The notes: a model not told the origin generated them from the sequence alone. A DNA stretch of 64,000 nucleotides from Corallococcus macrosporus DSM 14697 (GCF_002305895.1 NZ_CP022203.1:4876501-4940500); one strand, 5' to 3'. Counted from the first letter of the stretch, positions 1 to 64,000 are shown. A program made the numbers and translations.

Positions 1-385
1 AGAAGTAACGGGGCTGCTCGAAGACGCGCGGCCGGGGCGCGGTGGGCGCCGCCGCGATGAGCGTCTTCTCCACCGGGTGGATCCGCGCGCGGAAGCGCAG
101 CACCGTGTCCCCCACCGACACGCGGGTGTCCGGCGCCAGCTCCAGCTCGGCGAGCTGCGCCCAGGGCTCCATGCGGTAGGTGCCGTTCTGGCTGCCCACG
201 TCGCGCAGCACCAGCGCGCCGTCCTCGCGGCGCTCGACGCGCAGGTGCTCGGCGGAGACCTTGGGGTCGTCGAGGATGACGTCGTTGGCGTAGCCGCGGC
301 CGACGTTGACGGGGAAGCGCTCCAGCCGGTGGCGGGCCTGGACGGCGTCCCCCTCCAGCACCTCCAGGAAGATCACTTCGTCCAC
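1..385 (-). CDS. FHA-domain protein, 3' end outside window (partial)
   Basis: The visible N-terminal 128 residues form a forkhead-associated fold, a phosphothreonine-peptide binding module. A glycine-arginine strand (NVGRGYANDVILDD) is followed by a Ser/His pair (VSAEHL) and the diagnostic SQNGTY turn. I chose the GTG at 385, which begins VDEVIFLEVL and overlaps the last codons of the upstream protease gene by 13 bp, so the two are probably co-transcribed and translationally coupled. The frame runs off the left edge without a stop, so any C-terminal effector domain is unknown. FHA proteins in myxobacteria usually read out Ser/Thr kinase signalling, but no partner can be assigned here. Confidence 0.8.
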   Translation of the reverse strand, partial: MDEVIFLEVLEGDAVQARHRLERFPVNVGRGYANDVILDDPKVSAEHLRVERREDGALVLRDVGSQNGTYRMEPWAQLAELELAPDTRVSVGDTVLRFRARIHPVEKTLIAAAPTAPRPRVFEQPRYF

Positions 386-1698
386 GACAGCGCCTCCAGG
401 TAGCGGCGCGCCAGCTCGCGGCCGTTGTCCGCGGTGAACCCCGCCAGCGTGAGCGACGTGTCCACGCCGCTGGTGCTGGCGTTCAGCGTGGCCGCGCGCA
501 GCACCAGGTCGTAGAGGCCGGGGAACTTCCGGTACGCGCGCATGCACAGCGCGGCGCGGACCGGCAGGCCCGCCACGTCCACGAACTCCGACTGGCAGCG
601 GTAGTTGGTGACGTCCTGCCGCGTGGCCTCCACCGCGTCCGGGTCCTGGGAGTAGAGCGCGCTGTACAGCGAGGCGAAGCGCAGCGCGCCCAGCTTCTGG
701 CTGGTGGCGTGCTGATGCAGGAAGGCCACCACGCCCGTCCGGTGGCGCGAGGACACGAAGATGTCCTCCTCAGACGAGCACTGGTAGTTCGTCACCGTGT
801 ACGGCACCTCGGGGTCGTGGGGCGTGTCTCCCCAGCACTTGAGGAACGAGCCCCAGCGCCCGGGCACGCGGTAGCTGCCCAGGGCCTGCCGCGGCACGGG
901 CTCGCCCAGCAGCCGCTCCGTGACGCGCTGCTGGTTGTCCAGGAGCTGCGCGCGCACCGTGTCCAGCAGGGCCTGCGCGCCCCGGTCCTTCGCCTCCAGC
1001 GCGCGGGCCAGCAGCTCCCGCGCGTGCTTCACCGGCACCAGGAAGCCCACCTGGTTGCCCATGGTGGCCACGTTGACGCCCACCACGCGGCCCTCGCCCG
1101 TGAGCGTGGGCCCGCCGCTCATGCCGGGGTTGATGGCGCCGCTGAAGTGCAGCCGCTCGTAGAGCGCATCATGGATGAAGCCGTTGTACGTCCCCTCCAC
1201 GATGGTGGTGCCCAGGTCGCGCGGATTGCCCATGGCGAACAGGCGCGCGCCCTGCGGCGGCTCGCGGTCCTCCAGGACGAAGAAGCTCTGCACCGGGGTG
1301 GCGGTCTGGATGACGGCCAGGTCGTGCACCACGTCCACGTCCACCAGGCGCACCGGCACGGGCTCGCCCGCGCCCTTCAGCACCAGCTCCGCCTTGTAGT
1401 CCTCCGGGTGGATGACCACGTCGGAGATGACGTGGTAGTTCGTCACCGCGTGCCCGGCGGCCGACACGAAGAAGGCCGACCCGATGGACGAACGCGTGCC
1501 GGAGCGCCGCTCGATGATGCGCACCTGGGCGACCTGTCCCTCGATGCGCTGGAACAGCTCGTGCGTGGCGGGCGGCAGGGCCCCCAGGGGCACGGTGGGC
1601 GGCGGAGCTTCGGGGGCACCAGGAGCCGGAGGCGGGCTCGGCTCCGCCGGAGCCACCGGCGACTGCGCGAGCACCGCTGCGAGGATGAAGGCGAACAT
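373..1698 (-). CDS. Secreted trypsin-like serine protease (S1C/Do-like)
   Basis: This is a 441-residue protein with a short hydrophobic N-terminus (MFAFILAAVLAQS), probably a signal peptide, then a proline-rich linker to about residue 43. The chymotrypsin-fold triad is visible: His89 in TNYHVIS, Asp126 in VVHDLAVI, and Ser194 in the GMSGGP loop. The C-terminal 200 residues show no PDZ domain that I recognise. They contain several cysteines (for example KCWGD, YQCSSE, YRCQSE) and may be a separate substrate-recognition domain. The protein probably acts in the periplasm or outside the cell. The FHA gene starts inside its 3' end. The substrate is unknown. Confidence 0.85.
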   Translation of the reverse strand: MFAFILAAVLAQSPVAPAEPSPPPAPGAPEAPPPTVPLGALPPATHELFQRIEGQVAQVRIIERRSGTRSSIGSAFFVSAAGHAVTNYHVISDVVIHPEDYKAELVLKGAGEPVPVRLVDVDVVHDLAVIQTATPVQSFFVLEDREPPQGARLFAMGNPRDLGTTIVEGTYNGFIHDALYERLHFSGAINPGMSGGPTLTGEGRVVGVNVATMGNQVGFLVPVKHARELLARALEAKDRGAQALLDTVRAQLLDNQQRVTERLLGEPVPRQALGSYRVPGRWGSFLKCWGDTPHDPEVPYTVTNYQCSSEEDIFVSSRHRTGVVAFLHQHATSQKLGALRFASLYSALYSQDPDAVEATRQDVTNYRCQSEFVDVAGLPVRAALCMRAYRKFPGLYDLVLRAATLNASTSGVDTSLTLAGFTADNGRELARRYLEALSWTK

Positions 1699-1872
1699 GG
1701 ATGCGGCGCACCCTACCCCAGCGCGCCCTCCGAGGGACGAATGGCCTCATGCCATCCGCCAGGCGGCCGGCCAGGCGGTCCGTCCACCCACGGACGCGGG
1801 CCTGCGCCGCCGGTCCATGGCCGGGCCACGCAGGGGGTCCGCATCTTGGCCTTCCGGGTGGGGGAAGCCAGC

Positions 1873-3276
1873 ATGCATCACAGCCAGTGGTGCGGCGGGC
1901 GCGGGCAGGCGGCGCGATGGCGGAAGGCGGCGCTGCTCCTGTCCCTGCTGCCCTCGCTCGCCTGGACGAACGACCTTCCCGCGGACGCCCCCCTCGCCCG
2001 GGATGAAGACGAGGACGCCGCGCCCCCACCCCGGCCCCGCCAGTTCGGGTGGGCCCTGGCGGAGGTGACGGCCATCAACCTCGCGGTGTGGGGCTTCGAC
2101 CGCTATGTGCTGAACAAGGACTTCGCCCGGGTCGGCCTGGACGCGTGGCGGACGAACCTCCGGACGGGGTTCGTCTGGGACCAGGACGATTTCAGCACCA
2201 ACCAGTTCGCGCACCCCTACCACGGCAGCACGTACTTCAACGCCGCCCGGGACCACGGCTTCGGTTACTGGGGCGCCCTGGGCTTCACCCTGGTGGGCAG
2301 CGTCCAATGGGAGCTGTTCGCAGAGAACCACCTGCCCTCCTTCAACGACCTCATCAACACCACGGTGGGTGGGTGGGCCCAGGGGGAGGTCATCTACCGG
2401 CTGTCCTCCATGATGCTGGACCAGCGCGCCACGGGCACCGAGCGCGCCGCCCGCGAGGTCACCGCGGGGCTGCTCAACCCCGTCCGCGGCTTCAACCGGG
2501 TGGTGCGCGGGGACGCCTGGCGCAGCGCGCCCAACCCGAAGGACTGGCAGCCGCCGGTGTTCGCCTCCCTGGCGCGCGCGGGCTACCTGAACATCGACGC
2601 GGGCCCTCCGCTGAACCAGTTCTTCGCCGAGCTGGACCTGCGCTACGGCGATGCCCTGCGCTTCCCGGTGGACGCGCCCTTCGACGCCTTCAACCTGGGC
2701 GTGCAGTTCACCACCGGCGAGGGCCGCCTCATCAGCCGCGCGGAAATCAGGGGCGCGCTGGCCATGCTCCCGCTGGAGAACGGCGGGAACGAGCGCGTGC
2801 TGCTCGGCGCATTCCAGCACTTCGACTACAACGACACGCAGGCCTACGAGCTGGGCGGCCAGTCGATTGGCGCGGGGCTCATGTACCGCTACCTGGCGCC
2901 GCGGGGGCGGGAGCTGCGCCTGGCGCTCCATCTGCGCGGCGTGGTGCTGGCGGGCATCACCTCCGAATACGCGGAGCGGGCGGGCCGCGACTACGACTAC
3001 GGCCCGGGCCTGGCCTTCTCCTTCGACGTCTCCTACGGACGCTGGCCCTGGGAGTACCTCAAGCTGCAGGCGGGCACGACGTGGCTGCACACGCTCAACG
3101 GGGCGGACGGCAACCACCTGGTCCACGAGGGCACCCTGCTGCTGGACGTGCCGCTGTTCGCCAACGTGGGCCTGGGCGCCAGCTTCACCTTCTTCGAGCG
3201 CAACAGCTTCTTCCGGGACTTCGACACCGTCTCTCGCGGCATCCCGCAGGCCCGGGTGTTCCTCTCCGTGCACTGA
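1873..3276 (+). CDS. DUF3943-type envelope protein
   Basis: This is a 467-residue protein. The open frame extends far upstream, but that part is antisense to the protease and has a shadow-like composition. ATG 1873 follows a purine-rich GGGGAAG and is followed by a cleavable signal-like segment (AALLLSLLPSLAW). The body resembles DUF3943 proteins: an early WGFDRYVL segment, then NQFAHPYHGSTYFNAAR, and a WELFAE/NDLINTTVGG motif. The C-terminal half alternates aromatic and polar residues, as in outer-membrane beta-strands, and ends in a short hydrophobic stretch (ARVFLSVH). The function is unknown; an outer-membrane or periplasmic location is inferred. Confidence 0.75.
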   Translation: MHHSQWCGGRGQAARWRKAALLLSLLPSLAWTNDLPADAPLARDEDEDAAPPPRPRQFGWALAEVTAINLAVWGFDRYVLNKDFARVGLDAWRTNLRTGFVWDQDDFSTNQFAHPYHGSTYFNAARDHGFGYWGALGFTLVGSVQWELFAENHLPSFNDLINTTVGGWAQGEVIYRLSSMMLDQRATGTERAAREVTAGLLNPVRGFNRVVRGDAWRSAPNPKDWQPPVFASLARAGYLNIDAGPPLNQFFAELDLRYGDALRFPVDAPFDAFNLGVQFTTGEGRLISRAEIRGALAMLPLENGGNERVLLGAFQHFDYNDTQAYELGGQSIGAGLMYRYLAPRGRELRLALHLRGVVLAGITSEYAERAGRDYDYGPGLAFSFDVSYGRWPWEYLKLQAGTTWLHTLNGADGNHLVHEGTLLLDVPLFANVGLGASFTFFERNSFFRDFDTVSRGIPQARVFLSVH

Positions 3277-3288
3277 GGGTTGACGCGG

Positions 3289-3966
3289 CTACGGCGCGGG
3301 TTGCCCCGCCGCGTGACGCTGCCGCCGCCTGCGCCACGCCGTGTACGAGGCGACCAGCGCGCCGGCCAGGGTCCCCGCCAGCGCGCCCAGCACGCGGCGC
3401 GGCACCGGGCCCCCCGCGTTCGACGGTTCGTGGCGGAAGGTCTCCAGCGAGGCACGCACCTGCGGCGCCAGCGCCTGCCAGCGCACCGCCGGGGCGCTGA
3501 CCATCACCACGGCGTGCTCACCCTCCGAGGCCAGGCCCGAGATGAGCACCGTGCGCACCTGCCCCGCCTCCCGCAGCGTGCCCAGCACCTCCACGCGAGG
3601 CGTCACCCCGCCCACGCGCTCCACGCGCTCCGCCACCAGCGCGAGCCCCAGCTCCCGCTGGTAATGCTGCATCACCGCCGAGGCGAACTCCTCCCGGTCG
3701 GACGGGCTCGCGCTGAAGCTCCGGCCCACCACGGAGACGAGGAAGGTGGCGGCGTCCGGGCCATCGCCGTCGGTGAGCGCGGCCGACAGCGCGCGCGGCG
3801 CGTCCGGCTCCAACGCCACCGCGCCCACGCGCGAGCCGGCGTACTGCTCCCACCGGACCATGTGGAAGCCTTCCGGCGGACGGAAGGAATAGCCGTCCCG
3901 GCGCAGCTCCGTGCCGAGCCCGCCTGTCAGCGTCAGCAGTCCGGCGGCCAGGAAGGTGGCGTGCAT
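3289..3966 (-). CDS. Hypothetical exported protein with C-terminal membrane anchor
   Basis: This is a 225-residue protein with a signal-like N-terminus (MHATFLAAGLLTLTGG). The middle (about residues 25-180) resembles a small alpha/beta domain. The C-terminus has a hydrophobic segment (VLGALAGTLAGALVASYTAW, about 189-209) followed by RRRRQR, typical of a single-pass anchor with a cytoplasmic basic tail. It lies convergent with the DUF3943 gene, with only 12 bp between stops. I do not recognise a family. The pattern suggests a periplasmic domain tethered to the inner membrane. Confidence 0.65.
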   Translation of the reverse strand: MHATFLAAGLLTLTGGLGTELRRDGYSFRPPEGFHMVRWEQYAGSRVGAVALEPDAPRALSAALTDGDGPDAATFLVSVVGRSFSASPSDREEFASAVMQHYQRELGLALVAERVERVGGVTPRVEVLGTLREAGQVRTVLISGLASEGEHAVVMVSAPAVRWQALAPQVRASLETFRHEPSNAGGPVPRRVLGALAGTLAGALVASYTAWRRRRQRHAAGQPAP

Positions 3967-4191
3967 GGGGCCATCATAAGCGCCCGGGCACCTCCACGTT
4001 GGAGCCTTCCGCGCGCCGTCCGGGCCGGGATGCGTCCTGGACCCCGGCCAACGCCCGGTTCGGTACCGGCGCTCGGTTCACGGGGCGTCGCCTTGTCCGC
4101 CAGCACCCTGCGGACGGCGCCCGCGAGCAATGACACGGCCCGCCGCCGACGCGTATTCCTCCTCCCCATCCACGGTGGGGCGGGGGGACAC

Positions 4192-5532
4192 ATGGTGAGC
4201 CTGACGGACCTGACGAGCCGGCGGCGCTGGGGCTGGCTGCTGGGAGCGCTGCTGGTGTCCTGGAGCGCGGCAGCGCAGGTCCCCAAAACCCGCTTCGAGG
4301 AGTCGTTCGGGCCCGCGCTGAACCTGAGCGGGACCCCCACCTTCAACTTCGAGTTCCAGACGGCGGTCTCCGGGAGCAATGTCTACGTCGTGTGGAGTGA
4401 CACATCGTCCGTCGACGTCACCCACGTGTACCTGCGCCGGAGTGATGACCAGGGGAGGTCCTTCGAGCCGCCCCAGCGCCTGAGCAGCGGCGTCACCCCG
4501 GCCTACCTGCCCACCGTCGTCGCGGAGGGAAGCAAGGTCTACGTCGCCTGGCGGGAGCAGGGCATCCGGTTCCGCGCCAGCCACGACAACGGCGAGACGT
4601 TCGAGCCGGCCCAGTTGCTGGCGCCCCACGGCCTGTCTCCGCGGCTCGCGGCGGAGAACAGCGACGTGTACGTGACGTGGACTGTGCCCACGGGTACGCG
4701 GACGGCGAACCAGCACCTCCGGGCCAGCCATGACAAGGGCCTGAGCTTCGGCCCCGCCGTGATGATGGATGACGGCCACGGTGTCGGCGTGACGGAGCTG
4801 GTCGCGTCGAACAATCGCGTCTACCTGGTGGGGGACGACGTGGGCGTGGACGACCGGCCGGACGTCTATGTCCGCTCCAGTCCGCATGAGGGCGTCGCCT
4901 TCCTGCCGCGGCTCAACCTCAGCGCCGAGCGCGGGCCGAGCCAACCGTCCCTGCTGGCGCGCATCGCGGTGAAGGACCAGAAGGTCCACGTCGTGTGGGA
5001 GGAGTGTGACGACCTCTTCCCCACCGCGTGCGCCATCCTCTACCGCCGCAGCACGGACCGCGCCGCCAGCTTCGGGCCCATCCAGAACTTGAGCGAGGGC
5101 CGGGGCCTCGCGCTCGCTCCGGACCTGGAGCTCTCCGGCCAGCACGTCTTCGTGGCCTGGCAGGACAACCGCGCTGGCCACTTCGACATCGTCCTCCGCG
5201 TCAGCAGCGACCACGGCGGCACGTTCTCCGCTACGCGGAACCTGAGCAACACCCCGGGGGACTCCGGCGCCGTCAGCCTGGCCGCCGCGAACGCCATCCT
5301 GCGCGTCGTCTGGGAGGACACCACCTCGGGCGCGACGGACATCTACTACCGGGCCAGCGGTGACCTGGGGGCGTCGTTCACCCCCATCCAGAACCTGAGC
5401 AACAGCCCCACCCGCTCCACCGCGCCGCGAATCATCACGTCCAACAGCGGCACCTTCGGGTACGTGGGCTGGCTGGAGGACCTGTCCTTCGAGAACACCG
5501 ACGTCTTCTTCCGCCGCGCCGAGGCGCGGTAG
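4192..5532 (+). CDS. Secreted BNR/Asp-box repeat protein (sialidase-like propeller)
   Basis: This is a 446-residue protein starting at ATG 4192, just after GGGGGGACAC, with a signal peptide (WLLGALLVSWSAAAQ). Seven Asp-box-like motifs of the form S-x-D-x-G-x-x-F recur at regular spacing: SDDQGRSF, SHDNGETF, SHDKGLSF, SSPHEGVAF, STDRAASF, SSDHGGTF and SGDLGASF. Each is preceded by a V-Y-V-x-W strand. This fits a beta-propeller of the sialidase/BNR class. No sialidase catalytic Arg triad or Glu could be assigned with confidence, so it may be a binding protein rather than an enzyme. It is convergent with the PI-PLC gene. Confidence 0.75.
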   Translation: MVSLTDLTSRRRWGWLLGALLVSWSAAAQVPKTRFEESFGPALNLSGTPTFNFEFQTAVSGSNVYVVWSDTSSVDVTHVYLRRSDDQGRSFEPPQRLSSGVTPAYLPTVVAEGSKVYVAWREQGIRFRASHDNGETFEPAQLLAPHGLSPRLAAENSDVYVTWTVPTGTRTANQHLRASHDKGLSFGPAVMMDDGHGVGVTELVASNNRVYLVGDDVGVDDRPDVYVRSSPHEGVAFLPRLNLSAERGPSQPSLLARIAVKDQKVHVVWEECDDLFPTACAILYRRSTDRAASFGPIQNLSEGRGLALAPDLELSGQHVFVAWQDNRAGHFDIVLRVSSDHGGTFSATRNLSNTPGDSGAVSLAAANAILRVVWEDTTSGATDIYYRASGDLGASFTPIQNLSNSPTRSTAPRIITSNSGTFGYVGWLEDLSFENTDVFFRRAEAR

Positions 5533-5536
5533 GCGA

Positions 5537-5560
5537 CGCGCTCCACAACGCGGGAGCGCG
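5537..5560. terminator. Bidirectional hairpin between convergent genes
   Basis: Perfect 8-bp inverted repeat CGCGCTCC / GGAGCGCG around an 8-nt loop (5545-5552), a few bases after the Asp-box gene stop and 24 bp before the PI-PLC stop. There is no T tract on either side, so Rho-independent activity is uncertain. Confidence 0.5.
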
Positions 5561-5583
5561 CCACCGTGAAGGCCCCGGCGCGG

Positions 5584-7296
5584 CTACCGCAGCCCCGTCC
5601 GGGTGACGACGACGGAGGTCACCTTGTCGTGCCAGGAGCCCCCTGGCATCGCGTTGACGTCCCCCACGCTCTGGGACGTGCTGAAGCAGCGGCCCGTGTA
5701 GTCCTGATGCTCGCACATCGTCGTCTGATACGGCCCGAGGATGGTGATGGAGCTCAGCATGTCGTTGAACCCCCAGCCGACCAGCGAGGCCACGTTGCCG
5801 TCGAGCCGGATGAGGTTGCCCTCGTGGTTCGAGTGCTCGTGGAGATAGACGCCGTCCGAGGCGGAGTGTCCCTGGACCGCGTACGTGAAGTCCCCTGACG
5901 ACAGGTGCGCGCCCCGGCCGTAGTCCGAGTACGCCCAGTTGCTCAGCCCGCCCGGCGCCTGCTTCACCACCACGGACCAGCGCTGGAACGGGAAGCGGGC
6001 GCTCAGCCGGCCATGCAGCGTGACGGCCCGCTCCGCCGCGTTTCCAGACAGGCTCCGGACCTGCCCGCTCACGTAGTCCGTCAGGTAGCTCCTGCCCACC
6101 ACGCTCGTCACCGAGCGCGTCAGGTACGCGATGTGCGTGTAATCATCCATGGCGTCGGACTGGTAGAAGTTCCCCTGGTGGGAAATCCAGGCGCCCCAGG
6201 ACCGCTTCAGCGCCAGGACGTGCCAGCTCCGGCCGGGCGCGGCGTTGTGGAGGAAGTTCCGGATGCCATGCCAGCGCTGCTCGGCATTGCCGCCCACCGT
6301 GTACGCGGTGTTCCTGAAGATGACCTCGAAGTCCGCCGGCAGCCACGTCGTTGACGACAGGAGGCGGAAGTTGAGCGCCAGGATGGCGTCAATCAGCCCC
6401 GCGCCAGGGAAATCCATGAAGAGGATGCCCGCCCGCTGGACCTGCCCCGCCACCAGGTGGTCGATGGCGTAGTCATTCACGCCGCGCACGCCCATCCCGC
6501 CGCCCGCCACCGTGAAGGGGTGCGCGAACGCGGACGCGCCGCTGAGGAAGTTGACGAACAGCGTGGACGGCGAGCCCGTGTTGGTGCGCGTCAGGTGCCC
6601 GCGGACCTTGTCCCACTTGCCCGCGATGTCGAAGATGGAGGACACCGTCCAGTCGTCCTGCAGGTCCAGGCCGCCCCACGGGATGCCATAGGTGCCACCG
6701 GCGAAGTCATCCAGGATGACGATCTTCCCGCGCACCTCCCGCAGCGTGGGCACGTGCCGGCCGGTCCAGAGATAGGGCTGGTAGGCCGGGTTGTTCCGGT
6801 ACGCCTCGTACGTCGCGGCGAAGCTGCGCGTGACGTTCTCCTCGGTGTGCTCCTTCTTCACGCGCATCACCAGCGTCTCGCTGGGGTTCGCGTTCAGGAA
6901 CTGGATGGAGGTGCGCAGGACGTCGTCGAAGTTGACGTGCAGGTAGACGACGCCGTGGTGGATGGTGAAGCTGTCCGCGATGTGCCGGCAGCGGATGTCC
7001 AGCGCGCGGATGCCCGCGTCGAGTTGCTTGCGCAGCGCCAACGACTGCGTCTGCGTCAGGGAGCCGCCGTAGGACTGGTACGCCATGGTGTCGTGCGTCC
7101 CCGGCAGCGACAGGGCCGCGAGGCTCGTCGAGTCCGGAACCCAGCTCATCCAGTTGGGATGGTGCGTCTGGATGCTGCCGGAATCGTTGTAGTAGCGCCC
7201 GGCCGCGAACGCGGAAGGAGTGACGGCGACGAGGCCCAGGACGAGCATCGCCACCGCGTGACGGAGGCGTGAGGAAGAAAGCAACCTGTCTGACAT
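5584..7296 (-). CDS. Secreted phosphatidylinositol-specific phospholipase C with beta/gamma-crystallin-like C-terminus
   Basis: This is a 570-residue protein. I chose ATG 7296 because it is followed by a signal peptide (AVAMLVLGLVAVTPSAFA) and preceded by AAAGG; the frame is open further upstream without coding support. The PI-PLC X region carries LPGTHDT (His68) and FTIHHG (His114), the general acid/base pair of this family, which cleaves phosphatidylinositol or GPI to diacylglycerol and inositol cyclic phosphate. The last 100 residues contain two beta/gamma-crystallin-like motifs: VYLHEHSNHEG with a GFNDMLSSI turn, and MCEHQDYTGRCF with a HDKVTSV turn. The crystallin-like part may bind calcium or stabilise the secreted enzyme. 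The natural target, prey or host-like membranes, is inference. Confidence 0.85.
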   Translation of the reverse strand: MSDRLLSSSRLRHAVAMLVLGLVAVTPSAFAAGRYYNDSGSIQTHHPNWMSWVPDSTSLAALSLPGTHDTMAYQSYGGSLTQTQSLALRKQLDAGIRALDIRCRHIADSFTIHHGVVYLHVNFDDVLRTSIQFLNANPSETLVMRVKKEHTEENVTRSFAATYEAYRNNPAYQPYLWTGRHVPTLREVRGKIVILDDFAGGTYGIPWGGLDLQDDWTVSSIFDIAGKWDKVRGHLTRTNTGSPSTLFVNFLSGASAFAHPFTVAGGGMGVRGVNDYAIDHLVAGQVQRAGILFMDFPGAGLIDAILALNFRLLSSTTWLPADFEVIFRNTAYTVGGNAEQRWHGIRNFLHNAAPGRSWHVLALKRSWGAWISHQGNFYQSDAMDDYTHIAYLTRSVTSVVGRSYLTDYVSGQVRSLSGNAAERAVTLHGRLSARFPFQRWSVVVKQAPGGLSNWAYSDYGRGAHLSSGDFTYAVQGHSASDGVYLHEHSNHEGNLIRLDGNVASLVGWGFNDMLSSITILGPYQTTMCEHQDYTGRCFSTSQSVGDVNAMPGGSWHDKVTSVVVTRTGLR

Positions 7297-7450
7297 GGCA
7301 GCCTTTCGGGGAGGTGCTGCGATGGGGGTGAGGCGGCCCCAGACAATACTCTTCCATGACAATTCAGAAATCCCCGCAAGGCCCTGATGCAGGCGGCCTG
7401 GCGCGCCCCGGGCAATCGGCGGTGGGCCGTGCGTCCCCCCATCAAAGGCA

Positions 7451-7478
7451 GACGCCGGGCGCACCCCGGCCCGGCGTC
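7451..7478 (-). terminator. Hairpin downstream of the small Cys-rich ORF
   Basis: Perfect 10-bp inverted repeat GACGCCGGGC / GCCCGGCGTC with an 8-nt loop. Read on the minus strand it lies 38 bp after the Cys-rich ORF stop and is followed by TGCCTTTGAT, a weak T-rich tail. It could also terminate a transcript coming from the right. Confidence 0.5.
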
Positions 7479-7516
7479 CGCCCTTGGGTCACATCGGGTG
7501 ACGCGACACCGGGCGG

Positions 7517-7669
7517 CTACTGCCGCGCCGGCGCGGTCGCGTCCACGATGGGGCAGTTGTTCATGCACTCGGTGTGGCGACAGAAGCAGGTCGCCACGGT
7601 GCCACCCGCCCGGAGGCACGGGTCGAGCCGCGTGTCGCAAGCCGTCTCACAGACACCGGCATGTATCAC
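7517..7669 (-). CDS. Small Cys-rich protein or remnant
   Basis: This is an open frame of 50 codons starting at GTG 7669, with codon use like neighbouring genes (mostly G/C third positions). It has seven cysteines in a regular pattern: GVCETACDTRLDPC, then TCFCRHTECMNNC. Such spacing resembles small exported Cys-rich proteins common in myxobacteria, but there is no signal peptide and only a weak GGA ahead of the GTG. The frame is open further upstream, yet two inverted repeats lie there, so I did not extend it. It may be the surviving 3' end of a decayed gene. A hairpin follows the stop, which supports a real transcript end. Confidence 0.35.
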   Translation of the reverse strand: MIHAGVCETACDTRLDPCLRAGGTVATCFCRHTECMNNCPIVDATAPARQ

Positions 7670-7958
7670 TCCAGGAAAGCCAGAGGCGCCGCGCGTCTGG
7701 CTTGATTCAAGACAGACACCCTCGCGCGGTGACACTCCGGGTGTCACACCACGCGCGATGCGTCTCATCCGGGCCCGGACGCCGAGCCGAAGACGCCGGC
7801 GACGCACCGAAGGTCCGCCACCGGCCGCCGCGCTACAGAGGGTGGGTGCCCGGCACCCCGAGACGCCGCGCGGTCACCTGGAATCCACGGCTTCAAGTGA
7901 CGCAACCGTGCGTGTTCGTTGTGACATCCCCGCGCGGCGCGGGTAACCTGCCGGAGAG
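7670..7958. other. Noncoding stretch with two inverted repeats
   Basis: No supported gene is seen here. Two perfect inverted repeats stand out. AAGCCAGA / TCTGGCTT lies at 7677-7703 with an 11-nt loop. GTGACAC / GTGTCAC lies at 7729-7747 with a 5-nt loop, and outer CGCG arms extend its pairing. The stretch lies upstream of the plus-strand gene at 7959 and of the minus-strand Cys-rich ORF, so either repeat could be a protein-binding operator or a transcript hairpin. I see no convincing -35/-10 pair. Confidence 0.45.
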
Positions 7959-8441
7959 ATGAACCCCGCCGCCAGGGCCGACATGGAGTCACGTGCCGAT
8001 CGCGCCCTGCGCCGCGGCGAGCTCACCGAAGCGCTCGGGCTCTACGAGTCGCTCGTGCGGGCCTTCCCGGCGGACGCGGCCCTGGCCGTCAAGCTCGCCA
8101 ACGCGCGCGAGCTGCTCCAACCCGCGGAGCTGGAAGTCATCCAGGCCGCCCGCGCCACGGCCAGCATCCCCCTCCCCGTGGGCCCCTCCTCCCCCGTCCA
8201 GGAAGGCGAGCGCCTCTTCGCGCTGGGCGACTATGCGGGCGCCGCCGCGTGCTACCGGCGCGCCGTCCAGGAACGCCCGGACAGCGAGCTGCTCAAGGAG
8301 CGGCTGATCGAACTCTATGGGCTCGCGAAGGCCATGCCCCTACAGTCACCGACAGACAGGGCCCTCCCCGACAAGGCGGAGCCTCGCCTCCAGGCCCTGC
8401 TCGACAGGGTGGCGTCGCGCCGCCGCCTGAAGCGGGACTGA
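7959..8441 (+). CDS. TPR-like hypothetical protein
   Basis: This is a 160-residue soluble protein made of two TPR-like helical units. The first is near residues 12-47 (ADRALRRGELTEALGLYESL), the second near 82-113 (EGERLFALGDYAGAAACYRR). A basic C-terminal helix ends in SRRRLKRD. There is no signal peptide. GGAGAG directly precedes the ATG. It is followed by 140 bp holding an inverted repeat and the candidate pfk promoter, so it is probably a separate transcript. TPR units usually mediate protein-protein contacts; a specific role cannot be assigned. Confidence 0.7.
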   Translation: MNPAARADMESRADRALRRGELTEALGLYESLVRAFPADAALAVKLANARELLQPAELEVIQAARATASIPLPVGPSSPVQEGERLFALGDYAGAAACYRRAVQERPDSELLKERLIELYGLAKAMPLQSPTDRALPDKAEPRLQALLDRVASRRRLKRD

Positions 8442-8461
8442 GGGAAGGGCCCGTTTCCACT

Positions 8462-8490
8462 CGCGAATCCGCCCCCGCTGGTGATTCGCG
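8462..8490. repeat. Inverted repeat next to the candidate pfk promoter
   Basis: Perfect 8-bp arms CGCGAATC / GATTCGCG separated by 13 bp, ending 2 bp before the putative -35 element of pfk and 21 bp after the stop of the TPR gene. It could be an operator or the terminator of the upstream gene; there is no T tract. Confidence 0.5.
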
Positions 8491-8492
8491 CG

Positions 8493-8521
8493 TTGCACCC
8501 CCTGGGGGCCCCCCCTACAAT
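8493..8521 (+). promoter_or_regulatory. Candidate housekeeping promoter of pfk-pkn4
   Basis: TTGCAC (8493-8498) and TACAAT (8516-8521) are separated by exactly 17 bp, 61 bp upstream of the pfk ATG. The spacer holds the self-complementary CCCCC-T-GGGGG, so a dyad sits between the two hexamers. The -10 matches the consensus at five of six positions; the -35 is weak. Confidence 0.4.
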
Positions 8522-8581
8522 CAGGTCCGACGTTTCTGTCATGGTGCAGCACCCTCCCTCTGACACCCGCGTCCGACCTGT

Positions 8582-9679
8582 ATGACTCGTCCCATGAGAC
8601 TCGGAGTCCTGACCGGTGGCGGAGACTGCCCCGGCCTCAACGCCCTCATTCGCGGCCTCGTGAAGCGGGGCACGCACGAGTTCGGCCACGAGTTCGTGGG
8701 CATCGAGAACGGCTACATGGGGCTGGTGGAGCCAGGGCTCGCACGCCCGCTCACCGAGGACGACACGCGCGGCATCCTCCCCAAGGGCGGCACCATCCTG
8801 GGCACGTCGAACAAGGCGAACCCGTTCGCCTACGCGACCCATGAGGACGGGCACTGGGTGGAGCGCGACGTGTCCGACCAGGTCCTGCGCCGCTGCGAGG
8901 AGCTGGGCCTGGACGGGCTCATCGCCGTGGGTGGCGACGGGACGCTCTCCATCGCCCACCGGCTGGTGGAGAAGGGCCTCAAGGTGGTCGGCTGTCCGAA
9001 GACCATCGACAACGACTTGTCGGGGACGGATCAGACCTTCGGCTTCGACACCGCGCGGCTCATCGTCACCGAGGCGCTCGACCGGCTGCACTCCACCGCC
9101 GAGGCGCATGACCGGGTGATGGTGGTGGAGATCATGGGCCGCCACGCCGGCTTCCTCACGCTGGAGAGCGGCATCGCCGGGGGCGCGGACGTCATCCTGA
9201 TTCCAGAGATTCCGTACCGGGTGGACGCCGTGGTGGAGAAGCTCCGCCGCCGCTCCACCCGCCGCCGCAGCTTCTCCATCATCGCCATCTCCGAGGGCGC
9301 GTTCCCCCAGGGGGGCGAGCTGGCCGTGCTGGACGCGGCGGAGGCCATTCCGGGCCGGGGCGTGGTGCGGCTCGGCGGCTCGGGCAAGGTGCTGGCGGAC
9401 CTGCTGGCCCGTCACGTCGAGGCGGAGATCCGCGTCACGGTGCTGGGCCACCTGCAGCGCGGCGGCAGCCCCAGCGCGGCGGACCGGGTGCTGGCCACCC
9501 GCTACGGCTGCAAGGTGCTGGACCTGGTGAGCGCGGGCCAGTGGGACCACATGGTGGCCCTGCGCGCGGGAGAAATCATCGCGGTCCCCTTGAGCGAGTC
9601 GCGCAAGGAGCGCCGGGTGGATCCGGCGGGTGAGCTGGTGCGCTTCACCAAGAGCATGGGCATCAGCTTCGGGGACTGA
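8582..9679 (+). CDS. pfk: 6-phosphofructokinase (Pkn4 substrate type)
   Basis: This 365-residue enzyme phosphorylates fructose 6-phosphate to fructose 1,6-bisphosphate in glycolysis. Seen directly: an N-terminal TGGGDCPGLN loop, GGDGT at 117-121, the catalytic PKTIDND (139-145), and MGRHAG substrate contacts near 185-190. The donor-site residue is Gly120 (ATP type), but Lys140 stands where ATP enzymes such as that of E. coli have Gly. In M. xanthus, PFK is encoded beside pkn4 and is activated by Pkn4 phosphorylation at Thr226. Counting from this ATG, residue 226 is Thr, in LRRRSTRRRS. The next gene is the kinase, 16 bp downstream, so the pair forms an operon. Confidence 0.93.
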   Translation: MTRPMRLGVLTGGGDCPGLNALIRGLVKRGTHEFGHEFVGIENGYMGLVEPGLARPLTEDDTRGILPKGGTILGTSNKANPFAYATHEDGHWVERDVSDQVLRRCEELGLDGLIAVGGDGTLSIAHRLVEKGLKVVGCPKTIDNDLSGTDQTFGFDTARLIVTEALDRLHSTAEAHDRVMVVEIMGRHAGFLTLESGIAGGADVILIPEIPYRVDAVVEKLRRRSTRRRSFSIIAISEGAFPQGGELAVLDAAEAIPGRGVVRLGGSGKVLADLLARHVEAEIRVTVLGHLQRGGSPSAADRVLATRYGCKVLDLVSAGQWDHMVALRAGEIIAVPLSESRKERRVDPAGELVRFTKSMGISFGD

Positions 9680-9695
9680 GGGATTACCGCACGCC

Positions 9696-11639
9696 ATGAC
9701 GACGCTCGTCGGCCGCCATATCGGTCGCTACCGCATCCTCGAGCAGCTTGGCTCGGGGGGCATGAGCGTCGTGTACAAGGGGCTGGACACCGCCCTGGAC
9801 CGTGAAGTCGCGGTGAAGGTGCTGCACCCGCACCTGGCCGGCAAGGACGAGTCGCGCCGGCGGCTGGCCCGCGAGGCCCGCGCGGTGGCCAAGCTGCACC
9901 ACCCCAACATCCTGGAGGTCTTCGACTTCTCCGCCGCGGACGCCCAGGACGCGTTCATCGTCACCGAGTACATCCGCGGCCAGACGCTGAAGACGTTCCT
10001 GGACGAGGGGCCCATGGATCCGCCGGAGCTGGCGGCCATGGTCATCCACGAGCTGGCCGCGGCGCTGGCGCACGCGCACGAGGCCGGCGTCATCCACCGC
10101 GACCTCAAGCCGGAGAACGTCATGGTGCGCGAGGACGGCGTCCTCAAGCTCATGGACTTCGGCATCGCGCGGCTGATGGACATCGAGGAGCGGATGACCG
10201 TCACCGGCACGCTGGTGGGCTCGCCGGCGCACATGGCCCCGGAGATCATCGAAGGCCTGGAGGCGGGCCCCACCGCGGACGTCTTCAGCGTGGGCATCAT
10301 GTTCTACGCGGCGATGACGGGCCGGCTGCCCTTCAGCGCGCCCAACACCACCGCCACGCTCAAGCGCATCCTGGACGGCGACTACGAGGACCCGCGCCGC
10401 CGCGTGCCCGCGCTGTCGGACGCGCTGGCGGACATCTGCGCCACCTGCCTGCAGCGCGACCCGCAGCGGCGCTACCCGGACGCGGCCCGGCTGCGCGACG
10501 CGCTGGCGGACCACCTGGCGGGCCTGGGCTTCGCCCGCGTGGGCGAGGAGCTGGTGTCCTTCTTCGCGGACCCGGCGTCGTACCGGAAGCTGGCCCGGCG
10601 GCGCATCGTCGCCACGCTGCTGGAGCGCAGCGAGCGGCAGGTCGCGGAGAAGCGCGCGCCGCGCGCCCTGGCCAGCCTCAACCAGGTGCTGGCGCTGGAC
10701 GCCACCAACGCGCGGGCGCTCGCGCTGCTCAAGGGCATCCAGCGCGCCCAGCGCATCAAGACGTGGCGCCGCCGGGGCCTGCGCCTGGGCGTGGGCGTGG
10801 CCGCCGCGGGGCTCCTGGGCCTGGGCGGCTGGAAGGCGCGCCACGCGAACGACGCCGAGGCCACGCCCTCCCCCGTCACCACCGCGCCCGGGGGCGCCGC
10901 GGCCACGCCCCCCGCGCCGGACGTCCCCGCCGGAATCGTCCCCACCCCGCCGCCCGGCGACGGCGCGCCGGCCGCGGGCGGGAAGGAGCTGGCCGGACGG
11001 CCTGGCACGCCGCAGCCGCCCCGTCCCGCGGCGCCGGGCGCGCGCCCCGCGAAGAGCGCCACGCCGCCGGGGGCGCTGGCGCCTCGGACGGAGAGCGCGC
11101 CCGCGGTGGGCGGCGCCGTCCGCGCGGGCGCGGCGCGGCCCTCCGCCGAGGACGAGGAGTCACCTCGCAAGCCCCTGGTGCGCAAGCTGCCGGTGTCCAT
11201 CCTGGTGCGCCCGTACGGCAGCATCCGCGTGGATGACGGCGCCATCAGCAGCCAGCCGCTCCAGAAGCACGACGTGGAGGTGACGCCGGGCCGCCGCACC
11301 GTCACCATCTCCTGCGACTACTGCGAGGACGTGGTGGACACCATCGACGTGCAGCCCGGCGGCGACAACGTCTTCCACCTGCGCGCGCAGCCCAAGGCGT
11401 CCCGCCTGTCGGTGGACTTCGAGCCCGCGGGCGCCCAGGTGCGCGTGGGCGACCAGCTCCGCTCCGCGGCGGAGAGCGTGAAGGACCCCTTCGAAATCCG
11501 TTCCCCACGAGGCCCCGCGGGCTTCCAGCACACCGTGGTGGTGGAGATCTCCCACCCGGGCTACGTGCCGGAGCGCCGCGTGGTGCACCTGCGGCCCGGC
11601 GACCCCACCACGCTGCGCGGGAGCCTCCGCCCCGAATGA
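9696..11639 (+). CDS. pkn4: Ser/Thr protein kinase Pkn4
   Basis: This is a 647-residue transmembrane kinase. I chose ATG 9696, 16 bp after the pfk stop. The kinase domain (about 12-275) has the P-loop GSGGMSVVYKG, Lys41 in AVKVL, HRDLKPEN with Asp136 and Asn141, DFG at 154-156 and an APE at 181-183, so it should be active. A juxtamembrane region leads to one membrane helix at about 361-379 (LRLGVGVAAAGLLGLGGW). A Pro/Ala-rich linker follows, then a PEGA-like beta domain (about 510-645) outside the membrane. In M. xanthus this kinase activates PFK and links glycogen use to development. Its stop overlaps the next start (ATGA). Confidence 0.92.
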   Translation: MTTLVGRHIGRYRILEQLGSGGMSVVYKGLDTALDREVAVKVLHPHLAGKDESRRRLAREARAVAKLHHPNILEVFDFSAADAQDAFIVTEYIRGQTLKTFLDEGPMDPPELAAMVIHELAAALAHAHEAGVIHRDLKPENVMVREDGVLKLMDFGIARLMDIEERMTVTGTLVGSPAHMAPEIIEGLEAGPTADVFSVGIMFYAAMTGRLPFSAPNTTATLKRILDGDYEDPRRRVPALSDALADICATCLQRDPQRRYPDAARLRDALADHLAGLGFARVGEELVSFFADPASYRKLARRRIVATLLERSERQVAEKRAPRALASLNQVLALDATNARALALLKGIQRAQRIKTWRRRGLRLGVGVAAAGLLGLGGWKARHANDAEATPSPVTTAPGGAAATPPAPDVPAGIVPTPPPGDGAPAAGGKELAGRPGTPQPPRPAAPGARPAKSATPPGALAPRTESAPAVGGAVRAGAARPSAEDEESPRKPLVRKLPVSILVRPYGSIRVDDGAISSQPLQKHDVEVTPGRRTVTISCDYCEDVVDTIDVQPGGDNVFHLRAQPKASRLSVDFEPAGAQVRVGDQLRSAAESVKDPFEIRSPRGPAGFQHTVVVEISHPGYVPERRVVHLRPGDPTTLRGSLRPE

Positions 11640-12646
11640 GCCGCTGCCTCCCGCTCCTTTTCACGGCGCTGATGCTGCTCGCTCCGGCCGCCACCGTGGC
11701 CCAGGACGCCGGGGACCCGGAGGTCGCCGCGCTGCGCGCCAGCTTCGAGTACGGCAAGTACGCGGAGGTGCTGGATCGCGCGGGCTCGCGCATCGACCGG
11801 GGCGGCCTGGACGAGGACGACCTGGTGGAGCTGCACAAGCTCGCGGGCCTGGCCGCCTTCAACCTGGGACGCACCGATGACGCCCACCGGCACCTGCGCG
11901 CCCTGCTCCGGTTGGACCCCGACTTCAGCCTGGACCCCTTCGTCGTCCCGCCGCCCGCGGTGGCCTTCTTCGACACGCTCAAGGCGGAGATGGACACGGA
12001 GCTGGACTTCCTGCGCCAGGAGCGGCGCCTGCGCCAGGAGCGCGAGAAGGCGGAGGCCGAGCGCCGCGAGCGCGAGCGCCTGGAGGCCGAGGTGCAGCGC
12101 CGCCGCGCCGAGGAGCTGGCGTCCCAGGTGACGGTGCGCACGGTGGAGAAGCGCAACTTCCTGGTCAACTTCGTGCCCTTCGGCGCCGGCCAGTTCCAGC
12201 AGGGCCGCACCAGCCTGGGCATCGTCTTCGCCGCCACCGAGGGGGTGCTGGCGGTGACGAGCATCATCTCCTTCTTCGCGTACGAGGGCCTGTTCGAGGA
12301 GCGCACCATCGACCTGGACAACGTCCTGGACCCGGACGGCCGGGCCTCCGTCACGGTGCGCTACATCCCCACCAACCGGGCCCAGCAGCGCGACACGTGG
12401 CAGTTGATGAAGCTGTCGTCGGCCGCGGGCTTCTACGCCATCTACGCCGCGGGCGTGGTGGACGCGCTCCTCCACCACGAGGACCAGGTGGTGCGCAGCA
12501 CGGTGGAGCCGCGCGCCGAACCGCCCGCGGACGCGTCCGCTCGTCCCACCACCTCCGCCCGCGCGACGGCACCGAAGACGTACACGCGCGTGGGCCTCTA
12601 CCCGACCCCCGGCGGACTCGGCGCCGGTCTCACCCTCTCCTTCTGA
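11636..12646 (+). CDS. TPR/coiled-coil membrane protein, pkn4 operon
   Basis: This is a 336-residue protein whose ATG overlaps the pkn4 stop (ATGA), indicating coupled translation. It has a signal peptide (FTALMLLAPAATVAQ) and a TPR-like N-terminal part to about residue 110. A highly charged coiled coil rich in Arg/Glu (about 120-165) follows. The remainder has a FVPFGAGQFQQG motif and two hydrophobic stretches (SLGIVFAATEGVLAVTSIIS and SSAAGFYAIYAAGVVDALL). The FGAGQFQ motif followed by membrane segments recurs in myxobacterial TPR proteins of unknown role. The position suggests it works with the extracytoplasmic part of Pkn4; this is inference. Confidence 0.75.
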   Translation: MSRCLPLLFTALMLLAPAATVAQDAGDPEVAALRASFEYGKYAEVLDRAGSRIDRGGLDEDDLVELHKLAGLAAFNLGRTDDAHRHLRALLRLDPDFSLDPFVVPPPAVAFFDTLKAEMDTELDFLRQERRLRQEREKAEAERRERERLEAEVQRRRAEELASQVTVRTVEKRNFLVNFVPFGAGQFQQGRTSLGIVFAATEGVLAVTSIISFFAYEGLFEERTIDLDNVLDPDGRASVTVRYIPTNRAQQRDTWQLMKLSSAAGFYAIYAAGVVDALLHHEDQVVRSTVEPRAEPPADASARPTTSARATAPKTYTRVGLYPTPGGLGAGLTLSF

Positions 12647-12671
12647 CGGAGATTCCCTCCAGGTACGTGAC

Positions 12672-14567
12672 ATGGCCAGCCTCACCGTCCGCACCCCCGA
12701 TGGCAAGGTCCGCGCGGTCTCCCTGCACAAGCGCCTCACCAGCATTGGCAGGGGCCCGGACAACGACATCCCGCTGGAGGACACCTCCGTGCCCGCCAGC
12801 GCCCTGCACGTCACCTTCGACGGCACGCGCTACGAGGTCGGCAGCCTGGGCGCCACCTTCCACGTCAACGGGAAGAAGCGCGACGCGCACGCGCTGTCCA
12901 CCGGGGACGTGGTCCGCGTGGGCCACACCGAGCTGATCTTCGCCCGGGACGACGCCCCCCGCGCGGCGCCCACGCCCCCCTCGCCTCCGCCGCGCGAGCT
13001 GGTGCGCACGTCCAACCCGGACTCGCACACCTCGGAGCTGCCCGGCGTGCCCGGCCGCGAGCTGCTAATGCTGCGCCGGCTCACCGCGTTCAGCGAGCGG
13101 CTGCTGGGGCTCTACGACGTGGAGCGCCTCCTGGAGGGCCTGATGGACGAGGCCATCGAGGTGACGCGCGCCGACAAGGGCTTCCTCATCCTGATGGAGA
13201 ACGGGGAGCCGCGCGTGAAGGTGGCGCGCAACGTGTCCCGGGAGAACATCGAGGACGCGGTGGAGAAGGACAAGCTGTCCGACTCCATCATCGCCAAGGT
13301 GGTGAAGGAGCAGAAGCCGCTCATCGTCGCGGACGCGCTGGACTCACCGGAGTTCAACAAGAGCGACTCCGTGGTGAACCTGCGCGTGCACTCCGTCATG
13401 TGCGTGCCGTTGATGCAGAAGGGCGACCTCTTCGGCGTCATCTACGTGGGCAACGACCGGCTGGTGAACCGCTTCGAACCCAAGAGCGCGAACATGCTCA
13501 CCATCTTCGCGGCCCAGGCGTCGCTCATCCTCCAGAACGCGATGCTGGTGAGCGACCTCAAGCTCGACAACACCGAGCTGCGCCGCAAGCTGGAGGACCA
13601 CCGCTACGGCGACATCGTCGGCGCGTGCCAGGGCATGCGGGACGTGTACAAGCGCATCGACAAGATCGCCCCCACGGACATCTCCGTGCTCATCACCGGC
13701 GAGACGGGCACCGGCAAGGAGCTCATCGCCCGGGAGATCCACCGCCGCTCGCCGCGCGCCAAGGGCCCCTTCATCACCATCAACTGCGGCGCGATTCCGG
13801 AGAACCTGCTGGAGAGCGAGCTGTTCGGCCACGTGAAGGGCGCCTTCACTGGCGCGGTGGCCACCAAGGCCGGCAAGTTCCAGGCGGCCATCGGCGGCAC
13901 GCTCTTCCTGGACGAGATCGGCGAGATGCCCCTGCAGCTCCAGGTGAAGCTGCTCCGCGCGCTCCAGGAGAAGGTCGTCTACAAGGTCGGTGACAACCGC
14001 GGCGAGCCGGTGGACATCCGCGTCGTCGCGGCCACCAACAAGGTGCTCGAGGACGAGGTGAAGAAGAACACCTTCCGCGAGGACCTGTACTACCGCCTCA
14101 ACGTCGTCACCCTGCGGCTGCCGCCCCTGCGCGAGCGCGGCGAGGACGTGGTGGTGCTGGGCCGCTTCTTCCTCCAGAAGTACGCCCGCGAGTTCAGCTC
14201 CAAGGCCCGCGGCTTCACGCCCTCCGCCACCGTCTCCATGCGCAAGTACGGCTGGCCCGGCAACATCCGCGAGTTGGAGAACCGGCTGAAGAAGGCGGTG
14301 GTGCTCGCGGACAAGCCGCTCCTGGGGCCGGACGACCTGGACCTCAAGCCGGAGAACCTGGAGCCCATCATGCCGCTGCTCCAGGCCAAGGAAGAGTTCC
14401 AGAAGCGTTACATCAACGAGGTGCTCGCCCGGAACAACGGTAACCGCACCAAGACGGCGAAGGACCTGGGCGTGGACCCGCGGACCATCTTCCGGCATCT
14501 GGAGAAGCTGGAAGCGGAGAAGTCAGGACGTCCCCTGCCTCCCGAGGAGGGCGACGAGCTAATGTAG
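12672..14567 (+). CDS. FHA-GAF sigma-54 activator (bacterial enhancer-binding protein)
   Basis: This is a 631-residue transcription activator. It has an N-terminal FHA domain (1-95; IGRGPDND near 25-32), a GAF domain (about 130-295), an AAA+ domain (about 310-550) and a C-terminal Fis-type helix-turn-helix (NRTKTAKDLGVDPRTIFRHL). The AAA+ part carries Walker A GETGTGKE (343-350), the sigma-54 loop GAFTGA (390-395) and Walker B LFLDEI (411-416), so it should remodel sigma-54 holoenzyme. The FHA domain lacks the usual Ser-Arg-x-His (it reads VPASALH) and has no NGT turn (FHVNGK), so phosphothreonine binding is uncertain. Being 25 bp behind the pkn4 operon suggests control by Pkn4 or other Ser/Thr kinases. 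Confidence 0.9.
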   Translation: MASLTVRTPDGKVRAVSLHKRLTSIGRGPDNDIPLEDTSVPASALHVTFDGTRYEVGSLGATFHVNGKKRDAHALSTGDVVRVGHTELIFARDDAPRAAPTPPSPPPRELVRTSNPDSHTSELPGVPGRELLMLRRLTAFSERLLGLYDVERLLEGLMDEAIEVTRADKGFLILMENGEPRVKVARNVSRENIEDAVEKDKLSDSIIAKVVKEQKPLIVADALDSPEFNKSDSVVNLRVHSVMCVPLMQKGDLFGVIYVGNDRLVNRFEPKSANMLTIFAAQASLILQNAMLVSDLKLDNTELRRKLEDHRYGDIVGACQGMRDVYKRIDKIAPTDISVLITGETGTGKELIAREIHRRSPRAKGPFITINCGAIPENLLESELFGHVKGAFTGAVATKAGKFQAAIGGTLFLDEIGEMPLQLQVKLLRALQEKVVYKVGDNRGEPVDIRVVAATNKVLEDEVKKNTFREDLYYRLNVVTLRLPPLRERGEDVVVLGRFFLQKYAREFSSKARGFTPSATVSMRKYGWPGNIRELENRLKKAVVLADKPLLGPDDLDLKPENLEPIMPLLQAKEEFQKRYINEVLARNNGNRTKTAKDLGVDPRTIFRHLEKLEAEKSGRPLPPEEGDELM

Positions 14568-14587
14568 GAGCGAGCGGTTCCGACGGG

Positions 14588-15160
14588 ATGATGGACGCCA
14601 CGACGCGGCAAGACACCGGGAGACGACGGCTGCGGCGGCTGGTGGCCGCGAGCCTCGTTGCGTCCGGGTGCCTCATCCCCCAGGACGACACGCTGCTGGA
14701 CGCGGTGCCGGACTTCATGAACCGGCCCCCGCGCATCATCGAAAGCCTGGTGGCGCCCCAGCAGCGCTTCATCCCGGACTTCGGCGCCAGCACCTGCGAC
14801 CTCACCTTCGAGGTGGCCGTCGAGGACCCGGACGTGGACGACCGCATCGTCGTGCACTGGTACGTGGACTACAACCCGCAGGACCCGCGCGGCCCCTACC
14901 GCCAGTACGAGCTGGCCAGCACCCGCGAGCCCCGGCGCTCGGACCGGGGCACGCTGCTCATCAGCCTGGCCTCCGCCAACAACCCGCTGGCCGCGCCCGG
15001 CCCCCACCTGGTGGAGGCGCTGGTGAGCGACGCGGAGCTGGTGGACCGGGTGGTGCAGCCGCGGCCGGTGCAGTTGCCGGATGGCACCACGCTCGACAAC
15101 CCGGGCTTCGCCGTCACCTACTCGTGGGTGGTCAACACCGTCCAGGGGGACTGCCGGTGA
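14588..15160 (+). CDS. Hypothetical lipoprotein
   Basis: This is a 190-residue protein with an arginine-rich n-region and a lipobox (LVASGC) ending at about residue 28, so it is probably lipidated. The start may be either of two adjacent ATGs (14588 or 14591). The mature part contains an Ig-like beta segment (TCDLTFEVAVEDPDVDD, then IVVHWYVDY) and one more cysteine at the C-terminus (QGDC). Its stop overlaps the GTG of the next lipoprotein, so the two are likely co-translated and may act together at the outer membrane. Family not recognised. Confidence 0.75.
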   Translation: MMDATTRQDTGRRRLRRLVAASLVASGCLIPQDDTLLDAVPDFMNRPPRIIESLVAPQQRFIPDFGASTCDLTFEVAVEDPDVDDRIVVHWYVDYNPQDPRGPYRQYELASTREPRRSDRGTLLISLASANNPLAAPGPHLVEALVSDAELVDRVVQPRPVQLPDGTTLDNPGFAVTYSWVVNTVQGDCR

Positions 15161-16767
15161 GGCCGTGGCGCCCGCTCCGGAGGCTCGCGTGGGCCACGCT
15201 GCTGAGCGGGCTCTCCAGCGCGGGCTGCGTGCTGCTGGAGGAGACGCCGGACCCCAGCGAGCTGGTGTGCCGCGAGGACAGCGACTGCGCCGCCAACGAG
15301 GTGTGCTTCCCGGACGGGTGCGGCGACCCGGGCCAGGACATCGTCGTGGAGGTGACGCCCAACCCCCATGACGGCCTGCACGCGCAGGACTTCGAGGTGG
15401 ACGCCGTCCGTCCGGAGCTGAACCTGGCGCTGTTCGGGCCCGCGACCGTCCAGGGCAGCGCGGCGCGCGTCACGGCGCCCGGTGGGGCCTCGCGCCCCTA
15501 CAACGAGCCCATCCACCTGACGGCCCGCGGGCAGAGCGCGCTGCTGCCGGGCGTGACGCGCACCTTCACCGCGAGCCTGGTGCCCGTGAATGGAAGCTGG
15601 ACGCTGCCGGTGGGGACCGGGACGTACACCGTGACGCTGGAGCCGGAGGACCTGGGGCTCCCCCCGGTCCAGGGCCACGCCACCGTGGAGCCGGGCGGCG
15701 CGAGGCCCCTGCATCTGGAGCTGCTGTCCCCCCACCAGGTGGCGCGGCTGGACGGCCAGGTGGTGCGGCAGGGGGCGCTCCTGGTGGACGCCGAGCTGGA
15801 GGCGCAGGCGCTGAACGCGGACCTGTCTCCCCTGTCCCAGCGGGTGCCGGTGTCGCGGAGCACGGGCGCGTTCTCCCTGGCCCTGCCCCTGGAGGCCTCG
15901 CAGCGGACCAGCCTCCTGGTGCGCGTGACGGCGGCGGGTGACGTGTGGGTGCCCCAGAAGACGTTCACCGTGGACCCGCGCGAGCCGCTCGCCGCGCCGC
16001 TGGAGCTGGGCGACTACGGCGCGCCCGTCCAGGTGTCCGGCCGCATCCTCGGGCGGGACGGCCGGCCGGTGGCCCAGGCCACGGTGTCCCTGGGCGGGCA
16101 GGTGGGCGGCGGCGGCACCTTCCAGGGGCCCATGAGCGTCACCGACGCGGAGGGCCGCTTCACGGCGCTGACGCTCCCCTCCGCGCCGGGCAGCGGCCTG
16201 TCCCTGGTGGTGGTGCCGCCGTCGGGCTCCACCGCGGGCCTGACGGTGCAGCCGGTGGAGGTGCCGCGCACCGGCGCCGTCCTGACGGACGTGGTGTGCC
16301 CGGACCGGCGCATCGTGCGGGGCACGATCCTGCAGACGGACGGCGCCTCCCCGGCGCTGGGCGTGCGCGTGCTGGCGGACCCGGTGGGCCAGGTGCCCGG
16401 CTGGCCCCGGCCCCCGGCGGGTGGAGAGTCCCTGGGCACCACGGACGACACCGGCGGCTTCCGCCTGGGGTTGGATCCGGGCATCTACCGCATGGACTTC
16501 ATCCCCACGGAGAACCTGCCCCGCGTCAGCCGCGTCGTCACCGTGCTCCCCGGCGACGACTCGACGGAGCAGGTGCTGGCCACCTTCCCGCTCCAGCGGG
16601 GCCGCACGGTGCGGGGCCTGGTGAGCGAGTCCGGCCTGCCCACGCCCTACGCGTCCGTGCGCTTCTACCGGGTGGCGAACCTGGGCGGGCGCCCGTCCCC
16701 GGTGCTGCTGTCCCAGACGGTGTCGGACCACCTGGGCCGCTACACCGCCCTGCTGCCGGTGCGCTGA
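15157..16767 (+). CDS. Lipoprotein with carboxypeptidase-regulatory-like beta repeats
   Basis: This is a 536-residue protein starting at GTG 15157, which overlaps the preceding stop. It has an N-terminal helix and lipobox (SGLSSAGC). A Cys-rich patch follows (VCREDSDCAANEVCFPDGC), a motif frequent in myxobacterial surface lipoproteins. The rest is beta-rich, with repeated blocks of the type VSGRILGRDGRPVAQATVSL ... TDAEGRFTAL and IVRGTIL ... TDDTGGFRLGL, typical of carboxypeptidase-regulatory-like (transthyretin-fold) domains. A structural or adhesive surface role is inferred. It ends the plus-strand run; the next gene is convergent, 1 bp away. Confidence 0.8.
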   Translation: MRPWRPLRRLAWATLLSGLSSAGCVLLEETPDPSELVCREDSDCAANEVCFPDGCGDPGQDIVVEVTPNPHDGLHAQDFEVDAVRPELNLALFGPATVQGSAARVTAPGGASRPYNEPIHLTARGQSALLPGVTRTFTASLVPVNGSWTLPVGTGTYTVTLEPEDLGLPPVQGHATVEPGGARPLHLELLSPHQVARLDGQVVRQGALLVDAELEAQALNADLSPLSQRVPVSRSTGAFSLALPLEASQRTSLLVRVTAAGDVWVPQKTFTVDPREPLAAPLELGDYGAPVQVSGRILGRDGRPVAQATVSLGGQVGGGGTFQGPMSVTDAEGRFTALTLPSAPGSGLSLVVVPPSGSTAGLTVQPVEVPRTGAVLTDVVCPDRRIVRGTILQTDGASPALGVRVLADPVGQVPGWPRPPAGGESLGTTDDTGGFRLGLDPGIYRMDFIPTENLPRVSRVVTVLPGDDSTEQVLATFPLQRGRTVRGLVSESGLPTPYASVRFYRVANLGGRPSPVLLSQTVSDHLGRYTALLPVR

Positions 16768-16768
16768 C

Positions 16769-17290
16769 TCAGGGCAGCCGGCCGGCGCTGGGGTCGCGGC
16801 CCGCGCGCTCCAGGGCGGCATGCAGGGCGTCCACCGCGCCGCCCACCTCGCCCGCGTACTGCACGGCGTGGATGGCGTAGAGGTCCTGCACGCGCACCAG
16901 CCGGCCGAACACCTCGCGCAGGGGGGCGCGCTCGCGCGAGTCGAGCGCGCACTCGGACTCACGCACGCGGAGCTTCTGGAGCCAGGCGGTGCGGAAGCGC
17001 ATCCACTCCTGGTCCACGCTCTTGGCGGGAGAGACGTTCACCAGCTTCTCGCGGCCGCTCTCCAGCTCCGTCCACAGCGCGCGCGCGCCCTCCAGGCACT
17101 CGCGGAACGTGAGCGTCACGGGGGCGGGCGGCAGCTGCTCCGGTGTCATCGCCGAGACAGAGCGACCGACGCTCCAGATGAGCCACAGCGAGAACAGGGT
17201 GGTGAGGAGGATGTGGATCCCATACGCGGCGCCACGGAAGCGGCGGAAGCGGGGATCTTTCCGGGGGTCGGGAGAGGACACGGGGCCCAC
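16769..17290 (-). CDS. Single-pass membrane protein, hypothetical
   Basis: This is a 173-residue protein starting at GTG 17290. A basic N-terminus (RKDPRFRRFRG) precedes one membrane helix at about 23-40 (YGIHILLTTLFSLWLIWS), leaving a helical C-terminal domain outside. Two cysteines (FRECLEG and ESECAL) may pair in the periplasm. It ends 1 bp from the convergent lipoprotein gene. I do not recognise a family. Confidence 0.6.
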   Translation of the reverse strand: MGPVSSPDPRKDPRFRRFRGAAYGIHILLTTLFSLWLIWSVGRSVSAMTPEQLPPAPVTLTFRECLEGARALWTELESGREKLVNVSPAKSVDQEWMRFRTAWLQKLRVRESECALDSRERAPLREVFGRLVRVQDLYAIHAVQYAGEVGGAVDALHAALERAGRDPSAGRLP

Positions 17291-17369
17291 GTCTTATGAC
17301 CGTGGACCCCGCGTGGCAACGCTTCCGTGTCTCCAGCGTCCAACCGGCGGGGCGCTGGCCCCGGGCGGG

Positions 17370-18293
17370 CTACTGGCCGGGCTGGCTGGTGGCCTGCGCG
17401 GGGGCCGGGTTCATCAGGCGCTTCACCGTGGCGATGCGGCCCCGGAACTGCGACTGGTACTGGCTGTTGAGGTAGGTGCCGGCCGCGTCACGGGCGATCT
17501 CCAGCGCCTTATCGTACTGGCCGACCTCCTGGTAGGAGTGCGCCAGCAGCAGCATGGCGTAGTCGCGCGTCTTGGACTTGCGGTCGCCCTCCACGAAGCG
17601 GGCGAGCAGCGGGACCGCCTTCTCGTGGTTGCGGGTGTTGTTGTAGGCCGTGCCCAGGAAGAAGGACGCGTCCAGCGCCTGGTCCTGGGGCGGGTTCATG
17701 GCCAGGAAGCGCTCCATGTTGGAGATGACGCCGTCCATCTCGTTCTTGCGGAAGGCGATCTTCCCCTGCTCGAACGCGGCGTCGCCCGTCTCCCGGCGCA
17801 GCACGGCGGCGCGGTCATTGAGGGCCTGGCGCTCCAGGTTGCTCAGCCGCGACGTGTCCAGCTTCACCAGCGCGTCAATGCCCTTGAGGCGCTCGTCGCC
17901 CGGCAGGTTGGTCATCATCTTGTAGACCTTGTTCGCCTCCTGCTGGACCGCCTGGTGCGCCGCGGTGTCCGCGCGCTGCTTCTCGAGCTGGCCGGTGAGG
18001 TCGGCGACCGTCTTCTCCAGGCGCTCCCGCTCGTTGGTGGCGCTGGAGCTGCGCGCGCTGTTGATCATCAGCGCGGCGCCCACGGCGATGACCGCGAACA
18101 GCACGTAGGCCACCGCGGACGACAGCCACTGGCGCTTCTGGAAATCTTCGTGGCGTTTGCCAACCGCCTTCACCTCCGCGTGGAGGTTCTTGAGCAGGTT
18201 GTCGCTCTTGATGACGAGGTTGCGTGCCTCGACGATCTCACGGCGCAGCTCCGTGAGCTCCTTTTCCACATCCGTCTTCGGCTGGTCTGGCAT
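17370..18293 (-). CDS. Coiled-coil/TPR inner-membrane protein
   Basis: This is a 307-residue protein. I chose ATG 18293, which has AGGAAG at good spacing; an in-frame ATG at 18338 would add 15 residues. A charged cytoplasmic coiled coil (residues 1-55) leads into one membrane helix (about 57-79, YVLFAVIAVGAALMI). A second coiled coil and TPR-like units follow (for example ALDASFFLGTAYNNTRNHEKA and AMLLLAHSYQEVGQYDKALE), placed in the periplasm. The layout resembles scaffold-like TPR proteins. The function is unknown. Confidence 0.7.
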   Translation of the reverse strand: MPDQPKTDVEKELTELRREIVEARNLVIKSDNLLKNLHAEVKAVGKRHEDFQKRQWLSSAVAYVLFAVIAVGAALMINSARSSSATNERERLEKTVADLTGQLEKQRADTAAHQAVQQEANKVYKMMTNLPGDERLKGIDALVKLDTSRLSNLERQALNDRAAVLRRETGDAAFEQGKIAFRKNEMDGVISNMERFLAMNPPQDQALDASFFLGTAYNNTRNHEKAVPLLARFVEGDRKSKTRDYAMLLLAHSYQEVGQYDKALEIARDAAGTYLNSQYQSQFRGRIATVKRLMNPAPAQATSQPGQ

Positions 18294-18448
18294 GGACATC
18301 TTCCTGGGCCCGGAAATGATCTCGGCCGATTCACGCATCGTAAGGAGTTCTCCCGGTCATGCGGCGATAATTTCCGCAGCGGAACAGCGCTGCTTGGCCA
18401 ATGCATTTCCCAGAAGAAGGGCGGCCGTGTCCGGCTCGCCTGCCTCCC

Positions 18449-19177
18449 CTACAGACCGCCAGAGAGCGGTCGTGATGGCTCCGCTGGAAAGCTGTACGTC
18501 ACGCCCAGGGAGAGCCAGCTCCCTCCCAGGCTGAACGAGCCGACGCGGCCGGTGGGCGGCCCCACCGGGCCCCGCAGGAAGGCCAGCCGGTAGTCCGCGG
18601 TGATGCCCCACCGGGGCGTCAGCCGCAGCGTGGCCCCCACGTTGCCCATCCAGGCCTGCGTGGTGATCTCCTGCAGCGCCTCCCCCTTGCGCTCCGACGA
18701 GGTGAGCGTGGGCCCGGTGAGCAGGCCGGCGAAGGGCACCAGCCCGTGCGGCCCGATTCCCGGAAGCACCGTCTGGAAGCGCAGGCCGATGAGCGCCCCG
18801 TACCCGAGCGTGTCCACCTGCCGTGCCTGCGGAGGCGCACCGTCAGCGCCGGGCTCGTTGAGGTAGAGGCGGCTCTTCGTCCCGAACAGGTCGATGCCCA
18901 CCTCCAGCAGGTCGGAGATGGCGTAGGCGAAGGACGCCGTCACCGTGGGGCCGCCCGTCACCTCCCGGGCGCGCGGCAGCCCCTGGTTGGCGGGGCGCGC
19001 GTACCAGCCGTCATACAGCGTCTTGTTGGGGGTGATGCGCCAGCCGCCCTGGATGGTGATGCGGCCCACCCCATCCAACGAGGTGGAGACGTCCTCATCG
19101 CCGTAGCCGTCATGGTCCTGGGCGGCGGCGGGCGCGGAGAGCAGCAGTGCGAGCGGAAGGAGGCGGCGGAGCATCAA
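18449..19177 (-). CDS. Outer-membrane beta-barrel-like protein
   Basis: This is a 242-residue protein with a signal peptide (LLPLALLLSAPAAAQ). The mature sequence alternates hydrophobic and polar residues with many glycines and aromatics (ITIQGGWRITPNKTLYDGWY, TVTASFAYAISDLLEVGIDLF, WGITADYRLAFL), typical of a small outer-membrane barrel. It lies 15 bp downstream of the 51-residue gene, so the two are probably one transcript. The C-terminus does not end in the classical aromatic residue, and a hairpin overlaps its last codons. Confidence 0.7.
   Translation of the reverse strand: MMLRRLLPLALLLSAPAAAQDHDGYGDEDVSTSLDGVGRITIQGGWRITPNKTLYDGWYARPANQGLPRAREVTGGPTVTASFAYAISDLLEVGIDLFGTKSRLYLNEPGADGAPPQARQVDTLGYGALIGLRFQTVLPGIGPHGLVPFAGLLTGPTLTSSERKGEALQEITTQAWMGNVGATLRLTPRWGITADYRLAFLRGPVGPPTGRVGSFSLGGSWLSLGVTYSFPAEPSRPLSGGL
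18454..18471 (-). terminator. Hairpin overlapping the end of the beta-barrel gene
   Basis: Perfect 6-bp stem GACCGC / GCGGTC with a 6-nt loop, lying in the last codons and just before the stop on the minus strand. No T tract follows. Confidence 0.35.
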
Positions 19178-19192
19178 TGGGCGGCTTTGGCG

Positions 19193-19348
19193 TCAGGGGC
19201 GCTTGGGGCTCAGCGCGATTTCCAGGAAGGTGGTCCGCCGGCGGCGCAGCGACGCCACGAAGCAGCGCACCACGCATCCGGCGCCGAACTCGCGCAGCAC
19301 CACGCCGAGATTCGCCACCACGTCCCGCAGGGTGATCACACCGTGCAT
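19193..19348 (-). CDS. 51-residue conserved-looking small protein
   Basis: This is a small gene with an excellent ribosome site: AGGAG, 7 bp before the ATG at 19348. The product begins MHGVITLRDVVANLGVVLRE, continues with two cysteines spaced C-x3-C (FGAGCVVRCFV), and ends with a basic stretch (SLRRRR) and ALSPKRP. There is no signal peptide or clear membrane helix, although the N-terminal half is amphipathic. A candidate promoter lies 55 bp upstream and the beta-barrel gene follows by 15 bp. The function is unknown. Codon use matches its neighbours, so I take it as real. Confidence 0.65.
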   Translation of the reverse strand: MHGVITLRDVVANLGVVLREFGAGCVVRCFVASLRRRRTTFLEIALSPKRP

Positions 19349-19403
19349 GTGCCCGCTCCTGTGCGCTGCGGAGGTTGGCCTGGGTGCTACAGGCGTGTGG
19401 CGC

Positions 19404-19431
19404 ACGGTACCAGGGGGTCCCCCCCCGTCAA
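19404..19431 (-). promoter_or_regulatory. Candidate promoter of the small gene and beta-barrel gene
   Basis: On the minus strand, TTGACG (19431-19426) and TACCGT (19409-19404) are 16 bp apart, in the gap between the mutL stop and the small gene. The spacer is a run of G followed by ACCCCC, giving a GGGGG-A-CCCCC dyad between the hexamers. The -10 match is modest. Confidence 0.35.
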
Positions 19432-19443
19432 TTTTCAGGGCGG

Positions 19444-21302
19444 TCAGCGGGCGCGCCGCTCCAGCTCCAGCAGGGGCATCTCCAGCACCACCACCGTGCC
19501 GTGGCTGCACGTGGGGTGGAAGTCCGCGCGGTCCAGCTCCCCGAGCAGCGCGCGGAGCTGCGCGTCGGACAGCGGCGAGGCGCCGGCCTGCTTCGCGGCG
19601 TGGCACGCCATCACCCGCACCGCCTCCGCCAGCGACACCGCGTCCAGCGTCGCGCTCCGGGGCGGCAGGGCCCGCGCCAGCGCCTCCAGCAGCGCGCGCG
19701 CGTCCGCGCCCTCCAGGCCTGGCGGCACCGTCTTCAGCGCCACCGTGGTGCCGCCGAAGGGCTCCACGTCGAAGCCCAGGCGGCCCAGGGCCTCCCTGCC
19801 CTCCACCAGCGCCTTGGCCGCGGCGACGGGCAGCTCCAGCGTGGAGCTGAAGAGCGTGGGCGCCGGAGGCGGCTTGCCGGACTCCAGCGCGCGCAGGTAG
19901 CCCGTCAGCCGCGCGCGCTCCAGCGCGGCGTGCGGGTCCATCACCACCAGCGTGCCACCGGGGCCTTCACAGACGTGGAAGCGTCCGCCCAGCATGCCCA
20001 GGGGCCGCAGCGCGCCGAAGTAGCCCGGCGGCGGCGCTTCATTGAGCTGGGGCTGGGCCTGCCCGAAGGCGGGCGCCTGCCCCACCGCGGCGGCGAAGGG
20101 CAGCGCGCCCGGCCCGGTCCCCTGCCCCATGGGCGGCAGCGAGGGCGCGCCCGGCCCGGGCCCCGGCGCGTCCATGGCGGTGGGCAGCGGCCCGCCCCAC
20201 GCCGCCTCCTGGGCGCGGGTGAGGAAGCGCTCCACGGCGTGCGCGTAGTGCGCGGCGTCCATGGGCTGCCCCGCCTGGGGCGCGGAGCCCTCCACGCCCG
20301 AGCCCAGCCACGGCGCGGCGCGCAGCATGCGGCTGAGCGCGGCCGTCACGGCCTCCTGGACCCCCCGGGCGTCGGCGAAGCGGACCTCCTGCTTCTGGGG
20401 GTGCACGTTCACGTCCACCGCGCGCGGGTCCACGTCGATGTGGAGCACCACCACCGGCTGGCGGCCCGCCGCGAGGAACTCCTGGTAGGCGCGCTGGATG
20501 GTGCCGATGAGGCCGCGGTCGCGGATGTAGCGGCGGTTGACGAAGGTGTAGAGGCCGCGCGCGTTGTTGAAGGTGAACTCGGGCGAGGCGGCGTACCCCG
20601 TGACGGCCACGCCCAGCCGGCGCTCCTCCACGGGGAAGAGGTGGGGATGCGCCGTGGAGCCCAGCGCGGCGGCGATCCGCTCGCGCGGATCATCCGGGCA
20701 GGCGGCGCTGGAGAAGAGCGTGCCGCCTTCGTGCGAGGCGAAGAAGCCCACCTCCGGGTACGCCAGGGCCAGGCGCACCACGGCCTCCTCCGCGTGCTTC
20801 AGCTCCGTGTCGCCCCGGCGCAGGAACTTGCGGCGCGCGGGCACGTTGAAGAACAGGTCCTCCACGGTGATGACCGTGCCCACCCGCGGCGGCGCGTCCT
20901 CCACCAGCGGGGGCGCCCCCCCTCCACCGTCACCCGCGTGCCCACCTCGGCGTCCGCCGCCGCGGAGTGAAGTGTGAACCGGGAAACGGATGCGATGGCC
21001 GGGATGGCCTCGCCGCGGAACCCCATGGAGTCGATGTGGAACAGGTCATCCAGCTCACGCAGCTTGCTGGTGGCGTGGCGCTCCAGGCAGGCCACGGCGT
21101 CCGTGCGCCCCATGCCGTGCCCGTCGTCGGAGACGATGATGCGGTCCACGCCGCCGCCCTCCAGCTCGACGCGCACGGTGCTGGCGCCCGCGTCGATGGA
21201 GTTCTCCACCAGCTCCTTCACGACGGAGGCGGGGCGCTCCACCACTTCGCCGGCGGCGATCTTGTTGATGAGGACGTCGCTGAGACGGGCAATCCGGGAC
21301 AT
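19444..21302 (-). pseudogene. mutL: DNA mismatch repair protein MutL, single-base frameshift
   Basis: The 5' part encodes a normal MutL N-terminus from ATG 21302: the GHKL motifs [18 protein letters not shown] and TSKL, then GFRGEA. After VTVEGG the frame is lost and a stop follows at 20799. The downstream frame continues the protein without loss ([20 protein letters not shown] to the C-terminal dimerisation domain and the stop at 19444). The break lies at a run of seven C on the plus strand (20916-20922). One extra base there would restore a 619-residue protein reading [12 protein letters not shown]. The C-terminal domain shows no DQHA-type endonuclease motif (it reads MDPHAALER). Either the read has an error or this strain has a mutL null or phase-variable allele. 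Confidence 0.85.
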
Positions 21303-21404
21303 GGCGGCCGGACACCCTCCGCCACCCAGGCGACGTTGTCCAGCAACACAACGGGGGTGGCGGCTGACAATCCCAGGCGGCTGGGCTAACACACGACACC
21401 GCGT

Positions 21405-22367
21405 ATGGACGTGTCTCGACCAGGCAAGGGGCGGCTGCGCGTCGCGGTGACCGGCGCCAGCGGTGACTACGGGCGGCTCCTGCTTTCACGGCTGGAGCAG
21501 GACCCCGAGGTGGAGAGCATCCTCGTGCTCGACGTCGCGCGGCCCGAAGGCGACAAGGTGGAGTTCCACCGCGTGGACCTCACGCGCTACGACGCGGAGA
21601 GCGAGCTCACCGACGCGCTCACCGAGCGGCCCGTGGACGCGCTCTACCACCTGGCGTTCCTCTTCGGCCCCATCCGCAACGGCTCCCTGGCGCACGAGCT
21701 GGAGGTCATCGGCACCATGAACGTGCTGACGGCGGCGGGCCGCTCGAAGCTGCCCCGGCTGGTGGTGCCGTCCATGACGGCCGTCTACGGCGCGCGCGGG
21801 AACAACCCCGCCCTGCTGCGGGAGGACTCGCCGCTCCAGGGGTGCCCGCACAGCCGCTTCGTCACCGACAAGGTGGAGGTGGAGGGCCAGGTGCGGGCCT
21901 TCCGGGAGCGGCACCCCGACATGCGCGTGCTGGTGCTGCGCTTCGCGCCGGTGCTCGGGCCCTCGGTGGACAACCCGGCCACGCGCCTCCTGAGGCACCC
22001 GGTGGTGCCCACGCTGCTGGGCTATGATCCGCTCTGGCAGGGGCTCCATGAGGAGGACGCGGCCCGAGCCCTGCACCTGGCGCTGCGCGCGGACGCGTCC
22101 GGGGAGCTCAACGTCGTGGGCCGCGGGGTGATGCCGCTCTCCGGCCTCATCCAACAGGCGGGCGCCCGGCCGCTCCCCCTGCCGGGGCCGCTGTTCCGGG
22201 CCGCGCTGCACACCCTGGACGTCGTGGGCGCGGGCCCGTTGCCCGTGGCCCTGCTCGACTACATCCATTACTCATGGGTCGCGGACGGCGAGCGCGCCGA
22301 GTCCGCACTCGGATTCATCCCCCTCCACCATGTCAAAGACGCCGCTGCGGCGCTGAAGAGGAGCTAG
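21405..22367 (+). CDS. NAD-dependent epimerase/dehydratase-like SDR protein
   Basis: This is a 320-residue extended short-chain dehydrogenase-like protein. The Rossmann nucleotide motif VTGASGDYG (15-23) is followed by an acidic strand end (VLDVARP) expected for NAD binding. The catalytic YxxxK position reads FVTDK (Phe152, Lys156), so the catalytic tyrosine is missing; Ser123/Thr125 lie in the usual Ser/Thr region (VPSMTAVYG). It may be a redox-inactive sensor or use a different mechanism. It is followed after 2 bp by the acyltransferase gene, so a link to lipid or envelope metabolism is plausible. Confidence 0.8.
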
Positions 22368-22369
22368 TC

Positions 22370-24223
22370 ATGGCCAAGGGCGTCCTTGGGAACGATCCCT
22401 TCAAGCGCGGCGCCGCGTCGCGCCCCACCGAAACCGCCACGCCGGGTGGCGAGGAGAAGCCGGCCGCCGCGGACGCGGTGACGGCGAAGAAGAAGCCGGG
22501 GAACGGCGGGACGGCGTCCGCGAGGGCGGCGGGCAAGGCGTCCGCCGCGAAGGCCCGCAAGGCCGAAGGCAAGAAGGGGTCCGGAAAGGCCAGGGGCGGG
22601 AAGGCCGCGGCCACCGGCGGGAAGGGCGCCGCCCCCGCGCCGTCCCGGCGACCCGCAGAGCACGCGCGGGGCGCCGAGGAAGCCGCGCTCCCCTTGCGTG
22701 AGCCCGCGGCTTCCGCTCCGCCGTACGCGCTGGACGCGGAGGCCCCCGGCCCGGTGAACGACGCCAGCGAGCCCACCGCGAGGCAGCGCGACGTGGAGCA
22801 CGCCCTGGCGGAGGCCGTGGCCGCGGAGGTCGCCGAAGCGACGGCCACCGCCACGGTGGCCGCGGAGCTGGGCGCGCGGGAGGGGCCCGACGCCGAGGTC
22901 GAACGGCTGATGGCCACCGAGCTCGCCACCGAGCTGGCCGGGTCCGCCGTGGAGGGAGCGCTGGAGCAAGGCCCGTCCACCCAGGGCGCGGAGCAGGAGC
23001 AGGAACACGCCGCCGAGGTGGCCGCGCAGGTGGCGGACAGCGCCGCTCGGGCCGCCATCGACGAGCTGCGGACCCGCCACGCCGCGCCGGAGACCTCCGT
23101 GTCCTCGCGGTGGGAGGAGACGTCGGTCCACGTCGTGGTGACGGAGGAGGCGGACACCTCCGCGGTGGAGCCGGAGGTGGAGCTGCCGGACGCCACGCGC
23201 GACGAGTTCCCGCCCGGGCGCAGGGGCCCGCTGTCGCTGGTGCCACCACCGCCCGCCGCCGCGTCGGGTGAGCCCGACCGTGAGCCCTTCGCGCCGGACG
23301 CCGGGCGCGCCGAGCCCGAGGGCGTCCGTCCCCTGGCGGAGCGCGCCGTGGCGGCCCTCTCCCTGGCGCGAGACATCGCCGGACAGGCCCTGGCGAGCGA
23401 AGGCCTGGGCCGGGCGATGCTCGCGGTGGGCGGGCTGAAGGACATGGTCCGCGCCGGCCTGGGCACCGGGGGCGGCGCGAACCTCGACGAGTACGGCAAG
23501 GACCCCTCGCTCGTGGAGCGCCTGGAGCCGGTGCTCGAGTTCCTCTACTCGCAATACTGGCGCGTGGGCGTGCAGGGCGTGGACCACGTGCCGCCGGGCG
23601 CGGCCATCCTGGTAGCCAACCACTCAGGCGCCCTGCCCTACGACGGCCTGGTCATGTCCCTGGCGCTCACGCGGGAGCGCCCGGACCTGCGCGAGCCCCG
23701 CTGGCTGGTGGAGGATCAGGTCTTCCACGCGCCGGTGGTGGGAACGCTCTTCAACCGCCTGGGCGCGGTGCGGGCCTGCCCGGAGAACGCGCTGCGCCTC
23801 CTGGACGAGCACCGCCCGCTGGTCGTCTTCCCGGAGGGCTACCAGGCCCTCAGCAAGCCCTTCGGTGAGCGCTACCGGCTGAAGCGTTTCGGCCGCGGCG
23901 GCTTCGTGAAGCTGGCGCTGCGCACGGGGGCGCCCATCGTCCCGGTGGCCATCGTCGGCGCGGAGGAGACGTCACCGCTGCTGGGCCGCCTCCCCGCCTC
24001 CTTCCTGGGCCTGCCCTACGTGCCCCTCACGCCGCTGGGCCCCCTGCCCCTGCCGGCCAAGTGGAGCATCCGCTTCGGCGAACCCATTGGCGTGGAGGGG
24101 CTGGCCCCCGAGGCCGCGGACGACCTGGGCGAGGTCCAACGCCTCACCGAGCGCACCCGCGAGGCCATCCAGAGCATGCTCCAGTCGCTGCTGCGCGAGC
24201 GCCGCTCCGTCTTCGCCGGCTGA
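22370..24223 (+). CDS. Lysophospholipid acyltransferase-like protein with long disordered N-terminus
   Basis: This is a 617-residue protein from ATG 22370, with GAGGAG 7 bp upstream and 2 bp after the SDR stop. Residues 1-360 are low-complexity: first Ala/Lys/Gly-rich (KAEGKKGSGKARGGKAA), later acidic Ala/Glu-rich. The C-terminal 230 residues form a PlsC/LPLAT domain with NHSGALPYD (His418, Asp425) and VVFPEGYQ. The His-Asp spacing is H-x6-D instead of the usual H-x4-D, as in the MGAT-like branch. It probably transfers fatty acyl groups to a glycerolipid at the inner membrane. The basic tail could bind acidic lipids or DNA; this is inference. Confidence 0.8.
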   Translation: MAKGVLGNDPFKRGAASRPTETATPGGEEKPAAADAVTAKKKPGNGGTASARAAGKASAAKARKAEGKKGSGKARGGKAAATGGKGAAPAPSRRPAEHARGAEEAALPLREPAASAPPYALDAEAPGPVNDASEPTARQRDVEHALAEAVAAEVAEATATATVAAELGAREGPDAEVERLMATELATELAGSAVEGALEQGPSTQGAEQEQEHAAEVAAQVADSAARAAIDELRTRHAAPETSVSSRWEETSVHVVVTEEADTSAVEPEVELPDATRDEFPPGRRGPLSLVPPPPAAASGEPDREPFAPDAGRAEPEGVRPLAERAVAALSLARDIAGQALASEGLGRAMLAVGGLKDMVRAGLGTGGGANLDEYGKDPSLVERLEPVLEFLYSQYWRVGVQGVDHVPPGAAILVANHSGALPYDGLVMSLALTRERPDLREPRWLVEDQVFHAPVVGTLFNRLGAVRACPENALRLLDEHRPLVVFPEGYQALSKPFGERYRLKRFGRGGFVKLALRTGAPIVPVAIVGAEETSPLLGRLPASFLGLPYVPLTPLGPLPLPAKWSIRFGEPIGVEGLAPEAADDLGEVQRLTERTREAIQSMLQSLLRERRSVFAG

Positions 24224-24243
24224 GCCGCGCCCCGCCCGGGCCC

Positions 24244-24267
24244 GGTGGGCTGGCGCTTCAGCCCACC
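24244..24267. terminator. Bidirectional hairpin between convergent genes
   Basis: Perfect 9-bp stem GGTGGGCTG / CAGCCCACC with the 6-nt loop GCGCTT, 20 bp after the acyltransferase stop and overlapping the stop codon of the diguanylate cyclase gene. No T tract. Confidence 0.55.
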
Positions 24268-25133
24268 ACGCGGTTGCGGCCGGTCGTCTTCGCCTCGAAG
24301 AGCTTCTCGTCGGCGTCCCGCACCAGCTCCCCGGGCTCGCGGTGGTGCGGCTCCAGCACCGCGAACCCCACCGACACCGTGACGGGGATGGCCTGCCGGT
24401 CGAACTCGAAGCGCTGCTTCTCCACCAGCCGGCGCACCTTCTCCGCGAGCTGGCGCGTGCCGGCCTCGGACACCTCCGGCAGCAGGATGGCGAACTCCTC
24501 GCCGCCGTAGCGCGCGAACACGTCCTCGCGGCGGATCTTCGTGCGCACGGTGGACGCGAGCTGCTTGAGCACCGAGTCCCCCGCCAGGTGCCCGAACTTG
24601 TCGTTCACCGCCTTGAAGTGGTCGATGTCCAGCAGCACCAGCGACAGCATCCGCTCGTAGCGGCGGCTGCGCGAAATCTCCCGGTCCAACTGCTCGTCGA
24701 AGTAGCGCCGGTTGTAGATCTGCGTCAGGCCGTCCATGGTGGTCAGCCGGTAGATTTCATCGTGGTACGCCGCCTCGATGTTGCCGCCGGCGATGTACTT
24801 GAAGATGGTCCGGCCAATCTTCACCAGGTCGCCGTTGCGCAGCTCGCGCACGCCCTCCACCAGCTCGTCGTTGATGAACGTGCCGTTGGTGGAGCCGAGG
24901 TCGCGGATGCGCACGCCCTCACGGGTATTGGTGATGCTCGCGTGGTTGCGGCTCACCGACTCCTGGTCGATCTGGATGTCCGCCTTGGACGAACGCCCGA
25001 TGAGCGTCTCCTCGGACGTGAGGTCGAACTTGCGTCCCAGGTCCAGGCCGTAGATCACCACCAGCGCCGCGTCGAGGTTGACCGGCCGGTCGGAGATCTT
25101 CGAGATGACCGTGACGACCGTCTCCTTCTGCAC
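24258..25133 (-). CDS. FHA-GGDEF diguanylate cyclase
   Basis: This is a 291-residue cytoplasmic enzyme that should make cyclic di-GMP from two GTP. I chose GTG 25133 after GGGAGG; an upstream TTG at 25169 would add 12 residues. The FHA domain (about 25-110) has [20 protein letters not shown] and DLGSTNGTF, so all phosphothreonine contacts are kept. The GGDEF domain has [12 protein letters not shown], a metal-binding [10 protein letters not shown] and the active GGEEF. RRED sits five residues before GGEEF, which is an intact I-site for product inhibition. FHA plus GGDEF suggests that a Ser/Thr kinase controls c-di-GMP synthesis. Confidence 0.92.
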
Positions 25134-25225
25134 CTTGCCTCCCGAGGAGACAACGCTACCACCCGGCAAATCAAGAAAGCGAGTCAGAGCGAGGGAACCC
25201 GGGTGGGTGCTCCCATACTCGGGCG

Positions 25226-27835
25226 TCAGGGGATGTCGACCTGTCGGGTCTCGGAGACGAGCGGACGGAGCGGGTCACCCTCGGGGTCCACCAGGGTGGC
25301 CACCAGGGACACGCCCAGGCCGGAGCACGAGGGTGGCAGCTCCAGCTCCACCTCGCCGCGGCCAGGGGCGACCGGCTCGGCGGCGAACAGGGCGTGGTCC
25401 TGGCAGCCCACGCCGCCCCGCAGGGTGACGCGCACCTGGCCTTCGCCGCCCGGCTGGGTGCCCAGGCGGAAGCCGGAGACGCTCACCCGCACCGCGCTGC
25501 CTCGGGCCAGCCGCTGTCCGTCCACCTCGGGGTGCCGCCACGTCACCTCCGGGCGGCCCAGGCCCACCACGGCGACGGCGTCCGTCAGGTCCGCCAGCCG
25601 CTCCATGCCCGGGCCCACCGCCGCCGCCAGGCGCGCGGGCCCCTGCCCCACGCGGGGGTCCAGGCCGCGCACGCGCAGCGCCTCCACCTGGAGCCGCGCG
25701 CGCGTCCCCAGGAGCGCGACGTCGTAGGTGCGGTCCTCGACGCCCGGCGGCGGACGGGGCACCACGACGCCGTCCTCCGCGGCGTCCGGGTCCAACAGCA
25801 CCGTCCAGCGGCGGCCGGCGCGGTTGGTGAACTCGGCGCGCACCAGGCTGGCCCGCGCGTCCACCTCGGCCTGGAGCTCGCGCCCGTCGAGTCCACCGTG
25901 CGCGTCGCTGTCGAAGTTGTAGCGAACAAACTCCGGCACGGAGAGGAAGCTCAGCCCCGCCTCCACGGGACGCAGGCCGTCCGGGTCGAACTTCGGCCCG
26001 GGCAGGTCGGCCACGAGCGTGCTCGTGGCCACCGCGCCATCCTGGGCGCGCACCCCGGACGAGGCCGACACCACCAGCCGGTAGGGCTGTCCCTCCAGGC
26101 CCTGGTGCGCGGGCGCCATGCGCACGGCCACCACGCCCGGCCGGCCCAGCCGCGCGTCCGCGTCCGTGTTGGGGTCCGCCGGCGCCACGTTGGCCGCCGC
26201 GCCCAGCCCCAGCGGCACCAGGCCCCGGCCGGGCACCGCCACGGTGGCCATGGCATAGGTCCGGTCCAGGTACGTCCCCCGGAACTGGGGCAGCGGCGGC
26301 ACGCGCACCGTGAAGGGGAAGGACAGCCGCACGCCCGACGTCTCCGCGCCGAAGGGCTGCGCCTGCGCGAACTCCGCCGCGCTGACGTCCGGCTCACCGG
26401 CGAGGATGCCGGGCGTGGGGGCCAGCGTGAAGCTCGCGTCGCGCGCCAGCGCCGAGACGAAGCGGGTCGAGGTCGGCAGCAGGCGCCCCAGTTGCAGCAG
26501 CGGGTCCATGCCCGGCTCCAGCACGTTGAGGGGCAGGTCCTTCAGCGGCAACGCGCCCGTCAGCGCCCACACCGTCCGCGTCCCGCAGGCGCCGGTCCGC
26601 GTGGCCAGCTCGGCGTCCACCACGCCCGGCAGCGGCTCCGCACACACCCCCGCGAGGCCAGGGGCCGCGACGTCCGGCGCCACGGCGCCTGTCAGCCAGA
26701 GCGCGCTGCCGGACGGCAGCGTCACCCGCGTCTGGCCCGACCCCACCGGGAGGCTCACCTCGCGCTCCGGCCCCAGCAGGGACTCGGGGGACAGCTCGGA
26801 GGGCAGGCCCGGCACGGACATCCCCATCAGCCCCACCTGCAGCGAGGTCGCCGTCGACAAGGGCGCCACCACCGAGGGGAAGCGCCCCTGCACACCGCCG
26901 AAGCGGTCCAGCGGGTTGCGCCGCAGGGCCAGCCGCACGTCGCGGAAGTCGCTCGCGTCGTGGCGCGAAAGCGTCAGGTAGCCGAAGTCGGGGTGGAAGG
27001 CGGACAGCGCCACGTCCCCCTCCGCGGGCACCCACGCCGCGCCGTCGGCGTTCGTCACCATGGCCGCCGCCACGTCGCCGTCGTCGTCGGACACCACGAC
27101 GAGCGCCAGCGGCACCGGCCGGCCGGTGAGCGCGTCCACCACCAGCACGCGCACCCCACCGGCGGGCACGTCCGGAGACAGCACGGTGACGCGGGCCTGG
27201 CAGGCCGCGTCGCCCACCCGGACGGACACCGCCGCGTGCTCCGCGCTGGGGGCGGACAGCGTGTAGCGCCCCCGCGGACCGGCACCACCGCCCACCACGG
27301 AGGGCGACAGCGCCTCCCACGTCACGCCGTCGCGCGGCACCAGCGGGGCGCCCCGCGCGTCGCGCACCCACACCTGGAGGTCCACGGCCAGCCCGGGGGC
27401 GCCCACGACGACGTCCGGCGTCACCTCGCAGGACGCCGCCAGGGACTCGGAGGGCGGCGCCACACACGCGCCGTTGCGGCAGACGGCGTCCGCGCCACAG
27501 TCCGCGTCCGCGGCGCACACGGCGGGCACGCAGCGGTTCATGTCACACTGACACCCCGGGCCGCCGTCGCCGTCACAAGCCGCCAGCGCGTAGCTGCCCC
27601 GGCGGGACGCCTGACAGTCCTCACGCGTCAGACAGGCGGGTTCGCAGCGCGCGGTGGCTGAATCACAGAAGAAGAGCGCGGGGTCCGGGCAGTCCTGGTC
27701 GACGGCGCAGTGCGGCCCCTTCGGGTTCGGGCCCACGGATTCATCGGGGACCTCGTCCATGGCGCCGCAGCCGCTGAGCCACAGCAGGACGCAGGCCAGG
27801 CAGGCCAGCTTGAGGGGACGGGGGGTGGGACTCAT
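25226..27835 (-). CDS. Large Cys-rich surface lipoprotein
   Basis: This is an 869-residue protein with a signal peptide and lipobox (LLWLSGCG, Cys23). Residues 40-130 hold dense cysteine patterns ([50 protein letters not shown]), similar to the Cys-rich modules of many myxobacterial lipoproteins. The remainder is beta-rich, with a carboxypeptidase-regulatory-like block ([20 protein letters not shown]) and no catalytic motif I can identify. It is likely an outer-membrane-anchored, surface-exposed protein. It stands alone between opposing genes. Confidence 0.8.
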
Positions 27836-28013
27836 GCGGATGCGGCTCCGGGGGGACCGTCCGCGACCTTACAGGCAGGACGCGTGCTGCGCGACGGTAC
27901 GCGGCGCCGGCCGCCGCCCTTCATGCGCCATCATAGCCTGTCCGGCCGCCATGCGCCCCTCCTCCCCACGCGATGGTTGGCTTTCAGGGGCAACGGATCG
28001 ATGATCGCCCGCG

Positions 28014-28319
28014 ATGGCCCGTGGTGAACCCAAGTCCCTGGAAAGCCTTCTTCCTCGCGTCCTGGCGCGGCTCGCGGGGGAGTCCGGCAAGGGCCACGCG
28101 CTGGCGCCGGTGTGGGCGGCGGTGGTGGGGCCACACCTGGCGCGCCACACCTTCCCCCAGGCCCTGCAGGGCACCACGCTGGTGGTGGCGGTGACGGGGG
28201 CGCAGTGGGCCCAGTCGCTGGAGTCCGAGTCCGCCTCACTGTGCGAGCGCCTCAACGCGAGGCTCGGCCCGGGCACGGTGACGTCCCTGACGTTCACGTT
28301 CCAGGCGGCGCGCCGATGA
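28014..28319 (+). CDS. DUF721 (DciA-like) protein
   Basis: This is a 101-residue protein of the DUF721 type. The family pattern is visible: LAPVWAAVVGPHLARHTFP, then TLVVAVTGAQWAQSLESE. In bacteria lacking DnaC/DnaI, DciA proteins with this domain help load the replicative helicase DnaB; whether this short copy does so is inference. Its stop overlaps the start of the CAP-domain gene (ATGA), an unusual partner for a replication factor. Confidence 0.8.
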   Translation: MARGEPKSLESLLPRVLARLAGESGKGHALAPVWAAVVGPHLARHTFPQALQGTTLVVAVTGAQWAQSLESESASLCERLNARLGPGTVTSLTFTFQAARR

Positions 28320-29821
28320 TGGCCCTGCTGGCGCTGAGCGCCTTCCTGGCCGCCGCGCCGCCAGCGCCGAGCACCATGGAGCGCAGCGCCGCCCTCCATG
28401 TGAGCCGCGAATTCGAGCGCGTGGGCCGGCGTGTCCCGGTGGAGGACCCGCGGCTCTCCAAGGCCGCGCGGCGCCTGGCCCGCGAGGCCCTCACCGAATA
28501 CACCACCGGCGCGCCGGGCCTCTTCACTCTCACCTCCGCCGTCAGCGACTCCGGCGCGGCGGACCCGTCGCCGCGGGCGCTCGTCATCCGCGCCTGGGTG
28601 CCCCGGCACGCCATCGAGACCTTCCTCGATCGCGACGACTTCCATGTCGAGCGCGCCTCGCACTTCGGCGTCGGTGTTTCGGTCATCGCCGAACGCGCGG
28701 CCCTGGTGCTGCTGCTGGTGGACCGCAAGGCGGAGCTCCAGGAGTTTCCGCGCCGCGTCGCCAGCGGCGGCGCCACGCTCTGCGGCGCCCTGGTGCCACC
28801 GCTGCGGCACGCGGAGGTGTACGTCACCCGTCCCGACGGCGCGGTGAGCCTGACGCCCGTCCAGCGGCGGAACGCGGGAGGCGGCTTCTGCAGCCGGCTC
28901 CACTTCGCCACGGAGGGCACCTACACCGTGGAGGTGGTGGGTCGCGCGGATGGGGGGCCTGAAGTGGCGGCCCTCTTCCTGGTGGACCAGGGCGAGCCCC
29001 GCAGGCGCGCCGCCCGCGAGGACACCGCCGAGCCCACCACGCTGGAGGACGCCCGCCGCGCCGTCTACGAGCGCATCAACGCGCTGCGCCGGGCCCACTC
29101 GCTCGCCGAGCTGGTCCCCGACGCGGCGCTGGAGCAGGTGGCGCAGGCCTACAGCGCGCGCATGTCCCGGGAGGGCTTCTTCGCCCACATCGCGCCGGAC
29201 GGCTCCACGCTGATGAAGCGGCTGCCCGCGGGGGCGCGCTACGTGCGCGCGGGGGAGAACCTGGGCCTGGCCGCGGGGCCCCTGGCGGCGCACTTCGGCA
29301 TCGAGCACAGCCCCGGCCACCGCCGCAACCTGCTGGACCCGGGCTTCCGCTACATGGGCGTGGGCGTGGCCTTCCACACGGTGAACGGACGCCCGGAGGC
29401 GGTCCTCACCGAGGTCTTCACCGTCGCCCCGCCCGCCTCGCCGGAGCTGGTGGACCCGCGGCAGGAGACCTACGACACCCTGAGCCGGCTGCGCGCCTCG
29501 CGCAAGCTGCCGCCGCTGACGCGCAGCGCCGCGCTGGAGGCGCTGGCCCGCGCCCATGCGAAGCGCGCGTTGGAGCTGGACCAGCCGTCCGCCCAGCCCG
29601 GTGAGGCCCCGGTGCACGACCGCGTCTTCGAGGTGCTCCCCGACGCGGGCACGGCCTCCGTGGACTTCTTCGTCCTGTCGGACCCCACGGCGATACCGGA
29701 GTCCCGCAGCATGGCCGACGCCACGAACAACCGCGTGGGCGTGGGCGTGGTGCGGGGCGACTCCCGCCGCTTCGGCACGAATCAATACTGGGTGGCCGTC
29801 ATCTACGCGGCCGTCCCGTGA
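28316..29821 (+). CDS. CAP/SCP-domain exported protein
   Basis: This is a 501-residue protein from ATG 28316, overlapping the DUF721 stop. It has a short signal-like N-terminus (MMALLALSAFLAAAP). The N-terminal 220 residues are unassigned and beta-rich. A CAP (SCP/PR1) domain lies at about 235-375: VYERINALRRAH, then FFAHIAPDGSTLMKRL, GENLGLAAGP and SPGHRRNLLDPGFRYMGVG, with the conserved His/Glu cluster (H, E, H). A second, weaker CAP-like repeat follows (TYDTLSRLRASRKLPPL with VHDRVFEVLPD). CAP proteins are often extracellular and may bind lipids or peptides; the role is unknown. Confidence 0.8.
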   Translation: MMALLALSAFLAAAPPAPSTMERSAALHVSREFERVGRRVPVEDPRLSKAARRLAREALTEYTTGAPGLFTLTSAVSDSGAADPSPRALVIRAWVPRHAIETFLDRDDFHVERASHFGVGVSVIAERAALVLLLVDRKAELQEFPRRVASGGATLCGALVPPLRHAEVYVTRPDGAVSLTPVQRRNAGGGFCSRLHFATEGTYTVEVVGRADGGPEVAALFLVDQGEPRRRAAREDTAEPTTLEDARRAVYERINALRRAHSLAELVPDAALEQVAQAYSARMSREGFFAHIAPDGSTLMKRLPAGARYVRAGENLGLAAGPLAAHFGIEHSPGHRRNLLDPGFRYMGVGVAFHTVNGRPEAVLTEVFTVAPPASPELVDPRQETYDTLSRLRASRKLPPLTRSAALEALARAHAKRALELDQPSAQPGEAPVHDRVFEVLPDAGTASVDFFVLSDPTAIPESRSMADATNNRVGVGVVRGDSRRFGTNQYWVAVIYAAVP

Positions 29822-29848
29822 TGTCCCGCACGGCCAGGCCACGCGGGT

Positions 29849-29871
29849 GCCCCTGGATGCAGGCCAGGGGC
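29849..29871. terminator. Bidirectional hairpin between convergent genes
   Basis: Perfect 8-bp stem GCCCCTGG / CCAGGGGC with a 7-nt loop, between the CAP gene stop and the stop of the small Cys gene. No T tract. Confidence 0.5.
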
Positions 29872-29909
29872 GTCCTCGCCAACGCGCCGCGGGCGCGGCG
29901 GACCCCGGA

Positions 29910-30143
29910 CTAGACGGGCCGGCGCTGCGTGGCGTAGGCCTCGAGCCCCATCTGCGGCGGCGCCACCTGTGCGTACATCGGGCACTTCATGCAGGTGAAC
30001 GACTGCCAACCTCGCCGGACGGCTTCATCCAGGCAGTTGTCATACTGATGACAGTTGAGGTTGCGGTGGGTCTCGACGCCGGCACGCTTGGGCCCGGCTT
30101 CGGGGTTGATGGTTTGTGGCAGATCGGCTGGACACGGCTTCAT
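29910..30143 (-). CDS. Small Cys-containing protein
   Basis: This is a 77-residue protein with a strong ribosome site (GGAGG, 5 bp before the ATG). Five cysteines are present: MKPCPAD, then LNCHQYDNC, then TCMKC. The C-H-x3-N-C and C-x2-C pairs could bind zinc or a cofactor. There is no signal peptide or membrane segment, so it is probably cytoplasmic. I do not recognise a family. The clear ribosome site and codon use indicate a genuine gene. Confidence 0.65.
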   Translation of the reverse strand: MKPCPADLPQTINPEAGPKRAGVETHRNLNCHQYDNCLDEAVRRGWQSFTCMKCPMYAQVAPPQMGLEAYATQRRPV

Positions 30144-30502
30144 GAAGCCCTCCCTCTGAACTGTTTCCCCCCCGAGCGCTGTGAACGAGCGGTGCTACCT
30201 GACGACAACGACTGGACCCGCCATGCGGCGGCGGACCGGAGTGGCGCTGAGCGGCGGCGCAAGGTAGTGATTCACTCCGGGTGACGCAATGGGTCGGCAG
30301 TTCCTACCCAAGTGCACGTAATCGCCTGGACGCTTTCAGCGAATGACATCTGGTGGTGAACAGTCTGGACTGGCCCGACGCCGCGCGGATCTAGGACTTG
30401 TCGCGCCCGCTGTCAAACCACCCTCCCCGCGGGGCAAGGGGAATGATCGGTCAGTGCGTCTCGTTGGCAGGCCGCAAAGCCGCGTCGTGAAAGGAAGACC
30501 AC
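30144..30502. other. Noncoding stretch upstream of the transglycosylase gene
   Basis: This 359-bp divergent gap has no supported gene. It contains a C-run (GTTTCCCCCCC) near 30165, a small dyad TGGGT ... ACCCA near 30290-30312, and a CCCCGCGGGG palindrome near 30430. I looked for a sigma-54 -24/-12 pair and a clear -35/-10 pair and found none that is convincing, although promoters for both flanking genes must lie here. Confidence 0.5.
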
Positions 30503-32638
30503 ATGAGTTGGAGCGGGTGGGTTGCGGGGGTGGTTGCGGGCATGTCCCTGGGGCAATCCCCGACGACGCTGGAGGCCGTGCGCCTCCACAAACCGGACGC
30601 GGCGGCCCTGGCGCGCGCGGAGCTGACGGCCTGCGCCGCGAAGAAGTGCGAGGACGCGGGCCGGCTGGCGCTGCTCGCGGGGACGCTCGCCCTCTCTGAC
30701 GGGCAGGCCGCCGAGGCCAGGGAGCTGCTGTCCGCCTGGCCCCCGCCGAAGCGCCTGGCGCCGTACCACGCCTTCTACCTGGGGCAGGCCCGCTTCTACG
30801 CCGGAGACGCGGCGGGCGCGGCGGAGGACTTCGAGCGCGTCCTGGAGGCCAAGGCGCCCGCGGAGCTCGCGGCCCGCGCCCGGGCGAGGCTGGGCGAGTC
30901 CCTGCTGAAGGCAGGCAAGGCGAAGGACGCGGCCCGGGTGCTGGAGGCCGCCGCCAGGGCCTCGCCCACGGTGGAGCTGCTCTACCAGCGCGCCCTGGCA
31001 CGCGGCGCGTCGGGCAACCGCGCCGGCCAACGCGCGGACATGCTGACGGTGGCGCTGCGCTTCCCCGCCCACCCCTACGGTGACGAGGCCCTGGCGTGGC
31101 TGACGGAGGGCAGCAAGCCCGCCGCGAAGCTCGGCTTCACCGAACGCACCACCCGGGCGGACCGCTTCCTGGACGCGGGCGCGTCGAAGCGTGGGCTGGA
31201 CGAGCTGGCGACGCTGGACACGGTGAAGCTCGACAAGGCGCAGGCGGCCCGCGTGGCGCTCTTGCGCGCGCGGGCCTTCTTCGCGCTGGGGCGGGCGGAG
31301 GACGCCCAGAAGGCGCTCGCGTTGGCGCGCAAGGGCCCGGCCGCCATCGCCGCGCAGGCGGACCTGCTGGTGGCGCGGCGCGCGCTCCGCTCCGACGACA
31401 ACGACAAGGCCCGGGCGCTGATGGCGGCGCTGGACCAGAAGTACCCCTCGCAGCCCGCGGGTGACGAGGGCGCCTTCTTCGCGGGGTGGTTGGACCTGCA
31501 GGAAGGCCGCTTCCCGGAGGCGGTGAAGGCCTTCACTTCCTTCGAGAAGCGCTACCCCCGCTCGCGCCGGCGGGATGAGGGCATGTGGTTCCGCGCCCTG
31601 GCGCACCTGCGTCAGGAGGAGTACCCGAAGGCGCGCGCCGCGCTGGACGCGTTCCTGGCCGCCTACCCCAGGAGCAACATGGGGCCGCAGGCGCGCTACT
31701 GGCTGGCGCGCAGCCGCGAGCTGGAGGGCTCGAAGGCGGAAGCCCTGCGTCCCGCCTACGAAGCCGTCATCACCTCCGCGCCCGCGTCCTTCTACGCGCT
31801 GATGGCGAACGAGCGCCTCAAGGCCCTGGGCCTGAAGGCGCCCGCCCACTTCCCCGAGCCCCCGCGGATGCTGACGCTGCCCCGCCCGCCCGAGTTGGAG
31901 CTCGCGGTGGAGCTGACGCGCGCGGGCCTGTTCCGGGACGCGGCGGACGAGGTGGAGGCGCATGGGGCCCGGCTGCGCTCGGCGGACCAGGCCCTGCCCT
32001 TCGCGCACGCGCTGCTGGGCCTGGGCGAGTATGGCCACGCCTACGCGGTGGCGGCGCGTCACCTGTGGGGCCGGGCCTTCGGCGCGCGCGCGCCCGAAGC
32101 GCTGGCGGCCTTCTACCCGCGCGCCTACGCCACGGCGGTGGAGGGCGCGGCGACACAGCACCGGGTGGACCCGCACCTGGTGTGGGCCATCATGCGGCGG
32201 GAGAGCGCCTTCCGGCCGGAGGTGATGAGCATCGCCGACGCGCGCGGGCTGATGCAGATCATCCCCAAGACGGCGAACGCCATCGCGGAGAAGCTGGCCG
32301 AGCCCGTGCCCGCGCCCGCGGACCTCTTCTCCCCCGAGCGCAACATCCGCTACGGCGCCTGGTACCTCTCGCGGTTGATGGAGCGCTTCGCGCACCCGGC
32401 GCTCGCGGCGGCGGCGTACAACGCGGGCCCGGGCTCGGCGGCCAAGTGGGTGAAGGAACGAGGCTCGCTGCCGCTGGACCTCTTCGTGGAGACCATCCCC
32501 TTCCGGGAGACGCGCGGCTACGTGAAGCAGGTGGTGGCGGACCTGTTCCTCTACCACGCCTTCTACGGTGACGGCGCGGGGGCGCTGAAGCTGCCGCTGG
32601 AGGTGCCCGCGCCGACGAAGGAAGGCGTCACCTTCTAG
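30503..32638 (+). CDS. Soluble-type lytic murein transglycosylase with TPR N-terminus
   Basis: This 711-residue enzyme cleaves peptidoglycan between MurNAc and GlcNAc with formation of 1,6-anhydro-MurNAc. ATG 30503 follows AAAGGAAG at good spacing. The N-terminus is weakly hydrophobic (WVAGVVAGMSLGQ), so export is likely. Residues 30-520 are helical TPR-like repeats forming a superhelix, as in Slt70. The catalytic domain (about 545-700) has the family signature IMRRESAF with Glu567, ADARGLMQIIPKTA, NIRYGAWYL and AAAYNAGPGSA. The gene is monocistronic. It probably serves cell-wall turnover. Confidence 0.9.
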   Translation: MSWSGWVAGVVAGMSLGQSPTTLEAVRLHKPDAAALARAELTACAAKKCEDAGRLALLAGTLALSDGQAAEARELLSAWPPPKRLAPYHAFYLGQARFYAGDAAGAAEDFERVLEAKAPAELAARARARLGESLLKAGKAKDAARVLEAAARASPTVELLYQRALARGASGNRAGQRADMLTVALRFPAHPYGDEALAWLTEGSKPAAKLGFTERTTRADRFLDAGASKRGLDELATLDTVKLDKAQAARVALLRARAFFALGRAEDAQKALALARKGPAAIAAQADLLVARRALRSDDNDKARALMAALDQKYPSQPAGDEGAFFAGWLDLQEGRFPEAVKAFTSFEKRYPRSRRRDEGMWFRALAHLRQEEYPKARAALDAFLAAYPRSNMGPQARYWLARSRELEGSKAEALRPAYEAVITSAPASFYALMANERLKALGLKAPAHFPEPPRMLTLPRPPELELAVELTRAGLFRDAADEVEAHGARLRSADQALPFAHALLGLGEYGHAYAVAARHLWGRAFGARAPEALAAFYPRAYATAVEGAATQHRVDPHLVWAIMRRESAFRPEVMSIADARGLMQIIPKTANAIAEKLAEPVPAPADLFSPERNIRYGAWYLSRLMERFAHPALAAAAYNAGPGSAAKWVKERGSLPLDLFVETIPFRETRGYVKQVVADLFLYHAFYGDGAGALKLPLEVPAPTKEGVTF

Positions 32639-32653
32639 GGACGCGGCGAGGCG

Positions 32654-33316
32654 TCAATCACGGTCCGGCGCGCCCAACGGGAAGAGCGGCCGGAACCGCC
32701 GCGCCTCCTCCACCGCGCGGGCGAAGGACGGGCGCGCGAGCAACCGCGAGCGATAGGCGCGCAGCACCGGGTGGGCGTCGGAGATGCGGTGCGTCCAGTC
32801 CGCGTAGAACAGGGCCGGCGCGGCCGCGCAGTCCGCCAGCGTGAAGTCCTCGCCAGCGGCGGCCCAGGTCCTGCCGGCGAGCCGCCCTTCGAGACAGGCG
32901 TAGGCGACCTCCAGCTTCTTCACGGCCAGGGCCAGGCCCTCCTGGCGCTTCACCGCGTCGCCCGTCAGCGCGCCATCCACGGCGTGCTGCGCGGCGTTCA
33001 TCACGTGCAGGTCGAAGTAGCGGTCGAGGAAGCGAACGTCCAGCGCGGCCCTCGGGTCCGTGGGCAGCAGCTTCACGGGCCCGGGGTGCACGAGCTGCAG
33101 GTACTCGATGATGATGCTCGTCTCCGCGATGTCGCGCTCGCCCTCCACCAGCAGCGGGAACTTGCGCAGGGGCCAGCGCCGCGCCCACTCCGCGGAGTGC
33201 GCCGGTGTCTCCGGGCTGATGCAGCGGAACTCGAAGGGCGTGCCGTTCTCATACAGCGCGATGAGGACCTTCTGCGTGTACGAAGAGAAGGGATGGCCGT
33301 AGAGCACGAGCGACAT
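32654..33316 (-). CDS. Glutathione S-transferase family protein
   Basis: This is a 220-residue protein with AGGAGG ahead of the ATG. The N-terminal thioredoxin-like half (VLYGHPFSSYTQKVLIALYE, then VEGERDIAETSIIIEYL) has the cis-Pro/Glu-Thr-Ser glutathione-binding region, and the C-terminal half is helical with an FTLADCAAAPALFY signature. The active residue is probably the Ser/Tyr near FSSYTQK. It would conjugate glutathione or a related thiol to electrophiles in the cytoplasm. It is convergent with the transglycosylase gene, 15 bp away. Confidence 0.85.
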   Translation of the reverse strand: MSLVLYGHPFSSYTQKVLIALYENGTPFEFRCISPETPAHSAEWARRWPLRKFPLLVEGERDIAETSIIIEYLQLVHPGPVKLLPTDPRAALDVRFLDRYFDLHVMNAAQHAVDGALTGDAVKRQEGLALAVKKLEVAYACLEGRLAGRTWAAAGEDFTLADCAAAPALFYADWTHRISDAHPVLRAYRSRLLARPSFARAVEEARRFRPLFPLGAPDRD

Positions 33317-33419
33317 CGTGAGCCTCCTGGAGCGGTTGAAGAAACCTGGGTCACCGGCGGGCCGTCCAGGGCGGGTCCCGAGCCGTCCGGCCCGGCCCTT
33401 CGTCAGGCCCGCGGCCTGC

Positions 33420-34112
33420 TCACGCGCGCTGGGCCATCCGGCGCAGGATTTCGGACTCCATGCCGTGCACCACCTCCGACAGCGGGGTGCTGCTGGAGTC
33501 CACGTGCACCGCGTCGTCGGCGGCCTTCAGCGGCGCCACGGCGCGCGCGGAGTCGTCGCGGTCGCGCTTCGTCTGGTCCGCGAGCACCGACTCCAGGGTG
33601 CTCTCCACGCCCTTCTGGAACAGCTCCTCGTAGCGGCGCCGGGCCCGCACCTCCGGGCTGGCCGCGAGGAAGAACTTCGCGTCCGCGTCCGGGAACACCA
33701 CCGTGCCGATGTCGCGGCCCTCCAGGATGGCGCCCTTCTCCGACTCCAGCGCGAGCCGCCGCTGGAGCTGGAGCAGGCCCGCGCGCACCACCGGCCGCCC
33801 GGACACCTGGGACGCCGCCATGGAGATGTCCGGCGTGCGGATCTCCCCGGACACGTCCTGGCCGCCCAGGAAGACGCGGTTCTCCTCGCCCACCACCTGG
33901 AAGTGGATGTGCACGCGGCTCAGCAGCTCGCCCAGGCGGGCGTCGTCGTCGGAGGCGATGCCCTCACGCCGGGCCATCAGGGCCACGCAGCGGTAGATGG
34001 CGCCGGTGTCCACCAGCGAGAAGCCCAGCCGGCGCGCCAGCAACTTGGACACCGAGGACTTGCCGGCACCGGCGGGCCCGTCAATGGCGACGATGAAGGG
34101 CCGGGCGCTCAT
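33420..34112 (-). CDS. cmk: (d)CMP kinase
   Basis: This 230-residue cytidylate kinase phosphorylates CMP and dCMP with ATP. P-loop GPAGAGKSS (12-20) is followed by LVDTGAIYRCVAL. The CMP-binding insert RTPDISMAASQVSG and the signature ILEGRDIGTVVFPDA follow, then the LID-region arginines ARRRYEE and RDRDDSAR. The length fits the family. Its ATG 34112 overlaps the hisC stop (ATGA), so it is translated with hisC. The cmk-hisC-accA minus-strand run links nucleotide, amino-acid and lipid metabolism. Confidence 0.95.
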   Translation of the reverse strand: MSARPFIVAIDGPAGAGKSSVSKLLARRLGFSLVDTGAIYRCVALMARREGIASDDDARLGELLSRVHIHFQVVGEENRVFLGGQDVSGEIRTPDISMAASQVSGRPVVRAGLLQLQRRLALESEKGAILEGRDIGTVVFPDADAKFFLAASPEVRARRRYEELFQKGVESTLESVLADQTKRDRDDSARAVAPLKAADDAVHVDSSSTPLSEVVHGMESEILRRMAQRA

Positions 34113-35200
34113 GACAGGACCTCCTTCAGCACCTGGACGCAGCGCGCGTTCTCCGCGGGCGTGCCCACGGAGATGCGCACGTGGTGCGGGAAGCCCTGCC
34201 CCGCGAAGGGCCGGACGATGACGCCCTTGCGCAGGAGCTGCTCGTACAGCGCCACCGCCGGCCGGCCGAAGTCCGCGAACACGAAGTTGGCGTGGCTGTG
34301 CGTGAGCGTGGCGCCCAGCTTCGGCAGCTCCGCGGCGTAGTACGCCAGGCCCGCGCGGTTGATTTTGCGCGTGCGGCGCACGTGCTCCGTGTCCTCCAGG
34401 GCCGCCTGGCCCGCGGCCTGGGCCAGCACCGTCAGGTTGAAGGGCATCCGCGTGCGGTGCAGGTACGCCGCCAGCCGGGCGCCCATGATGCCGTAGCCCA
34501 GGCGCACGCCGGCCAGCCCGTGAATCTTGCTGAAGGTGCGCAGCGCCACCAGGTTCGGGTGCCGCTCCAGCAGCGCCACCGCGCTGGTGTAGTCGGGCCA
34601 CTCGACGAACTCGAAGTAGGCCTCGTCGTGCACCACCAGCACCTCCGGCGGCACCGCGGCCAGGAAGCGCTCCAGGGCCGCCCGGCTGAACGCGGTGCCC
34701 GTGGGGTTGTCCGGGTTGGCCAGGAACACCATCCGCGTGCGCGGGGTGATGGCCTTCGCCATGGCGTCCAGGTCGTACTGGTAGCCCTCGCGCATGGGCA
34801 CCTCCACGAAGGGCCGCCCATGGGCCTGCGCGGAGATGCGGTACGCGGCGAAGGAGCCCTGGCACAGGAGGATTTCGTCCTCCGGCGTGGTGAAGGTGCG
34901 GATGAGCAGCTCGATGAGCTCGTTGGAGCCGCTGCCCAGCACCACCTGCTCCGGCTTCACGCCCACGTGCGCGGCCAGCTTGCGCGCCAGGTGGAAGGAC
35001 GTCGCGTCGGGGTACAGGTGCGTCGCGGCCGAAGCGCTCCGCATCGCCTCCACGGCGCGCGGCGAGGGCCCCAGCGGATTCTCGTTCGAGGCCAGCTTGA
35101 TGACGCCCTGGAGGCCGAACTCGCGCTCGGTCTCTTCAATGGGCTTGCCCGGAACGTACGGCTTGAGGGTCTCGACGTGGGTGGGAACGAGCGGTCGCAT
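34109..35200 (-). CDS. hisC: Histidinol-phosphate aminotransferase
   Basis: This 363-residue PLP enzyme of histidine biosynthesis converts imidazole-acetol phosphate to histidinol phosphate with glutamate. Seen: the N-terminal KPYVPGKP and KLASNENPLGPSP, GSGSNELIELL, NPDNPTGTA, HDEAYFEF, the Schiff-base Lys225 in RTFSKIHGLAGVRLGY, and VRISVGTPAEN near the end. The length is normal. It lies 24 bp after accA and overlaps cmk by 4 bp. Some HisC paralogues act on aromatic substrates, and no other his gene is in view. Confidence 0.92.
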   Translation of the reverse strand: MRPLVPTHVETLKPYVPGKPIEETEREFGLQGVIKLASNENPLGPSPRAVEAMRSASAATHLYPDATSFHLARKLAAHVGVKPEQVVLGSGSNELIELLIRTFTTPEDEILLCQGSFAAYRISAQAHGRPFVEVPMREGYQYDLDAMAKAITPRTRMVFLANPDNPTGTAFSRAALERFLAAVPPEVLVVHDEAYFEFVEWPDYTSAVALLERHPNLVALRTFSKIHGLAGVRLGYGIMGARLAAYLHRTRMPFNLTVLAQAAGQAALEDTEHVRRTRKINRAGLAYYAAELPKLGATLTHSHANFVFADFGRPAVALYEQLLRKGVIVRPFAGQGFPHHVRISVGTPAENARCVQVLKEVLS

Positions 35201-35224
35201 GATGTGGGGCCCTGTTACGAGGTT

Positions 35225-36193
35225 TCAGCGTCCGGAGAACACACCGAGCGCGCGAAACTTCGCGTACCGGTCCTGGACCAGTTCATCGGGCGACAGCTCG
35301 GCGAGCTGCCCCAGGTGCTTGCGCAGCGTCTTGCCCAGCGCCTCCGCCATCTTCGCGGCGTCGCGGTGGGCGCCACCGGCGGGCTCGGGGATGGCCTCGT
35401 CGATGATCTTCATCTCCAGCAGGTCCTTCGCGGTGAGCTTCATCGCGTCCGCGGCCTTGTCCGCCTTGGCGGCGTCCCGGAACAGGATGGAGGCGCAGCC
35501 CTCGGGGGAGATGACGGAGTAGACGCTGTTCTGGAGCATCAGCACGCGGTTGCCCACGCCAATGGCCAGCGCGCCGCCGGAGCCGCCCTCGCCCACCACC
35601 GTGGAGATGATGGGCACGCGCAGCCGGCTCATCACCTCCAGGTTGACGGCGATGGCCTCCGCCTGCCCGCGCTCCTCGGCGCCGATGCCCGGGTAGGCGC
35701 CCGGCGTGTCCACGAAGGTGAGGATGGGCTTCTCGAAGCGCTCGGCCAGCTCCATGAGGCGGCGGGCCTTGCGGTAGCCCTCCGGGCGCGGCATGCCGAA
35801 GTTGCGCGCCATGTTCTCCTTGGTGTTGCGGCCCTTCTGGTGCCCCATCACCATCACCGGCTTGCCGTCGAAGCGCGCGAAGCCGCCGACGATGGACGGG
35901 TCCTCGCCGAAGGCCCGGTCACCGCACAGCTCGACGAAGTCGGTGAAGAGGTAGTGGACGTAGTCCAGGAAGTAGGGGCGGTTCGGGTGCCGGGACATCT
36001 GCACCACCTGCCACCGAGACAGGTCGCTGAAGATCTCCGTCTGGAGCTTCTTCGCCTTCTTCTCGAGCTTGGAGATCTCCGAGGAGAAGTCCACCGAGCC
36101 GCTGGTGGAGAGGACCTTGAGCTCGTCAATCTTCTTTTCCAGCTCAATCAGGGGGCGCTCGAACTCGAGCACATAGCTGGTACCGGTTGCCAT
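35225..36193 (-). CDS. accA: Acetyl-CoA carboxylase carboxyltransferase subunit alpha
   Basis: This is a 322-residue cytoplasmic subunit. With AccD it transfers the carboxyl group from carboxybiotin to acetyl-CoA, giving malonyl-CoA for fatty-acid synthesis. Characteristic segments are [30 protein letters not shown] and the oxyanion-hole glycines [16 protein letters not shown]; the N-terminal coiled coil [12 protein letters not shown] is also typical. The length matches the family. It is the first gene of the accA-hisC-cmk run, and the divergent gap to the next plus-strand gene is 94 bp. Confidence 0.95.
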
Positions 36194-36287
36194 GGCGCGG
36201 AACTAGCACCAGGGTAAGGCGGCTTTCAACGCGCAAGCGGTTACGCACCCCATCGAATTCCACGCCGTCCGGCCCGTCTGGAAACCC

Positions 36288-36977
36288 ATGAACCCGGCCC
36301 TGCCCCTCCTGCTCCTGGCCCTCACGGGCGCCGCTCCGACGTCCCCGAGCGCCCGGGCGCTGAACACCCAGGGCTTCCGGCTGTACCAGGCGGGGCGCTA
36401 CCCGGAGGCCCTGGAGCGCTTCCAGGCGTCCGCCCGGGAGGCCCCGGATTACGCGCTGGCGCACTACAACCTCGCCGCCACCCTGGGCGTGCTCCGCAAG
36501 CAGGGCCTCGTCTGCGAGTACAGCGCCCACCGGGACGCCATCGTGGAGCACCTCACCCAGGCGGTGAAGCTGGACGCCCGGCGGCTGGCCCGCGCGAAGG
36601 AGGACGCGGACTTCGCCCCCATCCGGGACACCCTGGGCTGGCAGAAGCTGCTGGGCCGCAGCCCGGCGCGCGAGGCGGACGTCCCCGTGCTGTTGCGCCA
36701 GGTGTCCTGGTTCGGCCCCGGCGTGGGCGTCTACGGCACCCTGCGGGGCCTGCGCTTCGGCCCCGCCAACCGGGTCACCCTCTGGACGAAGGAGGTGGGC
36801 GATGACGGCACGCCCCGCCAGAAGGAGGCGCGGGGGCGCTACACGGTGCGCGGCAGGCGGGTGACGTTGCGGCTGGAGGGCCGGGCGCCCCTGGAGGGCA
36901 CCCTGACGGAGTCTGGCGCACTCACCTTCCCCGGCCTGGAGACGTTCACCGACTCACCCTCGGAGTGCGAGGCGTGA
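36288..36977 (+). CDS. Exported TPR-containing hypothetical protein
   Basis: This is a 229-residue protein with a short signal-like start (MNPALPLLLLALTGAAPT), one TPR unit (GFRLYQAGRYPEALERFQAS and AHYNLAATLGVL), and a beta-rich C-terminal half. The C-terminus contains GRYTVRGRRVTLRLEGRAPLEGTL, a lipocalin-like strand pattern. One cysteine lies near VCEYS and one near the C-terminus (SECEA). The function is unknown. The 260 bp after its stop hold only a hairpin that I assign to the convergent ATPase gene. Confidence 0.65.
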   Translation: MNPALPLLLLALTGAAPTSPSARALNTQGFRLYQAGRYPEALERFQASAREAPDYALAHYNLAATLGVLRKQGLVCEYSAHRDAIVEHLTQAVKLDARRLARAKEDADFAPIRDTLGWQKLLGRSPAREADVPVLLRQVSWFGPGVGVYGTLRGLRFGPANRVTLWTKEVGDDGTPRQKEARGRYTVRGRRVTLRLEGRAPLEGTLTESGALTFPGLETFTDSPSECEA

Positions 36978-37186
36978 GCCCCTGCCTTCCAGCCATCAGT
37001 CGCGCCGGGACGCACGCACGCTTTCAGATACGGCCCGCGCAACCCCCTTGGCACCCATGATGCGCGCCGTCATGGTGCGCGCGGGGGCAGGTGGGAAGGG
37101 ATGATTCTTCGGGGTGGAATCAGGGCGGGAGGCGGATGTGGCGGCGGCCCCCTCTACTTCTTCACGACGGCGACGACGCGGCTCCC

Positions 37187-37208
37187 GCCGGGCGGAGCGA
37201 AGCCCGGC
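37187..37208 (-). terminator. Hairpin after the ArsA-like gene
   Basis: Perfect 7-bp stem GCCGGGC / GCCCGGC with an 8-nt loop, 29 bp after the stop of the minus-strand ATPase gene. No T tract. Confidence 0.45.
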
Positions 37209-37237
37209 AGGGCACCCTCATGTCCTTCGAAGGAACC

Positions 37238-39205
37238 TCAGGCCGCCTTGATCTTCGCGGCCGGGGGCGACAGCGCGTACCACGCGGTGCGGAAGGCCTT
37301 CAGCTCACGCAGGCCGGCCGGGTGACGGCCCAGGGCCGGCGCCATGGTGACGGGCAGGCCCAGCTTCTTCTCAATGGCCTTCGCCGCGTTGAGCTCCAGC
37401 TTGCGCCGGTTCTCGCACTTCTCGCAGGTGGACTTGGGGCCCACGCGGTTGACGAGCACCCGCTCCACGGGGAGCCCCTTCTCCTTCAGGTACTCCACCA
37501 GCCGCTCGGTGCGGGCCGCCGCCAGCTCCTCGCCGCGCGTGACGACCACGAAGCGCGCCTCGCTCGGGGAGGCCAGCGCGTCCTCGAAGCGCTTCACGTG
37601 CTTGATCATCCCGGCCAGGTCGTCCGCCAGCTCGCCCAGGCCCTTGGCGCGGTGCTTGTTGATGACGGTGTGCAGCGCGCCCAGCCACGCCTTGGCCGTC
37701 TCCGCCAGCTCCACCACGCGCACCGACGTCACCACCGGCGACGAGTCCACCACGATGCGCTTGAAGCGCTCCTGCACCAGCGCGTCCGTCAGGCAGGACA
37801 GCGCGGCCAGCTCGTCGATGCCCGGCGGCGCGCACTCCAGCAGGTTGCGCAGGTAGAGCAGATCCGCCGGCACCTCGCTGCCCGAGCGGGGCGCGCCCTC
37901 GAAGGCCTTCTCCGCCTTCTCCTTCAGCCGCTTGCGCAGGGCGTTGAACCAGCCGGCGATGTCCAGCTCGCGCGCGTACAGGCCCTTGGTGCCCTTCACC
38001 TGCGTCTCGGTGTCCGTCAGGCGGCTCTGCAGCACGTCCGACAGCGAGTGCGCCGGATCCGTGGAGATGAGGAGCACCGGCCCCTCCTTCTCCGTCAGCG
38101 TCACCGCGGCGGCCGCGGCGCACGAGCTCTTGCCCACCCCGCCCTGCCCCACGAAGAAGATGAGCCGCGTGGGCGGCAGCGGCGGCGCGGCGATGGGCGG
38201 CATGGACGGCGCGCGCACCAGCGCCGGAGGCCCCTCCGCCGCGGCGAACTCCAGCGCCTTGGTCTCCTTGCCCCCGGCCCACGCCTTGGCGAACAGCGCC
38301 AGGCCCTCCAGCCCGCGCGGCGCCACCTCGCGCCGGCCCAGCAGGTGCACCGGCACCGTCTTGTCCAGCGCCTGGAACTTGCGGACGTGGGGGGCCTGCA
38401 GGCCGCGCCGGCCCTGGCACGCGGGACAGCCGCCCTTGTCCTCGATCTGGTTGACGACGATCTCCGTCACCGGCAGCCCGCGCTCGCGAAGCTGGGTGAA
38501 GAGCATGCGCGTCTGCGCCTCCGGCACCGGCTCCGCCAGCGCCACCAGGTGGAAGGCCGTGCGCGCGGGGTCCTTCAGCAGCGCCAGCAGCTTCTCCGCC
38601 TTCTGCCCCACCTGCTCCAGGAAGCCAGGCGCCTCGGCCGCGGCCGCCGCCTTCTTGCCCTTCTTCGCCGGCGCCTCCACCTTGTCCGCGCCGGCCTTCA
38701 CCAGGCCCAGGAACTTGCGCAGGCCCACCGGCAGGTCGAACAGCCGCAGGGTGTGGCTGGTCGGCGCGGCGTCCACCACGACGCGGTCGAAGGACTCGCC
38801 CTCCAGCAGGTCCACCACGTGGAAGAGCGCCACCAGCTCCTCCAGCCCCGGCACGGCCTGCTGATACAGCTTGCCCAGGTCGTCCTCCGACACGTGCGTG
38901 CCCTTGGCCGCGGCCTTCGCCAGCGCCGGCAGGTAGGACGCCAGGAAGGGCTTCATCAGCGCCGCCGGCTCCACTTCCAGGCCGTACACGCCGCCCTCTC
39001 CCTTGCCCGGGACCAGCCGGGTCGCCTTGGCCGGGAGCTTCTTCTTCACCAGGTCCGACAGGGAGCGGACCGGATCCAACGACACGAGCAGCACCCGTTC
39101 CTTGGGCGCCTCCTCCGACAACCTCAACGCATATGCCGCCGCGAGCGTGGTCTTGCCTACCCCGCCCTTGCCGCCGAAGAAGTGAAGTACTCGCGCGTCG
39201 CTCAT
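37238..39205 (-). CDS. Tandem ArsA/Get3-like ATPase
   Basis: This is a 655-residue protein with two ArsA-type ATPase halves. I chose ATG 39205, with AAGGAAGG upstream. Half one has the P-loop GGKGGVGKTT (11-20), VSLDPVRSLSD and VDAAPTSHTLRLFDLP. Half two has GQGGVGKSSCA, ISTDPAHSLSD, and a degenerate VDSSPVVTSVR where the DTAPTGHTLR motif is expected. Each half carries a CxxC pair (GGCPACQGR and STCEKCENRR), like the zinc clamp of Get3 dimers. No arsenite efflux gene is nearby, so a chaperone or targeting role is at least as likely as arsenite export. Confidence 0.88.
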   Translation of the reverse strand: MSDARVLHFFGGKGGVGKTTLAAAYALRLSEEAPKERVLLVSLDPVRSLSDLVKKKLPAKATRLVPGKGEGGVYGLEVEPAALMKPFLASYLPALAKAAAKGTHVSEDDLGKLYQQAVPGLEELVALFHVVDLLEGESFDRVVVDAAPTSHTLRLFDLPVGLRKFLGLVKAGADKVEAPAKKGKKAAAAAEAPGFLEQVGQKAEKLLALLKDPARTAFHLVALAEPVPEAQTRMLFTQLRERGLPVTEIVVNQIEDKGGCPACQGRRGLQAPHVRKFQALDKTVPVHLLGRREVAPRGLEGLALFAKAWAGGKETKALEFAAAEGPPALVRAPSMPPIAAPPLPPTRLIFFVGQGGVGKSSCAAAAAVTLTEKEGPVLLISTDPAHSLSDVLQSRLTDTETQVKGTKGLYARELDIAGWFNALRKRLKEKAEKAFEGAPRSGSEVPADLLYLRNLLECAPPGIDELAALSCLTDALVQERFKRIVVDSSPVVTSVRVVELAETAKAWLGALHTVINKHRAKGLGELADDLAGMIKHVKRFEDALASPSEARFVVVTRGEELAAARTERLVEYLKEKGLPVERVLVNRVGPKSTCEKCENRRKLELNAAKAIEKKLGLPVTMAPALGRHPAGLRELKAFRTAWYALSPPAAKIKAA

Positions 39206-39417
39206 TGCGTTGTGGCCTTCCTTGTGCCCCCCCAGCGGCACCCGATGCGCACTCCGGGGCGTCCCGAATGGATGGCGCCGCTGGAGCTGCCCGAGGCGTG
39301 GAACATGTCCGGCCGGGCACTCCCTGTGGGTGGGAGACCCCCCGAGAATCCCCCGTCCGGAGGTCAAAAGTCAAGAATTGACGGGGGTTTCGCGGCGGGG
39401 TCGCCGCCCGGGCGGGC

Positions 39418-39460
39418 ATCCCCTTCGAGTCGGGCCAAGAGCCCGGAATCCGAAGGGGAT
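39418..39460 (-). terminator. Nested hairpin after the NtrC-type regulator gene
   Basis: Perfect 10-bp outer stem ATCCCCTTCG / CGAAGGGGAT encloses a second stem CGGGC / GCCCG with a 5-nt loop. It lies 15 bp after the regulator stop on the minus strand and in the leader region of the downstream ATPase gene, so it could terminate or attenuate transcription into that gene. Confidence 0.55.
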
Positions 39461-39475
39461 TTCCTACCCGTGAGG

Positions 39476-40930
<1,455 letters not shown>

Positions 40931-41010
40931 GTGAAGACCTCCCGTACTGCGTCGTGACGCGAAGTTGTCGTGACTCGAAATCAGAAAGCCGGCCCGTCTG
41001 GATGAGACAC

Positions 41011-41691
41011 TCAGGCGCGGGAGAAGCTCAGGCGGCACAGCCCCGCCCGGACGTACAGGTCAACGCCCAGTTGCGAACAGCGGAGCTGCAGCGCCGAAAG
41101 CGCCTCGGGCAGGGGCTCGGCGCAGGCGCCGGCCGAGTCCTCGACCTCCAGCGCCGCGCTCGCCCCATCCCCGCGCACCGTGACGCGGACCGAGCCGCCG
41201 TTCTCCGCCCGGCCGAAGGCGCGCAGCAGCACCTGGATGAGGAAGAAGCCCAGCTCGGACGTGTCCTGCAGGCGCACCTGCACGCCCGCCTCCACCGCCG
41301 CCTGCACCTGCACGCGGCGCTTGCGGCCCTCGTGCCCCAGCACGCCCAGGGCGCGCGTGGTGACCTCCGACAGGTCCGCCACGCCCGGCGTGCCGCCGCG
41401 GAACACCAGGAAGTCACTGAACAGCTTCAGGATGCCGTCCACGCGCTGGATCTGATCGCGCATGGCCTTGAGGTTCTTCTCCTGGGACGGCGGCACCTGC
41501 CCGGTCTCCGCCTTCAACTTCTCCGCCAGGACCTCCAGGTGGATGGCCAGCGCGTTGAGCGGATTGCGGACGTCATGCAGCAGGCTGTCCATCAGCGTGG
41601 GGACGGCCAGGTACCGGGCCGCGCCCACCACGGGCTCCGGCGCGTCCTCAACAGAGGATGTACTATTTGACATTGCTGTCGAGGTAACCAA
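41011..41691 (-). CDS. Minimal histidine kinase-like protein
   Basis: This is a 226-residue cytoplasmic protein. TTG 41691 has GAGGAG at ideal spacing (6 bp); an ATG at 41673 is less well placed. A HisKA-like helix holds LLHDVRNPLNAL with His39 as the expected phospho-acceptor. The C-terminal half aligns loosely with a GHKL ATPase fold, but I cannot find the N box (an acidic N-x-x-x-N), a GxGL lid or a DxGxG motif. There is no sensor domain or membrane segment. It may be an inactive phosphotransfer partner for the regulator next door, or bind ATP in a divergent way. Confidence 0.75.
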   Translation of the reverse strand: MVTSTAMSNSTSSVEDAPEPVVGAARYLAVPTLMDSLLHDVRNPLNALAIHLEVLAEKLKAETGQVPPSQEKNLKAMRDQIQRVDGILKLFSDFLVFRGGTPGVADLSEVTTRALGVLGHEGRKRRVQVQAAVEAGVQVRLQDTSELGFFLIQVLLRAFGRAENGGSVRVTVRGDGASAALEVEDSAGACAEPLPEALSALQLRCSQLGVDLYVRAGLCRLSFSRA

Positions 41692-41924
41692 CTGGAACTC
41701 CTCGGGAATTTTCCTGATCCACCCCCGCCGCCGCCCAACCGAGCCAAGAGTTAGGGAGCGGTTCCGGCATCGTCAACCCTGGGGCGGTAATTCTTGCCGG
41801 AAGCGGCAAATTCCCCATGTGTGGCGCGGACTTGCGGCCGGCCACGAGTGTCTTTCAGGCGACGATTGGGGCGGGCGCGCGCGGGGGGCGGAAAGGGGCC
41901 GCCCCACCCCGCGGCGCGGGGCGA

Positions 41925-42377
41925 TCAGGCGCCCGAGGCGGGAGGCCGGGCGGCCTCGCCCAGCCCCACCAGGTCCAGCTTGAGCCGGGCCGCGTACTCG
42001 AAGATGCGCGGATCCCGGTAGAACTCGCCGAAGACGATGCGCACCAGGCCCGCGTTGGCGATCAGCTTGAAGCAGGGCCAGCACGGCGAGGCGGTGGTGT
42101 AGATGGTCGCCCCTTCGATGCTGACGCCGTTGGTGGCCGCCTGGATGATGGCGTTGGCCTCCGCGTGGACGGTGGCCACGCAGTGGCCGTTCTCCATCAT
42201 GTGGCCCACGTCGTCGCAGTGCGGCAGCCCGCGGATGGCGCCGTTGTAGCCGGTGGACAGGATGGTCCTTCCCCGGACGATGACGGCGCCCACGTGCTTG
42301 CGATCACACGTGGCCCGCGAGGCCACCTGCGTCGCGATGTCCATGAAGTATTGGTCCCACGAGACACGTCCGGCCAT
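41925..42377 (-). CDS. dCMP deaminase family protein
   Basis: This is a 150-residue zinc deaminase, probably converting dCMP to dUMP for dTTP synthesis; related ComEB-type proteins also exist. AGGAGG lies 6 bp before ATG 42377. Zinc ligands are His71 in VHAEAN (Glu73 as proton shuttle) and Cys99/Cys102 in SPCWPC. ATCDRKHVGAVIV and STGYNGAIRGLPHCDD are typical of the dCMP/ComE branch and form the nucleotide pocket. It stands between unrelated genes, with 89 bp to the protease stop upstream. Confidence 0.92.
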   Translation of the reverse strand: MAGRVSWDQYFMDIATQVASRATCDRKHVGAVIVRGRTILSTGYNGAIRGLPHCDDVGHMMENGHCVATVHAEANAIIQAATNGVSIEGATIYTTASPCWPCFKLIANAGLVRIVFGEFYRDPRIFEYAARLKLDLVGLGEAARPPASGA

Positions 42378-42466
42378 CCCACACCTCCTGTCGGGCGGAT
42401 GTACCCCGCACGCGCGCCCTGTCGAGATTCCTGCCGGCCGCGCGGCCCCAGGGCCACGCGAGGCGT

Positions 42467-43345
42467 CTAACGACCGGCGGCGTGCGCGACGCCGCCCTCC
42501 GTCATGGGCTTGCGCGCCAGCAGGCGCCCGAAGCCCTTGGCCTGGAGGAAGTGCCTCACCTTCGCGCTGGGGGCGGCGAAGGTCTCTCCGGGCATGGGCA
42601 CGTCGAAGCTGTAGTTCTCCTGCTGCACCTCGAAGTCCACCTTCGCGGTGCGGTAGCCCTCCACGATGGCCAGCAGCCGGCCCGTCGCCAGGCTGAAGAT
42701 GCCGCCGCCCGACGCGCCGTAGCCGATGGGGGCGTCCGTCTTCACCATCTTCGGGCGCTGGGAGTCCTTGTCCCACTCGACCTGGGACAACATGCCGCCA
42801 GACAGCGACAGCGCGCGGCCGAACGGCGAGGCGGCCACGATGACGTCCTCGCCCAGCTCCAGCTCCGCGTCATCCGCCAGCTCCACCGCAGGCAAGTCCA
42901 GGCCGGGCACGCGCACCAGCGCCAGGTCCAGCTCGGGCACCTGGCCCATGGCCACCACCTCGCCCCGGTGCTCCAGCGACTCCGCGCGGCGGTCCACCAG
43001 CACGCGCAGCTCCGGCGCCTCCAGGCCGTCCATGGCCACCGCGTGCGCGTTGGTGATCACCCAGGCGACCACGGCCCCCTTCGCATCCCGCTCGGCGCCC
43101 ACCACCACGCCGGACGCCGTGCTGCGCACCCTGCCCTGCGAGGCGAGCTGCAGCCGGACGTTGTGCGGGAGGATGCGCCGCACCTGCTCCTTGCGCGTCA
43201 TGCGAGGCGCGTCCGGCACCGCGATGACGCGCTCGACGAGGGGAGCCGCCTGGGGCGCGGAGGTGACGGCGGCCGGCTGGGAAGGCGCACCGGCGCACGA
43301 CACGAGGGCGAACAGGGCGGGGGCGCCCAGGAGGAAGCGGGTCAT
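42467..43345 (-). CDS. Trypsin-like serine protease lipoprotein
   Basis: This is a 292-residue protein starting at ATG 43345, with GGAG upstream. The signal peptide and lipobox LFALVSC place Cys17 at the lipidation site. The triad is visible: His101 in TNAHAV, Asp140 in PELDLALVRV and Ser212 in YGASGGG, so it should be active. No PDZ domain is present. It probably acts at the periplasmic face of a membrane as a quality-control or signalling protease. It is a different protease from the one at 373-1698. Confidence 0.82.
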   Translation of the reverse strand: MTRFLLGAPALFALVSCAGAPSQPAAVTSAPQAAPLVERVIAVPDAPRMTRKEQVRRILPHNVRLQLASQGRVRSTASGVVVGAERDAKGAVVAWVITNAHAVAMDGLEAPELRVLVDRRAESLEHRGEVVAMGQVPELDLALVRVPGLDLPAVELADDAELELGEDVIVAASPFGRALSLSGGMLSQVEWDKDSQRPKMVKTDAPIGYGASGGGIFSLATGRLLAIVEGYRTAKVDFEVQQENYSFDVPMPGETFAAPSAKVRHFLQAKGFGRLLARKPMTEGGVAHAAGR

Positions 43346-43467
43346 CGACTCTCCGGTCTGGGGGGGAAACGGATACAGCCAGGACAACTCCCTGGCAGCT
43401 CCCATCATCCCGAGCCCTTTCCGGGTTTGAAAGCAGGCGTCCAGGCGTGCCCCGGACACCTGCCCCG

Positions 43468-45714
43468 TCACGCGTAGCGCTTCTTCATCAGGAAGAGGAT
43501 GGCGTCCTTCGCGCACGCCTCGCAGTAGCCATAGCGCTCCGCCATCGTCTTCAGCGTGCTCTGCACCTGCGCCTGCTCGCGCGAGGTGAGCTGGCCCCGG
43601 TCCTCGGACAGGTACTTGAGGACGTTCTCCTTGTTCTTGCGCAGCACCCGCTTGCGCTCCTCGAAGTAGTGGTCGCGCAGGCGCTTGAACATGTCCGGGA
43701 AGATGCGGCTGTAGTCCATGTCCGCGTCCGGGTTGTCCAGCCGGTGCGCGCCAATGGACGCGATGAGCCCCCGGCGGAAGTCGGCGGCCTCCTCGCCGCG
43801 CGGCATGATGATGGCCTCCACCTCCGCCATGCGCTGCTCGTCCGGCGGCTCCATCACCCCGGTGACGCGGTTGCGCATCTTCTCCCCGCGCACCCAGTGG
43901 CTGATGGTCTGGATGTAGCGCTCCACCAGCTCGCGGTACTGCCCCTCCGACACCAGGCCCATGGACTCGCGCACCTCGGAGTCCACCCGGTCCAGGTACT
44001 CCGCCTCCGCCAGCTTCACGAAGGCGTCATGGTCGTGGTAGCCGTCCACCACCTCCTGCAGCAGGAACTCGTAGACGCTCTTGTCCTTGCAGATGGCGGC
44101 CAGCTCCTCCAGCACCGCCAGCGCGTTGAGGCACTTGTAGTCCGGGTTCTGCGCGGCGTTGAAGAGCGCCGTCTTGATTTCACGCGCGCTGGCGCCCGAG
44201 CGCCCCTCGAAGTTGGGGTACGCGTCCGACTCGGTGAAGAGCTCCTCGCGCAGCTTGCGCAGCTCCTTCGTGTTGGCCAGGCTCAGCCGGTCCGGCGGCG
44301 CGCCCTCCTCGTAGAGGTGCAGCTTCTCCACCGGCGTCACCTGGTCGATGAGCTCCTTCACGTCCTGCGGGTAGCGGTCCGGGATGGGCTTCTTCAGCCG
44401 GGTGAGCACCGCCCACATGGCCGCCAGCTCCGTGGCGTGGGGGGCCACGTGCTTGCCCACCGTGGTGGAGGTGATCTGCGCGTCGTAGATCTGCTGCTCG
44501 GTGCGGTAGCGGCGCAGGTAGGGCACGCGCACCAGCTCGATGCGGCCCTTGAAGGACGCGAAGTCCGGCAGCTCCTTGAAGGCGTTGAGGTGCTTCTCGT
44601 TGGCGGAGGCGATCAGCACCTCGTCCAGTTGGAGCACGAAGGGCTCCAGCGGCACCTCGCCCGTCTCGCTGAAGCCCAGCAGGTACTTGAAGGCCTCCAG
44701 CGGCCGCTTGAGCAGGTCCGCGTACTCGATGAGCCCGCGGTTGGCGTGGACCAGCGGGCCGTGCGGCTCGAAGAGCACCGTGCTGTGCAGGGGCGCGGGC
44801 ACGTTGAGCTGGGTGCGGTCCGCGGTGAGCTGCTGGACGACGGCGTCCACGCTCATCTGCGGCTCCACCGTCACGGTGCCCACCTGGTAGCGGCGCGACA
44901 CGTAGAAGCGCTCCACCTGGACGTGGCGCATCACCTTCAGCCAGTCCCCGCCGTAGGCGTTGAGCAGCGCGGTGTAGATGCGGCGGCACTTGGAGCACAG
45001 CTCGCCGTCCCGCACGTAGTCGGACAGGATGAAGTCCCCCGTCTCCCCGTCCCCGTTGCCCAGCCCCTTCTTCTTGAGGGCCGTCTCCAGCAGCTTGCGG
45101 CGCTCGCCCGGCGGCACGGCGAAGAGCGGATGATCCCGCAGCTCGCACGGCATCCGCAGGTCGATGGCCTCCGCGTCCAGGTGCGCGTAGGTGGTCATCT
45201 CCCCGCTGGCGGCGTCCCGCTCCCCGAAGCCGATGGAGCCCTTGATGAGCTTCTCCGAGGGGAACACCCAGGCCAGCCGGTAGAGCGCGCCCTGGGGCTG
45301 GCGGGAGTACGCCTCCATGCCCCGCTTCAGGGCGTTGACCAGCGTGGACTTGGCGCTGCCGTTGGGGCCGTGCAGGAGGATGAGCTTGTTGATGCGGCCG
45401 GCGCGCACGAAGTTGCCGAGCAGCCGGTAGATGGCGTTCTGCACCTCCTCCTGGCCCGCCACCCGGTCATCCCTGTCACCGCCCGGGGCGTCGAAGACGT
45501 GGAAGCGCCGGATGGCGCCGGTGGGGTGCGGCACCGTCGTGGTGCCGAAGTGGTCCATCACGTCGCGCAGGTACTGCGCCGCGTTGCGGGCCTGGCCCTT
45601 CGGGTCGCCGAAGAAGAGGGAGAGGTATTCCTCGAAGGAGAGAATCGACCGGTTCTTGACGAAGTCGGCGTTCACCTGCGCGCCCACTTCCTGCAGATAA
45701 CCCTTCGCGTCCAA
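43468..45714 (-). CDS. prkA: PrkA-type serine protein kinase (AAA+)
   Basis: This is a 748-residue protein starting at TTG 45714, with AGGAG 7 bp before. PrkA/YeaG proteins join an AAA+ domain to a C-terminal kinase-like domain and act in stress or sporulation. Walker A GPNGSAKST lies at 116-124, and the long N-terminal FEEYLSLFFGDPKGQARNAA segment is typical of the family. The length is slightly above E. coli YeaG. Partner genes of the usual operon (yeaH-like, spoVR) are not in view. The gene is divergent from an Hsp70 gene across 277 bp, which suggests a shared stress-response context. Confidence 0.93.
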   Translation of the reverse strand: MDAKGYLQEVGAQVNADFVKNRSILSFEEYLSLFFGDPKGQARNAAQYLRDVMDHFGTTTVPHPTGAIRRFHVFDAPGGDRDDRVAGQEEVQNAIYRLLGNFVRAGRINKLILLHGPNGSAKSTLVNALKRGMEAYSRQPQGALYRLAWVFPSEKLIKGSIGFGERDAASGEMTTYAHLDAEAIDLRMPCELRDHPLFAVPPGERRKLLETALKKKGLGNGDGETGDFILSDYVRDGELCSKCRRIYTALLNAYGGDWLKVMRHVQVERFYVSRRYQVGTVTVEPQMSVDAVVQQLTADRTQLNVPAPLHSTVLFEPHGPLVHANRGLIEYADLLKRPLEAFKYLLGFSETGEVPLEPFVLQLDEVLIASANEKHLNAFKELPDFASFKGRIELVRVPYLRRYRTEQQIYDAQITSTTVGKHVAPHATELAAMWAVLTRLKKPIPDRYPQDVKELIDQVTPVEKLHLYEEGAPPDRLSLANTKELRKLREELFTESDAYPNFEGRSGASAREIKTALFNAAQNPDYKCLNALAVLEELAAICKDKSVYEFLLQEVVDGYHDHDAFVKLAEAEYLDRVDSEVRESMGLVSEGQYRELVERYIQTISHWVRGEKMRNRVTGVMEPPDEQRMAEVEAIIMPRGEEAADFRRGLIASIGAHRLDNPDADMDYSRIFPDMFKRLRDHYFEERKRVLRKNKENVLKYLSEDRGQLTSREQAQVQSTLKTMAERYGYCEACAKDAILFLMKKRYA

Positions 45715-45991
45715 GTTGACTCTCCTGTGGTCAGTCCGTCATCCACCAGCAAGTTTTCCGCCCGGGCCACCAATGTCCAGCACCCCGGATGCCATTGTCG
45801 GCTGGGGCACGCGCTCCTGGCCACCGGGCGGCCGCTGGGAGCGCCACGGCCCCCTCCTGGGGAAGCAGGGAACCCCGCCCGGCATTCCCGGGGAGCGGCG
45901 AAGGTCGCGGTGTGTGAACTCGCGCGGGACGCGCGGGTGCGCTACGGTCTTTTTCTTCCTCTGCGGCCTACCCACCCGGAGTCCAAGCAAG

Positions 45992-47512
45992 ATGCACAAG
46001 GAGCCCATCATCGGCATCGACCTCGGCACGACCAACTCGTGCGCGGCGATCGTCGAGGACAGCGGGAACGTCAAGCTCATCCCCTACAAGGGCGGCGAGT
46101 ACACCATCCCCTCGATCTTCGCGATCGACGACAAGGGGAACGAACTCATCGGCTACGAGGCCAAGCGCCAGTGGCAGCTCAACCCGCGCAACACCGTCTA
46201 CGGCTCCAAGCGGCTGGTGGGCCGTGGCTTCGGCAGCGACGTCGTCGACACGATGAAGAAGGTCGTGGCGTACAACATGCGCCCCGGCAAGCAGAGCGAC
46301 GTCACCCTGGACGTGGGGAAGAAGGAGTTCTCCCTCCAGGAGATCAGCGCCAAGATCCTGGGCAAGATTCGCGAGGTCGCCTCCAACTACCTGAAGATGC
46401 CCATCAAGCGGGCGGTGGTGACGGTGCCGGCCTACTTCAACGACCGGCAGCGCCAGTCGGTGAAGGACGCGGGCAAGCTCATCGACCTGGAGGTGGTGCG
46501 CATCATCAACGAGCCCACCGCGGCCGCGCTGGCCTACGGCGTGGGCAAGGGCCTGAAGGAGAAGGTCGTCATCTACGACCTGGGCGGCGGCACCTTCGAC
46601 GTCTCCATCATCGAGATTCGCGACCGCGTCTTCGAGGTGAAGGCCACCGGCGGTGACGTGTTCCTCGGCGGCATCGACTTCGACAACGCCATCATCCACC
46701 ACGTCCTCAAGGACTTCGCGGCGAAGACGGGCATCGACCTGGCCACGGACCCGGTGGCCATGCAGCGCATCAAGGACCTGGCCGAGCGCACCAAGATCGA
46801 CCTGTCCGCGCGTGAAGAGGTCCCCTTCAACATCCCCTTCATCACGATGACGTCCCAGGGCCAGCCCCTGAACATCGAGATGAAGTTCACCCGGCGGATG
46901 CTGGAGCAGCTCACCAACCAGCTCGTGGACCGCACCCTGCAGATGGTGGCGCGCGTGCTGGTGGACTCCGGGCTGTCCACCAAGGACGTGGACGAGGTCA
47001 TGCTCGTGGGCGGCCAGACGCGCATGCCCATCGTCCAGGACCGGCTCACCAAGTTCTTCGGCAAGCCGCCCAGCAAGGGCGTGCACCCGGACGAGGCGGT
47101 GGCCATTGGCGCCGCGCTCTACGCGCACTCGCTGCAGGACGACACCAACCTGCGCATCCAGCTCCTGGACGTGATCCCCATGGCCATTGGCCTGGAGAAG
47201 GCGGGCGGCGCGTTCCACGTCGTCTTCCCGCGCAACGCGGCCATCCCCAACGCCAAGGCCCTGCTGGCCACCACCAGCATGGACAACCAGACCGAGCTCG
47301 CCGTGCGCATCTTCCAGGGCGACCACGAGCTGGTGGCGCGCAATGACATGCTGGGCGAGTTCACCTTCTCCGGCATCCAGCCCGGCCGCGCCGGCTCCGC
47401 GCAGGTGGAGATCACCTTCGACGTGAACGTGGAAGGCATCCTCACCATGCGCGCCCGCGACCCGGCGTCGGGCCGCGAGATGAAGACCACGGTGCGCGTC
47501 ACCCAGGCCTGA
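45992..47512 (+). CDS. Short Hsp70 (DnaK-like) chaperone
   Basis: This is a 506-residue Hsp70-type protein. The nucleotide-binding domain is intact: IGIDLGTTNSC at the start, VPAYFNDRQRQSVKDAG, NEPTAAALAYG and DLGGGTFDVSI. The substrate-binding beta domain follows (about 385-500, ending VTQA). The C-terminal helical lid of about 100 residues is absent, so it is shorter than full DnaK (about 640). Myxobacteria carry many Hsp70 paralogues, some involved in motility and exopolysaccharide; which role this one plays is open. No DnaJ or GrpE is adjacent. Confidence 0.9.
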   Translation: MHKEPIIGIDLGTTNSCAAIVEDSGNVKLIPYKGGEYTIPSIFAIDDKGNELIGYEAKRQWQLNPRNTVYGSKRLVGRGFGSDVVDTMKKVVAYNMRPGKQSDVTLDVGKKEFSLQEISAKILGKIREVASNYLKMPIKRAVVTVPAYFNDRQRQSVKDAGKLIDLEVVRIINEPTAAALAYGVGKGLKEKVVIYDLGGGTFDVSIIEIRDRVFEVKATGGDVFLGGIDFDNAIIHHVLKDFAAKTGIDLATDPVAMQRIKDLAERTKIDLSAREEVPFNIPFITMTSQGQPLNIEMKFTRRMLEQLTNQLVDRTLQMVARVLVDSGLSTKDVDEVMLVGGQTRMPIVQDRLTKFFGKPPSKGVHPDEAVAIGAALYAHSLQDDTNLRIQLLDVIPMAIGLEKAGGAFHVVFPRNAAIPNAKALLATTSMDNQTELAVRIFQGDHELVARNDMLGEFTFSGIQPGRAGSAQVEITFDVNVEGILTMRARDPASGREMKTTVRVTQA

Positions 47513-47529
47513 GCAGAATCCCCTGCCCC

Positions 47530-47553
47530 CCGCTCCCGCGCTTCCGGGAGCGG
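47530..47553 (+). terminator. Hairpin after the Hsp70 gene
   Basis: Perfect 9-bp stem CCGCTCCCG / CGGGAGCGG with a 6-nt loop, 17 bp after the Hsp70 stop and between convergent genes. No T tract. Confidence 0.55.
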
Positions 47554-47672
47554 CGCGGGCGCGGGCCCCGGGTGGAGGCCCCGGACGACCACCTCGGACA
47601 CCTGGCAGGCCGTCGCGGCAGCCCGCCCCGGCCGGTGATGACCGCTGTCACGCGGCCGCCAACGCCGGCTCC

Positions 47673-49646
47673 TCAGCCCTGTGGGGTCCCAGGGCTCCTG
47701 GGTGCCTTGTCCGGCGCGAGGAAGGCCGTCGCGTCCTCCGGGCCTGCCGGGCCGTGGCCCTCGCCTCCCGTCAGCTCGAAGAGGCCCGCCTCCACGGGTG
47801 CCAGGCGGAAGCGTGACTCCGCGCGCGACTGGGCCCTGCCGCTGACCAGCACCTGCCCGCGCCCCGCCCGCGCGGCCAGCCGCGCCGCGGTGTTCACCAC
47901 GTCCCCCAGCACCGTGAAGTCCAGGCGGCCGGAGGCCTTGGCCCCCACGCTGCCGGCCACCAGGTCGCCCGAGTCCATGCCGATACAGACGCCATGCGCG
48001 TACGGGGCGCTGTCGCCGCCGCGCGCCGCCAGCGCGTCCAACTGCCGGCGGATGGCGTGACACGCCTCCAGGGCCAGCGACACGTGGCCCGGCCCCCGGA
48101 ACACGGCCATCACCGCGTCCCCCACGAACTTGTCCACCGTCCCGCCCCGCGCCAGCAGCTCCGGGACAATGGCCTCGAAGTTGGCGTTGAGCCGGCGCAG
48201 CGACTCCGGCGGCGACGCCTGGTGGAGCACCGGCGTGAAGGCATCCACGTCGATGAACACCACCGTGCCGTCCACCCACTCGCCCGCCATGGCCTCCGAG
48301 CCCTGGAGCAGCGGCGGCAGCCGCTCCAGCACCGCGCCCGGCACGAACATGCGCAGCAGGCCGTTCTCCTCCGTGTAGCGCACGGTGCGGCGCAGCTCGC
48401 GCACGTGCTTCAGCGTCTTGACGAGCGTGGCCTCCAGGTCCGTGAAGTCGATGGGCTTGGTGATGAAGTCGAAGGCGCCGCGGTTCATCGCCGTGCGGAT
48501 GTTGTTCATGTCGCCATAGGCGGAGACGATGACCACCCGGGTCAGCGCGCTGATCTCCCCCACGCGGGACAGGAAGGTCAGCCCATCCATGCGCGGCATG
48601 TTGATGTCGCAGAGCACGACCTCGATGTCGGGATGCTGGCGCAGCTCCTCCAGCGCCTCCTCGCCATCCGCGGCGAAGAGGAACTGGTAGACGTTGCGGC
48701 GGATCTGCTTGCGGAAGCTCTGCTCCATCAGCACCACGACGTCCGGCTCGTCATCCACCACCAGGACCTTCGCGGGGCGTGACGGCCGGCCCGCCTCCAC
48801 CGCCTGGGTGAGGGCCGAGGACAGCTCATGCGCGGACTGGAAGCGGCGCGCGGGGTCCACGTCCAGGGCGCGCGTGAAGAAGGCATCCACCTCCGCGCCC
48901 AGCTCCGGGGACAGGCTGGACGGCGCCGCGGGCGGCGGCGGCGCGTTGCCCAGGCGCATCTGCCGCAGCGACTCCAGGGGGAACGGGTGCTGGCCCGTCA
49001 GCGCGCGGTACGCCACCACGGCCAGGGCCCACAAGTCACAGCGGTGGTCCAGGCGAGGCTCCAGCCCCCGGAGCTGCTCGGGGCTCATGTACCGGGGCGT
49101 CCCGGCCAGCTCCTCCTCGGGGTGCGGCCGGGCCGCGCCGCCCGACATCAGCAGCGCCAGGCCGAAGTCCAGCACCTTCACCTGCTCGCCGTGCTCCGTG
49201 CGCGCGAGGAAGAGGTTCGCCGGCTTCAAGTCCCGGTGGATGACGCCCGCGGCGTGGGCGGCCGTGAGCGCCCGGGCCGCCTGCGTCACCAGCCGCTCCA
49301 CCATGGCCAGGGACAGCCGGCCCCGGCGGTTCAGCAGGGCCTCGAGGTCCTCGCCCACCAGCCACTCCATGACGATGTAGGGCGTGGCCCCGGACAAGTC
49401 ACAGTCGTGGACCTGGATGACGTGTGGGTTCTGGAGCCGCGCGATCGCCTGCGCCTCCCATTCGAACTGCTGACGCGCCAGCGGCGCGGGCGCGCAGTGG
49501 GACGCCATCAGCTTGAGGACCACGCGGCGCTGGAGCTTCGGATCCAAGGCCACCCAGATGGTGCCCATGCCACCGCTGGCCAGCCGCCGCTCCAGGACAT
49601 AGCGGTCGCCAATGACGTGTCGCTCGGAGTTGGAGTCTTCGACCAT
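47673..49646 (-). CDS. Ser/Thr kinase-receiver-class III nucleotide cyclase fusion
   Basis: This is a 657-residue cytoplasmic protein joining three signalling domains. The kinase (about 15-285) has ASGGMGTIW, Lys45, HRDLKPAN (Asp139) and DFG (Asp160). The receiver domain (292-412) has VDDE, the phosphoacceptor Asp347 (CDINMPRMDG) and Lys397. The class III cyclase domain (455-625) has metal Asp466 (VVFIDVD), Asp510 (FVGDAVMAVF), and Asn585/Arg589 in LGDVVNTAARL, so it should be active; specificity for ATP or GTP is not obvious. There is no membrane segment. The start could also be GTG 9 bp upstream; no strong ribosome site is visible. It could turn a kinase or two-component input into a cyclic nucleotide. 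Confidence 0.9.
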   Translation of the reverse strand: MVEDSNSERHVIGDRYVLERRLASGGMGTIWVALDPKLQRRVVLKLMASHCAPAPLARQQFEWEAQAIARLQNPHVIQVHDCDLSGATPYIVMEWLVGEDLEALLNRRGRLSLAMVERLVTQAARALTAAHAAGVIHRDLKPANLFLARTEHGEQVKVLDFGLALLMSGGAARPHPEEELAGTPRYMSPEQLRGLEPRLDHRCDLWALAVVAYRALTGQHPFPLESLRQMRLGNAPPPPAAPSSLSPELGAEVDAFFTRALDVDPARRFQSAHELSSALTQAVEAGRPSRPAKVLVVDDEPDVVVLMEQSFRKQIRRNVYQFLFAADGEEALEELRQHPDIEVVLCDINMPRMDGLTFLSRVGEISALTRVVIVSAYGDMNNIRTAMNRGAFDFITKPIDFTDLEATLVKTLKHVRELRRTVRYTEENGLLRMFVPGAVLERLPPLLQGSEAMAGEWVDGTVVFIDVDAFTPVLHQASPPESLRRLNANFEAIVPELLARGGTVDKFVGDAVMAVFRGPGHVSLALEACHAIRRQLDALAARGGDSAPYAHGVCIGMDSGDLVAGSVGAKASGRLDFTVLGDVVNTAARLAARAGRGQVLVSGRAQSRAESRFRLAPVEAGLFELTGGEGHGPAGPEDATAFLAPDKAPRSPGTPQG

Positions 49647-49810
49647 GGAAGACACGAAGTGTCTCACACCGGCGCGTCTCACGGTACCGCGGGCCGCCCT
49701 CCTCCACGGCAGCCAGCCACCCGGCCGCGACAGGCCCGTCCCCCCGCGCGTGCTACGGTCCCCGCCCCCACCCCGACACGGCGTGCACTCACCCAACCCC
49801 CGGAGGCGTC

Positions 49811-51952
49811 ATGCCTGACACTGAAGCCATCCTGAAGCGCCCCACCCCCGCGGCGCCTGAAGCGCCCCCGCCCGTCTCGCGTGAGCCCGACGGGCATGCG
49901 CTCCCCGGGCTGCACGTCCCCCCAGGCCTCCGGCCCGGCATGCCGCGCAACGCGATGACCACCAGCCCGGTGGAGTACGTGGACGAACCGCTGCAGGTGC
50001 TCGCGGGCACGCTGCCGGAGGACCTGCAAGGTCATGTCTACGTCGCGGGCCCCAGCGTGCACGCGGGCTCTCCGGCGCTGGCCTCGGACGGGCTGGTGAT
50101 GCGCCTGGACTTCAACGTGGGCGGCGCGAAGTTCACGTCCGCCACCATGCGCACGCCGTCGTATTACACGCGCCAGCAGGTGGACGCGGGCGCGACGGCG
50201 CGAGGCCCGCTGACGCGCCTGCTCAACCGCTTCCGCGAGACGACGCTGGCGGACGTGTCCCTCACGCTGGGCCCGGTGGAGACGCCCAACACGGCGCCCT
50301 TCCTCGTCGAAGGCGAGCGGATGCTGCTGGTGACGACGGACGCGGGCCGCCCCTGGGCCATCCACCCCAGGACGCTGAAGGCGTACACGCCGCTGGGCTA
50401 CCTGCGCGAGTGGAACCGCGCCCTCCCCACGCCCTGGCTCTTCCCGCTGCTGCAGAGCACCGCGCACCCGGCCTTCGATCCCCCCGAGCGCCTGGAGCGG
50501 CGGACGGAGGACCCGCGGCCCCGCCTCTTCTTCACCAACCACGCGCCCAAGTGGCCGCTGGGGCCCGGCTACACGCAGCTCGTGAGCTGGGACACGGAAG
50601 AGAACCGGCTGCACCATTGGAAGCTGATGGACGCGGCCACCGGCGAGCCGGTGGTGGCGTCGTCGCTGCATCAAATCGCGGCCACGCGGGACTACGTGGT
50701 GCTGCTGGACGCCAACTTCCCCATCAACTTCTGGCAGATCGCCGCGCAGGCGGCGGTGCCCTTCCTGCCGCGGGTGCAGCGCGCGGTGGAGTGGCTGACG
50801 GCGTCCCCCGCCGCGCCGCAAGCGGTGTTCTGGGTGGTGCGCCGGGCGGACCTCACGACGTCGCCGGGGACGCTGGACCCGGTGAACCCGCCGGTCGTCT
50901 CCGCGCACCGCTTCCAGGCCGGTGGCGGCGGGCTGCACTTCGCCGCCATCCACGACAACCCCGACGACGTCATCACCCTGGTCGCGGCCCACTCACCCAC
51001 CGAGGACCTGTCCCATACGCTGCAGCCGGGCGAGCTGCTCATCAACGGCAACCGCGTGCAGGACTGGCAGGCCGGCATGCCCACCGCGGTGCCCGTCACC
51101 CGCAGCTCCGTGGGCGTGCACCGCATCGACATGAAGCGGCTGCGCATCCAGTCCAACATGTATGCCCATGACGACTTCACCTGGGGGCTGACGGTCTTCT
51201 CCAACACGGGCCTGGTGAACGGCGAGCTGGAGGCGCACCTGCGGCTCCAGGGGCACGTCGTGAACGGCCCGGTGCCCCGGGAGGAGCTGGCGCTCTACCT
51301 CAACTCGGACGGCTTCACCGCGGACATGGTCCCGGAGGCGCTCTACCAGCTCTACAAGCCCGTCGTCGGAGACAAGTCCGCGCTGCCCATCCGCGACGGG
51401 CGCGCGGCGAGCTTCTTCAAGTTCTTCGTCGACTCCGGCCGCTTCCAGGGCTACGTGCTGCCCACCGGCTGGTTCGGCTTCGCGCCCCAGTTCGTCCCCA
51501 GCGCGCGCTTCCCCCAGGTGCCGCACTGGAAGGGCTACGTGGTGGCGCTCGTCGTGTCGGACCCGACGCCGGCCCTGCCCGCCAACTCCACCGGCGACGA
51601 GGTCTGGATCTTCGACTCCGAGGACCTCGCCAGGGGCCCCATCTGCCGGCTGGGCAGCCCCAACTTCGACGTGGGCATGACGCTGCACACCACCTTCCTG
51701 CCCCCGGGCCTGCCGGACCTCCTGGAGGGCCGCCCCCCGGGCGATGTGGCCCCCTACGCCGTGGACGTGACGCGGGACCTCGACATGGACACCATTGAAC
51801 AGGCGTACCTGGAGTGGCCCCAGACGCTGCTCCCCCGCGCGCCCTCGCTGCTCTTCGCGCCGTGGCGCCTGGGTGTGAGGTGGGCGCTCAACTTCCCGAA
51901 GCTGCGCCAGGTCCTCCAGGACGACGTGTTCCCGCACTTCCCGCGCAGGTGA
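49811..51952 (+). CDS. Carotenoid oxygenase (RPE65/apocarotenoid oxygenase family)
   Basis: This is a 713-residue non-heme iron enzyme that oxidatively cleaves carotenoids or related conjugated compounds. The four iron-binding histidines can be placed in the family's conserved spots: His219 (STAHPAFD), His287 (SLHQIAATRDYVV), His376 (GGLHFAAIHDNP) and the last in MTLHTTFLP. It is longer than typical family members (about 500), with about 65 extra N-terminal residues and inserts. There is no signal peptide. It is divergent from the kinase-cyclase gene and ends upstream of cheA. Myxobacteria make carotenoids in response to light, so an apocarotenoid product is plausible. Confidence 0.8.
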   Translation: MPDTEAILKRPTPAAPEAPPPVSREPDGHALPGLHVPPGLRPGMPRNAMTTSPVEYVDEPLQVLAGTLPEDLQGHVYVAGPSVHAGSPALASDGLVMRLDFNVGGAKFTSATMRTPSYYTRQQVDAGATARGPLTRLLNRFRETTLADVSLTLGPVETPNTAPFLVEGERMLLVTTDAGRPWAIHPRTLKAYTPLGYLREWNRALPTPWLFPLLQSTAHPAFDPPERLERRTEDPRPRLFFTNHAPKWPLGPGYTQLVSWDTEENRLHHWKLMDAATGEPVVASSLHQIAATRDYVVLLDANFPINFWQIAAQAAVPFLPRVQRAVEWLTASPAAPQAVFWVVRRADLTTSPGTLDPVNPPVVSAHRFQAGGGGLHFAAIHDNPDDVITLVAAHSPTEDLSHTLQPGELLINGNRVQDWQAGMPTAVPVTRSSVGVHRIDMKRLRIQSNMYAHDDFTWGLTVFSNTGLVNGELEAHLRLQGHVVNGPVPREELALYLNSDGFTADMVPEALYQLYKPVVGDKSALPIRDGRAASFFKFFVDSGRFQGYVLPTGWFGFAPQFVPSARFPQVPHWKGYVVALVVSDPTPALPANSTGDEVWIFDSEDLARGPICRLGSPNFDVGMTLHTTFLPPGLPDLLEGRPPGDVAPYAVDVTRDLDMDTIEQAYLEWPQTLLPRAPSLLFAPWRLGVRWALNFPKLRQVLQDDVFPHFPRR

Positions 51953-52038
51953 GCGTGTCTGGCATTGTTGGGTCCAGGAGACCCCAGCGGAGGTCTCAAA
52001 CACCCCTCAATGCCTGCTCAATTCCACACTCCACCGGG

Positions 52039-52067
52039 TTGGCAGGGATTGGTTTGACACATTGATA
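52039..52067 (+). promoter_or_regulatory. Candidate promoter region of the che cluster
   Basis: This AT-rich patch lies in the 322-bp gap before cheA. TTGGCA (52039-52044) is 17 bp from TTGATA (52062-52067), and an overlapping TTGACA lies at 52054-52059, followed by TATTTTTAT. The AT-rich segment is unusual here and is the best promoter candidate; the exact -10 is unclear. The rest of the gap (51953-52274) holds only short dyads such as GGGTC / GACCC near 51969. Confidence 0.35.
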
Positions 52068-52274
52068 TTTTTATCAGCCCGCGCCAGGGTCGTGTCCGGT
52101 ATGTGACACTCCCCACGCGCGGGTTGGTCCGGCCAGGCGGGAGCAGGCACCGCCTCCCGGAGCGTCGTGGGCACGACCCGTCCTCCTGCCGCACGACGCA
52201 TCCCTGCATGACCTCCGACATGATTCGCTGTTTCGTGGATGCCCCCGGCCCGGGGCACCTTCTCCGGGAGACGT

Positions 52275-54029
52275 GTGTGCGTCCCCAGGTGCGGGTGCCA
52301 TGAGCACGAGCCAGGGGGGCCGCCGCCCGGACTGGGCGCGGAGTGGCAACAGGTCCTGGCCGTCTTCGCCGACGAGGCGGAGGAGCTGCTCTCCTCGATG
52401 GAGGAGACGCTCATCGCCCTGGAGGCGCGTCCCGACGAGGAACGTCTGCGCACGCTCCTCCGGCTCGCCCACAACCTCAAGGGCAGCGCGAGCTCGCTGG
52501 GCTTCCAATCGCTGACGGACTACGTGCACGGCGCCGAGGACCTGATCCAGGCGCTGCTCGACCAGCGGCTCGGCGTGGGTGAGCCCTGGATCTCCCTGCT
52601 CCTGGGCGCGGTGGACCACCTGCGCGAGCTGACGCGCGCGGCGCTGGCGGGCGTGGACCAACTGGCCCCCGCGCACCAGGAACAGCTCGGCCGGATGCGG
52701 GACGGCGGCGCCACGGGCCAGTCCAAGGGCGCGGCGTCACCAGCGCCGGTGGCCGTTCCTTTCGAGGACGGGTCTCTTCGAATGGAGACGCGCGCGGCGT
52801 CTCGAGGACGCTCGCTGCGGATGGATGTCGAACGGTTGGATCGCATCGTCACCCTCACCGCTGAGCTGTCCATCGCGCGAGGCCGGATGACGCAGTTCCT
52901 CATGGAGGCCGGGTCTTCCGGCGCGAGCTGGGACGAAGCCCTCACCCAGCAACGGGAGATGGACCCCCTCTTCCAGGAGCTCCAGGAAGAGGTGATGCGG
53001 GTGCGCATGGTGCCCGTGGGGCCGCTGTTCCGGCAGCACCTGCGCACGGTGAGAGACCTCGCCAGGGCCCAGGGCAAGCTGGCCCTGCTGGAGCTGGAGG
53101 GCGAGGACGTGACGATGGACACGGCCGTGCTGGACGCCCTGCGCGACCCGCTGCTCCATCTGCTGCGCAACGCCTTGGACCACGGCATCGAATCCCCCGC
53201 GGAGCGTCAGGCCGCGGACAAGGACGCCTGTGGGCACCTCCGCCTGCGGGCCTTTCATGACGCGGGCGGCGTCGTCGTGGAGCTGTCGGATGACGGGCGA
53301 GGCATCCAGCGCGACCGGGTGAAGGAGCGCGCGCGGGAGCGGGGCCTGGTGTCCGCGCCGGAGCGGCTGCGCGACGAGGAGGTGGACCGCCTCATCTTCG
53401 AGCCCGGCTTCTCCACCGCCAGGACGGTGACGGAGCTGTCCGGGCGCGGCGTGGGCATGGACGTGGTCCGGCGCGACGTGGAGGCCCTGCGCGGCACGGT
53501 GGCCGTGCGGAGCCAGGAGGGCCAGGGCACCACGATGACGCTGCGCCTGCCGCTCACGCTCGCGGTCATCCAGGGCTTCGCCATGGGCGTGGGGGACCAG
53601 GCGTACGTGGTCCCCATCGAGTTGGTGCAGGAGTGTCTGGAGTTGCCGGCGGAGCAGCGCCGCGACGACGAAGCCGGGATGCTGTCCTTGCGGGGACAGC
53701 CGCTGCCCTACCTGCGGCTGCGCACCCTCTTCGGGGTGGGAGGGAGCGCGCCGGCCCGGGAGAACGTGGTCGTGCTGCGGCATCCGGACGGCGTCGTGGG
53801 CCTGGCGGTGGACCAGTTGCACGGGGATGGCCAGCGCGTCATCCGCCCGCTGGGCCGGCTGTTCCAGGACGCGCCCGGCATCTCCGGGTCCACCATCCTG
53901 GGAGATGGCCGCGTGGGCCTCATCCTCGACACCCCGACGCTGGTCCGACGGGCCATCCGCCGGGCCAACGAAGTCCCCTCTGACCTCCGGACCGAGTCCG
54001 CGCCTGACAGCGCCGCCGCCCGGTCGTAG
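52275..54029 (+). CDS. cheA: CheA-type hybrid-free chemosensory histidine kinase
   Basis: This is a protein of about 584 residues. The start is uncertain: GTG 52275 follows GGGAG, an ATG at 52239 is in frame, and an ATG at 52300 in another frame begins MSTSQGG before a six-G run. The HPt domain carries the phosphorylated His near residue 66 ([15 protein letters not shown]). The dimerisation, ATPase and CheW-like domains follow, with [27 protein letters not shown] and [12 protein letters not shown]. No receiver domain is fused. It should phosphorylate CheY-type regulators under control of the receptor encoded next, but no cheY is in view. Confidence 0.9.
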
Positions 54030-54055
54030 CCATTGCGCAGTCTGGAGCCGTGAGC

Positions 54056-55720
54056 ATGTTCGACAACCTGAGCATCACCCGCGAGCTGTTGCTGGCGTTC
54101 ACCACCATGGTGGCCATCCTCATCGCCATCGTGATGGCCACGTATACGACGCTGAACCGCACCGCGACGGCGGACCTGGGCAACAAGCAGAGCACCGAGG
54201 TGCTCCTGGCCATCCGGACGCTGGAAGGCGACCTCGCCGACCTGGAGACGGGCCAGCGGGGCTTCCTCATCACCGGCGACGAGCGCTTCCTGGAGCCCTA
54301 CACGTCCGCGCGCGTCAGCTTCGCGCAGAACCTCAATCGCATCCGGGAGCTGACCACGGACAGCCCGCAGCAGCAGGAGCGGCTTCAGGAAATCCGAGAC
54401 CTGCTCCAGCAGTGGCTGAGCCAGCACCTCGAAACCACCATCAGCCAGCGTCGTGAAGTCAAGGCCGGCCGGGCGGACTTGAACGCCCTCTTCGACGTGG
54501 AGAAAGGGGCGCGCGGCAAGGAGTTCGCCGACCGGCTGCGCACGCTCTTCAACGAAGTCGCGAACGAGGAGACCTCGCTCCAGACGAAGCGCACGGATGA
54601 GGTCAACAAGCTGGTGGAGCTGCTGTACGACACCCTCGTCTTCGGCGGGGCCATGGGCGTGATGCTCGCGGGGCTGCTGTCCTACTTCCTCACGCGCAGC
54701 ATCGTCCGGCCGCTGGGGGAGGCCGTTCAGGTGACCGAGCAGGTCACGGGCGGCGACCTGACCGCGACCATCTCCGTCCGCGGCAAGGACGAGACGGGGC
54801 AGATGATGACGGGCATGCGGGAGATGATTCACCGGCTGTCGGGGGTCATCAGCGAGGTGCGCGGCGCGGCGGGCTCGCTGTCCTCCGCGTCCACCCAGGT
54901 GGCCGCCGCCTCGCAGGGCCTGTCCCAGGGCACCAGCACGCAGGCGGCGTCGGTGGAGGAGACCACCGCGAGCCTGGAGCAGCTCAACGTCACCATCACC
55001 CAGAACGCGGAGAACAGCCGGCAGATGGAGCAGATGGCGCTCAAGGGCGCCCGGGACGCCGAGGAGAGCGGCCGCGCGGTGAGGGAGACGGTGGACGCGA
55101 TGAACGCCATCGCGGAGCGCATCTCCATCGTGGAGGAGATTGCCTACCAGACGAACCTGCTGGCGCTGAACGCCGCGGTGGAGGCCGCCCGGGCCGGAGA
55201 GCATGGCCGGGGCTTCTCGGTCGTCGCCACCGAGGTGCGCAAGCTGGCCGAGCGCAGCCAGAAGTCCGCGAAGGAGATTGGCGCGATGGCGACCTCCAGC
55301 GTGCGCGTGGCGGAGCGCAGCGGGCAGCTCTTGACGGAGCTGGTGCCGGCCATCCGGCGCACGGCGGAGCTGGTGCAGCAGGTGACGACGGTGTCGAAGG
55401 AGCAGGCCATTGGCGTGTCGCAGATGAGCCGCGCCATGGTGCAGGTGGACCAGGTCACCCAGCGCAACGCGTCCGCGGCGGAGGAGCTGTCCTCCACGGC
55501 CGAGGAGATGGCGACGCAGGCCGAGTCGCTGCTGCAGATCATGACCTTCTTCCGGCTGGCGGATGGCAACGGGTACGTGCCGCGCAACACGCCGATGCTC
55601 CCCAAGGCCCCCGCGCCGCGTGCGCCCCTGTCACCGGCGAGCTCGCTGTACGCCGCGGCGCAGGGGCACCTGCCCGCGGCGCCGGCGCCGAGCTCGAACC
55701 AGGACTTCCAGCGGTTCTAG
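54056..55720 (+). CDS. Methyl-accepting chemotaxis protein with CHASE3 sensor
   Basis: This is a 554-residue receptor. I chose ATG 54056, 8 bp after GGAG; a GTG at 54050 is too close to it. Two membrane helices (about 15-30 and 200-220) flank a periplasmic CHASE3-type four-helix sensor, recognised by [26 protein letters not shown] linker and a long coiled-coil signalling domain follow, with the hairpin tip [23 protein letters not shown]. An alanine/proline-rich tail ends in NQDFQRF, which might be a tether for adaptation enzymes. It probably works with the CheA, CheW and CheR of the same operon. Confidence 0.93.
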
Positions 55721-55732
55721 GCGGAGACGTCC

Positions 55733-56314
55733 ATGCTCAACAGCAACTCCATCGACAAAGCCGCCCGGTCCAACTACCTGAGCTTCATGCTCGCGGGTGA
55801 GGAGTACGGCGTCGGCATCCTGCGGGTGCGGGAGATCATCGAGCACCGGCCCATCACCCGGGTGCCGGGCATGCCCGCCGCCGTGCAGGGCGTCATCAAC
55901 CTGCGCGGCAGCGTGGTGCCCGTGGTGGACCTGGCGGTGAAGTTCGGGCTGCCGCCGCGGCCCATCACCCGGTGGACGTGTTTCGTCATCGTCGAGGTGA
56001 CGCTCGACGGGCAGCAGACCGCGATTGGCCTGCTGACGGACGCCGTGAGCGAGGTGTTGGAGCTGGGGCCGGAGGACATCGAGGTGCCCCCTGCCTTTGG
56101 CACCCGTGTGCGGCTGGACTTCCTGCTCGGCATGGGGCGGCACGATGACAAGTTCATCATGCTGTTGGACCTGGACCGGCTGCTGTCCGTGTCCGAGCTG
56201 CTGAGCTTGATGTCGGCCACGGCCGAAGAGGCTCCGGCGGCTGAAGCCGACGTGGTGCCCGCCGTGGAAGTCGCCACGGAGAGCGCCCCGGATGAGGCGG
56301 CTGGAAACGGCTGA
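55733..56314 (+). CDS. cheW: CheW coupling protein
   Basis: This is a 193-residue adaptor that links the receptor to CheA. The CheW fold is evident: FMLAGEEYGVGILRVREII, then ITRVPGMPAAVQGVINLRGSVVPV and a VVDLAVKFGL strand. An acidic, alanine-rich C-terminal tail of about 30 residues is extra to the fold. It lies 12 bp after the receptor and 6 bp before the cheR ATG, so the three genes form one transcript. Confidence 0.95.
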   Translation: MLNSNSIDKAARSNYLSFMLAGEEYGVGILRVREIIEHRPITRVPGMPAAVQGVINLRGSVVPVVDLAVKFGLPPRPITRWTCFVIVEVTLDGQQTAIGLLTDAVSEVLELGPEDIEVPPAFGTRVRLDFLLGMGRHDDKFIMLLDLDRLLSVSELLSLMSATAEEAPAAEADVVPAVEVATESAPDEAAGNG

Positions 56315-56320
56315 CGGGTG

Positions 56321-57199
56321 ATGACCGGCCTTCTGCCCACCACGCCGCCCGTGTTGACGGCACGGGAGCTGTCCCTCTTCCAGGCGCTGGTGGAGCGGGA
56401 GGTGGGGATCCACCTGTCTCCTGCCAAGGACGCGCTGGTGGCGAACCGGCTGGCGCGCCGGCTCCGGGAGTTGGGGCTGACGTCGTTCGGTGCGTACTAC
56501 GCGTACGTCACAGAGAAGGGGCATGAGGCGGAGAAGGTGCGGATGATTGACAGTCTCTGCACCCACGAGACGTCGTTCTTCCGCGAGCCCCAGCACTTCG
56601 AGCTGCTGCGCGAGCGCGTCTTCCCGGAGTGGATGGCGCAGGCCAACGCGGGGCGGAGGTCGAAGCACCTCCGCGTCTGGAGCGCGGCGTGCTCCACGGG
56701 GGAAGAGCCCTACTCCATCGCCATGAGCCTGCTGGACGCGTTCCCGCCGGGCTCGGGCTGGAGCCTGGAGGTGCTGGCAACGGACCTGTCCACGTGGGCC
56801 CTGGAGCGGACGCAGGAGGGCCTGTGGAGCCTGGAGCGGGCGGCCACGATTCCGCAGCCCCTGCTGCGGGCGTTCATGCTCAAGGGTGTGCGGACCCAGG
56901 AGGGGTTGATGAAGGCGGGGCCGGAGCTGCGCTCCATCATGCGCTTCGGCCGCGTCAACCTGAACGCGCCAGGTGAGTGGCCCGCGGGGCCGTTCGACCT
57001 GATCTTCTGCCGGAACGTCCTCATCTACTTCGGCGCGGAGGCCCGCGGCCGGGTGATTCGCGGGATGCTGCAACGGCTCCCGCCCACGGGGTACTTCTTC
57101 CTGGGCCACGCGGAGAGCCTGATTGGTGTGGACGTGGACGTCCGGTCCGTGAGCGCGAACGTGTACACGCCACGGACCGGCGGCATGAGCCGGTTCTGA
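56321..57199 (+). CDS. cheR: CheR chemoreceptor methyltransferase
   Basis: This 292-residue enzyme methylates glutamates of the receptor with S-adenosylmethionine. The helical N-terminal domain is followed by the signature CTHETSFFREPQHFELL, the SAM-binding strand RVWSAACSTGEEPYSIAM, LATDLS and the catalytic FDLIFCRNVLIYF. The ATG 56321 is preceded by an overlapping GTG 3 bp upstream. It is the last gene of the cluster; no methylesterase (cheB) or deamidase follows. The next gene is convergent, 112 bp away. Confidence 0.95.
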   Translation: MTGLLPTTPPVLTARELSLFQALVEREVGIHLSPAKDALVANRLARRLRELGLTSFGAYYAYVTEKGHEAEKVRMIDSLCTHETSFFREPQHFELLRERVFPEWMAQANAGRRSKHLRVWSAACSTGEEPYSIAMSLLDAFPPGSGWSLEVLATDLSTWALERTQEGLWSLERAATIPQPLLRAFMLKGVRTQEGLMKAGPELRSIMRFGRVNLNAPGEWPAGPFDLIFCRNVLIYFGAEARGRVIRGMLQRLPPTGYFFLGHAESLIGVDVDVRSVSANVYTPRTGGMSRF

Positions 57200-57311
57200 G
57201 GGGGCGCCTCAGAACCGCCACGCCCCGCCCTTCTCTCACAGGGCCTCGCGCCCCCTGACAGGACCACCTTCCTCTGGCCTGGCTCGGGCACGCCCACCGT
57301 CAACCAAACGG

Positions 57312-59753
57312 CTACTCGCTCCGCAGCGCCTGTATCGGGTCGACTCGCGCCGCGCGAACCGCCGGCACCAGGCTGGCGGCGAGGCCAGCCAGGGCGAGCA
57401 CCGCCAGCACCGCCACGACCGCCAGCGGATCGGCCACGCTGATGCCGAAGAGGAAGCTCTGCACGAGGCGTGAGAAGGCCATCGCGAGCGCGAGGCCGAT
57501 CACCAGCCCCAAGCCGATCTGCCAGCCCGCCTCGCGGAGCACGTCCCGCAAAATTCGCGACTGAGGCGCCCCCAGCGCGGCGCGCACGCCGAACTCGTGC
57601 CGGCGCGACGCGACCGCCACCGCCATCACCGCGTACAACCCGACCGACGCCAGCAAGAGGGCCAGTCCGGCGAACAGCCCCACCAGCAACAGATTCAGCC
57701 GCTGCGCGCTCGTGGTCGACGCGACGATGGTCTCCATGGGCTGGAGGTTGGAGATTGGCTGCAGGGGCGCGACCTCCAGGATGGCGCTGCGCAGCTCCCG
57801 CTCGTTCATCCCCACCGTCGTGGAGCGCAACCTGACCCCATAGCTGAGGGGTCCGAACTCGCGCAGCAGTGCCCAGATGGGCGGTGGAATCTGCGCCAGG
57901 GGCGCGTAGAGCGTCGGCGGCATCGGCTCGCCGGGACCGAACTGGCGCATGTCACCGACCACGCCAATCACCCGCATCGCGATGTTCGGCCCTTCGTCCA
58001 TGGGGAGCGTCACCGTCTTCCCCAGCGGCTCCCCGTCCAGGTAGGCGCGGGCGAAGCCGGCGCTGACCAGACACACCCGCTCGCTCCCCGCGTCGTCGCG
58101 GTCGTCGAAGCCGCGCCCGGCGAGCACGGGGATGCTGAAGGTCTCCAGGAAGCCTGGGCTGATGAGCCGGTATTGTCCGGTGATGGTGCGCTGGTCGGGG
58201 AGCACCATGCTGTAGTTGAGCTGGGAGCCCGTCGGCAGGTTGGTCGAAGCGCCGACGTTCTCGACCCCGGGGAAGGCCCGCAGCCGCTCGAGGATGCGGC
58301 GGGTCTGCTCGATGGCATCGCCTGCCTCGACGTACCGCTCCTTCACCGGCGCCAGGGTGAACGTGGTGACCGAGCGGCTCTGAAAGCCCATCGGCACGGA
58401 CTCGAGCTCCTGCAGGCTGCGCATGAACAGCGCCGCGCCCAGCAGCAGCACCACGGCCACCGCGATCTGCGCGACCACCAGCACGCGCCCCAGACGGCCG
58501 CTCTGGCGGCTCAAGCCGCCACGGCCGCCACCGCTCAGCTCGCGCGCCAGATCGACGTGATGGCTCCGGAGGACGCCCAGCGTCGCCGCCATCACCGCCG
58601 TCGCCAGCCCCGCCGCGAGCGCGAACGCCAGGCTGGCGCCATCCAGCGCGACGGCCTCGCCGCGCAGCCACTCGGAAGGCACCAGCCCACCCAGGAGCCG
58701 CAGGCCCACCCACGCGAGGCCCAGGCCGGCGACGGCGCCCACCAACCCCACCAGCGCGCCCTCCGCCAACGCCGGCAAGCCCAGGCGCCACAGGGTGGCC
58801 CCCAGCGCGGCGCGCACCGCGCCGTCGTGGGTTCGCGCCAGGGCGCGCAGCAGCATCAGGCTGGCGAGGTTGATGGCCGCGATCACCAGCACGCACGCGG
58901 CCGCCCCCAGGAACAGCCAGAGCGTGTCGCCGGAGCGGCGCGCGAACACGCTCGTCCCGAGCGGCAGCGCCGACGGCGGGTTCTTCCGCAGATACTCCTG
59001 CTGACGCTCCGTCGCGCCCCCGCTGTCCGCCAGCATGGCGCTCAGCACGACGCGCGTCTCCGCGGCCGCGCCCTCGACCGTGGCGTCCGGCTTGAGCCTC
59101 GCCACGACGATCTGGTTCGTGGAGAGGTCGCGGCTCACCGGGTCCGGCTGGAGCGACATGATGAGGTCGAAGCGCTCCGGCCAACGGAACGCCTCGGGGA
59201 GCACGCCGACGACCTGAACGGCCCGGCCCTCGATCTGCAGACTCCGCCCCACGACCGACGCATCCGCGCCGAGGCGGGTGCGCCAGAATTCGTGACCGAG
59301 GATGACCGCCTCCGGCCCGTTGGGCCGATCCTCGTCGGTGTTGAAGTTGCGCCCGAGCGCGGGGGGCAGCCCCAGGGTCTCGACGAAGCCTCTATCGGCC
59401 CGCAGCGCCGTCACCACCTCGGCCTGGTCGCCGAAGGCGATGTTCGTGTTGGTCGTCCAGCCCATCAGGATTCCGGCCGACTCCACGCTTCGCATCGCCT
59501 TGAGCAGCGGGTAGTACCGCGGCGCGGCGATGTTCTGGTCCTGCTCGACGATGATGCCGAGCGTGACCAGCCGGTCAGGCTTCGGGAACGGCAACGGCTT
59601 CAGCAGCGCCTGGTGGAGCAGCGAGAACGCGATGGTGACCGTGGCGACACCCAGCGCCAGCGTCAGGACCGCGAGGACAAAGTATCCGGGGCGCCGCAAC
59701 AATCCGCGCCAGGACTGGCGCGCCTCTTCGAGCATGACGCCGAGCGAATTCAT
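57312..59753 (-). CDS. MacB/FtsX-type duplicated ABC permease (ADOP-like)
   Basis: This is an 813-residue inner-membrane protein made of two MacB_PCD-FtsX halves (each a periplasmic domain and membrane helices). The first helix is FVLAVLTLALGVATVTIAFS, later helices include LGAAACVLVIAAINLASLML and VLVVAQIAVAVVLLLGAALF, and the C-terminal half ends with an FtsX domain (FGVRAALGAPQSRIL). No ATPase or membrane-fusion protein is in view, as in the orphan ADOP permease family. Its ATG 59753 overlaps the stop of the 34-residue peptide gene (ATGA), so they are translated together. Export or efflux of the operon's product is inferred. Confidence 0.88.
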   Translation of the reverse strand: MNSLGVMLEEARQSWRGLLRRPGYFVLAVLTLALGVATVTIAFSLLHQALLKPLPFPKPDRLVTLGIIVEQDQNIAAPRYYPLLKAMRSVESAGILMGWTTNTNIAFGDQAEVVTALRADRGFVETLGLPPALGRNFNTDEDRPNGPEAVILGHEFWRTRLGADASVVGRSLQIEGRAVQVVGVLPEAFRWPERFDLIMSLQPDPVSRDLSTNQIVVARLKPDATVEGAAAETRVVLSAMLADSGGATERQQEYLRKNPPSALPLGTSVFARRSGDTLWLFLGAAACVLVIAAINLASLMLLRALARTHDGAVRAALGATLWRLGLPALAEGALVGLVGAVAGLGLAWVGLRLLGGLVPSEWLRGEAVALDGASLAFALAAGLATAVMAATLGVLRSHHVDLARELSGGGRGGLSRQSGRLGRVLVVAQIAVAVVLLLGAALFMRSLQELESVPMGFQSRSVTTFTLAPVKERYVEAGDAIEQTRRILERLRAFPGVENVGASTNLPTGSQLNYSMVLPDQRTITGQYRLISPGFLETFSIPVLAGRGFDDRDDAGSERVCLVSAGFARAYLDGEPLGKTVTLPMDEGPNIAMRVIGVVGDMRQFGPGEPMPPTLYAPLAQIPPPIWALLREFGPLSYGVRLRSTTVGMNERELRSAILEVAPLQPISNLQPMETIVASTTSAQRLNLLLVGLFAGLALLLASVGLYAVMAVAVASRRHEFGVRAALGAPQSRILRDVLREAGWQIGLGLVIGLALAMAFSRLVQSFLFGISVADPLAVVAVLAVLALAGLAASLVPAVRAARVDPIQALRSE

Positions 59754-59854
59754 AGGGCCAACTCCAACATCTTGAATGCGTCCTCGTCGACGGTTTCCGG
59801 ATGAATCAACGGCGCGCCGCCAGTGCGGCTCGTCCCCTCCGCCTTGCCCGTCAT
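59750..59854 (-). CDS. 34-residue peptide, possible RiPP precursor or leader
   Basis: This is a short gene whose ATG (59854) overlaps the stop of the upstream oxygenase gene and whose stop overlaps the permease start, both as ATGA. Double coupling makes a chance ORF unlikely. The product begins MTGKAEGTSRTGGAPLIHP and continues with the acidic, amphipathic ETVDEDAFKMLELAL. The second part looks like the helical recognition segment of RiPP leader peptides; the N-terminal part holds the only Arg (position 10) and a Gly/Ser/Thr-rich stretch. There is no Cys. It could be the substrate of the oxygenases and arginase, but the leader-like part is at the C-terminus, which is not the usual order. Confidence 0.6.
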   Translation of the reverse strand: MTGKAEGTSRTGGAPLIHPETVDEDAFKMLELAL

Positions 59855-61002
59855 CGTACAGGAACGAGGCCGCTGCCACGCACCTGTGTGACGCTGGGAA
59901 CCGGGCCTTCGGCGGTGCAGTCCGTCCCATCCAGACATTGCTCGAGCCGGGTGAGGTAGAGGCGCCGGATGCGCGCCAGCTCGGAGCCGTCGTTCGCCTT
60001 CAGCGCCGCGCGCAGGACCTCGGCCATGCTGCGGCGCCCCAGCTCGACCGGGGCGAGCCGGTCGAAGTCGGCCGGTGGCACGCTCCCGCCGAGCTTCCGC
60101 CGCACGGCCTCGGGGCTGGACTTGATGCGCTTGCCGAACACCTCCGCCCACCCCGTGGAGACGGCGTAGTCCGCCAGGTTGCTCTGGTCGACGAAGTCGA
60201 AGCTGACCGAGATGGACGTGTCCAGCGTCCGCACATGGTGTGCCCAGCGCGTGCCGACGAAGAGCACCTGCCCCACCTCCAGGTCGCCGGTCCACTTGAC
60301 CGCCTGGTGCCACGTCGGAAAGTCGACCTCGTCGGGGTGCTCGGGGTCCATGTAGCCGACCTCGGGATTGTAGACGTGGCGAAGGTCGTCCGGAGAATAC
60401 AGCGTCGCCCGCTTGCGGCCCTTGAGCTGCGCGATCAACGCGATGGTCCCGTTGTTGTCGATGTGCAGCGGCGTCAGCGCCCCGGGCAGGCTGACCAGCA
60501 ACCAGAAGTGGTTGAACAGCGAGTAGTAGTAGGGCAGCGCGTGGTTCCAGGGGACCAGTGGCGCAGGCACCAGTGGCTCCACCTCGGCGAAGACGGGGTC
60601 ATCCGCCTTGTGGACGATCCTCAACGTGCCGCAATACAGCGGCAGGTCCTGCGCGACGAACTGCGCATAATCCCCCTCCATCCAGCGCTCGGCGAAGAGC
60701 TCCCGCGCCCGCTCGGGCTGGCGGATGTAGTCCAGGTAGCGGCTGAACTCCGTCTCGACGCTGACCAGGCTCGACTTGCGATTGGTGATGAAGTTGGGCG
60801 CCTTGGCGAAGGCGCTCAGCTTGCCGAAGCGGGACTCAAGATACTCCAGGCGCTGCCAGGCTTCGTAGCCCGGCCAGGCCTTGATGTAGTCCTCGACGAT
60901 CCATGGGTTCTCATGGAGCACCCTGGGATTGCTCGTCGCCAGGCGGCGGAACTCCTCGCTGGACACCACCGGTATCTGCTTGCTCTGCATGGCTCGACTC
61001 AT
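59851..61002 (-). CDS. JmjC/cupin_8-type Fe(II)/2-oxoglutarate oxygenase (copy B)
   Basis: This is a 383-residue protein of the FIH/JmjC-like cupin_8 family, which hydroxylates amino-acid side chains in peptides or proteins. The iron ligands are His180 and Asp182 in TPLHIDNN, and His255 in WAHHVRTL; SISVSFDF follows as the last core strand. The N-terminal 110 residues are helical. It is about 45 percent identical by eye to copy A at 63112-64000 over the shared region. ATG 61002 overlaps the arginase stop (ATGA), and its own stop overlaps the peptide start. The substrate is unknown; the operon context suggests a small peptide. Confidence 0.85.
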   Translation of the reverse strand: MSRAMQSKQIPVVSSEEFRRLATSNPRVLHENPWIVEDYIKAWPGYEAWQRLEYLESRFGKLSAFAKAPNFITNRKSSLVSVETEFSRYLDYIRQPERARELFAERWMEGDYAQFVAQDLPLYCGTLRIVHKADDPVFAEVEPLVPAPLVPWNHALPYYYSLFNHFWLLVSLPGALTPLHIDNNGTIALIAQLKGRKRATLYSPDDLRHVYNPEVGYMDPEHPDEVDFPTWHQAVKWTGDLEVGQVLFVGTRWAHHVRTLDTSISVSFDFVDQSNLADYAVSTGWAEVFGKRIKSSPEAVRRKLGGSVPPADFDRLAPVELGRRSMAEVLRAALKANDGSELARIRRLYLTRLEQCLDGTDCTAEGPVPSVTQVRGSGLVPVR

Positions 61003-61892
61003 TCGGAAGGAGGAAACGGGGCGAGGTGGGGCGCGATGCCGGCGAGCAGCCTCGCGGCGAGCGCGCTGGTGGTGTCCCGGTGGTCGAGCAGCGGGTTGAC
61101 CTCCATGACGTCGAGCCCCACCACGCGGCGCCGGGACGCGATGAAGCGGGCCATCTGCTCAATCAGCTCCCCGCGCACCCCACCGGGCACCGGGTGGCCG
61201 GTCCCCGGCGCCAGGCGCGGGTCGATCGCGTCGACGTCGATGGAGATGTAGACCGGCTCGCCTTCGGGCAACGTGGCCAACACGCTCTCCAGCGGCGCGC
61301 TGCGCGCGGCGGTCGCCGAAAGCACGGTCATCTTGTCGGAGCGGGCGCTCTCATCGAAGTAGGTGATGCCGCGGTGGCCGACCTGCAGGATGCGGCCGAC
61401 GTGGCCCATGCCCGCGATGCGCCGCAGGACCTGCTTGTGGTCGTGCCACCGTCCGCCGGACCACGCGCAGAAGTCGGTGTGCGCGTCGAACCAGACGATG
61501 TTGAGCGTGGGATGGCAGCGCAGCGCGGCCACCGCCGCGTAGGAGATGGAGTGGTCGCCGCCGAGCACGATGGGGACCGCGCCGGCCTCGACAATCCGCC
61601 CGATCTCCTGCTCCGTCCTGTCGAGGACGTCGGCCCAGTCGTGGCCATGCACGCCCTCCACGTCGCCTCGGTCAACGCCAGTGACCTCGGGCCGGAGCCC
61701 CTGGCTGGCGCGCCGGATCGCCTCCGGCCCGAAGCGCGCGCCGGAGGAGGCGCCGTTTCCGCAATCACTCGGGACGCCGAGGACCTCGATGCGGGCGCGC
61801 GGCGCACCCGCTACGGCTCCCGGCCAGCCGAACAGGGCCTGGGGAGCCGCTTCGCCGGAGCTCGTCGTCGCCTCATTCCGCCATTCCATCAT
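60999..61892 (-). CDS. Arginase/agmatinase-family ureohydrolase with complete metal site
   Basis: This is a 297-residue enzyme of the arginase fold. I chose ATG 61892, overlapping the stop of the upstream gene (ATGA). All six Mn-binding residues are present: His114 (LGGDHSIS), Asp136/His138/Asp140 (WFDAHTD), and Asp219/Asp221 (SIDVDAIDP). It should hydrolyse a guanidino group to urea. A free-arginine or agmatine role is possible, but the coupled operon with a peptide, two oxygenases and an RRE-like partner suggests a peptide-arginine substrate giving ornithine, as in known peptide arginases (OspR type). This is inference. Confidence 0.88.
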   Translation of the reverse strand: MMEWRNEATTSSGEAAPQALFGWPGAVAGAPRARIEVLGVPSDCGNGASSGARFGPEAIRRASQGLRPEVTGVDRGDVEGVHGHDWADVLDRTEQEIGRIVEAGAVPIVLGGDHSISYAAVAALRCHPTLNIVWFDAHTDFCAWSGGRWHDHKQVLRRIAGMGHVGRILQVGHRGITYFDESARSDKMTVLSATAARSAPLESVLATLPEGEPVYISIDVDAIDPRLAPGTGHPVPGGVRGELIEQMARFIASRRRVVGLDVMEVNPLLDHRDTTSALAARLLAGIAPHLAPFPPSE

Positions 61893-63115
61893 CGATCTTT
61901 CGCCGCGCTCATGGCGGTCAAGAGGACGTGCAGGGCCGTCATCGCGGTGACGCCCCAGCAGCGCGCCATCGGGGTACAGCCAACCAGGTCCATGCCGACA
62001 ATCTGGCAGTGGGCGCCGAGCAGGCAAAGCAGCCGGTGCAGCTCGGCGTATTCGAAATGCGTGCTCGGCGCGGCCCCGTCGGCGCTCCCTCCCGGCGGCG
62101 CGAGCGAGCGGATGTCCATGCTCAGGTACACCCGCGGACAGTCCGCCAGACAGCGCACCAACGCGTCCTCGCCGCCCGCGTCCCTCAGCTCCGGCGCGGA
62201 GAGCACGGTGAGGCCGGCCAGGGCCCGGTCCACCGAGCCGATGGCGCCCAGGTGCACATAGCGCGTCACGCCAGGAAGGCCGAGCGCGTGCGCCGGCAAG
62301 GTGCCCGGTGAGATGAAGGAAGGATGGACGGCGCCACGTTCGCGCGCGTCAGCCGCGATCCTGACGACCGCGATCGGCTGTCGCGCCTGCAGACGGCGGA
62401 TGGCCGGAAAGGCCACGGACGCATCGCCGCCGATCAGCACGGGCAGGCTGCCGGCCCCCGTCACCGTCTCCAACACGGCGTCGACGCGGCCGAACAACGC
62501 CGCCTGCTCCTCCCCTCGGGTGATGAACACGTCGCCACAATCGGAGATCGTCGCGCCTCGCAGGATGGGGCGGCGGCGGTCGGCGTCGTACCAGCCCAGC
62601 GGCTTGCCGCCGTGGCGGTCCAATCCGTAGAGAATCTGCAGCGACGCTTCCCGCAGCGCCGCGGGCGCTTCGCGCGCGCCAGCGGCCGAGCGGTCGCTGA
62701 GATCGTAGGCGACGCCGAGCACGACGAAGTCCGAACTCGAGGGCTCCAGCTTCTGGGCGGGCGCGTCGAACATCCGCACGGGCGCGTCCGTGAGCAGGCG
62801 GCGGCTCGACGCGTGCGTGTTCTCGCCGACCAGGAACCCCTTCGCGCGCAGGCTCTCCAGCGCGGCCCCCGCCTTGGCGCCGTACCGCCCGTCGCCGAGG
62901 ACGGCGCTCACGCCGCGAGGCGTCTCGAACTCGAGGAGGAGCTTGTGCAACGCGATGGGGATGCGGATCCGGGTGCCATCCAACTGCAGATAGATGGTGG
63001 CGAACTTCTCGTCGAGCTGCTCGACCCGCATCGCGGGTGAGACGACCAGCCGCACCTCGTCCGCGCCGCCAGCCGGCTCGCGAGGGTCCGTCGGAGACAG
63101 AGCGTCCGCCATCAC
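61889..63115 (-). CDS. Pseudo-arginase with N-terminal PqqD/RRE-like domain
   Basis: This is a 408-residue protein, numbered from GTG 63115; the ATG at 63112 is equally possible and forms TGATG with the stop of the upstream gene. Residues about 20-97 read like a PqqD-type winged-helix RiPP recognition element: strands VRLVVSP and ATIYLQLDG, then helices around IALHKLLLEF and GAALESLRAKGFLV. Residues 125-405 keep the arginase fold, but GGDAS replaces GGDHS, AADAR replaces DAHTD, and SMDIR replaces SIDVD. Of six metal ligands only Asp334 is kept. It is therefore probably a catalytically dead partner that binds a leader peptide and supports the active arginase encoded next. Confidence 0.8.
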   Translation of the reverse strand: MMADALSPTDPREPAGGADEVRLVVSPAMRVEQLDEKFATIYLQLDGTRIRIPIALHKLLLEFETPRGVSAVLGDGRYGAKAGAALESLRAKGFLVGENTHASSRRLLTDAPVRMFDAPAQKLEPSSSDFVVLGVAYDLSDRSAAGAREAPAALREASLQILYGLDRHGGKPLGWYDADRRRPILRGATISDCGDVFITRGEEQAALFGRVDAVLETVTGAGSLPVLIGGDASVAFPAIRRLQARQPIAVVRIAADARERGAVHPSFISPGTLPAHALGLPGVTRYVHLGAIGSVDRALAGLTVLSAPELRDAGGEDALVRCLADCPRVYLSMDIRSLAPPGGSADGAAPSTHFEYAELHRLLCLLGAHCQIVGMDLVGCTPMARCWGVTAMTALHVLLTAMSAAKDR

Positions 63116-64000
63116 ACCGCTCCAGCCGCTGCCGGCTTGAGCTCCGGCGCCGCGTCTTCCTCGAGCGCCGCCAGCAGCTCACGCCTGACCCGCGCTGACC
63201 GCTCCGGCTGCGAGCCGGCCAGGGCGCTTCGAAGGACGCAGATCATCAGCTCGCGCCCGAGCTCCGGGTCACTGGCGCCCGTCAGCGCGTCATGCACGCG
63301 GCGGTCCGGGATACGCGTGCGAATCAGCTCCGCGTTCTTCCTCGCGAACCGGCCCAGCTCGTCCCTCCAGTCCACCGACTTCGCGTACGCGCGCAGGTTG
63401 AGGGCGTTGATGAAGTCGAAGCTGACGGTGGTCGAGTCCGACAGCGTCACGACGTGGTGCGCCCAGTTCGGTCCCCAGATGAGCAGCTCCCCGGGATTGA
63501 GCAGCCCGGTCCACGGGCGGGCTTCGCGCCAGGTCGGGAACTCGTCATCGTTGGGGTTCAGGGGGTCCAGGTAGCCGACGTCCGGGTTGTAGTAGTGGCG
63601 CTTGTCCTCGGCGCTGTAGAGGATCGCCCGCTTCTGCCCCCGCAGTTGCGCCAGGTAGGCGATGACCGCGTTGTTGTCCTGGTGCAGCGGCGTGAGCGCG
63701 CCCTTCAGGCTCACGTACAGCCAGACGTGGTTGCCTGACTGGTAGTAGTACGGGATCTCGTTGTTGAAGTGCTCCAGCGGCTCCGGGAGGATGGGGTCGA
63801 GCTGCGAGAAGACCTCCTCCCGGGCATGGCGGACCAGCCGGAGGTTCCCGCTGTACAGGGGCAGGCCGAGCTCCCGCAGGAGCTGCGCGCTGCCCTTCGA
63901 CCACTTCCCCTCGAAGAGCGCCTCCACGCGCTCCGGGGCCTTGACGTACTCCAGATAGGTCCCGAAGTCGGTCATCACCTGGCACATCTTCGCCTGCTTC
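63112..64000 (-). CDS. JmjC/cupin_8-type oxygenase (copy A), 5' end outside window
   Basis: This is a partial gene. The visible 296 residues align with residues from about 110 onward of copy B, and the frame stays open to the window edge (KQAKMCQVM ...), so the internal Met at 63987 is not the start. Iron ligands are kept: TPLHQDNN (His and Asp) and WAHHVVTL, then STTVSFDF. Paired segments with copy B include ALTPLH, YNPDVGYLDP against YNPEVGYMDP, and WTG...GELLIWG. It probably hydroxylates the same or a related peptide. It is the first gene of the operon in view; the promoter and possibly more genes lie beyond the right edge. Confidence 0.85.
   Translation of the reverse strand, partial: KQAKMCQVMTDFGTYLEYVKAPERVEALFEGKWSKGSAQLLRELGLPLYSGNLRLVRHAREEVFSQLDPILPEPLEHFNNEIPYYYQSGNHVWLYVSLKGALTPLHQDNNAVIAYLAQLRGQKRAILYSAEDKRHYYNPDVGYLDPLNPNDDEFPTWREARPWTGLLNPGELLIWGPNWAHHVVTLSDSTTVSFDFINALNLRAYAKSVDWRDELGRFARKNAELIRTRIPDRRVHDALTGASDPELGRELMICVLRSALAGSQPERSARVRRELLAALEEDAAPELKPAAAGAV

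Follow-up and report, generated by a model that had tools for sequence, protein, structure and literature searches.

The last genes of the 64,000-nucleotide window analyzed here (positions 4876501–4940500 of the host genome, a Myxococcus genome in a single contig of 8.97 Mb) probably form the second half of a two-module RiPP cluster, the precursor of which is encoded outside the window. A first-pass annotation of this region had described a coupled operon of six minus-strand genes, and the six open reading frames (ORFs) and their overlaps at 59750–59753, 59851–59854, 60999–61002, 61889–61892, and 63110–63114 are all as described; the operon is not complete, however, for it does not start at 64000, and both another triplet of genes and the precursor lie beyond that point. 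The cluster continues on the same strand for ∼6.9 kb past the window end, and the rightward extension that had been asked for revealed the other triplet, an rSAM maturase, an acyltransferase-like protein with an RRE, a protease, and a peptide gene different from the one first proposed. That this is a RiPP cluster with its precursor encoded in the extended locus is, in our judgment, nearly certain.

All of the genes are on the minus strand. In the extended locus (L004; window position = L004 position + 57499), their 5′-to-3′ order is rSAM, acyltransferase-like protein, precursor, protease, a first triplet of pseudo-arginase, arginase, and JmjC/Cupin_8 oxygenase (pArg1-Arg1-cup1), a second such triplet (pArg2-Arg2-cup2), and a permease. 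Scanning genome contigs with pArg2 recovered Myxococcus vastator AM301, Luteibacter sp. SG786, and L. jiangsuensis, and a family-level search added one genome, G203, from the family of Luteibacter; the comparative set is thus five genomes from two lineages (Myxococcota and Pseudomonadota). The ten-gene order from the rSAM gene to cup2 is kept in M. vastator and the two Luteibacter species, with two precursor copies in each Luteibacter cluster (seven precursors in total across the five genomes), and is present in G203 except for cup2. A TauD oxygenase in G203 was considered as a substitute for cup2 and rejected: it is 73% identical to a TauD that Luteibacter carries alongside cup2, so G203 has an absence of cup2 and no clear swap. 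A 678-residue pArg1-Arg1 fusion in the Luteibacter ORF list proved to be a shadow frame and not a real fusion.

Few genomes carry the cluster (2 of 195 in Myxococcota and 3 of 147 in the Luteibacter family), and no one-triplet version was found among the genomes searched. Viral contigs, plasmids, and sampled Gammaproteobacteria and Pseudomonadota yielded no additional convincing precursors or pseudo-arginases, and relatives of the rSAM protein on Deinococcus and Streptomyces plasmids have no annotated arginase adjoining them. Separate occurrence of the genes in related genomes had been named as a refuting result; what was seen instead is a ten-gene unit whose synteny holds between Myxococcus and Luteibacter although its place in the genome differs. 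The neighbors, named from their translations, are chemotaxis-type genes in Myxococcus, atp genes in G203, and comM- and glnB-like genes in Luteibacter, and such different surroundings of a syntenic cluster would fit its horizontal movement as a unit. A comparison with an empty site gave a match at the left flank only.

The precursor gene (L004:10297–10446) lies 3.8 kb past the window end and encodes 49 residues, with a leader (LLIDEFEIIELEDRLELA) and a core that are invariant across the seven precursors. The core A[GDN]RCNGRC is followed by a variable tail in every one of them, and the block LL[IV]DEFEIIELEDRLELA-x-RCNGRC is likewise common to all seven. Three arginines are present in all seven precursors, Arg29 in the leader and R35 and R39 in the core, and the two core arginines each stand directly before a cysteine (Cys36 and Cys40), forming two invariant R-C units. 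Asn37 is also invariant, residue 33 is Ala, and position 41 is Asp or Asn. Over the 22 codons from DEFEII to NGRC, the pairs of precursors compared differ at 5–11 synonymous and 0–1 amino-acid-changing codons, the exception being the two Myxococcus precursors with their one synonymous difference; judged by these codons, the precursor is under selection at the amino acid level.

The peptide first put forward, the product of a 34-codon ORF at 59750–59854, does not hold up. Its M. vastator counterpart reads only MTAL* (four codons), tblastn detected it in none of the other four clusters, those of Luteibacter and G203 included, and it has no Pfam match. We rejected it as the precursor; it is probably not one and is, at most, a translational-coupling ORF. 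The neighboring gene (57312–59753) does encode a duplicated-type permease, as had been claimed: Pfam identifies MacB_PCD and FtsX domains (PF12704 and PF02687), and NCBIfam places it in the ADOP family (TIGR03434, 687.7 bits against a cut-off of 622.3). This putative exporter or immunity protein is also found at the M. vastator cluster, and two MacB/FtsX permease genes lie immediately upstream of the rSAM gene in the Luteibacter and G203 clusters.

We turn to the ureohydrolases. Arg2 (60999–61892; PF00491, 9.2e-62) carries GGDH, DAHTD, and SIDVDxxDP motifs and thus the complete metal site first attributed to it, and the ligands H-D-H-D-D-D plus E are intact in all ten arginases (Arg1 and Arg2 from five genomes), including Arg1 of the host (L004:6753–7628; PF00491), which lies outside the window. 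The loss of the site from the second ureohydrolase of the window is equally evident, pArg2 (61889–63115; PF00491, 7e-25) being without nearly all metal ligands; neither it nor pArg1 (L004:7625–8851; PF00491) nor any other of the ten pseudo-arginases has a complete set, and the first four ligands and the E are gone in 10 of 10. Between the two Myxococcus copies, dN/dS is 0.33–0.34 for the pseudo-arginases (0.34 for pArg2), 0.22–0.23 for the arginases, and 0.18–0.27 for the oxygenases, values by which the pseudo-arginases are still under purifying selection despite their lost sites.

Agmatinase and proclavaminate amidinohydrolase are the nearest relatives of the arginases by sequence, as might be expected of a catabolic operon for free arginine or agmatine that happens to lie beside an unrelated peptide. 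We give this reading very little credence: all NCBIfam agmatinase and arginase scores are below cut-off, two pseudoenzymes are retained under selection, an rSAM maturase, an RRE protein, and a daptide-type protease are present, and an invariant precursor is part of the conserved gene order in both phyla. Two invariant core Arg-Cys units accompany two arginase pairs in 5 of 5 genomes, and it is quite likely that the arginases act on the core arginines.

The pseudo-arginases had been called RRE-like, and the support for this is a predicted topology. An RRE-like domain is retained in all ten of them. In an AF2 model of pArg2 (pLDDT 70.6), residues 22–97 are ordered E-E-E-E-H-H-H-E, a predicted topology that fits an RRE/PqqD-like domain (approximately residues 20–98) ahead of the ureohydrolase fold; Pfam gave no match to an RRE here. 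The model aligns with E. coli agmatinase (Z 26.1, 3.3 Å over 269 residues) and with metformin hydrolase (Z 25.1, 3.2 Å over 270), and no RRE structure is among the VIA-align matches listed, which spanned residues 111–408 (i.e., the ureohydrolase part) only. The pseudo-arginase N terminus is related to that of intact two-domain arginases from other Myxococcota (hhalign probability 73%–80%), which suggests that the pseudo-arginases may descend from an RRE-arginase fusion; these intact arginases with an RRE-like domain (L017–L020) have no recognizable RiPP setting. Sequence profiles gave no link between the RRE-like domains of the cluster's different enzymes.

We consider it quite likely that each pseudo-arginase is the leader-binding partner of its arginase, with pArg2 as the proposed substrate-delivery partner of Arg2, the proposed peptide arginase. 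The pseudo-arginases might instead direct the oxygenases, or else shield or sequester the peptide, given that arginase and oxygenase alike are without a recognized RRE and both are encoded beside the pseudo-arginase. This is improbable in view of the ureohydrolase fold common to pseudo-arginase and arginase, their overlapping genes in the host genome, their parallel trees, and the existence of active/inactive heteromeric ureohydrolases. In those trees, Arg1 and Arg2 (100/99, 96/95), pArg1 and pArg2 (95/95, 100/99), and cup1 and cup2 (100/100) form separate clades, each of which spans both lineages, so that a single old duplication of the triplet, read from the trees, predates the separation of the Myxococcus and Luteibacter lineages. 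Assignment of one pArg/Arg pair to each core arginine is somewhat favored.

The third member of each triplet is a JmjC/Cupin_8 oxygenase: cup2 (59851–61002; PF13621, 7e-17), a proposed Fe(II)/2OG-dependent ornithine hydroxylase, and cup1 (63112–64000, with the 5′ end beyond the window; whole gene L004:5613–6710; PF13621, 1.6e-17 for the whole gene). Both have the intact HxD...H iron site noted in the first-pass annotation, and HxD and the distal H are kept in nine of nine cluster oxygenases. Because G203 is without cup2 yet has both arginase pairs, a rule of one triplet per arginine is, on gene content, not strict for the oxygenase. The closest solved relatives of cup2 include the arginyl hydroxylase JMJD5 (4.2e-10) and FIH, which would agree with oxygenases that act on arginine first or on Asn37 or residue 41, the arginases working before or after. 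We regard such a course as rather unlikely: the JmjC/cupin enzyme of the biphenomycin pathway requires ornithine and leaves arginine untouched (BipG and PbsQ are the precedents for JmjC/cupin ornithine hydroxylases), and residue 41, being Asp or Asn, is not strictly conserved. Hydroxylation of the ornithine made by the arginases is the more probable role.

At the other end of the cluster, the rSAM/SPASM maturase (L004:11834–13369) is matched below cut-off by the PapB ranthipeptide maturase model (4.5e-30) and weakly, again below cut-off, by the FlmE/OhkG family (1.2e-35). In the enteropeptins, a thiomorpholine is formed at a G-R-C sequence, and thiomorpholine rings in the present product come, in our estimate, a little short of an even chance. 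A different action of the rSAM enzyme in the same RiPP cluster, with hydroxy-ornithine still made, has a lower probability: the result could be an NxxC-type β-thioether linking Asn37 and Cys40, a ranthipeptide bond between Cys and Asp, or some modification other than a thioether. The bond made by NxxcB runs from Cys to an Asn ahead of it in an NxxC motif, N37-G-R-C40 has this spacing with Asn37 invariant, and the PapB match also speaks for this group of readings; the NxxC bond, though, would explain no more than a single invariant cysteine of the pair, the residue three positions ahead of Cys36 (residue 33) is Ala, and none of these bonds accounts for the Arg before each Cys.

The acyltransferase-like protein (L004:10566–11837) has a C-terminal domain with an RRE fold in the predicted model (ThcOx, Z 8.3, 2.0 Å over 81 residues; TbiB1, Z 7.1; PbtF, Z 6.6; further matches to TigE and lasso B1). 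Mean pLDDT of the model is 47.6, and the N-terminal part is too poor for a fold to be named; it aligns weakly with a lysophospholipid-type acyltransferase, and its activity is uncertain because H-x4-R stands in place of H-x4-E. Lipidation of the product is rather unlikely. The S2P-type protease (L004:8873–10171) resembles the daptide type; its match to the daptide RRE-S2P equivalog NF041824 has 87.6 bits, below the cut-off of 300.

Hydroxylated, ornithine-containing peptides made by a RiPP pathway with RRE, arginase, and Fe/2OG modules, as originally suggested, remain the best reading of the inferred chemistry. The gene set, its synteny, the precursor, the kept and lost active sites, the duplication history, and selection are read directly from the sequences; by combining them with the precedents of peptide arginases, JmjC enzymes, and metformin hydrolase, a ureohydrolase heterohexamer in which one subunit type is active, we infer the reactions, their pairing and order, and export. 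The leader would be bound by RREs on the rSAM maturase, the acyltransferase-like protein, the S2P protease, and both pseudo-arginases. The maturase would form thioether bonds from cysteines of the core A[GDN]-R-C-N-G-R-C; at one or both Arg-Cys units, these would most likely be thiomorpholines as in the enteropeptins, with the sulfur of Cys joined to the Cα of the adjacent Arg. Each arginase, complexed with its own pseudo-arginase as the source of the RRE that it is itself without, would convert one core arginine to ornithine, pair 1 and pair 2 taking one each, and the JmjC oxygenase of each triplet would hydroxylate the ornithine of that triplet. Finally, the protease would cut off the leader, and a MacB/FtsX permease would export the product. 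We find it likely that a single RiPP is made by two such parallel tailoring modules, with RRE-guided pArg/Arg pairs, rSAM-made Cys thioethers, and JmjC hydroxylation of ornithine. A fuller version, speculative at this stage, is a new RiPP family with duplicated heteromeric arginases, a dead RRE-bearing paralog steering each to one Arg-Cys unit to give two thiomorpholine-fused hydroxy-ornithines, which the RRE-acyltransferase-like protein may lipidate.

The first-pass annotation knew of no described system with this exact gene set, and none was found in open-license PMC papers, although a description elsewhere is possible. The enteropeptins (kgr clusters of Enterococcus cecorum and Streptococcus thermophilus) share an rSAM maturase, a G-R-C core unit, and a PF00491 arginase (KgrD), which makes ornithine beside Cys. 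The present cluster differs in its Myxococcota and Pseudomonadota hosts, in two R-C units instead of one, in two arginases each with an RRE-pseudo-arginase, and in its JmjC oxygenases, S2P-type protease, and RRE-acyltransferase-like protein; Pfam and NCBIfam revealed no enteropeptin-type N-methyltransferase among its genes. In the biphenomycins (bip, pbs, and bpm), an arginase is followed by JmjC/cupin hydroxylation of the new ornithine, as proposed here, but no MNIO (Pfam) or its RRE partner is present in our cluster, the core is RCNGRC and not FRF, and the arginases match PF00491 in Pfam and not UPF0489/PF12640, the family marked by EEHxE, DxHxD, and DIDLD motifs. The same family difference separates them from the landornamide-type arginases (OspR, FlmR, and OhkR; PF12640), which likewise convert Arg to Orn in RiPPs, the weak FlmE/OhkG match notwithstanding; OspR is a homodimer, and the paper on it reports no separate RRE pseudoenzyme. 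In daptides, an intramembrane site-2 protease carries a fused RRE, and the protease of the present cluster matches that equivalog below cut-off; no daptide terminal-amine enzymes are seen in the cluster, and the core is without a terminal Thr. Metformin hydrolase (MefH/MfmAB) similarly has two ureohydrolase paralogs per operon with one type catalytic (here judged by the ligands), but it acts on a small molecule, uses nickel, and has no described RRE.

With this cluster, the few ornithine-making RiPP enzymes would gain a PF00491 peptide arginase system that is not from the enteropeptins and has Gram-negative hosts, and RCNGRC offers a compact hexapeptide core for reconstitution. The leader-binding domain that serves an active enzyme appears to reside on its pseudoenzyme paralog, twice over, for two equivalent core residues, which makes testable how RiPP enzymes distinguish identical residues.

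The 3' end of the minus-strand operon is adjoined by the end of a plus-strand run of chemotaxis-type genes, which read as MCP-, CheW- and CheR-like (window 54050-57199). Several Myxococcus genomes that lack the cluster have also kept the CheR-like gene, with 81-87% identity.

In Myxococcus vastator, the coupled start of cup2, the JmjC/Cupin_8 oxygenase gene of triplet 2, has an in-frame TGA as its third codon (L013:11752-11766), so translation must start from the next ATG. Luteibacter cup2 is followed by ATP-grasp and TauD-type 2OG oxygenase genes (L014:13103-14242 and 14268-15215); cup2 is absent from G203, a genome of the same family, and a TauD-type gene (L031:5362-6300; 73% identical to the Luteibacter TauD) there directly follows the intact arginase gene, Arg2.

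Two-domain arginases with a fully intact metal site and an RRE-like N-terminus occur in other Myxococcota (L017:5388-6599, L018:2632-3909, L019:9698-10903 and L020:6128-7408), with no recognisable RiPP cluster around them at these four loci.

On locus L004, which carries the operon's remainder, a small ORF rich in Cys, whose N-terminus is signal-like (L004:13774-13989), lies ∼0.4 kb upstream of the radical SAM maturase gene, on the same strand. Beyond the window, at L004:10566-11837 (∼68065-69336 in extrapolated window coordinates), is encoded an acyltransferase-like protein that carries an RRE domain at its C-terminus, for which Pfam and NCBIfam gave no matches to the protein and whose role could be lipidation of the peptide.
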